Part shown: piece by piece, positions 1 to 64,000 of the stretch
How the letters are laid out: every line of letters begins with the position of its first letter
Numbering within the stretch: the first letter of the stretch is position 1
Program-made: the position numbers and the translations under genes
Notes under the pieces: model-generated
Seen by the model: the letters and a program-made list of their open reading frames with translations, nothing else
Told to the model about the DNA's origin: nothing
Databases searched by the model: none
Assembly: GCA_027946365.1 (NCBI GenBank)
Contig: JAPEUQ010000006.1
Location: 1,302,001-1,366,000 of the forward strand
Source of the DNA: Kalmusia sp. IMI 367209
Lineage: Eukaryota > Ascomycota > Dothideomycetes > Pleosporales > Didymosphaeriaceae
Direction of reading: 5' to 3'
DNA length: 64,000 nt

Positions 1-3000
1 TATGAGTGCATGGGCTGTACATAGAGATGGATTCGTGCATGTTGAGGAACCTGGAGGATTCAGATCGGAAGGACGGCTGGAGAGAGACACAAAGCAATAT
101 GCGTAGGCCATTCTCTAAATTATAGGCATTGTTACTATTTAACCCTAATGCAGATTGTACAGAACGCTGATTCCTCGCTTTCAGCTCACGGTAAACCTCA
201 CCGATCGCTCGTCTTGTCTTTTCGTCTGCTATTGCTATTACTAACCGGCTTGATGTGGGCATCGCTTTGCTGGGAATGTCAAATCTTATATCAATTTAAT
301 TCTTGGATTACGAAATGGAACTTGCATATCCTGATAAGGAGCGGAGGGAACAATGCTTGTTAGTAGACCCTCATTCCCGTCCTGTATCATTAGCGAAGTT
401 CAAAACTTTCCTCACGAGTTTTACATTCGTGAACCGGCATGCACTAATGTGTGCTGGCAGGCTGTTTGTAGGACCGTACGATATGAATGTTGTCCTGAGG
501 CGGAGACAAGATACTCAATGGCAAGCGTGAATAGTAGTCTGGGTGTATGCCGGTAACAATCAAGTACCCAGCCCATGTGTATGACTGGTCCCTGGTCAAA
601 CACAGTCCACGATACGTCTTCACGTTGGCACTATATGAAGAGCATGATCATATTCGGATATAACATTGATAACTTCAAACCCCATGGGTGCGAAAGATTT
701 GCCATGCTGTCACTGTAGGACATTGCTTAAACTTGAACGAAACTGAGCCTTTTTTCACCAACGTGGTCAGATGTCTTCACTCCCAATTGGTCTAACAGCA
801 GGTGGACTTGGAAAAACCACGGTCACCCAACCGACATTGACATGATCTAGAGAGATCACTACTAGTTATGTTCACGGACTTTGCTGCGCCAATGGAGTCT
901 TCCGATTTGCTCTGGATTTCTCCTCGGCAACGTATACGGGCTTGCGGATCAAACGTCCTTCCGGATAGAGAACAACGCGAATGGGGATCTGAGGCCCGAA
1001 GAATCGGGTAGAACATCTCTCCGTTGGTGTTGTTCCAAGCAACAAGGCCGATAAGTATCGGGCCGCGGATATACCAGGAAATACCGAATTGACATGAAGA
1101 TTGTGCAACACGGGCCGAGGCTAACATGAGAATTGTGTTGTGACTCACGCGATGACCTGAGCTATAGAAAGATCCAGGCAAGCCGAGTGTGGTCGGCCAG
1201 ACAGTATGTGCCCTTCGGATTCGGTCTCGCGAAGTTGATCACCCGATGTACGGCTGCAGCCTCGCTGAGAGGACGTGGCTGGCTGGCAGATGCAGACAGC
1301 GTTGCAACAGGGCAAGGAGGCGCGGGATGACCAGGATACCAGGGCCATTTCATTTACGTGCATCGGGAGATCGATGCATGTACGCGGGAGCTCTAGCCAC
1401 TCCTAGGACAAGGCTTGTGAAGGGATGTTGTGCGCAAGCAGGTGTTTTCTGGCATGCGGGCCGCACTAGTAGATGATGCGGCCGACGGTCTTGATCCATT
1501 GAATGGTGTGATTGCAGGCGTGATTGCAGTGCAGTGAAAAGCCAAGACGCCAGCCGCCAGGATGCTCCTCCACTGCACGAGCTCCCGCCGCTGTTGCAAG
1601 CCGGAGACGGGTACGAACGAGTGAACCGTGCCCTGCTCTACGCACGTCATCGTCTCCCCTGTTGGTCGCTCACCGATGTCGACTGTCAGATCGTAAGATA
1701 CGAAATGGGATGCGCCGGCCTGAGGGCGGGCGGAGCTCGCTCCAGCGATGTGTGGTTCTTGTAATCTACGCTCCAGGTGATAAACGCCGTGCCACCTGCT
1801 TGCAGATCCGGGATGGCATGCGGAGCGATGCATTCTCCAGGGTGGGCGCATTGATAGCCAGCCTGTCCCCGTCGCGATTGGTGGGGATGGCGGGCGCAAG
1901 ATATTGATGGCTTTGTGGCATTTCCACAAAGTGATGATGGCTTTTTGGCATTTTCAAACTGCTTGGTCAACGCATTCAGCGCTAACGGTTTCCTGTTGCG
2001 GACCATCGGCAACGAGCTTCCTCCGCGGGGTTCATGCGCGATCCATGCCAAAAGCAAAGACAACGCCTAGATCCAACGCTACCATCTTCACGGCATAGCA
2101 AGGCATAGCAAGGCTAACGATAGGTTCACAATCGTGCAAGACTCGGATACACGGCGCCACCTTCAAGCCCCCAATTGCTCCAGGGGCCGGAAACAACACA
2201 CACACCTCTTGAGCCTGTCGAAGCCCACGAGCACACGCACACAATCAACCCTACCATCTGCCCATCACCGCAGCCCAAAGGGCGTGCATCTCTGTCTTGC
2301 TGTAGACATGCAATCAACTCGACAATCAACGGACTCACGCACCAGAACCCTGAATGCAGGAAACCGTTTTTACAGCACAGTCCTGTGGGCCATTCACACT
2401 AACCATGCTCAGCGGTAACCCTGCAGCTGACTGCGATTTGACTGCCGCCATCTCTGGACACCCTCGTGGGCCACGGCGGTACAGGACTGCGTTTTGTTAA
2501 GCGCATCCATGGCGCTTCTGGGTTATCCATTGGCCGGGTAAGCCCAAGTTGCTTTACAGTCGAACCATAAAGCTCTCGGCCATGAAACGTGCTTTGATTG
2601 GGCTTTTCTCGGAAGAGGCGCTTCGTTAGCTCCTTAGCTAGAATTCGAGTCACGGGCGGGCTATCCGCTCATCTCGTCCGCGCAGAGGAACATGGTGAAC
2701 TACGAGTTCCGCTAGTGCGCGTGATATAGGAAGTGTGCCGCTGCAAACGCCGGTCGCCACACACATGGCATGGATGAACGGGCCGGGATAGTAGCGATGC
2801 GAGTACAAGCGATGGAGGTCATTCCAAAATAGACACATAATGCAACTGATTCGATTGTGTGGGGTAAGTGGATTGGAGGCTGCCAGCAGCCGTCGATGGC
2901 CATGGTCCAACAACCGTCGCTTATGTGTGTAGGCACGGGGGCCCAATGCACTGCCATGGCGGTCCGTATCGGCAGCGTAAGCATTCCCTTGCCCGAAGCC

Positions 3001-4606
3001 CACCAAGCGGAGTTTGTCGCGACCAGGTGGGTTCGAGGTGGCACACAGGTATGCATGTTGTGTATCGAAGGGAGATCAGCGCTACTCGTAGAAATATGCG
3101 CCGGCACTGCTGTTTTCTGGGGCTTCTGGCGTCCGCATTCGCTTCTTGTCTTTCCATAGCAATCCATCAGGACGATGCGCATTTGCTGAGATCGCTACGA
3201 CGCTTTGAACTTGAGGTTGCCTCTTCCTTTCTTGAGCCTTGTCTCATCTCCCATTGAGATTCTTGAGGCCCAAGCACTTTGCAGTGCTTGCTGTCAGTCA
3301 GCCTCGATCAAGCATACAAACATTGGCTCCGCCCCCTAAGAACACATCCTGCTATTTCCTCTCACCTAACCCGCCTCACAAAGAAAAGGCTACTGTGCAG
3401 GATAGGTGGCCCCAAGGTCGCTCCCGGCGGGACCTAGCATGGATACCAAAGGACTGGAATTGCGGATGCTGACGGGGCGGCCGTCAGTACAGCGGAGGCT
3501 ACTGCAAAGACGGGTGACCAGAATCCATCACCCAACTCAGCGTGGTTGAGCATCATGTTTTGCTAGGCTTAATCCTGCTCAGCAAAAGCATATCAGAACA
3601 CGTAGCAAGGCAGAAAGTTCGACGGTATGATCCTATGTGATCCGTACTGCTGGAGTCTGGCTAATCCGAGAGTGGGCTAGTGATGGCATCTTGGTCAACC
3701 CGGCGGCCAAAGAGTCACAACAACGTGACGCCTACGCACACCGCCAACTGCTGTCTCAAGCCCGTCTTCGTAACCATCCGTACCAATTCTGCTGCTGCGT
3801 GCACCGCCCCGTTGTTGCAAGCATACGCTACAACGCATCTTCCCCCACTCGTGGATCGTAACCATCCGAAGCACGTTACGATCGTTGCCTTTCCACAATT
3901 ACGCGCTTGCTGCTATTCCAGGGAAAGTGAGGCATCCTCTGGTACACCCCTTACTTATTATCGGCACCGACCCAGTAAGACGTCGAGAGCGAGAACACTC
4001 AAGAGTTTACCGACCAGACAAAAAGAGCCGCGTCCCTTAGTAAGCATCCTCCAAGCAGCCTCCGTTTCTGTTTGCACTTGACGGGGGGGACTACACCAGC
4101 GGCACCGCGGTGCAAAGCGGCGCAGCCATCCCATCCTTGCGGGCGGATTTTCTCTTAAAACTGGTCTCGTTGACAGAAGGTAATCTTGGCAGGTCGTACT
4201 CAGCCTGGTCCGGCCAGCACATCGTCTACCTCTACCGCGTTCACCGCCCCTCATTGACGGCTGCCTATCATTTCCGGCTCTTCTCCTGTCATCTCTTGCA
4301 CGGCGCTCACTTTACGTTCGTCTTCGTCGTGCCTCCAGGGTGCATCAGCGTGCGAAGTCCCTGGTCTCTGTATAGCGACGCCCTCTTGACCATCGGGATA
4401 CTACTGAGAAGAAACGTCGAAGTCTTGACCCTATCCTGCTCTTGATTGTTGTTATCAAGCCCAGACGAAACCTCAAAACCTGCGGTAGCAACATCACACC
4501 GTCCACGCTGCCTGAGAACGGAGGTCGGCCTCCGCGAGCCTTTGAGAAAACCTATCGACTTGTTTCTCCGACAAGCTCTCCGGGGCCTCAACCGTCCTGC
4601 GACCAG
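1..4606. other. Gene-poor region, no gene supported
   Basis: Open frames here are short, overlap on both strands and resemble no family I know. A short direct repeat (ggcatagcaa, about two and a half copies) lies near 2094-2115, and a partly repeated 'gatggctttttggcatt' phrase lies near 1905-1955. I see no terminal repeats or transposase remnant. It may be intergenic DNA or an old decayed insertion. Confidence 0.5.
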
Positions 4607-5568
4607 ATGAGCCGTTTTACGATGCCATATGACAAGCCCAGTCGGCCATCCTCACTGGACAGAGCGCCTGATTATTTCGCTTCGGAATCCATTTGGGCAG
4701 CGTCGAATATGCTGTACGTCCAGAGTCCCTTGAGTCAAGCTCCCGTATGGGAAAGCCTACAAGATCCAGAGTCGCACCAGATACGACTAGACCTGTTACA
4801 AGAGGCGTCAATGCCTATCCAAAGGCCAATAGCAACGGAGCCCTTATTGCCCAATCAATTTGATGTGGGTAATGACTTGCAAGCACCATAGTCGTAACTA
4901 ACCATGAGACCAGAATGACCCGTCAAACGGTTCAGCCAGCATCGAGAACCCGGACTTGAAATCGTACTGTTCGCCCAGCAACCACCGCACGCCCATGCCC
5001 TCCACTTCAACTTCCTCGCGGTTCGATGGAAGAGACAGGATGCCACAAGAGTGGCTCCCTGTGCCCAGGATACCGGCGGGAATCGGTAAGCCTTTTCTTC
5101 CGCGCACAAGAAGTACCCCGACAAGGCAATCGATGCTCAAAGTGTTATCAGATCACAATCGGCGTTCAACGCATCCACCTGGCCTGTGAGTCTCATCAAG
5201 ATACATCCATCCTGCAAATTCTGAAGAGAAACAGTTCGTCTCCTCATGAACAACGCGCATGCACGTCGCCCCACTCTCAGCGACGTTCGCCTCATCAAAC
5301 GAGGGAAAATTCTTCCCCCGAGAGTAGATCATCGTCCGCTTCGGATACAGTGAACTGCATTGTGTGTGGCAAGAAATATACCGGAAGTTATAGCAAGGGT
5401 AATTTAGCTCGACACCGACGCCATAAACACGGGGGCAGGGAGCAGGTCTACCCGTGCGAGGAGCCTGGATGTGTTCAAACGTTCAGAAGACAGGATGCTC
5501 GCCTGAAGCATTACCGAAAGCATCATTTCTGGCGCGCGCCCGACCCTCCAGTCTCTCGAAAATACTGA
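4607..5568 (+). CDS. C2H2 zinc-finger protein (small, hypothetical)
   Basis: Likely a nuclear DNA-binding protein. The C-terminal part has two C2H2-type fingers. The first begins CIVCGKKYTG and contains GNLARHRRHKH. The second begins YPCEEPGCVQTF and ends LKHYRKHH. The N-terminal part is Ser/Pro-rich and low in complexity, as in many fungal regulators. My model is three exons, 4607-4864, 4914-5085 and 5126-5568, giving about 290 aa. The first intron uses donor gtgggt. The second intron could instead end at 5200, because both acceptors keep the frame. The start is the first ATG in a frame that is open further upstream, so an extra 5' exon is possible. The fingers are seen directly; the exon joins are inferred. 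No target can be named. Confidence 0.6.
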
Positions 5569-8500
5569 TCACGTTCCGACTATCCGGTCTTGTGTATGGC
5601 CTTCGCTCCGATAACATCGTCTCTTGCAACTCATTGAGGATAAAGCGGTGATCCTGATGGCCAGTACTAGGAGGCAACCTTCGTAGGATTGATGACCAAA
5701 ATTGTAAAGGAAAGGTAGATCAACGAAGCCAACGACACCAACTCCAAACATTGTGCCTTTCAGCAAGCAACATCATTCGTGTACCCTCTGGTTCTTCTCT
5801 TGCGGCATACCCTGATCCGTTATATACGAGACACCCTCAATATTTCATCTCAACCGTGTCGGGTTTCTCCTTCTTGTACCAACGTTGCTCAGACGAAGAA
5901 TTCCTAGGTTGTCACTCGCACCTTGTCCAAGCGTGATGGGCATGCGTGGGATGGGGTGGCAGCGTGTGTAGATGGCGGTTCCGTTGATATTATTATTTCG
6001 TTCGAGTGTCGCAGGTGTCTCTGTCGTCGATGTAGGTGTACTTCGGTGGGGGTCGCCATGGTATGGTCGACCCTAGCCTCGGTGGTTGGGAGCTGCTAGG
6101 CAGCGGTCGATATGCAGGTAGAGGTTTCAGCTTGTCAAGAATGCTGGGAAGGGGTTGGAGACTGTGCGAGTGGGAAATCGAGTCTCATTGCTGTCAAGAG
6201 CTATCCTTCATCGTGTCGGTGATTGCTTGTGCACGTTGATGCTAGAGGGTTGTTGTTCACGGTGAAGTTGAACTAAGCAGTAAGCTTAGACCAGAAACGA
6301 ACGGATGTTTTATGGCTTTAGCCTCCTTAGTCTAGGACTGTTTCCACGGTACCGACTCATGTCGCAACATCGCTTTTGAAGCACCTGCTGCTCGCATATC
6401 CTCTGGGGCTGACGCGTCATCATATCAAGGTCTTACTTTGCTGCATCGTCCTACCTGTTCGATGATGATCCTGGTCCGCTCTGCACTGTCGCCTCCTGAG
6501 ACTCCTTTGACGGTTCTTGAACGCCACGAACAGAACTTGTCGGACGGGTGATGGGACCAGAATACCTCAAGTACAGATGAGGGGCGGCGGCTGTGCAACA
6601 CAAACTCCATGCTCGGATGCTGTGATCCCGGTCTCAGAGTGTTTCGTTTCGATCTATCCACCTTGGAGAGTTACCACCGCACAGACCACTCGAAGGAATG
6701 CCAGGTGGTGTGTGCAACATGATCTGAATATAGTCGATAGGATGGAGAAAAGGCAATATGGATTCTTTAAAAAAGGCTGAGCGAGTTTTATCATGGTCGA
6801 TAGCGGTGAGCTGTATGCGTTACTCCCATCTTCGTTTGACAATGATCCGAGCGCGAAAAAGCATTAAGGTGGCAATGTGCGAATGGAGCAAGTACACGCG
6901 TCTAGCCCGAATTAGTTGTCGTTTTGCCAGTCGGTCTCAATGCTTGACCTCTTTCATGTGATGGGCCTTTGTATTATCTTGATAGGTCTACGCGTTCTGT
7001 CGCGTAAACATCTGAGAAAACCCATACCAGCTGGCCACGCACAACCAGCGAAGCACAGATATTCTTGGGGCTCTGAGATACTTAAGCAATCCCAGTCTGT
7101 CATAATACGGTGAACACCATCTCCGAAAAAGTCACAAGGGCCACTAACGGACCTTAGCAGGCAAATAGTGAATCCGCTAACAAGTCTTTTGATCCTGATG
7201 ACTACACACACCTACCAGCGATTTTTCTTCCTTTATTAGTTTATGCACATAATCTAGTAATCAAGCTTGCATACACTACGACGTGCTAGTGTCTTGATTT
7301 TGCCTTTATCAACGTAAGGGATGGCGAAGCCACATAGATGACGAAGCTCCATGACTCAAGACACAACCACTTGCGGTATCTATTCTTTCCATTGATTTCG
7401 ACACCTTGGAATATAATACGTAGTTCGGGAATCTCCAAAATTTCATTCGCAGGGCGACCATTCCGACGCATTACTGCGCCTCACATTTCGACTTCCGCCA
7501 CCACATCCGGAGGTACGCGAAGGATTATCACTGCAAGCCAAAAGAAATAATAAGTGTAATGGCCACTTGATGAGTTATCGTTTTCAACTCTCAATACTTA
7601 GATGAGTGCTCGTCTGCAGTTAAAGTTTGACTCGCCTGGTAATTGCATGCGCGACCTGCAGGCCATGCAGCCTGACGCTAGCGGAAAGTGATGCCTGAAC
7701 CTATGAAGTAATATTCTCCGTGCTCAGCGAAAACACTCAATACTAATCGGCTCCAAGATATGACTGCCCAGCCTCTCGTGCTCCAACTTTCTGACTCATC
7801 TCACTCTCCTTTACACCTCATGATCAAGGTCAGATAACTTCACGCAGAGCGGTCAACGTCCGAGGGCATCGACACCCAATGCGCGATTAACAGCTCAGCT
7901 ACACCGGTCAAGCAAGTCAAGCGACTGCGGTTCCAGCGCTATTTTGTCTCGACCCGTTGATTTGATGCCGTCCTCCACACGATAATGGTCCCACCACCTT
8001 CAAGCCTAACACTACCTTGTCGCCATACTTTTCTTTGGGTGTATCCCAAGCTATACTATTGCTTTCGAAGCCAATAGACTAGAAAGCCACAATGCCCTGG
8101 ACGGATCGAATGCACAACACTTGCAGCCTATACCGTTCCGACTTTCGCGATGCACTGACATCTGGCGCATCACCACATGCAGATTTCGTGTACCTGAATC
8201 GTATCTAGCTGATACGCCCTATTACATACGGACCCTCGACGCCTCTTCATGCCCAACTTTTCTTGTCAGTCGCGCGATTACAGCTCGGTGCAGGCCCTCA
8301 CGATAGTGTAGACGGTGTGGCTAGAGCTCCCAAAGCGCCTCCGATCCTGTCTGCCATGTGAACCTGCATCAACACCCAGCGAACACGTATGGTCAGCTTT
8401 ACCGTTTCTTGAGCCAGTATTTGTATGCGCTTAATTTAATCCTGTGTACTTCATGAGCCATATACCCCGATCAGGATAAAATCAACGAATGTTGTTGAGG

Positions 8501-8726
8501 GTCTCGCCTTCTATACGTACGTCAAGATAAGCTTTGCTGTCGTTATTAAATCGAAACGTGTAATGAGTTCACGAATGTCAGACTCCGAGCACCTACGTTG
8601 TACTACACCATGAATATCCTCCAATTATATACCATGGGAAAATCCATCTCGACGTGCGCCGATGATCCGTCTCACCCTCAATCTCTGACCGCCACCCATG
8701 ACAGGCGTTGTCTGACTGTCAACGGG
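5569..8726. other. Intergenic, nothing recognised
   Basis: About 3.1 kb between the zinc-finger gene and the 3' end of the RING gene. No frame is long or family-like on either strand, and I see no RNA gene or repeat structure. Confidence 0.5.
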
Positions 8727-10031
8727 CTAACGCCCATTTTGATCAACTCTGCTCTTCCTCGATCTTGCACCTAGCACCCCAAGATTCATGTTCCGTGAGC
8801 CGATGTTCGCTCCGACCGGTTGCCGCGTCAGAGGTGAGGCTTGATACGATGGACCTACGCCGACATTCACGAAGGTGTCGTGACGTGCACCACCTAGGAC
8901 GGGGATCTGACTTCTGGCTCCTTGAACATGCCGTGGCGTGCCGATGGATGCTGATTCTGCGTCTCTGTGAGCGAAAGCTAGAAAAATAAGGATTTGGCAA
9001 CGCCATGGGTATCATACGGCCAGTGTGCGTCCGGCTGCCATAAACGCGTGCCTGCAATTGAGAGTGCCATTGCGGACCGATACCAACACCGCTCTTTTGC
9101 TGGCCACTACTATCAGAGCTCCCGCTACCAGCACGATTATGTGATCGTTCTTCGCCATTCTGTTGGCCCTTGGCGAGCTGACTGAGATTCGCGGCGCCTG
9201 ATCGTGCACCTGGAAGTTTATCAACGAAACGATCACCTCGAACTGTATGTAAGGCGAATTCAGCTTCGTCTCCAGCAGCGCTTGCAACGTGGCCCGCCAT
9301 GACTTGGGCTTTGAGCGACTGGTATAACTTCTGGGTTTGCTGTTGCGCTTTGCTTTTATCTCTGAATGCGTCCTGTGCTAAATCAATACATGAAGAGCGT
9401 GCGCTGTTTGGTATGAACACCTGAGATTACGTACCACCAACTCCTGGTTCTTTTGTTCAAGAGACGCCTGTTCTTCGTGCATTGCTACAGATTGTATAAG
9501 TTCCCAGATCAACAACGATGTCGGCTGTTGCTACACAGACCTTGTAGCTTGTCTTGCAGCGACTTGATCTGAGTGTTGGCATCGTATATAAGCTGATCCA
9601 TGCTCTGACTCAAGTTTGCGTATTTCTCGGTCAATGACTTCGCTAGATGTTCTTGATAAATGACCTCTTGCGACGCTTGATAGCTGTAGAACGCGAGACC
9701 TCTACTAGCGCACTCCATAATGATCGTTGGACTTAGGCCGCTGAGGACACTCGTCTTGTAATCTTCTGCCGGGTTGAGCAAAGCGACGACAACGTCATCG
9801 GGGTTGATGAGCTGCGTCTGGCAAGCTGGACATATCCTGTTCCCGCTGGATGATCGCGAAAGGCCTGTAGTATCGGCGCAGTGGACGCAGAAGACGTGGC
9901 TATCACTCAGATTAGTGACAAAGTGGAAAGTACGGAGCAAGCAATGCGATTCACCTGCAGGTCGTCACCACAGCTTGATCATGAAGCTGGGTGCGGCACT
10001 TCAAGTTGTTACACTTCAACACGATCTCCAT
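8727..10031 (-). CDS. hei10: HEI10/CCNB1IP1-like RING E3 ligase (meiotic crossover factor)
   Basis: The N-terminus is a RING of the HEI10/Zip3 class, starting at residue 7: C7-x4-C12-x12-C25-x3-H29-x2-C32-x2-C35-x15-C51-x2-C54. It is followed by a long predicted coiled coil (about residues 85-190) and a Gly/Ser/Arg-rich tail. This order is that of the HEI10 family, which marks crossover sites on meiotic chromosomes and acts as a SUMO/ubiquitin ligase. Five exons read on the minus strand give 365 aa: 10031-9955, 9905-9541, 9484-9435, 9372-9018 and 8977-8727. All four introns are 40-62 bp GT-AG and every phase closes. The first intron falls inside the RING, between the third Cys and the His. 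The family call rests on domain order and RING spacing. A different RING/coiled-coil protein is possible but less likely. Confidence 0.75.
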
Positions 10032-10261
10032 TGAGGAAGATGTACATGGGGACAGTGAGATGAAGTGGATCAAAGAGAACAAATCCTGTCCTGGCTGTAG
10101 CAGAAAATGCAAGCGCGTAGTATTGATCGTGCGTGGTGCGAGGGAAGGCACGATAGCCTGCTTTACATCCACCTCTCACCAATTGCAAGCGGCAGGCGTT
10201 CGAAAATTTGACACTGCAACATAGGCCTTGTAACTCGTTGCGGTCTTCATTGAGTTCTCAT

Positions 10262-11134
10262 TCATCTGAACCACCAGTTCACCGAGGCATTCGCGTTCGC
10301 ACCATAGCCATAGACAGCGTGCCACCAGCCCAGAGGTATAAATAAGCCGTCACCACTCTCCAAACTAGCCTCTACACCATTAGCAGGCACACCACTGGAT
10401 TCATCCTCATTCCAGACTGCCTTCTGTAACCTATCCTTCTCCTCTCCTTCCATCATTTCTTCACCCCGCATATGTGCGTGACCTTTATTTGTCCTCATTC
10501 GCTCGTAGAGGAACCTGCCGTCCTTCGGTTTCATGAGACGAATGACCTTTTGACCGACGAGTTGTACGAAGAGATTTGGGTTCGGGTCGCGATGCAACGG
10601 TGTATTCGTCGGCGGTCGACCCATCCAGAGGCTCGAGGCATAGATGTCTCCACGACCGATGCGAGAGATTAGGTCGGGCACTGGTAGGTCGTTCTGCAAT
10701 TCGGAGGGTAGGTCGCCAAGGGAGCACTGCGCAAGGTACAGCTGCTGCGATCGATCTTCGCTTGACATGTGAGCCAGAAGGAGGGACAATGGAGCTTCAA
10801 TACGCTCAAAGGTCGACGTCTTTATATGACTTAACGTGGTGTCGTGATGGCGCGTAAGCTCCAAAGGCACCATCAAAGAGCCGTGCCGGCCCAGATACGA
10901 GACATTCGGCTCATGATGCGATGCATACTGCTCAGGGCAATCGACGGCTCGGAACCATTTCTTGATAGCTGGGGTATCGACGAATTGTTTGGGGAACACT
11001 GTTGGCTCACTCAGATCCAAGCTCGCCACGTCCGCAATAGCGCCAATGAATGTTTTGGCCGGGGTGAAACGACTGTTCGACGATATCGAGCGTGAACTCA
11101 GAGCTGTATACAATGCTCTCCGCCTTCTCAACAT
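10262..11134 (-). CDS. JmjC/cupin-domain 2-oxoglutarate oxygenase, probably mitochondrial
   Basis: A single exon of 290 aa. The start is the ATG that begins MLRRRRALYT. The Arg/Ser-rich, acid-free first 25 residues look like a mitochondrial presequence. The C-terminal half is a JmjC-like (cupin_8) fold. The Fe-binding facial triad is visible as H181-x-D183 (in PLHRDPNPN) and H272 (in PLGWWHAVYG). A Lys in VIRLMKP can serve for 2-oxoglutarate binding, as in FIH/JMJD5-type hydroxylases. Such small JmjC proteins hydroxylate protein or RNA-associated substrates rather than demethylate histones; the substrate here is unknown. It is divergent from prefoldin subunit 5 across about 156 bp. The frame stays open slightly upstream through a TTG codon, but the ATG fits the targeting peptide. 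Confidence 0.8.
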   Translation of the reverse strand: MLRRRRALYTALSSRSISSNSRFTPAKTFIGAIADVASLDLSEPTVFPKQFVDTPAIKKWFRAVDCPEQYASHHEPNVSYLGRHGSLMVPLELTRHHDTTLSHIKTSTFERIEAPLSLLLAHMSSEDRSQQLYLAQCSLGDLPSELQNDLPVPDLISRIGRGDIYASSLWMGRPPTNTPLHRDPNPNLFVQLVGQKVIRLMKPKDGRFLYERMRTNKGHAHMRGEEMMEGEEKDRLQKAVWNEDESSGVPANGVEASLESGDGLFIPLGWWHAVYGYGANANASVNWWFR

Positions 11135-11290
11135 AAGGAACGTGGTCAATGGAGGTGACGCGCTGCGAAGGAGAAAGCGCCCAAGCTCCGGTCGGCAAAG
11201 CCAAGAGCCTCCCCCACAGGAAAGTTTCGGCGGGGCAGGCGTTCACCACTCTGCCTGCGAGGCTCAACTGCGCCCGAGAAAATACCAGCA
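11135..11290. promoter_or_regulatory. Shared divergent promoter, JmjC protein / prefoldin 5
   Basis: Only about 156 bp separates the two divergent start codons, so both promoters must lie here or overlap the opposite 5' end. No specific factor site was recognised. Confidence 0.5.
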
Positions 11291-11829
11291 ATGGCGACGA
11301 AGCAAGCACAGAAGCAGCCTGGCCAGAGTGAGTCCTGTCTCATCCTTGAATTGGCCCACTAGCTGACCCATACGTAGTCGAAATTACGTCGCTACCCGTA
11401 CCGCAGCTCCAGGAGTTAAAAACGCAGCTCGATCGCGAACTTGAGCACTTGACCACCTCCTTCCAGTCCCTCCGAACGGCACAGTCCAAGTTCCGCGACT
11501 GTCTGAAATCAATTTCTCAGGGAGTCAATTCGAGCACCGCCGACAAACCCCTCCTCGTCCCGCTCACGTCTTCCTTATACGTTCCCGGCCGCCTTACCTC
11601 ATCCACCCACGTACTCATCGACATCGGTACGGGCTTCTTCGTCGAGAAGAGCACCGGCGATGCAACCGATTTCTATAATCGAAAGGTCAAGGATCTTGGA
11701 GATAGCTTGAAGGACTTGGAGGGCGTCATCAACGGCAAAGCGAACAATGTCAGGATGGTGGAAGAAGTCATTCGTGTCAAGGTCCTTAGTGCACAGGAGA
11801 GCAATCAGAAGGACGCCCCAGGCAGCTGA
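11291..11829 (+). CDS. gim5: Prefoldin subunit 5 (Gim5)
   Basis: An alpha-type prefoldin subunit, part of the cytosolic hexamer that passes nascent actin and tubulin to the CCT chaperonin. Two exons, 11291-11327 and 11378-11829, encode 162 aa, the usual length for the family. The 50-bp intron splits an Ile codon and ends in acgtag. The protein has the expected N- and C-terminal helices (LQELKTQLDRELEHLTTS and an MVEEVIRVKV-type end) flanking the beta-hairpin core with PLTSSLYVPG and the DIGTGFFVEKS strand typical of subunit 5. A short charged tail follows. The start is the only ATG before the intron and lies within 160 bp of the divergent JmjC gene. The identification is firm. Confidence 0.92.
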
Positions 11830-13808
11830 GAAGGCAGAATGCAGAACGATGTGCGCGAGACCAAGCTCTATGGCTGCGCGACGATCCCTGGAGGATCATG
11901 AGCAAACAGTCAAGAGGAGGATGTTGTCGAGATGCGGTTTAAATGTCCTTCAACGAGCCGGCAGAGGTATAGCCTCGGCGAAGCATTGCCACTGAGCAAC
12001 AGAAGCCCGCCAAATGCAAACAAATAAACTTCCTACTGTCCGAAAAGTGAAGAGCATCTGACATCACAACATTTCACTGATTGACCGAGCTTGTTTCGCT
12101 ATCGATGCTCACCTTCCGTTATTCCACTCCATTTCTCTATTTGTTGGATATATTGGCCCAACGCCAGCATCATGCTGACCGCACGTCATAGCAACACTCA
12201 CTCTCACGCCTCACCATTTGTTTCTCTAGACAAATCATGAGAGGGCTCTCCATGCGAAGGTTAACATGACGATTTGGCTGTCGGCGCCTCACTTGGACGG
12301 TCACGTGGAGGCCTCGGACTCGATGAAATCCAGCCACTGCCTTTGATCCGACAACGTATGTCTCAAACAGTCTGACGAACCTTAATATTATCCAACCTTT
12401 TCCTATCTCTACGTTTGCTCGGCGTGAGCTAATGGCTGCGTTGCCAAGGTCGGTCACCGCAGTTTATTTAGATTAATCGTAATCTATGCAGCTCGCTTCA
12501 TGGCCAACGTCCTCTCGGGCATCATTCTCTTCGTATCGCCAAAGGACGAGAGCGTAAAACAAGGACTGTCTGGTGATCTAGCCAGATATCCCGCAGCGCT
12601 TTCTTGGCATATCTGCAGACTGGCACTTTATCGACTTAATCATGTTTTCGAGCTTGCTGCTAATTTGATTCCTTTGGCATCTTGAATCGTTTCCTATGAG
12701 TGCTGTGATGTTCTTACTTCCTCTATTTTTAGTCATTAAGTACGACTCCAATCAGCTGTCCTGGAAATACATCTGGCTTAACACGTTTGCTTCCAAATCT
12801 ACACCGTTCAATTATCCTCTCGCTTAACTCCACATTCTTGGTCGATGACACTGAAAATAGCACAGCATAGATGAAAAATCGTATCATTGCAAAGCTACGG
12901 CATATGCAATACCGTTGTGGGCGATCGACCCTTGTTTCGAAATGGGAATGCTTCGGGCATACCGGACGTTTGGATGATGGCAGCATCAGTCGAAGGCCTG
13001 GACTCATGGTTTGCAATTAAGTGTAGACCCAAAAGCACAATGACTAAACTGAAAAGAATGTTCCGTCCTGCGTCGACCCGCCGAGACCCTTGACAAGGCA
13101 CTGAGAGAGGACCCGGATTGTCCTTTCAGTATTTCGTCAACGCGAGATCCTACACTACCCTATCATTGCAAATGGGATCTGCCCCTGTATCTCCCGAACA
13201 CCATCAGTTGCGCTCCTTCATTTGGGGTATCCCGAGCGGCCTCAAAGATAGTACATGTTGCCCAAAGCTTGGGCCTGGCCCACCAAAAGGCAATATCAAA
13301 GTATTTACATCCCTGCTTCCATCAGCTTCGATGCAGACCGCCACGGTCACTCACCCCACATGATCGACTTGCCACCCATGTACTTTCGTGCCGGTCATGC
13401 TTGAAAGCAGTATGGGGTGCCTCTCGCACGTTCGCTGCCCTATCAGGCGCCATCCACACCATGCAATCAACTCCTCACGACAAATGTCCAGTCTCTGGTG
13501 CAAAAGAGCTACGCTATGACGGATGATGCGGCATGCTTTATCCAAATTAGCGATACGGAATAGTTGAGCTACCGTCTGCTCAGGAACATAGACCGAATGC
13601 GGATACTTCATCCTTTTTCGAAGAAGGTGGCAACCGTGGCTCCTTAGCGTGGGAGGTATATGAATATGGGCTTCGTTCCTGTTCTGAGGTCAATCTGAAC
13701 CACACTTTACTCTTATACCTTCTCCATCCTTTCAAGCTCTCGCTTCTGCCAAGTTTGCTTGTCGAATACCAGTATCCACTCCAGATATTGAGCTTGATAA
13801 AGAACGCT
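11830..13808. other. Intergenic, nothing recognised
   Basis: About 2 kb between prefoldin 5 and the repeat-peptide gene. Only short overlapping frames are present. The last few hundred bases are presumably promoter and 5' UTR of the downstream secreted-peptide gene. Confidence 0.5.
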
Positions 13809-14600
13809 ATGCAGTACAGGCTAGTTTCGGTGATTGCCGCTGGCGCTCTTCTTGCCAATGTGAACGGCTTGCCCATTGCACAGCCAGAGGTACGCAACAT
13901 TCATCACGTCTATATCGGTACTTTCGACCATGGCGATTATGCTTACTATTGACAGGTACAAAGCGCCAGCATCAACACAACACCACCAGACGACATCTCG
14001 CTCGGCCCACCGAGCACCGTGATCACCTGGGGCAAGGAGAAGCGGGGCGAGGCTCCACCAGACGATATCAAGCTTGGCCCCCCCTCCACCGTGATCACCT
14101 GGGGTAAAGACAAGCGCGACCCTAATGCTCCCACGCCTACCGACAGCTTCTGGATTGGCACGCCATCTACCATCGTTACCTGGGGAAAAGAAAAACGGGA
14201 GACGACTCCTCCGGATGATATTGAACTCCAGCCGCCCAGCACAGAGATCGGCTGGTCGAAGCGAGGCGAAGCTCCCCCTCCGACTTTTGAGCTGGGCCCG
14301 CCTTCGACGAGCATCGGTTGGGGCAAGCGTAGCCAGACACCCCCGGATAGCATCGAGCTCGGGCCCCCTTCCACTCATGTTGGTTGGGGCAAGGAGAAGC
14401 GTGAGACGCCTCCGACATTTGGACTAGGCCCACCTTCCACAGAGATTGGATGGGGAAAGGAGAAGCGCGATCAAACTCCTCCGACATTTGAACTCGGTCC
14501 ACCATCTACGGAGATCGGATGGGGCAAGAGAGATTCGACGAACAAAGACGACATCGAACTTAGTCCTCCATCCACGGTAGTTACCTGGGGAAAGCATTAG
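13809..14600 (+). CDS. Secreted Kex2-processed repeat peptide precursor (nine repeats)
   Basis: A 241-aa precursor in two exons, 13809-13889 and 13956-14600. Exon 1 encodes a signal peptide: MQYR, then a hydrophobic stretch ending near ANVNG. Exon 2 is nine tandem peptide units of 21-30 aa. Eight end in Lys-Arg and the last in Lys-His before the stop. Each unit carries an acidic/Pro-rich half (TPPDDIEL-like), a GPPST core and a C-terminal ITWGK or IGWGK. KR is the cleavage site of the Golgi protease Kex2, so the product should be secreted as about nine related peptides. The layout matches fungal Kex2-processed repeat proteins (KEPs), alpha-pheromone and dikaritin precursors. There is no Cys, unlike many ascomycete alpha-factors, and no DUF3328/UstY or tyrosinase gene within 5 kb. 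I do not recognise the peptide; hormone, pheromone-like or surface roles are all open. Confidence 0.85.
13956..14597 (+). repeat. Nine in-frame peptide repeats with KR junctions
   Basis: Unit boundaries, taken at the end of each dibasic site, are 13956-14045, 14046-14117, 14118-14198, 14199-14264, 14265-14330, 14331-14402, 14403-14468, 14469-14531 and 14532-14597. Units 1-3 and 9 end in (I/V)TWGK. Units 4-8 end in (I/V)GW(G/S)K. Five units (1-3, 6, 7) carry an extra acidic-Lys pair (KEKR or KDKR) before the cleavage point. The intron falls just before unit 1, so exon 2 is the repeat block. Confidence 0.9.
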
Positions 14601-16218
14601 ATGTTTCATTGCTCAGATGTTTCGTGCAAGTATACTGTGAACCTCGTCTACTTGGTAGAACGTTCCTAACACAATCAGGCGTCATTTTAATATTGGAAAA
14701 GTTAGAAGGAGGGTTGTGCGTTGGTGCGTTCAACAAGGGATGTTCTGATATCAACACGTCCATTCTTCATTTCATATGTAGTTAGTAGTATGTAATCGCA
14801 ACACCACCATTCTATCTCACATGGAGTAAACAAGAACTGGATTGTAGCTGACTCCCGCCCAATGCTGATATGATTGAAATGTCCTTCATACATGCCGTCG
14901 GCCTGTGTATCGTGCATAGCTCTCGCTGGCAAACCTTTCGGTAACCGTAAGCCACGGAAGTAATTCGCGAGCTTAGTGCATCTCCTGTTTGTGAGTTGTG
15001 GTAGATTCCTAACTAAACATTAAACCAATGGTTGCAGGGGTGTAGAAAAGATGATATAATGATGCTCTAGTTTTTCTCAAGATGATGCCTGATCCGGATG
15101 ACGAGGTGAGGGTCTTTATTACGTGGCCGGCTTTTATGTGGACATTACTAGCCTTTCGTGGAAACGTCAACCAAGGTAAGTTATAAAGAGGAGCCCGCAA
15201 AAACGGATTATTGTTCTTATGAAAATGTCGTAGCCTGGTGGGATAGAGGTCCAAATCGAAGTGAATCCCTGGGGTGGCGAGAGTGCGGCTGCGGAGCCCA
15301 TTTCTTCGCTGCTGGAGTCGAGCGTTGACTGGTCATGACATCAGGTACCTGTTAGCTTCATCATAGTCTCGAGTGCGTTACTGTAGAGTATGTTGTCCTA
15401 GGACTGTACACGTAGTGTAGGATGTGTAGTGCGGTCAATCGCTACGTCGCAGCTGGCCGAGGGACGAGATTCTTAGAGTCGCTGACATGGACATCTCATT
15501 GAGCCAATTCGGCAAGGTGGAGATAAGCTGTTACGCCTTAGCCCTCAAACGCACGCGACTGGCCTGGCGGTGGGTAACGAGGGCGATCCGTCGAACTTGT
15601 GGTTGCCTGCGCACCCTATTCCCCGAGCTTCGGCGGAACCAAAACGTGTCTTCATCGCCAGCAGCGTCCTTAAAGAAGTGCCAAATAGCGCAGAAAACAT
15701 TGCAGCTGCCACTCAACCTTTTCCGGTTGCAAACATCTCGCGCTCGCCCTGCGCCGTTGTCACGTGTGTGTTGGCTGCTGCTCCTGCCCTGGCTGACTGC
15801 CCAGATCGGTGCCGCCGAGACTTTTCGCCGCCCCAAATCCACAACGTCTCTTCTACCCAGCCCTTCTTGTACATCAATTAGATTACATCCACAACCGCCC
15901 CATCACGCTCCACCACACCGCCTCTTGAACTGCACCCGTAAGTTATCCCGCCGACCGGCCGCTCGCGATACTTGGCTATCGCCACGCGTTCTTGTGCGTC
16001 CCCATGGCGATATCAGGCTTCGACCGCGAGCTCCCATCCAGCGCTCAACATCACCCGCGCCGGCTCGAGAATCTGCGTAACCCTGCATATTCAGCTCGTT
16101 GACCCCAGCCAAATCCTTTCTGACTTTGTCCTCGTGCAGGTTCAGGAGCCGACACTCACCGCCTCCCACACACGCCCTCTTAGACTCGTCGCTCTACACG
16201 CGAGCACCAGCCGCAATC
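14601..16218. other. Intergenic, nothing recognised except ARF1 upstream region
   Basis: No supported gene. The last several hundred bases (pyrimidine-rich, from about 15850) are presumably the ARF1 promoter and 5' UTR. Open frames between 15490 and 16200 are not family-like. Confidence 0.5.
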
Positions 16219-16937
<719 letters not shown>

Positions 16938-17623
16938 GTTGATGCCCCGACCGCCCTGACGCTACGACGTGCTGCCGCCGATAAGGTCTGCTCGATGACC
17001 CAGACAACCAGCTCTCTCCCGCTTACCATCCCTCTAACGACCTCGGATCCTCTATAAATGTATGTGCTTGCGTGTCTTTCGAATCGGATGGTGGAGCGGA
17101 TATTTCCTTTTCACCACTGGAGTTTGTGAACTGCCATGATCGCTACATCATTATATGTCACGGATTGTTTGGTGGTTCAAATCGGAAATAGTCTACCGGG
17201 TACTCTACAGTGCTACTATCCAATTTGAGCCTTTGTTTTGCTATAGAGGTGCTGGCCTGCATATCTCTCGTTGGTTGCGTGAAACATGGTCACAGATCGC
17301 GAAAAGTCGTGTATTCTTTCATACATCTGTTGGACCCACATCGCTGATCAAATGATTGTGCATCAAAAGTAGGCATGCAAAATTGTTTTCGTAGACGGAG
17401 CATATCATCAGTCTTCTATATCATGCCAGTTGCAAATCATTTCAAAACCCGAACGCCCCCACTCCACCCATGCGGCCAATCGTTGCATTCCTTCACATCC
17501 TCCATGTCAATCCTGATTAGCAACTTAAAAAGTTGCATAAGACGACAACATCAGCTGGAGGCCTGCCATCCCAGATGGCACCTCTTCCATCATCAAGCAA
17601 TTTAATCTCCAATGCATCAGACC
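16938..17623. other. Convergent intergenic region ARF1 / Mob2
   Basis: The 3' flanks of two convergent genes. No gene or repeat recognised. Confidence 0.5.
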
Positions 17624-18977
17624 TTACGCAGCAACTGCCTGTGGTGCAGAACCCGCCAGTACACCCTCCTTCGGCACCTGGCCTTGAGGTGGCGGCGGCA
17701 ACAGGCCTTTGGAAAGCCAAAGGTCAACGAGCGGCTGCATGGGCTCGATCTCCTTGTCGGTGATGAGGTTGAAGAGCTTACCCACGTTGATAAAGTGAAC
17801 AAAGCAGGTGTTCAGCTCCTTGTAAGCACCTGCATGCCAGAAAGGGTCCAACCAATGGCCGTGGTAGATGTGTGCGTAGCAGCGCATCATTTGACGGTAG
17901 ATGCTCTTGATATCGGATTCGAAGGTCTCAGGGAAACCGGAACCCTTTCCAAGCCAGTCACGGCCGGACAGTTGGGAGAGGGGGGCGTTGAGGCTGGTGG
18001 GTCCGAGTGGTTGTGGGGTTGATGAGGGAGTGAGGGAGCCAGAGGCGTAGCTTGAGGCAGAGGCTGAGCCGGTGTCTGTGGGGAAGATTGAGGGGTCTGT
18101 TATTTTCCCTGAGATCCACTTCTGAACGAGGTTGATGTACTGAATGGCGGGGATCTTAATGGGCTTTTTGTTGTTGTCGAGCCATGTATAGGTGTGGCTG
18201 TCGTGTTGTCAGACGAAGACATGTACACTCCGTCGAAAGAATGCTCACCCGCTAGCCGACATGGTTGGACACACATCTGGATTGCAGCACGGCTTCCCAG
18301 TTCTCTCGTCCGGCACTTTGATGATGTTGATCATCTGCTCCAGCAAGCGATATTGCTCGACAACTGAATATGCGAGTCAACACGGACCACGTAGGTAGGG
18401 ATGCATCAACGTACCTTGGTGCGCAAGCCACTCCCCCTCCTCGACGAGATTAGGCTTTGCAGCTAAAGTCATAAAATTACCCCTGACAATAAGAGCAGAA
18501 TACTCTTCGCGGAAGAAGAAGGGCGGCCTGCGCGAACCGGACGGGGCCCCCTCTGAAGCAGCCTGGCTCTCAAAAGACATGGCAGAGGACAATGCGGGGG
18601 AATGGGGCATGGGAGGAAAGTTGGGCGCCTGGCCTGGAGCCGCTGAAGGCGAGTAGGGCGAACTTGTCGTCGGCGAAGGTGTGCCGTTACCCTTGCCTTG
18701 CTGGTTGTTGCTCTTATTGGAGCGTCCAGCCAATCCTTGGCGCCTGATACGAGAAGTCAGAATATCTGTGCAGGTCAAGAGAGAAGTTTGAAGGGCGGTG
18801 TTATTAGGCGAGGAGGGGGACTGTTAGTGAGGCTCTGGGGAGACACAAAGTGAGACACAAGGCAGCCCAGGCCATGAAACAAAGCGACTGAGGGGTTCGT
18901 TGCCACGCAGACGCATTGCAGCAAGCAATGGGGGGAGCCATGCCAAGCACTCACACGCTGGAGAAAAAGGACGCCAT
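17624..18977 (-). CDS. mob2: Mob2-like NDR kinase co-activator
   Basis: A Mob1/phocein-family protein. Mob2 proteins bind and activate NDR/Cbk1/COT1 kinases that control polarised growth. Four exons on the minus strand (18977-18955, 18743-18415, 18363-18249, 18197-17624) give 346 aa. A 7-codon first exon (MASFFSS) joins a Ser/Pro/Asn-rich disordered region. The Mob fold follows: NLVEEGEWLAHQ, then NPDVCPTMSASG with the zinc-binding Cys residues, then HTYTWLDNNKKPIKIPA, and finally YAHIYHGHW and ELNTCFVHFINV, which carry the zinc-binding His residues. The WLDNNKKP phrase is closer to Mob2 than to Mob1, so I assign Mob2, but I did not compare all paralogues. A Ser/Pro insertion (about 45 residues) sits inside the Mob domain. 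The first intron is long (211 bp). The promoter is separated from LEO1 by a transposon. Confidence 0.85.
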
Positions 18978-19222
18978 AATGGGCTACAGAGGACGGGATG
19001 TGCGGCGGTGGAGAAGACGTGGAGGCTGTGGTTACTTGTCCCGGCGGCGCGTCCAAGGCCTAGGAGGAAGTTTGAGGTGAGAGGGAGTGGTGATACGCCT
19101 CAAATGGCCAACGCTCGCTGTGGGCTGCGGCGTCGAAGTAGGGGGCCATCGGCCAGCTAGGGCCTCGGAGCAAGGCCGCTTTGGCGCTAAACCGTAAACG
19201 CGAGCTCACTGTCGGTCGCTGC

Positions 19223-19224
19223 TA
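19223..19224. other. TA target-site duplication, left
   Basis: TA immediately outside the left terminal inverted repeat, matched by TA at 20956-20957. This is the insertion signature of IS630/Tc1/mariner elements. Confidence 0.85.
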
Positions 19225-19319
19225 CGGAGGTGCATTTCAAAAGTCCTTGCCCACCTACTAGCAGGGATCCAGCTTGGCGACAGGGGTTCTCGGTCAAAAA
19301 CCCCGATTTGGCAAAGCTC
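19225..19319 (+). repeat. Left 95-bp terminal inverted repeat
   Basis: Reverse complement of 20861-20955 without a mismatch that I can find. Homology stops after ...GGCAAAGCTC. Confidence 0.92.
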
Positions 19320-19422
19320 TAAGAACAGGTGGCCTTTTGCTCTGAGCTCAGTTTTCTGCAAAGTTTTCAAAAGATCTCTACTTTACAAAGTTCTCAAAGT
19401 TTCAAAATCAATCAAATCTAAT

Positions 19423-20703
19423 ATGGCTCCTCACGATATCTCTACAAGAGCTCTTCTTGTAACTCTTAAAGCAACAGGCAAAACAAACGATGAAATTGAA
19501 TTTTTAACAGGGATTAAAAAAAGGACAATTAACTCAATCTATGCGCGAGCCATTGATCGAGGCTTTGATCCTGCTCAACGCCCTATTAAAATTCAAGACA
19601 GTTATCTTGAAGATGCTCCTCGATCTGGCAGGCCAACAAGACAAGCTCAAATTACTGAGAGCGTTATAACTGCTGTACGCACTGACCGCTATGGAAGAGA
19701 GAAGTCTTGCGCTGATCTTGCTGGATTACTCAGTCAATAAGGAGTAGATATCTCAGCTTCAACAATTTGGCGAGTCCTCAAGAAAGCAGGCTTCAAGAAG
19801 ACAAAACCAACGAGGAAGCCTGGGTTGACGAAGAAGATGAAGAAAGATAGACTTAATTGGTGTCTCCTATACTAAGATTGGACACTTGAGGACTGGAAGA
19901 ATGTAATTTGGTCTGATGAAACATCTGTTGTTCTCTTGCATAGGCGTGGAGGCTATAGAGTTTGGCGAAAAACAGATGAAGCTTTTGTAAAAAGCTGTAT
20001 TCGTGAGAGGTGGAAAGGCTACTCTGAGTTTATGTTCTGGGGCTGCTTTACTTATGATAAAAAAGGCCCTTGCCATTGTTGGCTGCCAGAAACAAAACAA
20101 GAGAAAGAGAAGGCAGTTAAAGAGATTGAAAAATTGAATCAAGAGCTTGAGCCTCTCATGAAAACGCAATGGGAGATGGAAAATGGCATGAGACGTCTCT
20201 CCCTACGACAAAAACCTGGACGCCAGCCTCAATGGAGATGGAATAAAAAGAATGGTAAGCTATCAAGAGGCTCTGGTTCTGGGATTGATTGGTATCGTTA
20301 TCAAGCGAAAATCTTGTTGCCAAAGCTTCTCCCCTTTGCAAAAGAATGCAAAGTTGAAAGACCAGCAACAGTAGTTCAAGAAGATAAGGCTCCTTCACAT
20401 AATCACTACGTACAAAGCTACATTTTTAATCTATAAGAAGTAGAGAAGCTTCTTTGGTGTGGGAACTCACCTGATCTTAACGCGATTGAGCCTTGTTGGT
20501 TTTGGATGAAAAGGCAAACAACAAAAAAAGGAGCTCCTAAATCAAGAGCAGCAGCAATTCTTGCTTGGGAAAACTGCTGGTGGAAAGATCTACCTCAGGA
20601 AAAGATTCAAGGCTGGATTGAGCGTATCCCTATTCATATATAAAAGATCATTGAACTAGAAGGAGGTAATGAGTATAAGGAGGGCAGAAATCTTCGTTGG
20701 TAG
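19423..20703 (+). pseudogene. Transposase, DD34E Tc1/mariner type, four in-frame stops
   Basis: Read in one frame from the ATG at 19423 to TAG at 20701, the frame is about 426 codons. It is interrupted by TAA at 19738, 19873, 20434 and 20641. The N-terminus is a helix-turn-helix domain with an Arg-rich GRPTRQAQ linker. The catalytic Asp residues are visible in WSDETS and in VVQEDKAPSH, and the Glu is in SPDLNAIEP. There are 34 residues between the second Asp and the Glu, giving a DD34E core. No frameshifts are seen; only stops break it. All four stops are TAA at positions where CAA would restore Gln, which fits C-to-T change of the repeat-induced point mutation kind. The product cannot be made intact. 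Confidence 0.9.
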
Positions 20704-20718
20704 AAAATAGAGCTTAGA

Positions 20719-20848
20719 TAACCTACAAAAGCTTGAGCAACCTATAAAAGCTCAAACAACCTACAAAAGCTTAAGCAACCTACAAAAGCTCAAACAACCT
20801 ACAAAAGCTCGAGCAACAAAAAAAGCTCAACAACAAAAGCTCTGAGAT
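20719..20848 (+). repeat. Short tandem repeats in the transposon 3' region
   Basis: About five or six imperfect copies of a 19-20 bp unit of the form acctacaaaagctcaaacaa, just inside the right TIR. Subterminal repeats of this kind can be transposase-binding sites; that role is inferred. Confidence 0.75.
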
Positions 20849-20860
20849 TTGCAAGTTTTG

Positions 20861-20955
20861 GAGCTTTGCCAAATCGGGGTTTTTGACCGAGAACCCCTGT
20901 CGCCAAGCTGGATCCCTGCTAGTAGGTGGGCAAGGACTTTTGAAATGCACCTCCG
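20861..20955 (-). repeat. Right 95-bp terminal inverted repeat
   Basis: Inverted copy of 19225-19319, followed directly by the TA target duplication at 20956-20957. Confidence 0.92.
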
Positions 20956-21115
20956 TACTCAACTTTCTTCAACCACGGCATCTACCACTAATTCCTATCG
21001 CCCTCCTCTCACCCTCTCTACACCGCCGCTACCACTGTCGCGCTTCTTTACCGGACGCTTGACCTCGCCCATTATCTGTCTATCCCTTGGACGCGACACT
21101 CAGCCCAACGCGACA

Positions 21116-22592
21116 ATGGCTGCCGCCGTCGACAGCCCACCCGACCTCTCAAATGCGCCGTCGGACGAAGACGAGTTCGCAAGCAATGGCCCCACTGCAG
21201 AGGACGAGGAGGGTAGCGCGCTTGTAAACGCAGGGGAAGACGACGATGACTTAGGCGACGATCTCTTTGGCGACGACGACGACGACGACGACGCAGACCA
21301 GCCCCAGTGAGTCTTGCCTTGGACCGCCACTGCAATGCGCCGCTAACACTACAAACAGGCACCGAAAGTTAGACGATGAAGAACTCGACTCGGGCGACGA
21401 CGAGGGCCGGACAGACCGTGCGAGGGTCACGCCGGAAATCCAAGACCAAAACTTCAATTTCATGGAAGCCGATATTGCGCGTCACGCCGTACCCGAACCC
21501 AGCGACGGCGAGCTCTACCTCTTCAAAGTCCCAGTCTTCATGTCCGTCGAGCCGACTGCGTTCGACCACAGGACCTTTCAGCCACCGACAACCGACCACC
21601 ATTCGAAGCTGCCTCCTTCAGACCACTTCTCTGCTTTCAACACAGCCATGACCACAATCCGATGGCGCCACTCGCCGTCAGATCACTCAAAACTACAGTC
21701 CAACGCGCGCATCCTGCGATGGTCAGATGGTTCTCTAACGCTACAGCACGCCAACGACCCAGCCAACCAGTACGAAATCAATGCGGGCATGCTTGCGCCC
21801 CCACAAATTAATCCTAAGCTTCCTACGCCTACCATGGTCAAGGGTCGGCGCAAAGACGACCAAAAGAAGGAGAGTTACACATATCTCATGGCGCCCTGCC
21901 AGGAGGCAAACGTCATGCGCGTAACGAACAAGTTTACAACATTTCTATCTGTTGTGGCAACATCAAACACGAAAGACTCAGCATTGGAAAAACTGCAAAA
22001 CGATCTCGCTGTTGCCGCAGCCCGTGGTCGTGACAGTGCTGACCAAGCCATCTCCTTCATCGACGTGAACGAGGATCCTGAACTTCGCCGACAGCGGGAA
22101 GAGCTGAATTACAAAGAAAAGTTGAAGCAACAGAGAGCGCGAGAGAAGCATGCGCTCAGGGAGCAGGAGCGCAATTCTCGCGTCATGAACAAGAGTTCTA
22201 GAGGCGGATATGGTCTGGACGCCGATATGCTTGAAGGAGGCGAGGGCCGAAGGAAAGGTGGAGCCAGAAAGCCACGAGCTCAGGCACGTCGTGGCCATGA
22301 CGACTGGAGCGACGATGATGACGAGGCCTACGCTCGACGCGGCGCTAACAAAGAAGACGATTATGACGATGAGGACGACTTTATTGCTCGCAGCGATGAG
22401 GAGCCAGAGGTTGTGAGTGATGATGAGGATGTCGACGATGGTATCATCGAGGAGCCACGGAGTAGAAAGGCCAGGGACACACAGAGCCCAAAACGGGGAA
22501 GGAGTGACGAGGATGAAGACGAAGACGAGGATGTCATTGTTCGGTCGAAGAAAAGGAGAGTGGTTGTGGACGAAGATGAGGATGACGAGTAA
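21116..22592 (+). CDS. leo1: LEO1, RNA polymerase II-associated PAF1 complex subunit
   Basis: Leo1 is a subunit of the PAF1 complex, which travels with RNA polymerase II and supports histone modification during elongation. Two exons, 21116-21306 and 21359-22592, give 474 aa. The N-terminal 110 residues are highly acidic, with long Asp runs. The central Leo1 domain follows, recognisable by ELYLFKVPVFMSVEP, TTIRWRHS, ARILRWSDGSLTLQ and the KESYTYLMAPCQEA strand. The C-terminal third is again charged and disordered, mixing Arg/Lys with Asp/Glu runs. The acidic-core-acidic layout and the core phrases are those of Leo1. The reading frame is open upstream into the transposon, but the ATG at 21116 precedes the acidic start typical of the family. 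Its promoter is shortened to about 158 bp by the transposon. Confidence 0.92.
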
Positions 22593-23159
22593 TGGGATTG
22601 GGTTTGTCGCCGAGGGTCTCAGCTGTCATGATTTGTCTTTCGGCATCCATACATTGAGCCTCGTCTGTCTATCATTCCTGTGGAACTTTGGTCCTCATTG
22701 AAGGCCGCCCGAGGCCTGGATGGCGCATAAACCTCCATAGCTGTGGCGTACTCGAGACAAAACATTTATACCGAGATTCCTGAATGGTCGGTTGGAGTTG
22801 GAGGTCACGGTTGCTTAAGCGTTGCGGTAGATATTTCCTCGGGCTGTCTTTGAGACCAGCAAACATAGTTCTCTCACAGGTTTATCAGTCCGGCATAGCC
22901 TGGAGTGTAACTACGTGCACAAACTATCGGGCTGTACAATCTGCAATAGTTAAGCCTAGTTTCTCACTACCATGCAGAGGCTACGAGATTAGCACAATGG
23001 TGATGATACACTGGGCAAATAAAACAGCTTGACCGTCTCCGCGCCACTCCAAAAACATCCAAAAACTTTGAGTCTACGTTGTCACCTAGTATATTCCTGG
23101 TCAAAATTTTGCAGCGCAGCAATGCTATAGACCAACGCCTAAACACCCCAATCATCACT
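22593..23159. other. Convergent intergenic region LEO1 / P450
   Basis: The 3' flanks of two convergent genes. Nothing recognised. Confidence 0.5.
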
Positions 23160-24888
23160 CTACATCAAGTCCTTCGTCCTCTCCTCACTCTCTCGTATCC
23201 ACCTCTCCAACAAAGCCCTATTCCTTGGCTTGAACCCCACCTTGAAATACTTCGGCTCCAGCGTCAAACTCGTCGGAATCGCATTCGCCTCGAAGCAATC
23301 CAGCGACGACGCGTCCCGCGGATCCCGCGGTGGCGTAAATTCAAACGCACTGATCAGCCTCACGAACGCAGTGTACAGCTCGCGGTTCGCGAGGTGCGAG
23401 CCCACGCACATGCGGCTGCCCGCTCCATAGCCGTAGTGAGGGGTCCCGGCGCCGTCGGGCACGTCGAGGTACCGTTCGGGATCAAACTTCTCCGGGTTGG
23501 TGAAATGCGTGGCGTCGTAGTCGGCGGCGTAGGCGTTCATGTAAAAAGTAGTGCCTGCGGGGATGATGACGCCGTTCCATTCGATGGGCTTGATGCTGAC
23601 TCTGGGCAGGCAAATGGGAATGACGGTCCAGTAGCGCAGGATCTCCTTGTATAAGGCTGTGATGTAGGGGATCTTTTCTTCGTGGAGGCAGCGCTCCCAG
23701 GCATCATCGTTGGGATAGACTTTCTTGATTTCGGAATAGGCGCGTTCTTGGATGGCTTGTCCTGCGGGGGAGGCGAGGTATGCGATGCCCATGATGAGGT
23801 TGCCGGGGACGGTATCGAGGCCCGCAGAGACTACAAGATATTTCAGCACGAAGGGAATCATTGCTTGATTTCAACTTACCCATAGTCAGGCCAATAGATT
23901 TGAGTTCCGCTTAGGACGTGTCAGTGTATGGGTCGATGAAGGAAGGGGAACAGGATGTATATACCTTCGTTCAATTTGGCCTCTGGGTCTTTGATGATAT
24001 TGCCTGAGATGCATGGCTTGTCCGTGCCGTTGGCAATGCGCTCCTTTAAGCCATTCAGCAACCGATCCATATACACATCCCTTCTTTTCCTAAACTTGAT
24101 CGCCTCATTGCTTTGGGAAGGTAGAAGGCGCAAAAGCGGGACGTAGTCTTGCCAGTTGTTACTCGTACTCCGGAAGTTGCTCACACCACGCTCCACATCC
24201 GTGATTTCATGTAGCAGCTCATCGTCTTTGTTCCCATCGATTCTGTATCCATAGTTCAGCGTCAAGCTCGTGTTGAGTGCGTAGCGTTGCCAGTAGGCGC
24301 GCGGATCTAAGTCGATCTCTCCGCCTTTGGAGTCCTGGAGGAGCTCTTTGATGCTGACGTTGGACTCCAAGTCGATGAGGGGCATGTAAGACTGGACAGT
24401 GGGACGGTTGAGCGCAGTGGCCGCCGCTTTACGGCGTTGTTTGCAAGACTCATCCCAAGGTGATGTACCAATAGTGAAGCCCTGGGAGGAAGAGACGACG
24501 GTGTGGAAAGTATGTAGGGTAGGGCGCGAGATCAGTGCAGACTGGTTCGTGATCCAGAGATGGCGGACGGAGTCAAATGTGTTGGCGAAGACGATTCTCT
24601 AGATTCCTAATTAGCATTCGATCCTCCCATCAATCGATTGTCTGTCTAGACATATATGGTAACACCTACTCTATTTCCCATCCGCACTTGGAAGACTGGT
24701 CCGTACTTCTTTACCCATCCTTGTGCGACTTTCGCGTGGTTGGTCCCAAGCTCGAACAAGCTACCAAACAACGGAAGGCCTCGAACTTCCGGAAGTCCTT
24801 TGATGTGAGGCGTATCCGTGCCATAGAGCAAGCGATATGCAAAGTATGTTACGACAGCCGCAGCCGCAACGATGATAGGGAAAGTCAT
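23160..24888 (-). CDS. Cytochrome P450, phenylacetate-hydroxylase-like (CYP504 family)
   Basis: A microsomal P450 of 517 aa in four exons on the minus strand: 24888-24670, 24598-23965, 23909-23880 and 23830-23160. The first 20 residues form a membrane anchor (FPIIVAAAAVVTYFAYRLL). The I-helix has SAGLDTVPG near 296-304. The ExxR motif is E357-I-L-R360. The heme loop is YGAGSRMCVG with C436; Tyr replaces the usual Phe at the motif start. Stretches such as LISRPTLHTFHTVVSS and GFTIGTSPWDESCK are those I associate with Aspergillus PhacA/PhacB, which hydroxylate phenylacetate or 3-hydroxyphenylacetate toward homogentisate. Proximity to the next two pathway genes supports this. Which substrate it prefers cannot be read here. 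Exon 3 is only 30 nt. Confidence 0.85.
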
Positions 24889-25554
24889 GCCTCGTAGTCT
24901 AAGCAAATCGAGAGGAAGAAGACAGAAGACAGAAGAAAGGAAGTCCAACGACGATGCTCACTTTCAGAAGGAAGAGCCTCCAACTTATACGAAGCCGGAC
25001 GAAGTCGATGCTATGCTGAAGTTCACTTTGTAACCACGGGATCCGATTTGTCTGTGCGCGGCAACACCGTACTACGTTATTCAGACTGATTCAGACATCT
25101 CTCATTCGACGAAGTACGACCTCGGAAGAGGACGATGATCGCCTGCGACCGAATGTTCCCCGATGCTGTCGAAAGGCGGGGGTCCCGGTGATGGAGCTTC
25201 GGCGGAATTTCACCGCTGGGGCTAGTCGCTAGCGTTCGTATGGGGAAAACTAGCGGGGTTGGCCTTGGAATTCCCATGCTCCTGCTGCATCGTGGGCATC
25301 ACTTGCGGCGGAGAGGTTCGCCCAATCAGATGTCACTGATACAATGATGATATGAGCTTCAGACGCGCACTTGAGGGGCCAATCGACTTCCGAAGTCAGG
25401 TACAGTAAGCACTGTAGGCAAGAGGACAGGAAAGATATGTGCACTATTGCTTCTTTGGACATGAATTAGATGAACTTCGTTTTTACATAAGAGTCTATTA
25501 GCATAGTACCCCCTCCTAGTAGTGACCCCGATCTAGGTACGTTAGAAAAAAAAT
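24889..25554. other. P450 upstream region
   Basis: About 670 bp between the P450 start and the 3' end of the fumarylacetoacetase gene, which lies in tandem on the same strand. It should hold the P450 promoter. No specific binding site recognised. Confidence 0.5.
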
Positions 25555-26906
25555 TTAATAGCCAAGGTTCAGAGCTGGCTCTATCCTGCCTGAACATTGA
25601 CCAAAGCCAACAAGAGCCTCTTCGTCAGTTCCGCAGACACCAGTAAATGTGATCTCATCGCCGTCCTGGAGGAAGGTCCGCTCTTCGTCGCCAACCTTGA
25701 TAGGCTTCTTCCCACCTTCGGTCCGCTCGAGCAGACAGCCATGCTCTTCTGGAGCAATGCCGCTTATCGTTCCGGAGCCGAGCAAGTCGCCAGGCTGTAG
25801 ATTGCAGCCAGTGGAGGTGTGATGTGCCAGCATTTGCGGAAAGGACCAGAGGAGATGCCGACCGTTCGATTTAGCGACCGTGAACGAATTGCCGGATTGC
25901 GCTGATACCAGTCAGTCAAAGCCATACCAAAGGAGCTGGGAGTGTGCATACTTTTCAAATCTACATGCAACTGGATGTCGTAGACAGTCTTTTCATCCTT
26001 CTGTTTGAGATATGATAGTACCTGCTTGTCGTTTTCGATACCTTTGACCTTGAAAGGCTCAAGGGCATCTATCAAAACGACCCAGGTACTAATACTGGTG
26101 CCAAAGTTCTTAGCATTGAAGGGACCCAAGGGAATGTATTCCCAAGACTGCACGTCTCTTGCCGACCAGTCATTCATCATAACCAAACCAAACAAGTTGT
26201 CTTCTGCTTCACCGATAGGCACAGGCTCTCCCTGCTTATTCGCTTTGCATACAAAGGCGCCCAGCTCCAACTCGTAATCGAGCTTCTTGATCTGTGTATA
26301 GACGGGCACCTTCTCCTCGGCGGCAGGATTCTCTAGGAACTGGCCGTGCGGACGGCGGATCGACGTTCCCGAGGGGACTACCGAGGAGGCACGACCGTGG
26401 TAGCCTACGGGCAGGTGTTTGTAGTTGGGGTTCAGGGCGTTGGCTGGTCCACGAAACATGACGCCGCAGTTGTAAGCATGGTTCAGGCCAACGAAGAAGT
26501 CTGTGTAGTCGCCAATCTTGAACGGCAAGTGGCACTGGACTTGGTTGAGCGGAAGCAAGGCCTGCTTTTGCAGCGCCGAGTTTGTTTTCAGCACATCGGG
26601 GTAAGGTGTGTCTTCGGCGAAAACACTCTGAATGTACTTTCGCACGACAGAGTGGATCGGCCGGCCGAGCGCAGCAAATGCGTTCAACGAGGGCTCAGCA
26701 AAGACGGCCTGGTGAGGCTGGATGGTGGAGAGGGCCGAGAAGCCGTTGTTCGCAGCGAAGGCCTCGAGGTCCAGCGCATGGTCACCAATGGCGATTGCTA
26801 CGCGTGGTGAGCTGGATGACGCCGTCGAGATGATGCCAAAGGGAATGTTGGCGAGCGAGAAGTGGGATCCACGGGGGATGCTAAACCAGGAGCGAAGGGC
26901 AGGCAT
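25555..26906 (-). CDS. fahA: Fumarylacetoacetase (fumarylacetoacetate hydrolase)
   Basis: The last enzyme of tyrosine, phenylalanine and phenylacetate breakdown; it cleaves fumarylacetoacetate to fumarate and acetoacetate. Two exons on the minus strand, 26906-25952 and 25901-25555, give 433 aa, the normal family length. The N-terminal SH3-like domain starts SWFSIPRGSHFSLANIPFGI. The catalytic part shows DYTDFFVGLNHAYNCGVMFRG, then YKHLPVGYHGRASSVV (active-site His and Arg), then LDYELELGAFV and GLVMMNDWSARDVQSWEY, which carry the metal-binding acidic residues. It ends with GDLLGSGTISG and LVGFGQCSGRIEPAL. The 50-bp intron splits a codon and ends in ggtatcag. The frame stays open upstream to an earlier ATG, but homologues begin near Ser-Trp-(Leu/Phe)-Ser, so I chose 26906. 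It is divergent from homogentisate dioxygenase. Confidence 0.95.
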
Positions 26907-27425
26907 GGTGAGGATACGGACGGACGTGAGCCAGCGCAGTGTCGTCCTGCTGCTCGAGGCCGGAGGCTGGCACACATGTAAGTGCCCGACATTTGCGTCA
27001 CCCCCAAGCCGACAACGGCGGTTGGTGACGGAAGCTGGATGGAAGGCGGGGGATATGCGCGGGCACCAACACTAAGCGAAGGCCCACGGCTGCATGCGAA
27101 CCCTGAAGGCGGGCTGCAGACTGGGGGTCCGCGGAACCTTTCCGCTGTTTCGACGCGTGCGCGCGCAACCGTCTCGCTGCCGATGGCCTCGCCTCCGCTT
27201 TGTGCACGGAATAGCACGCCGCCCTTTGCCGCACTCGCACCATGGCGGCCGTGGCATCGGCTGGGGCTTATGACGACCCTCATACCCCACTGCACCCCAG
27301 GAAGCCGCTGCTGTCGTTGCTCAAGAAACTTACCGATCGCGAGAGGAAGCTGCCCAAGAGCGCGATACCCTTGACGAGGCGCAACCTCGAGGAGTTCTTC
27401 AATCCAGACTACACAGACATACACG
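26907..27425. promoter_or_regulatory. Divergent fahA / hmgA promoter
   Basis: About 519 bp between the two divergent start codons. In Aspergillus nidulans fahA and hmgA are also divergent and co-induced by aromatic substrates, so shared control is likely. A GC-rich stretch is present, but I recognise no specific operator. It contains most of an upstream ORF (see 27242-27493). Confidence 0.65.
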
Positions 27426-27493
27426 ATGCCTTCCTCACAGTTCGCCCACAAAGAAAAGTATCGGTACATGAATGGCTTCAACTCCTACCATGA
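27242..27493 (+). other. Possible upstream ORF overlapping hmgA start
   Basis: An 83-codon frame opening with accATGG, a strong initiation context, 184 nt before the hmgA ATG and in a different frame. Its TGA ends on the last base of hmgA exon 1. If transcription starts upstream of it, it would suppress hmgA translation. If transcription starts between 27245 and 27425, it is irrelevant. The coding value of its sequence is not evident. Confidence 0.35.
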
Positions 27494-28902
27494 GTGCGTA
27501 GACCCGCCCGTATCCAACCGCCATGCACTGATACGTGGTTAGATCAGAAGCTGTAGAAGGAGCATTGCCCATCGGCGCGAATTCACCCCAGAAACCGCCA
27601 TATGGTCTCTATGCCGAGAAGCTGTCCGGGACCGCCTTCACTGCGCCGCGCCATGAGAACCAGCAGACATGGCTCTATCGTGTCCTGCCCTCGTGCGGAC
27701 ACAGCAACTTTGAGCCCCGCGAGTCCTCCACATACAACACCAACCCCGAGAACAAGCCGTACGAAAAGATACACCACATTCCGAACCAGCTGCGATGGGA
27801 CCCTTTCGACCTCGACGAGACAGTAGACTGGGTACACTCGTTGCACTTGGTAGCTGGCGCCGGCGATCCCACAATGAAGACGGGTCTTGGGATGTACATT
27901 TACGCAGCAGGGAAGACTATGGACGCGAACGAGGCTTTCTACTCTGCCGATGGAGACTTTCTCATAGTTCCTCAGCATGGCGTACTGGACATCCGCACCG
28001 AGATGGGTCGTCTACTAGTGCGACCAAACGAGATCTGCGTGATCCCACGCGGCATAAAGTACCACGTCGCTCTCCCTGAAGGCCCAGTGCGAGGTTATAT
28101 CCTCGAGTTATATCAAGGTCACTTCCAGCTACCGGAGCTTGGGCCCATCGGTTCAAACTGCCTGGCGAACGCTCGGGATTTCCAAGCCCCCGTGGCAGAT
28201 TTCGACGAGGACACAGAGTCTGAGTGGCACGTTCTGTGCAAGTTCGCGGGTCACCTCTTCTCTGCGAAGCAAAGGCATACTCCTTTTGATGTCGTCGCTT
28301 GGCACGGTCTCTATTACCCGTACAAGTACGACCTCGGTCGCTTCAACACAATAGGGAGCGTCTCGTTCGATCACCCTGATCCTTCCATCTACACAGTTTT
28401 GACTGCGCAGTCGGACCACCCAGGAACCGCAGTAGCAGATTTTGTAATCTTCCCACCTAGGTGGCTTGTCGCCGAGGGCACTTTCCGACCACCGTGGTAT
28501 CATCGGAACACCATGTCTGAATTCATGGGCTTGATCCAGGGCCAATACGATGCAAAAACCGGTGGTGGCTTCCAGCCCGCTGGCGCATCTCTACACAATG
28601 TGATGGCAGGACACGGTCCGGATGCCTCTACACACGAGAAGGCGTCGAATGCAGACCTGCAGCCACACAAGGTGGGCGAAGGTAGCATGGCCTTCATGTT
28701 CGAGAGCTGCCTGATGGTTGGCGTGACCGACTGGGGACTGAAGAAGTGTAAGAAAGTGCAAGAAGGCTACAATGCAGAGAGCTGGGAGCCGCTCAAGCCG
28801 CACTTCAAGAGGCCAACTCCGGCGAAGATTGAAAATGGTGCCTCGAATGGGAAGGACGGCGTATTGGGCGATAAAGCTCAGGTTCCTCACTGGACGTCGT
28901 AA
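27426..28902 (+). CDS. hmgA: Homogentisate 1,2-dioxygenase
   Basis: A non-heme Fe(II) enzyme that opens the homogentisate ring to maleylacetoacetate. Two exons, 27426-27493 and 27543-28902, give 475 aa; family members are 440-480. The N-terminus reads [26 protein letters not shown] across the splice site, as expected. Also visible are [39 protein letters not shown], and the metal-site region [12 protein letters not shown] followed by [12 protein letters not shown]. The 49-bp intron splits a Glu codon. It pairs divergently with fumarylacetoacetase, with the P450 one gene further, forming a compact aromatic-degradation cluster. The C-terminal 30 residues, with Gly/Asn and a low-complexity tail, extend past the conserved end. 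Confidence 0.96.
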
Positions 28903-29267
28903 AAAAGGCGTGCACTAATTTCTTCGTAGCTTGCTGTGTAGCGTGTAATTGATTTTTGACATGTTAAGAATGACTTCGTGCACTGAGTAGTGGCTCATGC
29001 TCTCTTGCTGTGTTGGTCCGAAATAGGAAACGACTAGGCGGAGCACATGTGGAGTATGAGTCGAAATGCGCCATCATGGGTAATCACTTTTGCGTACGCC
29101 ACAGTTTGATGATGAAATACGGCCAACAAATCGTAAAGTCATGAGTAGACTCCAATATTTTCTAGCTACAATCAGGTCGCACAAATTCGTGCAAGAAAAA
29201 GAAAAGAAGAAGAAAAACAACGCTGCGCGTGCCACACGGTTCTACTATCGGAGGGCTACTCGCGACG
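28903..29267. other. Intergenic, hmgA 3' flank and RtcB upstream region
   Basis: Tandem genes on the plus strand. No specific element recognised. Confidence 0.5.
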
Positions 29268-31104
29268 ATGCCGGCTACGCGCATTACACTTGCATTGAAC
29301 GTCAAGCAATCACAAAGGGCTCCGCTGCTTGTACCTGCATCGGCATCTTCCGATCCCTTGTTACCAAACTCTATCCGGACACTGGTTTTCAAGACTGCCC
29401 AGTCGAAGCTGCGCATCAAGAAACCTACGCGTATTTTCGTGGCTGGCACTGGGGATGAACTGCTTAGCGAAGCGGAGTGGAAGAGCAATTTCAGAAACGA
29501 CATTATCTTGCTTGTATCCGCAGGCGAGGACTATGTCGGAGTGAAACGAGGCTCGGGAAGACATGGTAAGAAATGCTCCAAGGAGTTAAAAGTCTGGAGA
29601 CATACCATTTGCGGAGGCACTGCTCCTTGCATTTTGCAGCAGACATTCGTCTCTAGGTCTCTGATCTTGGTCTCCTTAGCACCGTTTGAAATACGTGATA
29701 CTGACCGCGCTACAGCGGAAGCAAACCCCGACTGTCCAGTGTACCTCCTCGCCTCGAAAGCACCAGTCGACCAACTCTCCATCACCCAGCTTGGTACCAC
29801 GGCCCACACGCTCCCGGGCATCGTCCACGCGGTCGGCCAGCCCGACTTGCATCCCGGCACCAAGTTTCCTATCGGAGCGGTCTTTGTGTCGCGAGGATGG
29901 ATCCATCCGCCGCTGATAGGGGGTGATATCGGCTGCGGGATGGCGTGGTACAGGACGCGTCTTTCAAGAGAGCAGCTCGAAAGCGATAAAGGGAGAAAAG
30001 TGGCCGAGAAGCTGAGGGGATTAGAAGGAGCGTGGCGGACGCAGGCCGAGCGGAAGGTTTGGCTAGAAGATGGCGAGGGGAGTTGTAAGGCGGGCTGGGA
30101 GTGGGATCAGGCGCTTGGTACGATAGGGGCGGGGAATCATTTCGCGGAGATTCAAGTTGTTGAGGAGGTGGAGGGTGGCGAGGAGGGAGGGCTGGCGTGC
30201 GATGCAGTGGTGAGTCGCCCTTGGACATACCATGCTATGTGAGGTGTATGCTCATCGATTTCCCAAGGTTTTGCTAGTACACTCGGGATCGCGAGGCTTT
30301 GGCGGCAGTATTCTCAGAAAGTACACGTCTGAAGGCCAGACCAGTCTGCAGGAAGGCAGCACCCAGGCAAAGGAGTATCTAGAGGAGCACGATCGAGCTT
30401 GTCGATGGGCTAAGGCGAACCGTGACCTGATTGCTTTGCGCTTCCTGAGCTGCCTTGAACCTGGGGAGCCAGTATGGAGTCTAGGGCAAAACGGGACGGA
30501 GGTTGAGGACGCCTACAACGCTGTCTCATGCGCGAAGGCTAAGCTTGCAGAGCGTCGAGTGGTCGATATATGGCATAACAACGTTGAGCGTGTCAAATGG
30601 CCACCAACCCCGCCGGAATCTTCATCACTCGAGACAAACGGCTCGACGACGATTCCCACACCTTCCCAAGGCCACCATTACATACACCGCAAAGGCGCTG
30701 CACCGACTCATGACCCTAGCACCACGTTCCCTCTCAGCATTCTCCCCCTCCCCGGTTCCCGCGGCACTCCCACTCTCATTCTCAGCCCGCTCTTCACGCC
30801 TTGCACCTCATGGGGCTTCAAGAACGCTCTGTCCCTCGCGCATGGCGCCGGTAGGAGCATGTCGCGCGCCAAAGCGCTCTCGTCGCTCAGCCAGAAGTAC
30901 AAGGCCCAGAGCCTGCTGGAACCGAAGGGCAGAGATGGCACGTGGGTCGTGTGCGAGAACAGAGATCTCGTGTTTGAGGAAGCACCCGAGGCGTACAAGG
31001 ACGTGGAGGCTGTTGGTGAGGATCTAGTCCGAGAAGGGGTGGCGAGGAGGGTGGGGTGGTGCAGGGCGAGGGTCAGTTATAAGGTCAGAGATGAGGGTAG
31101 GTAG
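29268..31104 (+). CDS. RtcB-like RNA ligase
   Basis: RtcB enzymes join RNA ends with 2',3'-cyclic phosphate (or 3'-phosphate) to 5'-OH, in tRNA splicing or RNA repair, using Mn and GTP. Three exons, 29268-29565, 29716-30209 and 30268-31104, give 542 aa. Signature motifs are intact: GGDIGCGM with metal ligand C173, GAGNHFAEIQ (N240, H241), HSGSRGFGG near 269, HYIHRKGAAP near 401, and AHGAGRSMSR with H456, the expected guanylylated His. The second intron is read as 58 bp ending cccaag; a 34-bp alternative ending tgtgag is in frame but unusually short. The N-terminal 100 residues, with an AGTGDEL-like phrase, are not typical of bacterial RtcB and may be a fungal extension. Activity is inferred only. 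Confidence 0.88.
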
Positions 31105-31621
31105 GCATGTGGTTGGCACCGTCGAGAGCATAAGTCTTGGGAGATGTCAGAGCAATGGTGGACTGAGTGTGTCTAAGCATAGTTATCCGTAGAGCCAAGT
31201 CGATTGGATCGTGGAGTTGGAAATAAAGAAAATCATCACGGTGTACCGATGGAATTATTCAATGGTGTGTGTGCCAAGTGTGACCAACAACGGTTGTCAC
31301 GGGGTTGTGGTTGCACAAAACACCCGATGACCGTTTCCACGCCCACGGCCTGCGCATCCTCATTTCCCCGCACCGATATTCGCCCACGCTGACCAGTTAA
31401 TCTGTCAATATTGGACACGGCAGGGAGCCGATATTGCTCTGCGTCACCTCCGGCCTCTCGCTCCCGGCTCCTCTCGATGGCTCATGTTGGCCCGTCTTAT
31501 GCGCGCTGCTCTCGTACTGGTACCCGACGTAGAGATGATTCCAGCGCGCGATCGTGCGAGTGAGCGAAAAGGTCGTGCTATTTGCGTCGGCTCGCCTGAA
31601 ACGGCGGCACGGACTGGGAAG

Positions 31622-31665
<44 letters not shown>

Positions 31666-32605
31666 CGCGATCGGGGCATCGTTGTCGGCGATCTATTTGG
31701 GGTAAATTTGGAGCCCTGGGCCGGAAGAGTGCAGTAGCGCAGAGCTTGATCTTCCAGACACGCCCGGGACGTCAGCGAAACCTCCTACTGCAACACTGCG
31801 ACGCTGTTTTTCCCGCGCTTGCGAGCGAGGCTGTGTCGCACCGAGAGGCTGAGCGGTGGTCGAGTGCTGGAGCCGCCTGTCATTCCGCTGATGTTCAGCT
31901 CAGCGCCAAGGGCTGCCACTCGACTCCAGGGCTGGCGATGCTGGTCTGTGCCTGGCTTGGGCCCCACGCAGATTCGCCGGAGCGTGGTGGACTAGGCGTG
32001 TTTCGAAACAGTTGGCCCCGGCGCAAAAGCTTGTCGCTTGCTGTGGCATGGGTGCGGGCGCCAAAAAGGACGTGTTTCTAAACAATATCACATCTCGTCT
32101 GGGGGTGGGAAGGGGGAGGGAGAGGGACAGGAATGCTCTACGGGCCAATTATCCACGCCACAGGAGCAATCAACGAGCCGTAACGAGTTGTACCACACAC
32201 AGCCCAGCACCCCCTGCATGCCATGTTTATTCGCATACAGCCGCGCTCAAGTGCAATTCCTTCGGGATAGACACGCTGAGACCACTGACCAGGCGGGCTC
32301 CAGTGCACGATGAGCAGGGCCGCCTGCCACACTTCTGCCAACGAGCCCGTCTGGCTGGGCGGCGTGGCGCAAGGCTGCCTGTTTGTGCCGGCGCAGGTGC
32401 GACCGCTTCACAGGTCACGTATTTACACGGCCGCCCCTGCCACATTGTCTCTGCACCCGCCGCTCCATTGCCTTTTTCTCTTCCCCTCCACCCACCCTTC
32501 CCTCTGTCCTGCGTCCTCCTACACACATTCGCTTCCGTCTCACTCCGTTAGACGCTCAGCTCGAGTTCGCCAGTGTCTCTGTATCCATCCACCCCAATCG
32601 CTACT
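31105..32605. other. Intergenic, upstream of superoxide dismutase
   Basis: About 1.5 kb. It contains a GT microsatellite at 31626-31662 and a pyrimidine-rich stretch (about 32400-32560) that is probably SOD promoter/5' UTR. No gene supported. Confidence 0.5.
31626..31662 (+). repeat. (GT)n dinucleotide microsatellite
   Basis: About 18 uninterrupted GT units. Likely length-polymorphic between strains. Confidence 0.97.
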
Positions 32606-33485
32606 ATGCGTACTCAGTCTATCCTCTCGCTTTTGGCTGTGGCCACGGCTGTCGTCGCCGAAGATGCTCCCGTCGTGACCCAGAACCCCATCGGCGCACA
32701 GTACGAGGCAACATTGAAGCCCAAGGCGCCGTTTGCTGTCTCTGGCGCCATCAAGATTGCCAGTGGTGCCAGTGGAAAGGGCGTCTCGGTCGAGGTAGCC
32801 ATCTCTGGTTTGCCCACCGAGGGCGGTCCATTCAGTGCGTGCCCAATTCGCTACGTTCCGTATAGGCAAGCTAACGAGAGCAGTGTACCATATTCACGAG
32901 AAGGCTGTCCCAGAGGATGGCAATTGCACGGCTACGGGCGCCCATCTTGACCCGTACAAGCGCGGCGAGGTGCCCATCTGCGACGCGAACAACAAAAAGT
33001 CGTGCCAGACGGGTGATCTGAGCGGCAAGTACGGCAACATCACGGGAACGTCCTTCAGCGCTACGTAAGTTCGGGTCCTGGTCGCCTTCACGGCAACGTC
33101 TTTTGCTAATGGTATCAACAGTTACAACGACGAATACCTCGCCACGCTAGCCTCCGACGTCTCCTTCTTCGGCGACAAGTCCATTGTCGTCCATCTGTCT
33201 AACAAGACCCGCATTGGCTGCGCAAACTTCAAGCAGCTCTCGCCTGGCGCCGTCACCACCACTGCCTCGGCTGGCACCTCCTATGGAACTGCGCTGCCGT
33301 CCGCATCGGCCCCTCATGGAGGCCACAACAGCTCGACTTCTGCCTCGCCCACCGACGGAACCTCCACCACAGGTGCTCCTATCCAGCCGACGGTCTCGCA
33401 AACCGCCCCGCCTGGCTCGGGCGCCCAGAAAGTGGTAGCCAGCGGAGCGGCTCTCCTCGCTTTCGCTGCCGTCATGATGCTCTAG
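32606..33485 (+). CDS. GPI-anchored extracellular Cu-only superoxide dismutase
   Basis: A secreted surface enzyme that dismutates superoxide. Three exons, 32606-32834, 32884-33064 and 33122-33485, give 257 aa. A signal peptide (MRTQSILSLLAVATAVVA) is followed by the SOD beta-barrel. The four copper ligands expected from Candida Sod5 are present: H79 and H81 in YHIH, H97 in GAH, and H161 in VVHLSNKTR. The disulfide Cys in DGNCTATGAH and RIGCANF are also there. The zinc-loop His residues of ordinary Cu/Zn SOD are missing, so it belongs to the Cu-only class. A Ser/Thr/Pro-rich stalk of about 75 residues leads to a hydrophobic C-terminus (ASGAALLAFAAVMML), the mark of a GPI anchor. Likely role: defence against host or self oxidants at the cell wall. 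Confidence 0.92.
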
Positions 33486-33900
33486 ACTGGTTGGGCGACC
33501 AGGTCAGGTGGTTGAAGATGTAATGGGAATAATTTAGGTTATGAACGTGGCTGCATATTGGCGTTCTTTGGCGGACATGTTCGACGTAGCTTAGCTACCC
33601 TCGGGTGTGTATATAGGGCTTTCTACCCTTTGTGAACTGAATAATCTAATGCGGACATGTTGCGATTAATACCCGTGGGATTTTAGTATTTAGTAGATAC
33701 CAAGAATAGCATAAAATTAGTTTTTGATCAACATTTCTTCCGTTGCATGATACGATACCTTCAGCATTGCACATGGTGGGTTGTCGACAAGAGCACATGT
33801 TGCTAGGATCATGGAATGTAGGTACTCTATAACATTTTCAAATACCGTCTTGCACGCTACTCTCGTACAAGCCACAACTGACTGGCAAAGCATTCGGGTA
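33486..33900. other. Convergent intergenic region SOD / GNAT
   Basis: The 3' flanks of two convergent genes. Nothing recognised. Confidence 0.5.
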
Positions 33901-34503
33901 TCAAACAACCAACTCTTTCGACAAAACCCTTACACCCAGCTCCATATCCTCCTCGGCTCCTGCCTCTTTCTCCACGAATCCAACTCTTTCATACAACTTT
34001 AGAGCGCGCTCATTTCCGGGCGCAACCGAGATCCTAACGACAACTCTCTCACAACCCTGCTTAGCTGCCAGTACTCGTCCGTAATCTGCGGCAGCCTCGA
34101 GAAGTGCACTGCCTAACCCGGTCCCTCGTGCATCCGGGAGGACAAATAGGCCGTAAATCTCAAACGTGGCTGTGGATCGTTCATCCTCGTCGTTTGTGCT
34201 TGCTGGTCCGACGAGTACGGCGCTGCCGACCCATTCGCCTTCCAGCAACGCTTCTGCATCAAGAACACCCGGAGCGGCTGCATGCTTTGCCGTACGATTC
34301 GTAGCTACGAACGTGGATGCGGATGCATTCCGTAGGCGTGCTTCCCAGTCAGCATCGGCGAAGGCGCTTTCTCGTTCGTAGGTTGATGAGAAGGATTCCG
34401 GGGAGGTGAGGAGGGAGTGAAGGCGTAGAGCTTTTTGCTTAGCGAAGAGAGACGTCCAAGTTGACGGGTCCGGGTGTGATTTCGGGAGAAGGTGAACAGC
34501 CAT
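33901..34503 (-). CDS. GNAT-family N-acetyltransferase
   Basis: A single exon of 200 aa. The GNAT fold is recognisable by beta-strand 4, FEIYGLFVLPDARGTGLGSALL, in which the R/Q-x-x-G-x-G/A acetyl-CoA pyrophosphate loop appears as RGTGLG. The late SVAPGNERALKLYERVGFVE phrase (N-x-x-A-x-x-x-Y-x-x-x-G-F) is typical of small-molecule or protein-side-chain acetyltransferases. The N-terminal part (ALRLHSLLTSPESFSSTYERE) is common in fungal GNATs of unknown substrate. The start ATG is the first in the frame. The substrate cannot be assigned. Confidence 0.88.
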   Translation of the reverse strand: MAVHLLPKSHPDPSTWTSLFAKQKALRLHSLLTSPESFSSTYERESAFADADWEARLRNASASTFVATNRTAKHAAAPGVLDAEALLEGEWVGSAVLVGPASTNDEDERSTATFEIYGLFVLPDARGTGLGSALLEAAADYGRVLAAKQGCERVVVRISVAPGNERALKLYERVGFVEKEAGAEEDMELGVRVLSKELVV

Positions 34504-37041
34504 TTTCGAAGTTTATGTCGTCCTTGGGGGCTTCGTGGGGCCGAATGCGCTCGTGGATATTTAAGTTCGCGTCAGAGTCAACGGGGCGATGACTCATCAC
34601 GACTATCCATGCCGCCCATTCTAGGCAACATGGGCGGAGTCAGTCAAGAACTAGAGAACTCAGCAGTAGTACCTGTCCGTTGGAGAAGGGGAACTTATAA
34701 AAAAAGACAGGGCCGCCTCAAAGGCGGCAGGTGGAACAACCCGCACAGACTTCCACCACGGACTCCCTCCTCCACATTAACGTACGAACATCAATCTCCA
34801 TCCGAACATACGTCATTGACACGGTCCCAAGTCTGGCTAAGAGCATGCTGCAGAGGAGACGGTCTTATGATCAGCAAACAGCCTCACCCAGAGAGCGTCA
34901 CAGAGCAGTCTAAGCGACTACACAGTCTCGCAGACAATGTTGATAGACAGGTCGAAGCCTTGATCCTCACTCTAGAGAGGTCCCATCTTCAAAGTCTTTA
35001 AGCTATGTGTTGCGCCTCTTATTCTAACTCCGAGGGCCTCTGATGTGGTTGTCGTGTTTGATCGACCGCAAACTTCTTGTAGCTGTGCCCCTTGTTGTAG
35101 TAGCCTTTCCTCAGAAGAGTAGTTGGCGTAGATCAGACTGAAGTCGAGCACGTACGCAACGCTTCGTAACAAGTCAATTGTTTTATACCCCGCTCTTCTT
35201 TGCATTCCCACTGCACCGGAACCTTCGTCTCCGTAGACCATGACGCGCCGAGTGGCAATATCCTAGTCGAAACAGCACAACAACGGCGCAACTCTCTGTC
35301 TAGACACCGTCATTTGAGGGATCCAAATGCTTCTCTCTGTGTGTGGTAGCATGACTCTCTGAGACTTGTCTTTGTTTCCTTCCCGTTTCCCGATGAGGGG
35401 TTGGAAGGCGTGTGATGCGGACAAACGACATCCTCAAAAACCGCATGGTCACGTCCGTAAGAGCAAAATAGCTATTCGGACGAAGAGGTGGATAAACGCT
35501 CGCTAATCCAGCTGTACGCTAAACGTACAGGTTGACGACTAACGCGACTGGCCGGATATTACTGAAGTAACAGCTGTCGATGATAAAAATCGTGACGCAG
35601 GCGTCGAGACGTCGTGATATCATATGAGGTTGGAGAACTGGTTAGGACTTGCGTCCTTGTTGGGGTTATCAGAACGGACATATAGCCTAGTTACTGATTA
35701 GGTGCACGAAATCTTCATCGTCGTCGTCACAAGTAATCTCTGTGCCTTCCACTCTAAGGTACAAACGCTACGTCCCAAGTCCAACACACGTAGAGCCTCT
35801 GAAGCAACCTAATTGAACGTTCAAGGTTTCGGGTCCGGAGCGTGACGATCCGTCATATGAAGACAACAACACACTGAGCCACGTTGAGACCTCGCTGGGC
35901 ATACGCCTTTCTGACGAGTGGATCTCTGCAGCATACAGTGTGAAATGTCCGTTTGTAAGACTCGACTCGTAGTCAGAACCGCGCTCTCCCTACACCTATC
36001 CAGTCTATCGAAGGTACTCCAAAGGTGCGTGATTGAGTTTGGTACTTGGTGTTGCAACTCTCTTACAGTTTATAGAGCAGAGAAAACAAGTGCGGAAACG
36101 GTATTCAAGATCCCAAAGACGATCCTCATCTGAGGTGTCTGGCACCTCCCTCCAGGTCTCTCCTCGAAACGTTACCTCGACGATCAATCGAAGCTATCCA
36201 TGATGGCCAGAGTCTGTTGCACAGTTGAGGAGTCGACGTGTTCTTCGCTTGAAGACTTTAATACCCCGATGGGCACATGAAACCTCAATTTGATGCTCGA
36301 AGCTTCCTGTACCTCGAGTCTTCCTTTTTGAGCCTTCCTGCAGAACGTCGCACCCGTAGGCACGCCGGCAGCTATCCAGCGTCTTTTCGGAAGGTCGGCG
36401 ACATGACCGCGATGCTGTTCGCGCGCGTATGAAACGCGACGAATACCAAAAGACGATTAGGGTTAAGATCCGAGCCCGCCCTCCTCAAGCACTACCCCAA
36501 TGTTGCCACTGGAGCGCAAAGATATAAGGATACAGAAAACCCGTTGAGACCGTACTGAGAGGCTCGGGTTGTCTATCAATGCACGTGCGCGAGGCGCTGT
36601 TGAGCATTCCGATTGGAAGACGGGCTTCGGCAACTATGGGGAAAGTGACATGCAATTGTAGCTTGCTGGCAAGCGAGCGAAGAATTGGTGACTAGAGAGA
36701 TTGTTGCGCGCCGTCCCGCTATTGTTGACCTGTTCAGAGGTTGCCAGCGGCTTATCGAGGTCCAGAATCCAGTGGCGGTGTACCTTGGAAAGCGGTGGAA
36801 GATTGATAGGAAACAAATCTGTGTGATGCGGAGTTGTTGGGGTTGTTATTGTGGAAGAAAATAGACAAGAGCTTCGTTTTGAGGCGATAGGGACGCGTGC
36901 ATTTAAAACACGCTAGTCGGTACAAGTTAGCTCGAACCGCGCCATCACGCTTTCGTTTTCACGTGCTGATCAATCGACCGCTGTTCTCATCGCCACCTCT
37001 GCCACGTCGCTCAACGTGTAGCATCTTTTAAAGAATCCGAC
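34504..37041. other. Intergenic, possible small uncharacterised ORF only
   Basis: About 2.5 kb without a supported gene. One plus-strand frame (ATG at 34609, ending 35001) has a mildly helical C-terminus (TEQSKRLHSLADNVD) but no known domain; I leave it uncalled. Bases just before 37042 are probably the Rtp1-like promoter. Confidence 0.45.
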
Positions 37042-40000
37042 ATGGGTGCTGTGGAGAACACAGTAGATGCAGCTGCTGACTTCATCGGCCCGTTCCTTGG
37101 AAAAGGACCCATACCACAGGAAGAAGCCGTTGATCCTCCACGCCTCGTCAAAGAGTCGCTATCTCATCTGCAAGCAATCAATGCTGCTGAGCAGGGTGCA
37201 GGCCCCGATGAGCCGTACGATGGTTCTCTCGTAGGCGTCGTGTATGGTCTGCTCGATCTGATAACCTCGATGGGCATCTTACCTTACCTCTCCCACGGGG
37301 TCGTCTTTGGTCAGCGTCCGCGATCCGTTCTAGTTGTATCGGTGCCAGTACACACCAGCTCTGAGCGTCAACCCCTCTTTGAAGCAATAAGAACCTTGAT
37401 ACCTATCCTTGACCAGAATGGCGCAGGCGTGCAACCGCTCCTCAGTCAGCGAATCCTTCCCGATGTCGTCTCTGCGCTTGCGGAACTTTCATTCTCTCCA
37501 CAGACATATGATCAAGCACATGCCAACTATCGACCTATATACGAGAGACTTATAGCTAATACTTCTACTTCGCGGATATTGCCCGTACTCACTTCTTTCC
37601 TCCAGCAAGACGTTCCACTATGGTGGAAATTACAGCTATCGAAGGACTTGGAGATGGTGCCCCTTCGCCCCCATGGAGTCCGCCACACGATCGAGTTTCT
37701 GGCATTGTCTTACTTGTCCAAGAACTCCCAAGTCCCACAGGACGCTTCGGGCCCACAAGCCAAATTACCTCTTCCTATTGAGTCTATCACACAAGCTGCA
37801 CGGTTGCTTAGCTCTGTTCCTAGCGAGATGACTCAAGATGCGTGGTTTACACAACTCGCCCCTCAATTGTTTACTTTATTAGACGGGACCGAAGGGAAAG
37901 AGCTCAGTCGCGCAGCAGGACAAATAATTGCAGGGGGCATCTTGAACAAAAAGAGTACAGGGGCGCCAAAGACAATCGGCTGGGAACTTTTTGCCCGGCC
38001 ATTACTCGATACCATATCTCCGAAATTAGCTGGAGAAGCGCGCTTGAGCAAGAGTACGGCAGGCCAGGTCATAGTAGATGAACAAGACTTACGGTTGGCC
38101 CTGCGACGGCTAGCCACTATCGCGTCTTCATACTCGCACCCTGGACTCTTGAAAAGGCTAGTTGGTCCAATCATTCTTCCGTTGTGGGCGCTTCTCACTC
38201 ATGCTTCGTCGCGCCCTTCTCTTGACAAGGGTTGGTCGGAACTCTCTCGCGCAATCATGCTCCGTTACTTGTCGCTTGCTTGCGAAGTACCGCGAGTTAG
38301 TACTGTCTCCAACAATATTTTTTGGGATGGTGAGCCTCTATGGAAGTTTGATCCTGGCTCCCAGGGTGGCATTGAAATCCGGTCGCGGGCCCAGAATAGT
38401 GATGACATCGGTGACATGGGGGGTATACTTGTGAAGATGTCTAAGATCGACCAATACGTGGGTCTATTAGTTTCGTTATTAGTTGACGCCAACATCGAAG
38501 ACTCCGTTGCTGGTGCGATCTTCATACAGTCCACGAGAAAATGGCTCTCACCCACATTAACATCGGCCTCTTTGACTCACGAGCCCGATATAGATCCGCT
38601 GTTAGCTCTCGTTGATGCGAAGTTTTCTGAAGCACTGGCTACACGGTTCAAAGACAATTTTGCTCGCAGTCCCCAACATATTGTTGAACTTATGTGTCAG
38701 CTTCTCCAGAAGTTTGTCGAGGAACATCAAGCAGGAGCAAGAAACCTGAAAAACAGAGATAAACCCAGTCGAGCCAATTTAGGGAGAATGATGCAACCTT
38801 CGTTTACTACAAACATAGAGGGCAATGAGACAGGATCTGAAGATCTAGTGTCATTCGCCCTTAGCATCGTCAACACCCTACTCTCATCTCCAGCCTTTAA
38901 TCCGTCACCAGAGATCCAAACAGTAACTGAGAACATGATCCCATCTCTTAAATATCTAACCCAAGCCGGACACGAGCCTTCGATCTCGCCCTTGATCAGC
39001 AATGCCGCAACAAACGTTCTACAGCTAATAACCCCTGCTTCGGTCTCTACACCGTCTACGGATCCACAGTCTCAGCACCGTGCAACCTTAAAAGTTGCCC
39101 TCGCAGATCTGACCTCGCCGGAACCACCAAACCGGACGTGGGCTGTGTCAACCATAGGTAAACTAATTCAGGATCCTGTCGCGTTTCCGATCATTGATGT
39201 ACCCTCCATCACACATATGCTCCTTTCAGCCTCTGTAGCTGACGCCGAATCCTACGTGTATACAGCCGCGATCCCTGTCATCGTAGATCTGGCAACCCGC
39301 GTCCCAAACCCTACCATACGCATCATCGTTGATGCGTTCATCGACATCGACGAACAGTCCCTGCGTCTCAAGAAGGAAAAGGAAATCGAACAAGCACTAG
39401 ACTTCCGGCTCCGCGTTGGTGAGATACTAAATAACTTTGTACTGGAAGATTTATTTTGGCTTTCAAGTACAGTCCTTTCGGCAAAACATACGAGTCTCAA
39501 AGCTATCATCGAGGCAACCCTATCTCTTGCTTCTCGCCGTGGCCAGCGCAAACAAACACTCATGAAGCGTGACCTGCTCGCAGAAGCAAATCGGAAATTG
39601 CAAGAAGAAGGCGAGGCAGCATGGGGAGGCCCGATCCCCAATCTTCTCGATCCGGAAGGAGAGAACCCTGCCGAACAAGTAGAACGTGATGCACTCCTCA
39701 AAATTGTGCAAGGCTGGGAAAACACGGGTACAGAAGAAGATGTGCGCATTCGTGCTTCTGCGCTAAGCATTTTGGGAAGCATTATGGAGAGTCGACTTGA
39801 GCTGTTGAGCCAAATTACGGTGGATGCGGCGCTGCAAATGGTACTTCTCATTCTTACGATGGAGACTGCGGAAGCGAAGGGTATCCTGAGACGTGCTGCT
39901 GCGCTTGTTGTAATGGGTCTCTTAAGAGGTATGGACAGCCAGCTTGAACAGGGGAAGGAGAGTGTAGCAGGTCTAGGAGTTCGTCAAATCGAGGAGGTGC

Positions 40001-40233
40001 AGCGAGTAATGAAGTGGGTAAAGGACGAAGATGTGGACGGACTGGTCAAAGATCATGCAAATAGCGTGGTGGAGGGATTGGAGACATGGGAAATGAAAAA
40101 GCTTTACAAGATTCGGGATCAAGGGTCGAGACTGGGACCTGATCTGGGTCTTGAAGGAAATCTGCAAGGTCTGAATGTACAGCCTTTACAGGAGACAGGC
40201 AGGAAAAGTCTAATTGTAGAAGAGATTGAGTAG
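37042..40233 (+). CDS. rtp1: Rtp1/Tango6-like protein (RNA polymerase II assembly/transport factor)
   Basis: A single large exon of 1063 aa, unusual here, where most genes are split. The protein is all-helical, HEAT-repeat-like throughout. The region near 675-800, with LKVALADLTSPEPPNRTWAV and an RIIVDAFIDIDEQSLRLK stretch, matches my memory of the RTP1 C1 domain. The Leu/Met-rich helices near 910-980 (KGILRRAAALVVMGLLRGM) match the short C2 domain. Yeast Rtp1 and animal TANGO6 proteins help assemble RNA polymerase II and bring it into the nucleus. The N-terminal 650 residues are poorly conserved in this family, and no motif was recognised there. Annotation rests on overall architecture and the C-terminal phrases, so it is good but not certain. 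Confidence 0.78.
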   Translation: MGAVENTVDAAADFIGPFLGKGPIPQEEAVDPPRLVKESLSHLQAINAAEQGAGPDEPYDGSLVGVVYGLLDLITSMGILPYLSHGVVFGQRPRSVLVVSVPVHTSSERQPLFEAIRTLIPILDQNGAGVQPLLSQRILPDVVSALAELSFSPQTYDQAHANYRPIYERLIANTSTSRILPVLTSFLQQDVPLWWKLQLSKDLEMVPLRPHGVRHTIEFLALSYLSKNSQVPQDASGPQAKLPLPIESITQAARLLSSVPSEMTQDAWFTQLAPQLFTLLDGTEGKELSRAAGQIIAGGILNKKSTGAPKTIGWELFARPLLDTISPKLAGEARLSKSTAGQVIVDEQDLRLALRRLATIASSYSHPGLLKRLVGPIILPLWALLTHASSRPSLDKGWSELSRAIMLRYLSLACEVPRVSTVSNNIFWDGEPLWKFDPGSQGGIEIRSRAQNSDDIGDMGGILVKMSKIDQYVGLLVSLLVDANIEDSVAGAIFIQSTRKWLSPTLTSASLTHEPDIDPLLALVDAKFSEALATRFKDNFARSPQHIVELMCQLLQKFVEEHQAGARNLKNRDKPSRANLGRMMQPSFTTNIEGNETGSEDLVSFALSIVNTLLSSPAFNPSPEIQTVTENMIPSLKYLTQAGHEPSISPLISNAATNVLQLITPASVSTPSTDPQSQHRATLKVALADLTSPEPPNRTWAVSTIGKLIQDPVAFPIIDVPSITHMLLSASVADAESYVYTAAIPVIVDLATRVPNPTIRIIVDAFIDIDEQSLRLKKEKEIEQALDFRLRVGEILNNFVLEDLFWLSSTVLSAKHTSLKAIIEATLSLASRRGQRKQTLMKRDLLAEANRKLQEEGEAAWGGPIPNLLDPEGENPAEQVERDALLKIVQGWENTGTEEDVRIRASALSILGSIMESRLELLSQITVDAALQMVLLILTMETAEAKGILRRAAALVVMGLLRGMDSQLEQGKESVAGLGVRQIEEVQRVMKWVKDEDVDGLVKDHANSVVEGLETWEMKKLYKIRDQGSRLGPDLGLEGNLQGLNVQPLQETGRKSLIVEEIE

Positions 40234-40475
40234 CGTTCTGCAGCAGTTCTAGTCTCAATGCCATTGACGCCACCAGTTTATTGCTATTCATGCGCCAATG
40301 GTTTTCGTGGTATCAAAATGATTTTTGCGCGTGTTTCGTCATCAATGCCCATGCATCGCATCGCAGATATGATCCGCAGTCTCTGGTTGCACGCGCAGTG
40401 CCTGCGAAGTATCTTGGAGTCCCTTTCCCTTTCGTTCCAATTCAAGAATGTGTGCCCAACTCCATATATACCCTC

Positions 40476-40917
40476 TCAACCCGACATGCTCGTGTCCTTT
40501 GGTGTCTTCGGTTCCACCTGGTCTGCGGCTCCGATCCAGAGGACGTTGTTGCACCTTTGCATGGTCAGTTTTCTGCCTACTAACCCAGATACCTAGGCAA
40601 TGCGAACCTTATCAACACCTGCCCAAGCTGCCCAGAGCTCTGTCCATTGATAAACTCCTCCGTGTTGTTCAACTGGATGTTCATGTAGAGATCCACTGAA
40701 ACGAGGCGGCCCTTATACTCGGTCTCGCCCCACTTAAGGCGCACGAGGATGTCTTTGTCGACCCTACTGGGGTCAGTAATCGCGCAATTCAAAGGATAGC
40801 CTTGCGCGGAACGTACAAGCTCTGGAGCATGGGCCGGGGGTTGAAAGGTGCGACTGGAGCCTGTTGCCGCGTTAGCATTGCGCTGAGAGACTGAGCTGGC
40901 AGGAGCCTTGCACTCAT
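40476..40917 (-). CDS. Small nuclear ribonucleoprotein F (SmF)
   Basis: A core spliceosomal Sm protein that sits in the heptameric ring on U1, U2, U4 and U5 snRNAs. Three exons on the minus strand, 40917-40817, 40763-40608 and 40554-40476, give 111 aa. The Sm1 motif is [25 protein letters not shown]; Sm2 is [15 protein letters not shown], formed only after the last splice. NTEEFINGQ is the typical SmF connector, and [11 protein letters not shown] is the family's usual start. The model has about 24 residues ahead of that (ATG in the context caccATGAG); most SmF proteins begin within a few residues of the NP motif. Initiation at the internal Met 14 or an unseen 5' intron are alternatives. It is divergent from the CZIB gene. 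Confidence 0.85.
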
Positions 40918-41147
40918 GGTGAAAACGGTATAGGGTTTACGACTGGCGGTCGAAGGATCGTGGAAATTAGACGCCGTAAGTAGTTGAGATATACGCGGTA
41001 GAGAGCTTCCACATGGTAAGAGAAAGTTCTCGGCTGATGTTCGGGCCAATCGGGCGCCAAACTCACCCCGCCCGCGAAGCTCCATGCTCCATGCTTCAAG
41101 CTCGCTGCGAAGTTGCCCCAAGCCTTAGTATTGTATTTGTCAACAAC
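40918..41147. promoter_or_regulatory. Shared divergent promoter, SmF / CZIB protein
   Basis: 230 bp between the divergent starts. No specific element recognised. Confidence 0.45.
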
Positions 41148-41825
41148 ATGGTACTCGCGCTTGCTCTCTCCGCCGAACTGAACGGGCAAGTATCTTATCT
41201 TGGTTGCATTGCCTCTGCTAACACCATCTAGCGTCACCGATCTGCGCCCTACCGACACAGAAGACTCGCCTTTCCACTATACCTTCAAAGTCCAGTGCAC
41301 ATCATGTCGTGAGACACATCCAAATTTTGTCACTATGACTCGTTTCGTACGACATCATTAGTTTGAGCATGAGACAAGGTCTGACAACGGCTCAGGAAAT
41401 GAATGAGATGAGCGGTAGCAGAGGCGAGGCCAACTTTGTCTGGAAGTGCAAAAATTGTAAGGTCGATATGCCCCGACCTAGATATCCTGTATCATGACTA
41501 AATTCATCCAGAGAGAACACTCCGCAAACATCAAGGCAGCACCAGCAAGCTACGAGCAGTCGGATCCGCCGAAGACGGTCAATATATTGGAGTTCGATTG
41601 CAGGGGGTTGGAGTTTACTGAGTTCAAGGCAGAGGTGAGTGGCTAACGTCGCGGGTTGGTTCAACGCTGAGCAAAATAAAGGGCGAATTTCAGGCCACCG
41701 GTGCCGAGTCTGGCACCAAGTTTGCCTCGATTGATCTATCTGAAGGAGAGTGGTTCGATTACGACGAGAAGGCGGGAGAGGAAGTCAGTATCACGAATGT
41801 AACATGGCAGATCCGGAGGGCATAG
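41148..41825 (+). CDS. CXXC zinc-binding protein, DUF866/CZIB family
   Basis: A conserved eukaryotic zinc protein of unclear function (human C1orf123/CZIB). Five exons, 41148-41185, 41232-41346, 41396-41461, 41512-41634 and 41682-41825, give 161 aa, against 160 in human. The two CXXC pairs are visible: CTSC near residue 31 and CKNC near 69. Other family hallmarks are ELNGVTDLRP at the start, SGSRGEANFVWKC, ILEFDCRGLEFTEF, and the ending ESGTKF...GEWFDYDEKAGEEVSI. The first intron is a GC-AG intron: exon 1 ends AACGG and the intron begins gcaagt, ending ccatctag. No GT donor nearby preserves the frame. The remaining introns are 47-50 bp GT-AG. Identity is secure; the biological role is not known. 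Confidence 0.9.
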
Positions 41826-43542
41826 ATCGATTTGAAAGATGTGCTGGGTAAACAAGGAATGGAGAATTCGAGCTACCGCACTTCAACAGGAACCTGGGGA
41901 CAAATGAGGGTCTGGCTTAGTCCAGAATAGAACGAAAGATCGGTTCGAATACTTATCTCTCGTGATTATCTACCATTGAAGGGGAATTTGACAACCAAAT
42001 CTTTCAAATATGACCAAGGCGCTTCGAGTCCAAACCATGGCGGTTGGAAGTGACATATGCTTCTTCTTGCCCAGGACAGCCCTCAGTCGTATCGCCTCAT
42101 TAGTCACTAAACGACCACATGTAAAAAAAAAACTGGATCACTAAGTTATTTCTACCCTACAATCGATTACCACTAACTTTAGATTAGTAAATACGCGCTT
42201 CGATTATGGTGACTATATCTAACAGTCATTGCTATCCAGTCAGATTAACGGATCCCGACGGAACGAGAAAGATTACTGCCAAAAAAACCGATACGCCATT
42301 AACCTTAGTAGACATGGTCATCCGCTGTAGCGTACTACTTTGCACCTCCACATGAGTTGTAGATCCTAGGCTGGGTTACTAACTTAGTGGTCAATGATTC
42401 AACCCTGCCAAAATCTAAGTGGTGAGTGCTTTCGCAGCCTGGAGAACCCACGCCGATGATTCATAGAGCAGTGCGACCAATCGTAGATCCTTATGTGTTG
42501 TGAGTGAAGTAAAGAATCATGTATATAGCGTGAACGGCGAGGAAGCAGGTGATGAATACGTTCAAGTCCCCCCCCCCATAGTCCGGCAATATTGCCGAAT
42601 ACCACCACGGTCGCGAACAAGATTAAATTCTCTATGCTATTAGCGTGACACGCTTCGGCGCGCTCATACTCAGCGAAAGTCTCGGCGGGAAAGTGTGGAT
42701 TGAGTTCGGCCTTAAGGTCGCCAGAAGGGGTGTTGCAATGATCCCGTATGAGAAGTTAGCCCTTCATAGCAACTTTGATGGCGTAAGCTTGAGGGGGTTT
42801 CATAGGACCCAGTAAGCTAGAATGGCGAGGTTAGATGTATAAGAGTCAAGAAGTTGACACCTTTACTGGTGTGGTTTCGGGCGTTAGCGGGTGCAAGTGT
42901 GAATGCGAGTTTCGAATGGGTTGTTCAGTGCTTTGACCAACGTGAGAGGGCTGAAGAACCAGTAATCTCGAGTATGTAAACTAAGCCGCGTCGTAGCAAA
43001 GTAATGGGTGACAAGCAGCCCAATACTGATGTCAGCGCAGTCCGTCGCTCAACGTAATTCTCATCATTCATTTATGAGCATCATTGGAGAATTTGCTTTT
43101 TAGTCTAAGTGAGTTGTTTCACGTACTGTGAGATTCAAACCTAAAGAAATCCGCAGGATCAATGTTCCATAGCGTGAGCAAACAGGGTTAGCGCTGATCC
43201 TGGGTATCTCCAATACTGCGCATTGTGACGGTCACCTTCATGCGCTCGACAAACCTGCTCTCAAAATTCGGGCAGGCATCACAGGAGAAAGGAGCCACCT
43301 TGCGCGTCCGTCTATAACCATTATGTTGCACTGCCATCCGCAAGCGGAGCGTACAGTCTCCGATCTGAGACCTTCTGCCTATGGCGAAGCCTCGCGTGAC
43401 CAGCCCCATGGACCTTTGTGAAGATGCCTGAACACGGCACGAGCTCGCATCACACGGGCTAGGAGAGCAAGATGCTAGAGCAATAGTTCAACGCCATTTC
43501 ATTCAACACTGTCGATGCTGCCACTTCGACCTCACTGCCAAA
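41826..43542. other. Intergenic, nothing recognised
   Basis: About 1.7 kb, locally AT-rich near 42120-42300, with a short C run near 42570. No gene supported. Confidence 0.5.
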
Positions 43543-45482
43543 ATGGAAATACCCTTCCGGTCCGCATCGCCCGCTGAAGATTTACCGTCGTATTACGAAG
43601 ACCTTTGCGATGAAGAAATCCAGGCATCCTTTCGGGACTTCGACAATGGGAGGAATTTCGATATGTTCGACAGGCAGACGCGTAACCCCCGCAGCACCAA
43701 CTTCATCGTTGATTTCGGCGACGATGACGCCTACTGTGCTTTCGATCTAGGATCCGATTCTTTTTCGAGGCTCCTATCCGCACCAAGGCCGGCGAATCTA
43801 CACACACGATGGATTAACCTATGGGTGCCATACCTCCAGAAAGATACGCTCCATGTGCTAGGCAAACATTACGACTTCTCACCAAGGCTGCTAGGCATGA
43901 TGTGCTCTGATCCCCTTCCACCTCGTTCTAGCGCTCTACACATGAAGCAAAGCTCGAACACACTTGGCTCAGCTAGATCTCGTAAAACTCAGCATTCAAA
44001 AAGGTCCACAACGTCAAAGCAGGAAACACTCGATTCAGAAGAGAGCATCGGTATGACCGAGATGATGCATTCGACTCAGCTCGAAATGGTGCGAGACTTG
44101 AGTCACTACCATATCGTTGACGAAGTGTGGCATTGGTCGACGGTAGACTGGGGGCGGCGATGTAAGCTTGCTTGATCAATTGGAATATTTCGTCACTAAT
44201 ACCCCTCAGTCGTCTGCCTAGGCTATAACTCTCTTCATGACGTTCGCACCAAAAAGCCAAGTGATCATAATGACGAGGTTGATAAAAGTCGGGACGTACC
44301 TTCAGCCAAGCGGGTATGGAATTGGCTTCTTCTCACTGAAGACAAAACGGTTATATCCATCTCAGAAGACCCTTTCCCTTTTGCCAATGGCAGCTTGAAG
44401 TCATCTGAACTGAGGACACTTTACACCACCCGAAGAAATCTAGTAAGCGTCTTCCGCCAATTGACAAAAGCCCCCACCCCGCTACGTGAAGCTTCTCTCA
44501 TCATGCTTCCTATTCGACACCGCATTGGGAATAGCGACGAAGAAACGGCACACAGACCTACGGACGCACCCGGGTTGCTATTTTACTATCTTTTTGAGGA
44601 CTGGTTCACGACATACAGCCTAGTGACACGCCGTGAACATGGATACGCTGCTGAACTAGATCGTCTAGTAAGTTCTTCGTAAAGATCTACATTGATACCG
44701 AAAACTGATGGCCTGATAGAGACGAGAAATGCTTGTGCGGGCGAATCTTGAACACGTTGATCAACTTCATCATATCGGCTGTCAATTATCAATTCTGAAG
44801 CGTGTTTATTTAGCTTATGAACTGATCATCGAGCGCGTGTTGAAAAAGCAAGAAGCAACACTCGCGTCATTAAAAAATTCCCATATCGTATCGGGCATGG
44901 AATCGTTAGCATCTTCTATACCCGTTAACATGTCAGGCCCTCAGGTACCAGAAGCCGACAGCCTCTTGGGTGTTTCTCTTAGCTCGGCTGCTCGTGCAAG
45001 GTTCGAGCGGTTGAAGGATCGTATCAAGCTATACGCTCTAAGTGAAATTCAAGAGTGCATCGACCAGAAGGACTCTCTTGTCATGATGGTATGTAGAGCT
45101 GCCTCTCGCTACAATCACTCTGCAATTCTTCCTTCTAACTGAGCATCAGAACTTTAATCTCATTGCCATCAAAGAGTCTTTCAGCGTGGAGCGGCTCACT
45201 CGGGTTACACTTCTCCTCGCAAAAGTGACTATAGTGTTTATGCCGGTCACTCTTATGACTGGCTACTTTTCTATCCAGTTTGCGGGTCTTGAGTTCACTG
45301 TCAAGAGCTATTGGTGGGCATTCGCTGTGGTTCTCGGTGTGAGTATGGTGTTGCTATTCCTTTTTAGCTTCTTTAGCGGGACGCTCGAAGGCAAGATCAT
45401 CACGAGGCCTTGGAGTCGCATTATGTATGATTTCAGCAGGCGATGGTGGATGCATAAGAGAGAGAAAGGTAAAACGTTCTAA
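43543..45482 (+). CDS. CorA-like divalent-cation transporter family protein
   Basis: Four exons, 43543-44161, 44210-44667, 44720-45088 and 45150-45482, give 592 aa. A large soluble N-terminal region (about 490 residues) precedes two C-terminal membrane helices, near LLLAKVTIVFMPVTLMTGYF and WWAFAVVLGVSMVLLFLF. This is the CorA/Mrs2 layout, in which five copies form a Mg2+ channel with a funnel of long helices. The first helix ends in LMTGYFS where true CorA has the GMN selectivity motif; many fungal CorA-like proteins share this loss. The long helix region (around YLAYELIIERVLKKQ) and the DRIKLYALSEIQECIDQKDS helix are consistent. Transport of Mg2+ is therefore not assured. Membrane location (plasma membrane or organelle) cannot be read. 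Confidence 0.82.
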
Positions 45483-46628
45483 CGCGCTCCAACTTGTCAC
45501 GACGCTAGGTGAAGCTTTGTAGACAAGAATTGGGTCTTTGTCAACTATATTTCTTGAAGTCACATTTGCATGCTACGACTAATTCGGCTTCGGGGTATGG
45601 CCGTCAGACAAAGGAAGAGCGCCCTGGAAGTAGTAACGGAGACGAATATAGCTACGGCCGTAAGGTCGTGAGATCTCGACACAGCAACTATTAATTATCA
45701 TGGATATTATGGCTATCTGGCTAAGCTCAGATACCATTTGATATTCTTTGAACCACGTACTCCACAATGACTATGGCACAGAGTTATCACGTACAACTTA
45801 CAAGACCGCCATTTCAACAGCCCAATACCAGCAAGCAGCCTAGATGCTAAATTGATCGGAACTACTGTCGAATCTATGTAAATTCAGTGTTCTAAAAGTC
45901 GTATAGACCTTCACCTCTAAGGATATAGTGGCATCCGCAACATGATCGACCTTATTGTTCACTCCCAACGTTCTTGGAAAGATGCACAATCGATCTCGAG
46001 TCCAGAAATTCTGCAGATATCATATTTGACAGCGTGAAAGACATTGTGCGCTGCTCACATGACCCCTACTGCACTACTGTACCCAACTCACTGAATTCTG
46101 AGAGATCAGCGAAAAGGGAGGACAAAGGCTCTCCAGTAGGCCCTTTGAACACTACCGGATGTTTATTTGTGTGGTGATTGTGATCGCTCATCCTGTCCTT
46201 GGTGCGTATGTTGAACCGCTTGGGTGATGTCTTCATCACTGTAAGCGGGTGCCGTCTCACTGGCGCTTAGTGTAAGAGCATGTGGCGAGGAAGCAACTCT
46301 CCAGCCACAGCAACTCCTCGAACGCCCCCGGTTTGTATCTAAATATATTGCCGTGACATTCTGTACCTGGAGGCTCAATTCGGAGTCGATCCCCCGCCTT
46401 GATTCTGACCCGTCGCTCAAAATGGTAAGCGCATTCAAGATTGTTGCCGAAATGGAGCGGATGACGTAGGTGCAAACTCCAGGTACCTCATTACACAGTT
46501 CGCGTCCGGCCTTTAAATCCGCGCTGCCCGCATTGCCCGTCCTTACTACGTTTCTTAACCTTCGAAATTACCCTTCGAAATCTACCTACCGAACCAAACA
46601 CGTCTTGCGACTGAAAACCAGTGTCAAC
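45483..46628. other. Intergenic, nothing recognised
   Basis: Short overlapping frames only; no gene or RNA recognised. Confidence 0.5.
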
Positions 46629-47316
46629 ATGGATGTACGGCTTCGCAATGTTTAATCAACACGATGAATTTGCTGACAGCAGTTGTGTAAAGGTCTACTA
46701 CTTCTACAGCTACGGCACGGCAGCATGGCTAGCTTTGCAAGCTGCTCCTCTCATTGCATCACCGACTATGATTGCAGCCCTACTCTCTCCAGAAGTTCGA
46801 GAAGCATCCAGTGCGCAATATGTTTTCGACGGGTACAAGGTCAACCCCGCTAATACCTGCCACAGCCCTCGAGGTCTACTTCTCTCGATCTCTCGGCTTC
46901 TCCCTCCTTGCGATAGGCGCGCTGAATGTTCTCCTTACGGGCTCTGTCCCACTGTCGAGCCGACTTAGTGAAGGTGATACTATCGCTTCTTCTTACTTTG
47001 TATAATCGGCTGACGCGGTGCAGGTGCCACGACGTCAGCAGCAGATCCTAAAGCGCCATATGCCCTTCCCACGCTCACCATCACGGCATTCTTCCACGCT
47101 ACCCTGGCCTTTTACGGCTATGCCATGTGGACCGAGACTGGCGTCTTTTCGTTCTCGCTCGGCACGATTGGTAGCGGCTTCTTCTGCGCAGTAGCACTAT
47201 GGTGTATTCTATTTGCCAGCAGTAATGGGAGGATCAGTCGCAAGACTGGTGCGGACAAGCGGACAAGCGGTTTTCCCTTCAAAAACACGGAAGCAGACAA
47301 GAAGAAGGGCAGATAA
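46629..47316 (+). CDS. Small multi-pass membrane protein, unknown function
   Basis: About 174 aa with roughly four hydrophobic segments (around GTAAWLALQAAPLIA, SLGFSLLAIGALNVLL, ALPTLTITAFFHATLAFYGY and TIGSGFFCAVALWCILFA) and a Lys-rich C-terminal tail (ending EADKKKGR) likely facing the cytosol. Preferred exons are 46629-46634, 46693-46810, 46866-46973 and 47024-47316. The first exon would encode only Met-Asp. Alternatively translation starts at the in-frame ATG at 46633 and reads straight into exon 2, giving a longer hydrophilic N-terminus. The three later junctions close in phase. I do not recognise the family; similar small membrane proteins occur in many filamentous ascomycetes. No function is proposed. 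Confidence 0.65.
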
Positions 47317-48261
47317 AAATATTCACCGCTACCGGCATCATCATAGCATATTGGCACAGGAAGGGCAATGTGCCAAGACAAGGGCAGGACTACTGATGCA
47401 GAAGTGATGTGTAGTAGATTGAGACGGTATGGAATGGCTGGTCTTTTGTCATTCATTGGGTCTCACGCTACTACTATATTTTCATTCTATGTTCTCACCG
47501 ATCTGCACACGGTCGTCTTCTTCTACATGTAAGAGGAGATGAACAAGAAGTTACAAAGCACTCAATACAGCGAATGAGGCAAGGAACTAGTTGTTATTAC
47601 AGTTTAAAACGTGACACTCAATATGACAGACTCTCGTGCATCACAAAGTCCTAATTTTATAACAAAGTATTGCTCTTGGCTAGAAGACTAATGGGAGAAG
47701 TAAATGGCGTTTCAAATGCCCAACAAGACATGAAAGCCACTAGTCTGTTAGGATCTGTAATAGAAAAGATGATATCGGAATCAAAGTTCGCGGATGGCGA
47801 GTTTATTTGGGATAGATCGAGGTATTTTCGTCGATGAGGGACTTTGCAAAAACGAGTCAGCAAGATAAAGAGTATTAGAAACTGGATTTGGATGCTTGAG
47901 TAGATGTATCAGATCAAGTGTAGTGTATGAGTACTCCGCATGCGGGTTGCTGTGAGCGCGCCGTTGGAATTGCAGAACTCAATAGATTCATCACAACAAG
48001 TGAAAAGGCGGGGAGTGCTGCTTACAGTCTGCTTAGGGCCATGTGAGAGTCATAGAATACCGCGTTTGGGGTTCTCAGCAACGTGTTATACACATCGTGC
48101 CTTCACCTGCGCGAGTGGAGGAGTGTGCGTCGAAAAGTTCGATTCCCAAGCTCACCTCCGTCGTGGCCCGTGCTCCCTTCAACCCGTGGAACGCGTCTCT
48201 TCCTCCCCTTCTCAACAACCATCGCTCCGCTTCTTCCACAAAAACCCTCGCAGCCGCCACA
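47317..48261. other. Intergenic, upstream of the zinc-finger gene
   Basis: No gene supported. The last 150 bp are C-rich and probably 5' UTR of the next gene. Confidence 0.5.
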
Positions 48262-49572
48262 ATGGATTCGCCAGCCTCAGACCTTTCCGACTACGCCAGC
48301 GACGATTTCCCTGAGGAAGTCAAGGGCCGCCGCATCAGCGTCGAACACACTCCGGACCACGAGCCCGCTGCGCGACCGAACAAACGCCCACGCCTACAGA
48401 ATCGCGCGCATTCAGACCCGCCTGGCAACATGCCGTCCGTTGACGACCTCGGCGAACTCTCAGAAGACACAGATGGCTCGGTGCCTGCATCACCACATCA
48501 TCCAGGCATGTCTGCAGAAGACGACTTCGGCCAGGACCAGGTTACGATATGCAAGTGGGAGGGTTGCGAGGCCGGTGATCTAGAAAATATGGACAAGCTG
48601 GTGGAACACCTACATGAGGATCACATTGGAACACGACAAAAGAAGTATAGTTGTGAATGGAGCGACTGTAACCGCAAGGGCATCCCGCATGCGAGCGGCT
48701 ATGCGTTGAGAGCACATATGCGGAGCCATACCCGCGAGAAACCATTCTACTGCACGTTGCCAGGTACATATATGACATCTGCTAATACAACGCAAGCATT
48801 GCTAATCTCCACAGAATGTGATCGCTCGTTCACGCGTTCGGATGCACTGGCAAAGCACATGCGTACAGTGCACGAGACAGAGGCTCTCAGGCCCTCCGAC
48901 CCTGTCCCAAAGCACCACTCGTCGAACCCTTCGAACAAGTTTCAGCGCATCAAACTCGTCCTTAGTGAGGAGAAGAGGTCCGCTGAGAAGGGCTCCACAC
49001 CCGGTTCACCTTTGTCTCATCCGCCAAATAGTGCTACTCTTCCTCCGAGTAGCGAAAATGAGTACACACACAACAATATTATATACATACAAGATCCTGT
49101 ATCTTCAGCCACTATGGTGCAATTTCCGCCCGACGTAAGCTTCACTCCGCATGAGCTCTCCTTGCCCGCGGACCAGCTCTTTCGCTTGCTGCGGCGGCAG
49201 CTACTCTGGGCGAACCAAGATGGCGAGAAACTGCGTGCCGAAGCCGAGACGCTCGAAAAGCAGCGCAAGCACGAGTGGGCTGCCAAGGAGCTGCTCGTGG
49301 AGAACGTCCTAGAAGGCGAGCGTGCTAGTGAGAAGCGCAGACGTTTAGAGGCCGGGGAAGAGGGCGAGCCCGAATACGTGACGCAGCTAGATGCAGATAT
49401 TGTTCTAGCAAAGAAACTCAACATCGAACCGAAGGATGGCAAGATGCCTTGGTGGCGCGAGGAGGACTGGCTACACGGTCAAGCCGAGTCAGCAGATCGA
49501 GGGGAACAGGTAGCTGAAGCACCTTTGGCCGATTCGATGTCTGGGATACAAGCAACTGCAGAAGCGACGTGA
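48262..49572 (+). CDS. iec1: C2H2 zinc-finger protein, probable INO80-complex Iec1-like factor
   Basis: 419 aa in two exons, 48262-48763 and 48815-49572. The N-terminal 90 residues are acidic and Ser/Pro-rich. Three C2H2 fingers follow. The first is CKWEGC...HLHEDHI. The second is CEWSDC...LRAHMRSH, with the linker TREKPF. The third is CTLPECDRSF...LAKHMRTVH, which is completed only after splicing. A coiled region (about residues 310-355, with QRKHEWAAKELLVENVL) ends in PWWREEDW. The finger arrangement resembles YY1/Iec1 of the INO80 chromatin remodeller, and the C-terminal Trp-rich phrase is common to fungal members as I remember them. It could be another C2H2 regulator. The 51-bp intron is in frame and stop-free, so retention would insert 17 residues in finger 3. 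Confidence 0.72.
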   Translation: MDSPASDLSDYASDDFPEEVKGRRISVEHTPDHEPAARPNKRPRLQNRAHSDPPGNMPSVDDLGELSEDTDGSVPASPHHPGMSAEDDFGQDQVTICKWEGCEAGDLENMDKLVEHLHEDHIGTRQKKYSCEWSDCNRKGIPHASGYALRAHMRSHTREKPFYCTLPGTYMTSANTTQALLISTECDRSFTRSDALAKHMRTVHETEALRPSDPVPKHHSSNPSNKFQRIKLVLSEEKRSAEKGSTPGSPLSHPPNSATLPPSSENEYTHNNIIYIQDPVSSATMVQFPPDVSFTPHELSLPADQLFRLLRRQLLWANQDGEKLRAEAETLEKQRKHEWAAKELLVENVLEGERASEKRRRLEAGEEGEPEYVTQLDADIVLAKKLNIEPKDGKMPWWREEDWLHGQAESADRGEQVAEAPLADSMSGIQATAEAT

Positions 49573-49702
49573 GGACACAGGCGAGTTCGAGATCTATTTA
49601 TTATCTTCAAGAGTTACGGACAGCAGAAAGGATACCCTAGTTTTTGTGTACAATAAAACATTCATATCTGGATCGCCTCCACCTCATAGGTTCCCGTATC
49701 CC

Positions 49703-50796
49703 CTACTGCTCGAGATGTCCCTGAAGGAACGCTGGGTACCGGTGACCTTGAATTGGGAACTTCTTTAGAATGTCTGAAATCACGGCGATGTCCTCGTCGC
49801 TGAGCTTTAGTAGTGTCGTATTCTCTTTCACTCTTGACTCTGTAGTTGCTCCAGGAATTGGAATGATCTCGGCCAGGCCGTTCTTCCCGCTGTGAGCGAG
49901 GATCCAGCCGAGCGCGACTTGTCCAGGCGTTGCATTTTTTTGCTTTGCAATCTTTTCCACCTCGTGCAAGAGCTTAATATTCTCGTCGAACACGTCGGGC
50001 TGGAAGCGTGGCATGTGTCGCAACAACGAGTTTTCCGGTATGTCTTCGTACTTTTGGAATTGTCCGGTCTGTAGGGCATTAGCTGTGATCATGTCGAAGC
50101 AATGGCAGGAATGTGTACCAAGAAGCCTCGTCCCAGCGGCGAGTACGCAACAATAGGAATACCCAGCTCTCCGCACGTCTGCGCAATACCGTTGGTGAGG
50201 ATATCCGTGCTCCACAGCGACAACTCGACTTCCACCGCTGAAACAGGGTAGATCGCGTGCACCTTCCTTATCGTATTCGCGTTCACCTCGCTCAAACTGA
50301 TGCCCCCAACCTTGCCCTTTTTGACGTAATCCGCAATCGTGCCGATCGTCTCCTCGAAAGGCACGTTGGGATCGAGACGCGCTACCTCGAACAGATCAAG
50401 AAACTTCTTGCCATCTAGAACCTTGAGACATTCCTCGATGCTGCGGGAGACGTTGGCTGCGGTGCCGATGGGATTGGCGGTTCCGGGCTCGCAGCCGCCC
50501 TTGATGGAGAGGACGACTTTGTCTGCGTCCTCGGGATACTGAGTGAAGTATTCATTAAGAAGATGCAGCGAGTTGCGCTCGACGGTGCCGTAGATTTCGC
50601 CGCCGTTCCAGAAGTTGGAGCCCGAGGTGACGGCCGCGCGCATGGCGGAGATGGCTTGCTTCGCAGGCGCAGGGTCGGCGCGCCATGTGAAGCCTGGTCA
50701 GTGTTAGAAGTGCTAATCTATCCAGAGTAAAAGAGTGAATGTACCCATGAGGCCGTAGCCGATCTGGCCGACTTCTTTGTCATTGAGCTTGACCAT
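49703..50796 (-). CDS. Aldo-keto reductase (pyridoxal reductase-like)
   Basis: 330 aa in three exons on the minus strand: 50796-50745, 50693-50119 and 50068-49703. It is an (alpha/beta)8 NADPH-dependent reductase. The start MVKLNDKEVGQIGYGLMGFTW is characteristic of AKR8-type pyridoxal reductases. The active-site region reads NFWNGGEIYGT, where the catalytic Tyr is present, and KVVLSIKGGCEPG carries the Lys. The second half has VAYSPLGRGFLTGQF across the last splice, and IPIPGATTESRVKENT is the cofactor-binding C-terminal motif. Likely reaction: pyridoxal to pyridoxine with NADPH in the cytosol. Fungi carry many paralogues, so the substrate is only probable. Confidence 0.88.
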
Positions 50797-51427
50797 GTTC
50801 TAGATTGTTTAGTGTGGTGTTTTGGGTGCGGGGAGCTACTTGATGTAGAGAGAGCTATGTATGCTAGGATGCAATGACGCGAGCTGGAAGCTTTGCAGAC
50901 TGGTGATTGAAAGCACTGCTCAGAGCTCCACAGGCTGTTTATATATCTATGGCAATTACAATAGGCTTCCGATGCTGCCTTTGTCAATCTAGCTCGATAG
51001 GGTACTCCAGAGTGTTACGTCAACGAGGAAGCTTGCCCCGCCATAGCCAACGCAAGGCCACCGCCTTAGCTCCGTCGGCTATCTCCATGAGGTTCGACTT
51101 GAAGCCCTTCGCGGACAAGGAAAAGGACTTAAGTGAGGAAGAAATTTACTTGAGTTAGCGAGGCGGATGAGAGGTGCTTTGGATCAGGTCTTTAGTCCGG
51201 GACGGTTTGGTGCTGACCGGAGGATAGGTATGATGACGGGCCGGAGAATGGCGCTCAACGGAGTTAAGACGTGCGACATGAGGTTCGCACGGTTGCGCTA
51301 CGCGACGCTTTCACTATTAACACTAACTCCTTGATGTGATGAGTAACATGCTCTTTGGAGCGCTGCATTGTTTTCGCGAGTGCGGTCTCATTGTGTGTCC
51401 TCTCATGTAATTCACGGCCTCAATGGC
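50797..51427. other. Intergenic, aldo-keto reductase upstream region
   Basis: It lies between the reductase start and the 3' end of the ceramidase gene. No gene recognised. Confidence 0.5.
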
Positions 51428-52762
51428 CTACATCGCTTTTTTTCCTTTGGACTTGCCCTCGCCCTCCAAATCTCGCAGCACTGTGTTGACTGGCCACACA
51501 AAGCCTTCCTCGATCCTATCCGTCTCTCCTTCTTCAACGGTGACGAGATACTCTACGAGCGCCATGCCTACGTATGCACCGATGCCAGTCAGAATATGCC
51601 ACCATCTGACAAAACAGGTACAATTAGCGGATGCAATGATAGATCTCCATTGTAGACTTGCTTACCCGTGCAATTCGAAAATGAATGCCCATGGAATGCC
51701 GAGAGTGCGTTTGATGCTCGTCACGTAGGAGCATAAATGAACATCAATATTCCAGACGAAGTATCCGAACAATCCACTCCCTTTATTACATGTTAGTTGA
51801 AACAAAGCCTGCTGATAAGGTCATTCGTGCTACAAACAACTTACCCAATCCCCAGTTCGCTAGGTTGACTAGTCTCTTCCTCGAATCGGCACTCTTAATG
51901 CGCTCGCGGATGAGCTGGCGAATCTTTCTGCCACAAAGAAAGACCATCGTGGCAAAAGTTATCTGATGAACGATGACTTCGTCTGCCCAGCAGTGGTAAA
52001 CCGAGACTGGGATGAGGATGCCGAGGATGATGAGGGTGGTGGTGCGTCGATGTGATGGAGATGTATTGAAGGTCTGTAGTTGATGGAGTAGAGCTCCAAC
52101 GGCGAGGAACATTGAAAGGTCATCGCCTAATACATTTAGTCTTGAACAACGATGATAGGGTGGGTTTGAGCAAATTTGCAATGATCTCGCCTCTCTATAA
52201 TGTACCGCGCACTTGTTCTTCTTCTAAAATGCAGCACACAGAGATGGTATGCTTGGCAGAGAGACATTGATGACGAAACGAACGTTCAAGTTTGACTTAC
52301 CCATCTGGCTATGGTAGTTCAGCGTGGCATGAAACCATGCTGAAAGAACACCGACACCGATCAGGCCCCAGTAAGGGAACGCCAAAGTCGATAACAATCC
52401 GCCATCTTTCCGAGGGCCAACTCTTCGCAGTCCATGTACACCATATATTACTAGCCAAGATTAGTTCACGTATCAATATTGAGATATCTCTACCAGGTGG
52501 GACATACCGTATGTAAGATTTGTGAGCGTGTTTACGAACTCAGCAATGTACGTCGTGATGACGTAGTCCTTTGCAATTTTTAGCATAAGAACATCTCAAT
52601 GAAGCGAAGCAAATACCTCTTCGCAAAAGCTTCAGAATAGTCAGCATCATCTTTACGGACCAAAATATGTGCCAAGGCAACAATCTCGCAGACTTACTTC
52701 GAATTCGAGCTCGGTATACCCCAAGCACCGTGCCCAGGGCTTTCGGCGTAGTTCCAGCGCAT
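51428..52762 (-). CDS. Alkaline ceramidase (Ypc1/Ydc1/ACER family)
   Basis: An integral ER/Golgi enzyme that hydrolyses ceramide to a sphingoid base and fatty acid. Seven exons on the minus strand (52762-52698, 52629-52617, 52568-52508, 52450-52301, 52126-51845, 51780-51666, 51605-51428) give 287 aa. Metal-site motifs are in order: NFCEEDYVITTYIAEFVNTLTN at the start, AWFHATLNYHSQMGDDLSMFLA in the middle, and LHGWWHILTGIGAY near the end. Together they carry the His and Asp/Glu ligands of the zinc site. About seven membrane helices are expected. The second exon is only 13 nt and supplies the Phe-Cys-Glu-Glu of the first motif, so it cannot be dropped. The family call is firm; preference for phyto- or dihydroceramide cannot be read. 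Confidence 0.92.
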
Positions 52763-53098
52763 TGTTGTTGTGCAAATGCAATGTGCTGAAGTATAAGCAC
52801 AGCACAGCACAGCTGATTTTACGGAGTTTTGGTTGGTGTTTGTCGGAATCCGCGGTCGTGTGGTGGAGATCGATTGGACGATTTCTGATCCAGCGCTAGC
52901 CCGAATTTTGTGCAGCGCGATTGTAAGCACAAACAATTGCTCTTCTATGCATATTGTTTGCTAATCACGCTCAAAGACGAGCATTTTGCAAGCATACTAA
53001 AAAACTTACATAACTAAAATAAACAACCAAAAAAGAGAGCTTAATCGTGCTTACACCGTCGTCAACAGAACAGAACAAAAAAGGAAAAATCAACTTCA
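52763..53098. other. Intergenic, ceramidase upstream / tRNA 3' side
   Basis: An A-rich stretch lies near 53000-53095. The T run that this gives on the minus strand directly after the tRNA could act as the Pol III terminator, although it is broken into short blocks. Confidence 0.4.
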
Positions 53099-53186
53099 GG
53101 GTCTTACCGCGATTCGAACGCGGGGCCTCTCGCAAGTTTGCTCAGGTGCGCCCTAAGCGAGAATCATACCTCTAGACCATAAGACC
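53099..53186 (-). tRNA. tRNA-Pro (AGG) with a 16-nt intron
   Basis: 88 nt on the minus strand. The acceptor stem GGTCTTA pairs with TAAGACC, followed by discriminator C. The T arm is CCGCG-TTCGAAT-CGCGG. The anticodon stem CTCGC/GCGAG encloses a loop beginning TTAGGG, giving anticodon AGG. An insert of about 16 nt after position 37 (beginning cgcacctgag) is the usual place for a eukaryotic tRNA intron. Boundaries are from stem pairing by eye. Confidence 0.92.
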
Positions 53187-54372
53187 TGATTGGCTACTTT
53201 TGATAGAAAATGTCATGTTAACGTAATCTATATTTCAAGAAAGAAATGAGAGAAATGAAGGAACGAGCCCTCGGAAGCGACTTGATGCACATTGGGGACA
53301 TAGGGGGATACGGCGATGACTGGGAATGTATCCGAGCTAGGGAAAGAATCTGCTCGTTGCGCATGCCGCTTACGGTCATGGAGACCCACACCAGACCAAT
53401 CGTGTATGAACAAGATGAAAGCCGGTATCGCGCCATTATACAGTGTACAAACTATAGGAAACACGACGGTTTGGTTTCAACACAGCCTTGGAATGGCAGA
53501 CTCACGAATCAAAACTCGAGGCAGTACCATTCAGATCTTGTAAAAGCTCCTGAGTCCCTAACAAACCTAGATATAGACGAGTCAACATGTCAGTCGGACA
53601 ACCAGTCAATGACTCGAACCAATCTTCGGAGATCCTTCGTGGTAGAAAATCGATCAGGTCGTACAAGTAGTGACAGACACAATCGGATTCGACGAGGGTC
53701 AGACTCAGAAACAATAAAGGGCTCGTGGAGGTCCTAAAGCTTGGAATCTTCTTGTGATCGCGCACGCCAACGAACCTCAACGCTCCCAGCCGACTCAGGT
53801 TTGTTACCGTCGATACGCATTATCGTCGCCAGGAACCTTTCAATCCGCTATCTTGCTTGTCCTCCTCACGGTTCTACTCCTGCCGTCTTGACTTAGAAAA
53901 TCTGCGTATGAGGGCCACGACGCGCTCTGATTGAGCATGATCGATCATCACGAAGCCGTTGTAACAAAATAAACGGCATGCAAGCCACTTACGGCTACTC
54001 CAGACGGCAGACCTCCACACCCGCTAGCCTCCCCGCCCATTGATTCTTGATCATCCTAAGCCCGATTTCGAGAATTTCCACCAATGAGGGCGGTCATCTC
54101 CACCTCTCGCTTCACATATCCCTGGCTCCACCATCGCGTCACCAAGGCATCGAACCACCGAGTTGACCTAATGACGAACCTCGGTCGCAGCCAAGGGGGG
54201 CCAAGTACTGACGGTTGAGATGCTGAATTATGGATGCATTCGGACCAACTATTTGGAAAGGGAAATGCTCGACACGCTCTCGCAGATATATTTGGGCTCC
54301 TGTCTCGTCCCAAGAGCGGCCAGCTGCTTGTTTCACTTTAGATACTGAGCCCTGAGGGCAATACTACTCATA
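53187..54372. other. Intergenic, nothing supported
   Basis: A 163-codon plus-strand frame (53246-53737) starts with ATG but is polar, has no family match I know and overlaps several minus-strand frames, so I do not call it. The rest is unremarkable. Confidence 0.45.
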
Positions 54373-56363
54373 ATGGGGCTACCGACGTTACCCAAGATCT
54401 ACAATGTCTATTTTCTAGCGATAGTTGCCACCATGGGTGGAATGTTGTTCGGCTTTGATATCTCGTCAATGAGTGCGATTATTGGAACAGACCAATATCG
54501 GTGAGTAGTACTACGCTAAGTAATTTCATCCCATTCTAACCTACGTGCAGCAATTATTTTGACAACCCTACGGGCGTAGCTCAGGGTGCGATTGGTTCAG
54601 CGCTCGCGGCTGGCTCTGTCGTCGGATCGATTATGGCAGGTCCCATTTCTGACAAGATAGGCCGTCGGGACTCGCTTTTCTTCGCATGTCTCTGGTGGCT
54701 TGCTGGGACAGCAATTCAAGTTGCTTGCAATGGCCGAGGAATGCTGATTTCAGGTCGCGTTCTAAACGGGGTTACTGTGGGCATCACCTCATCACAAGTT
54801 CCTGTGTACCTGGCCGAGATTTCAAAGCACTCTCAGAGAGGCGCCATCATCATTATCCAGCAACTTGCAATCGAATGGGGCATTCTCATCATGCGAGTAG
54901 CCCAAGAATGCTTTTAGTGCGTCGCTAACTTGCAAGCAGGTACTTTATTGGATAAGGCTGCTCCTACATTGGCGGCCCCGAAAGTACAGCGTCTTTTAGG
55001 ACAGCTTGGGGTATTCAATTCGTTCCTTGCGTTTTCTTTATGATAGGTCTCCCATTCCTACCGCGATCCCCACGTTGGCTCGCGAAGGTCGATCGCTCCG
55101 AGGAAGCCATCCACGTTCTAGCCAACATTCAAGCCAGTGGGGACGTACAAAGTCCCTATGTTATTGCCGAATACGAGGAAATCGTCGCCGTCCTAAACGC
55201 GGAGCGGCAGGCACCGGCTGGATGGCGGAAGTTTGTCTACAACGGAATGTGGAAGCGGACGCTTGCTGGCTTCTCTGTTCAAGCCTGGCAACAACTCAGT
55301 GGCGCGAATGTTATGACATACTATGTATGTGAATCGCACGCCCCTAATCTCAACCATGTTCCAGTGGTTCTTGCAATATCGTATACCTCGTCTACCATTC
55401 AAGCTTCTCTGTATTGAATACATGCTGACTTATACTCAACCTTCTTAGGTAGTTTACATATTTTATATGGTGAGTTGATATTGAAGCAATAAGTTCATAT
55501 TGTAAAGATACATGCTCACCAAACATGTGTAGGCCGACCTTTCAGGTAACGTTAATCTGTTATCGTCCGGCGTACAATACGCATTATTCATCATATTCTC
55601 AACCGCCACGTTTTTCTTCGTCGACAAAGTCGGTCGCAGGACACTCCTTGTATATGGAGCGATCGCGATGGGTATTTGCCATTTTGTTGTTGGGGGCACC
55701 CTGGGTGCACATTACACCTACGCACCTGAGGGCGTCCATGGCGAGAAAAACGTGGTCATGAAAGTTACCGGTGGGCCTGCGCACACCGTCATCGCATTTT
55801 CATATCTCCTCATCATCATATACGCTTTGACCCTCGCACCCATCTGCTGGGTCTACGCTGCTGAAGTGTGGTCGCTTGAGACGCGTGCCACGGGGATGGG
55901 TATCGCGGCCATCGGCAACTGGCTTTTCAACTTTGGTACGTTGCAACTTACAAAAAGTTCGACCTTTGAAACTGATCTAGTCAGCCATCGGGCTTTTTAT
56001 CCCTCCCGCCTTCTTGAATATTCGGTGGAAACTGTTCATTGTCTTCGGTGTCATGTGCGTCGCTGCTGCTGTCCAGTTTTACTTTACCTATCCCGAGGTA
56101 CGTCAGTGCAATGCCATTTGCAAAGGTATGACTAATCGTGTCAGACATGTGGTAAGACTATCGAAGAAATTGAAGTGATGTTCAGCAAGGATGGCCCCCA
56201 TGCATGGAAGACTAATAAGGGACACTCCCGCCTTGACCAGGAGGTACAGGCAGTAGTCAATGCACAAGCAAAAAACGAAGCAAGGGCTAGCATCGAGAAC
56301 GTCGTTCAAAAGGACAAGGGCACCACGGCGGAGGCGATGGAGCATAAGACTGAGACAGTATGA
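54373..56363 (+). pseudogene. MFS sugar (hexose) transporter with a premature stop
   Basis: A sugar-porter-family gene in seven exons: 54373-54500, 54551-54892, 54940-55324, 55449-55469, 55533-55935, 55985-56097 and 56145-56363. Twelve helices are expected. Present are TMGGMLFGFDISSM, DKIGRRDSLF, GRVLNGVTVG with VPVYLAEIS, PRSPRWLAK, GFSVQAWQQLSGANVMTYY, DKVGRRTLL, and PETCGKTIEEIEVMF. At 54953-54955 the third exon reads GGA-TAA-GGC, where family members have an aromatic codon (Tyr-Gly-Cys-Ser). This stops translation after about 161 residues of about 536. Everything downstream is intact and in phase. The second intron starts with gcgagt, a GC donor. Either this is a very young pseudogene or the TAA is a sequencing error. 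Exon 4 is only 21 nt. Confidence 0.82.
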
Positions 56364-56709
56364 GCTACCGGACGATATGCGAAGGGCACGTCAAACTTAT
56401 TACCTGCCCGTATGCTATTTTGTTTTATTTTTTGGTCGATGTCGCATCGTTGGACTTTCGTTGTGTACCTAGGACTGGGGTGATTTGCGACACCAGAAAT
56501 TGATAACTCAAGGCTGTTTCCATGATGTGCAAGCGCGAAGTGTAATCGGTGACACAATAGAGGATTGTGTCAGGTTGCCAGCAGGGAAAGTGAGACGCCC
56601 GCGACTCCCATGTGTCGTCCGAGCTTGGCACGGATTAGCCACGAATGACGTCCAGCAATATTGCATCCTTCCTCCTCCAGCTGAACGACCGCACCCGACA
56701 TCCGGCCAC
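56364..56709. other. Intergenic, histidine kinase upstream region
   Basis: The histidine-kinase frame is open back to 56485, but I see no ATG in it before 56710. This should be promoter and 5' UTR. Confidence 0.45.
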
Positions 56710-59700
56710 ATGGCGGAGCTGTTGCAACCGGAGCGGCAGCTATCCGCCTACCCTACCGACTCGGCAGACGATCCCAAGGACAGTTTCGATCAAGAGTCCT
56801 TCAACGAATTGGATGCTGTCGGTTTTCGCGAAATATTAGACCAGGATCCTCGCCCCACGTTTGTCCTAGACCTAGACTCGGATCATCTCGATTATAAGGA
56901 AACTAAAGAAACTATTCGACCTATCTTCTGTAATGCCGCTCTCCGCCTACACGATCGTTTGTTGGACAAGGTGTCGGGCTCGGATATAGAAAATAGTCTG
57001 GAAGTATCCGACCAGGTATCCTATCATAATTTTAAATCTTGGGCTTCTGGCGTAAGTAAATTCGACGATTCTCGCGATGTCTTCCCCCAAACTTTCCTTC
57101 ACGAAGGCATGCTCTGGACAGGTTCTACCATTCGGCAACGCTGGAGAATTGTTTCTGGAATTCAGTGGCATGATGCCTCACTTCCTGCAAAGGGGGAGCT
57201 CTTTTATCAAAACATACGTGGTGGCGTTGCCGCTGAAGAAGAGTCGAAGAAAAACACCGTTGGACGCCTTCGAAAATCTTCGATAACAGCGACCGCGGCC
57301 TTTAGCGAGCAGGCGCTCAGGGCTGTTCCGTCTGAGATTGATCCTACTGTCAAAAGCAGCACTCTAGTGTCAACAGCTCCACCATTTACAAAAGGCACCA
57401 AGGCACTCTCATCTGGTCCGACCAATTCAGGAGGTGCTTCCAACGACACTGCAGGAAGTGGATCCTCCGTACAATTGGCTTCGCCGGAAAACGGCGTGCC
57501 TGACTGGACAGGCGCACAGCCACGAGGTCAATTGACAGAACATATGATATTTACTCGCAGCGTGGATTGGGGAGCTACTCCATTGGGTCCCATGAGTAAC
57601 TGGTCGGTGCAATTTCGCGAAATAGCGAATCTAGTCATGAGGAACCCTCACCCAGCAGCTCTCTTCTGGGGCGAAGAATTGACTATGCTCTACAATGAGG
57701 CATATAAGAATGAAGTCGCCGGCAACAAGCATCCGGAACTAATGGGTACGGGCTTTTCCGGTCCGTTCAGTGAAATATGGGAGGGCGTGAGTCCTGTCTT
57801 TAGGGAATGTGCTCGAACTGGGCAGAGTGTCCGCAAAGAAAATGACTATTTGCCCATCGAAAGATATGGTTATCTCGAGGAGACATTTTTTTCGTGGTCG
57901 TTCACACCTGTGTACGGCGGTACAGAGCGCATACTTGGGTTCTACAACGCCCCTTTTGAATCAACATACCAGACTATAAGTCATCGAAGACTACAGACCT
58001 TGCGTCAATTAGGCGAGAAACTAGCCGAAACACGATCGATCAAGCATTTCTGGCAATGTGTCCTTGACGGATTACAGGACAATCCTTACGAAGTTCCATT
58101 CGCTCTGCGTAAGTACTAAGTTCAATTTGTATAATGTATTGTGGGCTGCCTTGATCTATGATGTATCTCAACTGATTACACTTCTTACACTGACCCATGT
58201 TAGTTTATTCAATCAACGATTCGGACGACGCGGATACGGCTTCGCACTCGTCTGATAGCACTATTTCTATGAAATGCTGTCTCCTAGAAGGCGCAATTGG
58301 TCAGTAAGCTCTATATTCCAGATAAGGCTTTATTCGGCTCAAGCGAAGCTTTGAAGCATTTGGGAATTGATTGCTTGATTGAGTATACACTTACTCACTT
58401 GAACCACGTAGGCATCCCCGACGGACACCCAGCATCACCCCCGAAGCTCGACCTCAAACGTTCCAAGGAAGGATTTATTCCCGCTGTTCGGGAAGCCATG
58501 CGGACCCGCGAACCGACAACGCTCAATAGTCGAAACGGAAGTCTTCCAGAAGAGCTCATTGAGGGCATTGAATGGCGCGGTTATGGCGACCCATGTAAAG
58601 AAGCCATAATCATTCCTGTTCGCCCGACAAATGGCGAGAATATCTTCGCTTTCTTGTTGATAGGAGTAAATTCCCGCAGGGCATACGACGACGAATATAG
58701 AGCTTTTGTGTGCGTCACCCCGAATAGGATGTGCACATATCACCAATTCGTGAAAGAAGGAGACTTGCCTTCACATAGCTGAGGCGTACATCAGATACAG
58801 ATCTCTTCTTTTAAATTCCTACTGAATTTATGCTTACTTCTTTCTAGGCATATGCTCAATCGACAATTAGCGAATTCATTAGCGTCATTTTTGCTCTTCG
58901 AAGAGGAAGTCCGCCGAAACAGAAACGCAGCTGAGGTCGCTACACTACAGCGCGAACAGCTCACGCGGCAGCTTGAACTTCAAGCCAGTCGGATGCGACG
59001 CATGACAGAGCTATCACCGCTGGGCATGTATTTGTTCAGCTCTGATGGTGTACTCTTAGAAGCGAATGAACGATACTATGAGATGACAGGACACGGAAGA
59101 GACGACAACAGTCCATTCGCGTTCCTTGGCCTGATGGAAGATGAAAGTCGGCAAAAAGCGGAGGCTATGTGGAGAGATCACCTAACAGACTCTACCCTAA
59201 GGCAAGAAGAATTGCAACTGAAGAACACAGGTATCGTGCCGCGAGACCTGTCAGGAGAGCCTATGCAATACTGGGTGCTTGCAACTTCTCAGCCTGAAAT
59301 TGGCGCTGATGGGAAGGTTAGATCTATTATGGGCTCTATCGCGGACATCTCTCATATTAAATGGGCCCAAGGCCTGCAGGATCAGCGATTAAGGGAGGCA
59401 GAAGAGACCAAACGCCAGCAGAATGAGTTCATCGATATCACGAGCCATGAAATGCGAAACCCGCTGAGCGCTATTTTGATATGTGCTGACGATATTCGCG
59501 AGTCACTCTCCAAACACCATTTCGCTACCACGGATGCTAAGGTGATTGAGGAATGCATCGAAGCTGCCAACAATATCGCGCTTTGTGTTCAGCACCAGAA
59601 ATCTATTGTGGATGATATCCTAACCGTCTCAAAACTCGACTCCAACCTGCTACTCATCACACCAGTTCCAGTACAGCCAGCGACCATCATACATCGTGCA

Positions 59701-60939
59701 ATGAGCATGTTCAAACCTGAAGTGCAAGCAAAAGACATAGAATTTTCTTTCCACGCCCATGAGTCGCTGCGTTCGCTTGAAGTCGATTGGGTGAATCTCG
59801 ACCCCAGCCGACTGCTTCAAATCACAGTGAATCTTATCACCAATGCGATCAAGTTCACAGCGGGGTCGTCCGAACGAGCCATTTCTGTCCATCTTGGCGC
59901 AACAAGAGAACAGCCTGAGGTCCAAATAAAAGGTTTTGAATATGTGCCGACGCGTAGTTCGCTCATCAATATTACTGCCGGTGAAGATTGGGGTGAAGGT
60001 GAACGGCTGTACATCCGCATAAGAGTCGATGATACCGGCTGTGGCCTTACCAAGGACGAGAAACGTAAGTGACGGCCCGGATACAAAGTAGATCCCTTCT
60101 TGAAAAAGAAAGTATTATTTTTTGCCTAGATGGACATTGATAATGTATCTTTCCCCTTTTTTGGCTTACACTGACTTTGTACCTGTACCTTAGGTCTGCT
60201 TTTTGAGCGTTTTGCGCAGGCGTCGCCACGCACGCATGCTACCTACGGCGGTAGCGGGCTTGGACTTTTCATTTCTAGACAGCTTGCTGAACTTCATGGT
60301 GGTCAGATTGGCGTTTCATCGGAGGCCGGGGTGGGAAGTACCTTCGGATTCTTTATCCAGGGACGGAGAGCTGCTGCTCCTAAACGCCCAGGTATCATGG
60401 GTCCAGCACCGCTGTTGGGCCACCTAGGACCAACCGTGCCGCAAGCGTCGATCAGGTCCAATCCCAGTCCCGCATCCATTCCATTATCAGTAGCAGAGAA
60501 AGAACCTCCTTTGGATGCTTCAGATCTCGCCATCCTCATAGTAGAGGATAATCTGGTCAATCAACGCGTTCTTTCCAGACAGCTGCAGAAATCTGGATGC
60601 ACTGTTTACACGGCTGATAACGGCCTCCTAGCACTGGAGGTTCTCGCCACAACTTCTTTCCAGGATCCAGCTGGTCGACCGCTATCTATCATCTTGATGG
60701 ATTTGGAAATGCCGGAGATGGATGGCCTGACAGCTGTGAGGCGGATACGAGACATGGAGGGCAAAGGTATGCTGAAAGGTCATGTGCCCGTGATTGCAGT
60801 CACAGCGAACGTCAGAGACGAACAGATGAAGACAGCACTAGAGGGTGGGATGGACGATGTCGTGAGCAAGCCATTTAGAGTACCAGACTTGCTAGAGAAG
60901 ATTCGGTCCGTGTTGGCGAGACTTGGTGGCGGTGAGTAA
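56710..60939 (+). CDS. Hybrid sensor histidine kinase (PAS-HisKA-HATPase-REC)
   Basis: 1251 aa in five exons: 56710-58108, 58204-58299, 58412-58709, 58848-60064 and 60194-60939. Residues 1-270 are Ser/Thr-rich without a known domain. A PAS-like sensor follows (about 285-430, with SVDWGATPLGPMSNW), then a GAF-like region (430-600) and a second PAS (about 650-765). The H-box is NEFIDITSHEMRNPLSAI with H798. The N-box is NLITNAIKFT, the G1 box is DDTGCGLTKDE, and G2 is GGSGLGLFISRQL. The receiver domain is DLAILIVEDNLVNQ with phospho-acceptor D1173 in ILMDLEMPEMDG and the conserved Lys in VVSKPF. This is a fungal hybrid kinase feeding a phosphorelay through an HPt protein. All splice phases close. 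The signal sensed and the group number cannot be assigned by eye. Confidence 0.93.
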
Positions 60940-63900
60940 GAAGCGGGAGTTCAGCGGCGCTTTGATGCATGACTTTCCTCTGGTAGATACCCTTAGCACT
61001 TACTATGATATCTTTTATTCCGAAAAAAGCTGCATTGCGCAACTATACCACGTTGAAGGAGAAGCCTAGTGATGCCTTCTTTTTCTGTGATTCGGCTCTG
61101 TAAGTGATTCTATATACGGAGAGATAGAACACAGGATAGCAACGTGTCGTAAGACTACTCATGTGAGGGCACGTTGGCACGCATACATGATATTCCAGTC
61201 GGTCCTCGATTGGAAATGCTTTCCTCAAGGATTGCAAGGGCACATGTACATTCCAAGAGGAGTAAAACAACCACGAAGTTAATCACGGTGTAAACGATAT
61301 GACCGCCAGCTCACATGGACGTGAGTACCGATACCCCCCCTATTTCACCAAACAAACAACATAAGACGAAGCGAATTCATCTTCAACGCCGGCGGGACAT
61401 GCTCACGACATACGCGTGTTGGGGCTAGCAAAGTATGCAGTCAGCATTTCTTATCACTACCTGGATCGGCGCATTGATAGTGGTTCTCAGCGGTCGATCG
61501 AGATCCTCTACATGCCGCCCCTATGCCGTTGCAGCCTTCAGCGTTGCTTTTCTAGAGCGCGGGTGGGAACCTATGCGTTCTGGACGCTGTCCACAATGCT
61601 TGGCGAAGAGCGGAGCCGGGGAGAGGGTCCAATAGATAAGTTAGAGGTCGAGACGTTCAACTCTAGGTATGTACTCAGCCAGATGGCTTGCGCACACAAG
61701 ACTGTTGTTAGTGTACGCGGAAGCCATGCAATAGCCCAAAGCGAGCTGGATTTGTGCTATCCGGAAATAAGAGAAAGTGCGAGGGCACGCTATGGAATGT
61801 TGTTTCGTGACTCCATAGCGTGCCTTGCATGCAAGGAATCGTACAAGCACCGGAATGAATGTTCGAAGGAAGGGCGGTCTCTACTGTTGCCATTGCCAAG
61901 TGGCTGAACGAACGGATAAATTTGCCGTTGCCGATCCCACACCTGTTCGTCTACATGTGTCTTGCTATTGGACTGAGAGACATGCAGGAGTGAGATTGAA
62001 CCCCTTCTCTTCTGACCGACATAAGCAGCCGCCCAACGCATGTCCAACGGGATAAGGTCTCGTAACGGTCGCGAGCTGCGTCCTTTTTCCATAATATCGA
62101 GCAACCCTGCGATACTGTATAGCAAGTGCGCCGAGGGACACTTGCTGCACATCTAACAGCGAAGTAAGACGGTGCAGTGCGAACACTGCGCGGGTGGATC
62201 TTGGAGGAATCTCACGATTTGGAAGCTAACAAGTACCTGTTTTCCCATGCGGTGGCGCGGACAAAGTCCAAATTGGGCGCTTGCAGAAATAAAATCAAGA
62301 GACCCTCTCCGAAGGGTTTCGGTGATCTTGCTCCGCGGGATCGTGATGTTCCAGCCGATAAACCACGAGCGCACCCCACATTACGTACCCTGATTCCTGC
62401 CCCTCGGCTAGCGAGGCTCGTGGTTTTCCGTTTCGTGACGGCTCATCGAAATTTTCGGAAATCCATGCTTTGAACAAGTGACCTTGTGACCTGCTGACAA
62501 CCCGAAGGTTGACGGACGCAGGGACGAACGCGTAATGGGACTCACACGCAACTTGATTCGTAACGAAGTAGCTTCATGCTATCAAGGAGTTAAAGAAAAT
62601 CCAGTGTTCGCAAAAGTGGACGTTTAGTCAAACTTTCGCAGACCCTTGAAGGAACGAACAGAGGGTCTACGGGACCTGTGGCGTAGCAAGTAACACCCTT
62701 GCGCTGGCGCATGTCTGGCCGGCATTTGAGCCGATCGGGCTGCTGAAAGTCCGGGCCTTGGCATCCAAACAACTCGATCCCACGATCCATGACAACATAA
62801 TCTCGATGTACAACAGAAGCTGAAACGGCATCGTAAGATCACGTGCTGTTGCTGACTCGCAAACAGGCGCGTGGAAAGGTCAGCAGTTGATACCCGGCAA
62901 ATAAAGGACTCGATTCTGAATTGAGTTTTGCAGTCCAGCGCTGCCAGGTTTTTCGTCTTGATCTTGGACCTTTGGCGGGGTAAAGGGATGTGGGGCCGCG
63001 GTTTTCATCAGAAGCTACTTCCTGGACGGAAACGAGCAAAAAGGCAGACCAAAGCGACCTGATCTGGTTCTCGCATAGTTTCGGAGTGTCTCCGTGGTAT
63101 CTTCATTCGATGTCAGAGACGTTGTGTCACCTACGCGAACGGAGTAGCAGGGAAAGTGGAATCATAGCGCGAGACATTGAGCGTTGCCAAGATCTGGGGA
63201 TACCAAGGCCTAGGCCAGCGGAGCTGAGGCCGAGAGAAGAGCATCTGGTACCAAGGTGTTCTCTATCGGAAGACGGAGCGAAGTGAAGGGCGGCGTGAAG
63301 TCAACGAATGACACCATTGTACATGCTCTATTGCACCTGGATGAAGGTTGAAAGCTTAAACTAGTCTAGAATCAAAGGACGACGATTCACTGGTTGAGAG
63401 AGCTACAGTGTCTAGTCGGGGGTAAGAGAGGCTTTTGCTTAAGCGGGGGTTTTTCTCGTGAAGGTCAAGTTAGTTGTCCATGGGGCCTTGAGGAGCCGGC
63501 CGCAAAAGCCGAGCATGATGGTTGATACCACTGGCTAGCTTTCAACGGCTTTGGGGTAAAACTGCAGGTATCAGACCACCAGCGGGCATACTGTGGAGCT
63601 TCTCTAGAGAGCAGCAAAGCAAAGCCACAATATAGAGTGGACAAACAAGATGACAGCGTGCTGTTGCGTAGTAAAGCTGCGAATTCACCTGCATGGTCCC
63701 TACCTGGCCGAGGCAGTTGCGCTGCTCAGACCGCCGACTTCACTGCGCTTTGCTTCCGTACTGTATCTGGACGCAAGATTCCAAAGGAAGGTAGTGGAAC
63801 GATTGACGGAGGATCCTCCCCTTGCTTGGGAGAGATCTATGGCCAGCAGCACATCGCCAGGTGAACGCCTCCTGCGGTAGATCTCCCTGACACTTGGGGC

Positions 63901-64000
63901 TCTAGGGCTGTCCCGTCATGATGGTAACGATGCGCAACATCATTGGCTCTCCTTCTCCAAAATACATTGTGTTTAGGCACCCCGGGACCCTTCTTGACTG
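60940..64000. other. Gene-poor region to the window end
   Basis: About 3 kb. Frames up to 163 codons occur on both strands but overlap each other and show no recognisable domain, intron chain or codon bias. No transposon ends, tRNA or satellite seen. Confidence 0.5.

Follow-up and report, generated by a model that had tools for sequence, protein, structure and literature searches.

A nine-unit Kex2-type repeat precursor of Kalmusia sp. IMI 367209 and its relatives in Pleosporales: a candidate source of linear, possibly non-mating signal peptides

Introduction

Kex2-processed repeat proteins (KEPs) have been surveyed in fungi by Le Marquer et al. (2019) and Umemura et al. (2020). They combine a signal peptide with at least three similar short repeats separated by dibasic Kex2 sites and have no other domain; the gene described here, with a predicted signal peptide, resembles them in build. 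According to the account given in Umemura et al. (2020; PMC7329392), most catalogued KEP types are confined to one genus; its type G-9 comprises 48 KEPs from genera that include Alternaria, Bipolaris, Stemphylium and Ascochyta, and none of these is given as having DUF3328 within 15 genes. For Agaricomycetes, processing of such precursors in vivo is described in PMC9769878.

Two proteins of Ustilago maydis, as described in PMC4617103, offer further comparisons. Rsp1, with 260 aa against 241 aa here, is built of eleven imperfect, hydrophilic repeats, each 18 or 21 aa long, and has putative Kex2 sites; it is a basidiomycete protein, and the comparison concerns its described architecture. Rep1 likewise has imperfect repeats separated by Kex2 into small peptides, but these are 35-53 aa long, amphipathic and fibril-forming, whereas the peptides predicted here are of 19-25 aa and hydrophilic.

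Ascomycete alpha-pheromone precursors resemble the present gene in being secretory proteins with KR-spaced repeats and an X-P/X-A leader, and Ste13-like dipeptides occur in a longer precursor type described below (family B). The core found here is however a different one, without Cys or PYG motif, and the genome has its own pheromone gene elsewhere. With the precursors of the dikaritins (ustiloxin, phomopsin) the gene has the Kex2-repeat organisation in common, but its units are without Tyr and the analysed stretch is without a UstYa match. Animal neuropeptide precursors carry W-G-K-R amidation sites; many units described here also end in W-G-K-R, but the Gly is exchanged in a number of units of both precursor families.

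Here we analyse a gene in a 64,000-nucleotide stretch of DNA (the window; C27:1302001-1366000) from the 42.8-Mb, 30-contig assembly of Kalmusia sp. IMI 367209 (Didymosphaeriaceae, Pleosporales), together with its relatives.

Results

The gene lies on the forward strand between an ATG at 13809 and a TAG at 14598-14600, exactly where the original prediction had placed a nine-unit, KR-punctuated precursor. It has two exons and one intron and encodes a product of 241 aa. Exon 1 (13809..13889; MQYRLVSVIAAGALLANVNGLPIAQPE) contains the start codon, the signal peptide and the first residues. The predicted signal peptide (aa 1-20, 13809..13868; MQYRLVSVIAAGALLANVNG) was identified by eye from an n-region MQYR, a hydrophobic core and a putative cleavage site after V-N-G that follows the small-residue -3/-1 rule. 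Directly behind it, three X-P/X-A dipeptides, LP-IA-QP (13869..13886), form a possible leader of the Ste13 type (dipeptidyl aminopeptidase). The phase 0 intron (13890..13955; GTACGC...GACAG, GT..AG) is 66 nt long. The predicted proteins of six relatives (P0005, P0009, P0011, P0020, P0021 and P0032) show by eye an insert at the exon junction that begins with V (GTN), as expected of retained-intron inserts at the position of the 66-nt intron, which supports the splice at 13889/13956. Exon 2 (13956..14600) runs to the stop codon and consists of 'VQSASINT' followed by repeat units only.

Translation yields nine imperfect units of 21-29 aa with eight KR dipeptides between them, all on the forward strand. 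Unit 1 together with the leader (aa 21-57, 13869..14045) is split by the intron and ends WGKEKR. It is followed by unit 2 (GEAPPDDIKLGPPSTVITWGKDKR, 14046..14117), unit 3 (DPNAPTPTDSFWIGTPSTIVTWGKEKR, 14118..14198), unit 4 (ETTPPDDIELQPPSTEIGWSKR, 14199..14264), unit 5 (GEAPPPTFELGPPSTSIGWGKR, 14265..14330), unit 6 (SQTPPDSIELGPPSTHVGWGKEKR, 14331..14402), unit 7 (ETPPTFGLGPPSTEIGWGKEKR, 14403..14468), unit 8 (DQTPPTFELGPPSTEIGWGKR, 14469..14531) and unit 9 (DSTNKDDIELSPPSTVVTWGKH, 14532..14597). The expected Trp-Gly-Lys end is present in eight of the nine units, unit 4 being the only one with W-S-K. Lys-Arg punctuation is likewise found after eight units, as W-G-K-[E/D]-K-R in five and W-[G/S]-K-R in three; the exception is unit 9, which ends in WGKH directly before the stop codon and for which a C-terminal Kex2 cut is unnecessary. 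The residue after KR is G, D, E or S: unit 3 starts with DPNA and the others with GE, ET, GE, SQ, ET, DQ and DS. Ste13-type dipeptide repeats (XA/XP) after KR are therefore absent from the window protein, DPNA and the leader being all that comes near them. Tyr is absent from all nine units.

Cleavage by Kex2 and trimming by Kex1 would give products of 19-25 aa, the first reaching 35 aa if its leader is included, instead of the 18-28 aa originally proposed. The predicted products are hydrophilic, with GRAVY values between -0.23 and -0.98, and acidic, with net charges of -2 to -5; the predicted monoisotopic masses are 1995.958 (unit 5, GEAPPPTFELGPPSTSIGWG), 2027.948 (unit 8, DQTPPTFELGPPSTEIGWG), 2099.021 (unit 7, ETPPTFGLGPPSTEIGWGKE), 2211.022 (unit 4), 2292.164 (unit 2), 2318.118 (unit 6), 2425.176 (unit 9) and 2716.302 (unit 3). 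With a signal peptide predicted by eye, nine units and eight KR sites, the KEP architecture of the original prediction is borne out; by inspection, the protein exceeds the minimum of three similar repeats, each of 8 aa or more and set between dibasic sites, and no repeat is longer than 100 aa.

The repeat array is not a chance product, and its reading frame is under selection. We compared synonymous and non-synonymous differences between the nine 15-codon cores of the gene (36 pairs) and obtained a pS of 0.78 against a pN of 0.26, the third, first and second codon positions differing in 62%, 32% and 22% of comparisons, respectively. In the other five frames of the cores pS was below pN in four, and the fifth, a reverse frame that shares the wobble column, gave a weaker contrast (pS 0.64, pN 0.29). 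Since synonymous sites differ far more than non-synonymous sites between units, the frame is selected and the unit copies are old; the possibility that the units are recent tandem copies is ruled out by the high synonymous differences. The units are more like one another (53.7) than they are like the units of P0001 (41.0), P0007 (42.7) or P0010 (39.9).

One copy of the gene was found in the genome. Within the gene, a match on the reverse strand (E 0.18) was taken as chance, and a degenerate DNA pattern for the core had no matches, probably because of codon variation. Pfam matches of the window protein stayed below the cut-off (Ago_hook, 16.8 of 25 bits; DUF6405, 8.2 of 25). A likeness to PDB entries was dismissed, the two matches both being antibody light chains (E 0.54).

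Relatives, which the original prediction had suggested seeking in other Dothideomycetes, were found in Alternaria, Bipolaris, Stemphylium, Boeremia and Ascochyta, the named carriers of what we call family A. The first protein search with the window product returned 13 proteins at E up to 10 among 5,324 candidates, and none of the matches listed was identical to the query. A profile search, in which the 7,995 candidates sharing most words were scored, returned 31 proteins at E up to 0.1. Members stand as hypothetical proteins in several Pleosporales genera, and none of the matches of families A or B in the protein searches has a precomputed Pfam domain on record. The label 'unknown type' is therefore to be qualified, as the gene belongs to a Pleosporales family of hypothetical proteins, linked to a longer precursor type. 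Most Alternaria and Bipolaris relatives begin with MQYR[LF]VS.[IL]AAG, from which P0009 differs (MEYRLVSMFAAG).

Around the Trp, the 143 contexts from 28 family A sequences (unfiltered, a few of them not units) most often carry I/F/V at -11, L at -9 (110), G at -8 (111), P at -6 (113), S/T at -5 and -4, V/I at -2 (129) and T/S at -1 (111), followed by G or S at +1 (125) and K at +2 (99); in 44 of the 143, Ser takes the place of Gly after W. Unit similarity between P0003 (Alternaria) and P0007 (Bipolaris) is not exceeded by that inside either gene: the mean unit score is 44.2 between the two genes, against 38.7 and 40.6 within them. When the seven units of P0003 are compared with the five of P0007, the best match stands at the same index in two of seven, which weakly suggests that each unit may keep its own identity between species. 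The sequences P0003-P0005 (Alternaria and a metagenome) are near-identical and differ by one copy of a short piece, AVTWSEP[RK]DKKR, suggesting a recent gain or loss of repeat pieces among close strains.

Apart from the gene itself, the window protein had a single forward match in its own genome, at C17:345999 (E 8e-5), within an open frame of 610 aa that is rich in S-x-S-W-[GD] units. The product of this locus is 100% identical to N0V90_013484, deposited as a hypothetical protein of Kalmusia sp. IMI 367209, and represents a long KEP-like gene (L013:520-2409, on C17). Between its repeated S-x-S-W-G-K-R units stand Pro/Glu-rich spacers, with EEAAAA and DAEA after KR; its leader reads LP-AA-LP-EP-EA, and its C-terminal tail contains Cys, a feature also seen in relatives such as P0030 and P0034. 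A search with the spliced product returned 25 proteins at E up to 0.1, its own entry among them, of about 350-1060 aa. The precursors of this long type have spacers rich in Pro and Glu, Ste13-type dipeptides and, in several cases, a tail with Cys. We refer to these as family B, the genera of which include Karstenula, Didymosphaeria, Paraphaeosphaeria, Paraconiothyrium, Bimuria, Melanomma, Neocucurbitaria, Lophiotrema, Periconia, Byssothecium and Delitschia. A Lindgomyces protein found with family A, P0012, matches both Kalmusia loci (5e-11 and 4e-9).

The two families share a unit. Among 173 family B units, picked by the ending W[GDNSY][KR]R, the commonest residues are I at -11 (78), I/L at -9 (86), P at -7 and at -6 (102 each), I/V at -2 (140), S at -1 (134), G at +1 (147) and K at +2 (168), the Gly after W being swapped for Asp, Asn, Tyr or Ser in 26. 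The pattern I-x-L-x-x-P-[ST]-x-x-[VI]-[ST]-W-[GS]-K-R thus runs in register through families A and B, and the window gene conforms to it. Compared with 28 family B proteins, the mature window protein reached a best score of 52.6 bits, a value attained by none of 100 column-permuted versions (maximum 17.8) and far above 20 residue shuffles (maximum 2.3), which shows that the match is carried by residue order and not by composition.

Dibasic sites coincide with the unit ends: 86 of 91 KR/RR sites in 27 family A proteins and 182 of 221 [KR]R sites in 28 family B proteins lie directly after the W end of a unit. Two Ste13-type dipeptides come directly behind 49 of the 221 sites in family B and behind 3 of the 91 in family A. 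The last units of the 27 family A proteins end in WS in 13 cases, in WGKE in six and in WG, WGK, WGKQ, WGERD or W in one each, and three proteins end away from W (P0001, P0009 and P0032, the last seemingly a fragment). Given these uncut ends, most family A C-termini lie about where a Kex1-trimmed unit would end. X-A/X-P leaders are common in fungal secreted proteins in general. Here, three such dipeptides come right behind the predicted signal peptide in 19 of the 23 family A sequences with a readable N-terminus, the window gene included (29 were examined, six were without a readable N-terminus and four of the 23 did not begin with three such dipeptides); the residues vary, as in LP-IA-QP of the window gene and AP-VP-SA in Alternaria, and the recurrence suggests that the leader may be trimmed by a Ste13-type dipeptidyl-aminopeptidase. 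The genome has one P_proprotein match, a Kex2-type gene at C11:432549, and 29 Peptidase_S10 exon matches, a class that would include Kex1. Taken together, we consider it very probable that the window gene follows the KEP processing model.

The mating pheromone is encoded elsewhere. An alpha-pheromone precursor at C23:793056-793667 (loci L046 and L047) has eight NCRFPGQPC copies with EAEPEA-type spacers, and also holds a degenerate HRTFPGQPIS copy. The C23 gene accounts for eight of the 23 places at which the pattern CxxPGQxC occurs in the genome (reversed control, 2), and a STE2 receptor that fits the pheromone is present. No match to PYG[L/M]P[I/V]G was found in the genome; relaxed to PYGxPxG, the pattern matched 36 times, against 31 for its reversed control, and the 18 loci inspected, holding 20 of the 36, did not look like repeat precursors. 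Le Marquer et al. (2019; PMC6339444) assign PYG[L/M]P[I/V]G to the Pleosporales as a group; as the C23 pheromone is of the Cys type, this rule fails for the present Didymosphaeriaceae genome. The window protein has neither CxxPGQxC nor PYG[L/M]P[I/V]G, and the separate C23 gene refutes the idea that it is the main pheromone.

The genome contains no fewer than 102 exon matches to UstYa (PF11807), which gives this Kalmusia considerable potential for pathways of the UstY type. In the genome-wide search none fell within the window, the nearest lying about 62 kb off at C27:1378821. With this result, the lack of Tyr and the separate NCRFPGQPC gene, the original view that the core matches neither a known pheromone nor a known dikaritin is upheld.

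Of the window's open frames, 53 reach 150 aa or more; a Pfam scan covered 20 of these, all left of 31.2 kb. Over the cut-off were cupin_8, prefoldin, Mob1, Leo1, P450 (two exons), fumarylacetoacetase, homogentisate dioxygenase and RtcB (two exons), neighbours that have the appearance of housekeeping genes or, for the P450, of a catabolic enzyme; a RING finger remained under the cut-off, and nine frames had no Pfam match. The P450, fumarylacetoacetase and homogentisate 1,2-dioxygenase are grouped at 23160-28902, as in fungal tyrosine/phenylacetate catabolism clusters. A tandem array of a 19-base unit (6.2 copies) and its 38-base double occupies 20720-20834, and Rfam gave 0 matches above the gathering score in the window.

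Discussion

On balance we favour, with some reserve, the reading that the window gene encodes a secreted KEP from which linear, non-mating signal peptides are released. The precursor would enter the secretory pathway, Kex2 would cut after each KR, and a Kex1-type carboxypeptidase would trim the terminal Lys/Arg. The output would be eight trimmed peptides and one C-terminal peptide of about 19-25 residues (35 for the leader-bearing first), with a core x-x-[IF]-x-[LI]-x-[PT]-P-S-T-x-[IV]-[TG]-W and with ends in Trp-Gly, Trp-Ser or Trp-Gly-Lys-[Glu/Asp], the last in Trp-Gly-Lys-His. The peptides would be linear, without UstY modification, and are distinct from the mating pheromone; they may be related signals that act outside the hypha and are recognised via I-x-L-turn-[VI]-[ST]-W-[GS]. 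We infer secretion, cleavage, trimming and role; the gene, the conservation of its frame, the unit family, its spread over genera, the single Kex2-type gene, the lack of a UstYa match in the window and the separate pheromone gene are read from the sequences themselves.

The role is the most tentative part of this reading, and a non-mating signal is a possibility to which we give somewhat less than even weight. The term 'signal' rests mainly on the conserved spacing and on the exclusion of alternatives, because the precursor architecture says nothing on role. Against it count the differences among the nine units, where the eight pheromone cores of this genome are identical, and the fact that the sole receptor seen is STE2, which fits the pheromone.

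Two other roles have to be weighed seriously. The peptides could be surface-active or wall-associated, with beta-hairpins assembling at the hyphal surface like Rep1 of U. maydis, whose 12 Kex2-separated repeats yield amyloid-like fibrils according to the account in PMC4617103. The alternating pattern I-x-L-[turn GPPS]-T-x-V-x-W speaks for such a shape. When all 210 divisions of ten strand positions were ranked by placing hydrophobic I, L, V and W on one face, the hairpin-face division ranked 13 for the window gene, 15 for family A and 12 for family B (15 and 11 for the two families with identical cores counted once). These ranks lie within the top 5-7%, however, and 561 of 10,000 column shuffles did equally well for the window gene, so that a beta-hairpin core with one hydrophobic face is suggestive, not significant. 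An AlphaFold2 model of exon 2 from 24 sequences shows seven short strands that fall largely on ST-x-[IV]-x-W, but with a mean pLDDT of 43, too low to rely on, and no confident whole-protein fold. As the predicted peptides are also acidic, hydrophilic and shorter than those of Rep1, the repellent-like surface half of the original 'signalling or surface peptide' is weakened, and we regard it as rather unlikely. A role against plants or competing microbes, effector-like or antimicrobial, is a little less likely still. Several of the named carrier genera are plant-associated, and the spread also takes in genera usually regarded as saprotrophs, the former in favour of such targets and the latter against them; acidic peptides are moreover unlike cationic antimicrobials. 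Rsp1, as described in PMC4617103, has the closest architecture among the systems compared here.

The remaining readings concern the precursor itself. It could be an uncut, repetitive wall or matrix protein in which the KR sites are incidental, KR cleavage being a prediction; the position of nearly all family A and most family B sites directly after the W end and the very low folding confidence make this quite improbable. A dikaritin-type RiPP precursor, with units cyclised by UstY oxidases, would have the same architecture, and the many UstYa exons allow for an unlinked enzyme. Units without Tyr, the distance to the nearest UstYa match and scanned neighbours of housekeeping or catabolic type argue against it, as does the average of 3.09 genes between UstY (DUF3328) genes and the KEP genes having them that is given in Umemura et al. 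(2020), and the reading is highly improbable. Even less can be said for a sexual alpha-pheromone precursor, the least credible of all: signal peptide, KR-spaced repeats, leader and the Ste13-type dipeptides of family B agree with it, but the canonical eight-copy precursor lies elsewhere, the Cys and PYG[L/M]P[I/V]G motifs are missing here, and the alpha-pheromones that Le Marquer et al. (2019; PMC6339444) give for Alternaria and other Pleosporales are different. Amidation at the W-G-K-R ends, as in neuropeptides, is conceivable; the frequent Ser in place of Gly speaks against it, and a genome search for Cu2_monoox_C (PF03712) without a match is uninformative, as the control had no match anywhere either.

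As a KEP with a putative signal role, the window gene may be a member of a new family of a known kind, and members may already be in KEP catalogues. Its core, compared by eye, is unlike the motifs DADAATXYV[A/V]D, YVW[G/A][G/S], SPPHKT, QKLKVD, EDYXI and XSDW printed in Le Marquer et al. (2019), a comparison of printed motifs only that leaves motif 1 outside. The family of the window gene may be type G-9 of Umemura et al. (2020) and thus already catalogued, judging by the genus list and the absence of DUF3328 alone. Judged from literature listings, no paper was recognised as describing this peptide pattern, although KEP survey catalogues may include members, and papers with strings such as TWGKR or ISWGK were, by their titles and abstract starts, none about fungal precursors. 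Annotation that drops short repetitive genes may hide such peptides, since no protein identical to the window product was among the matches listed, though N0V90_013484 is deposited.

We further propose, tentatively and as something that could well prove otherwise, that the short form A and the long form B are two architectures of one undescribed extracellular peptide system of Pleosporales, apart from mating, which share one kind of peptide with a hairpin-like core ending in Trp-Gly/Ser. If so, the A and B genes of Kalmusia may feed one receptor or one surface structure, and the B precursor would be processed by Kex2, Kex1 and Ste13 in the manner of alpha-pheromones. That the pattern has been retained across so many genera of Pleosporales, in both precursor types and separately from the pheromone, suggests a conserved extracellular function, and the window gene offers exact peptide masses and a single gene with which that function may be tested.
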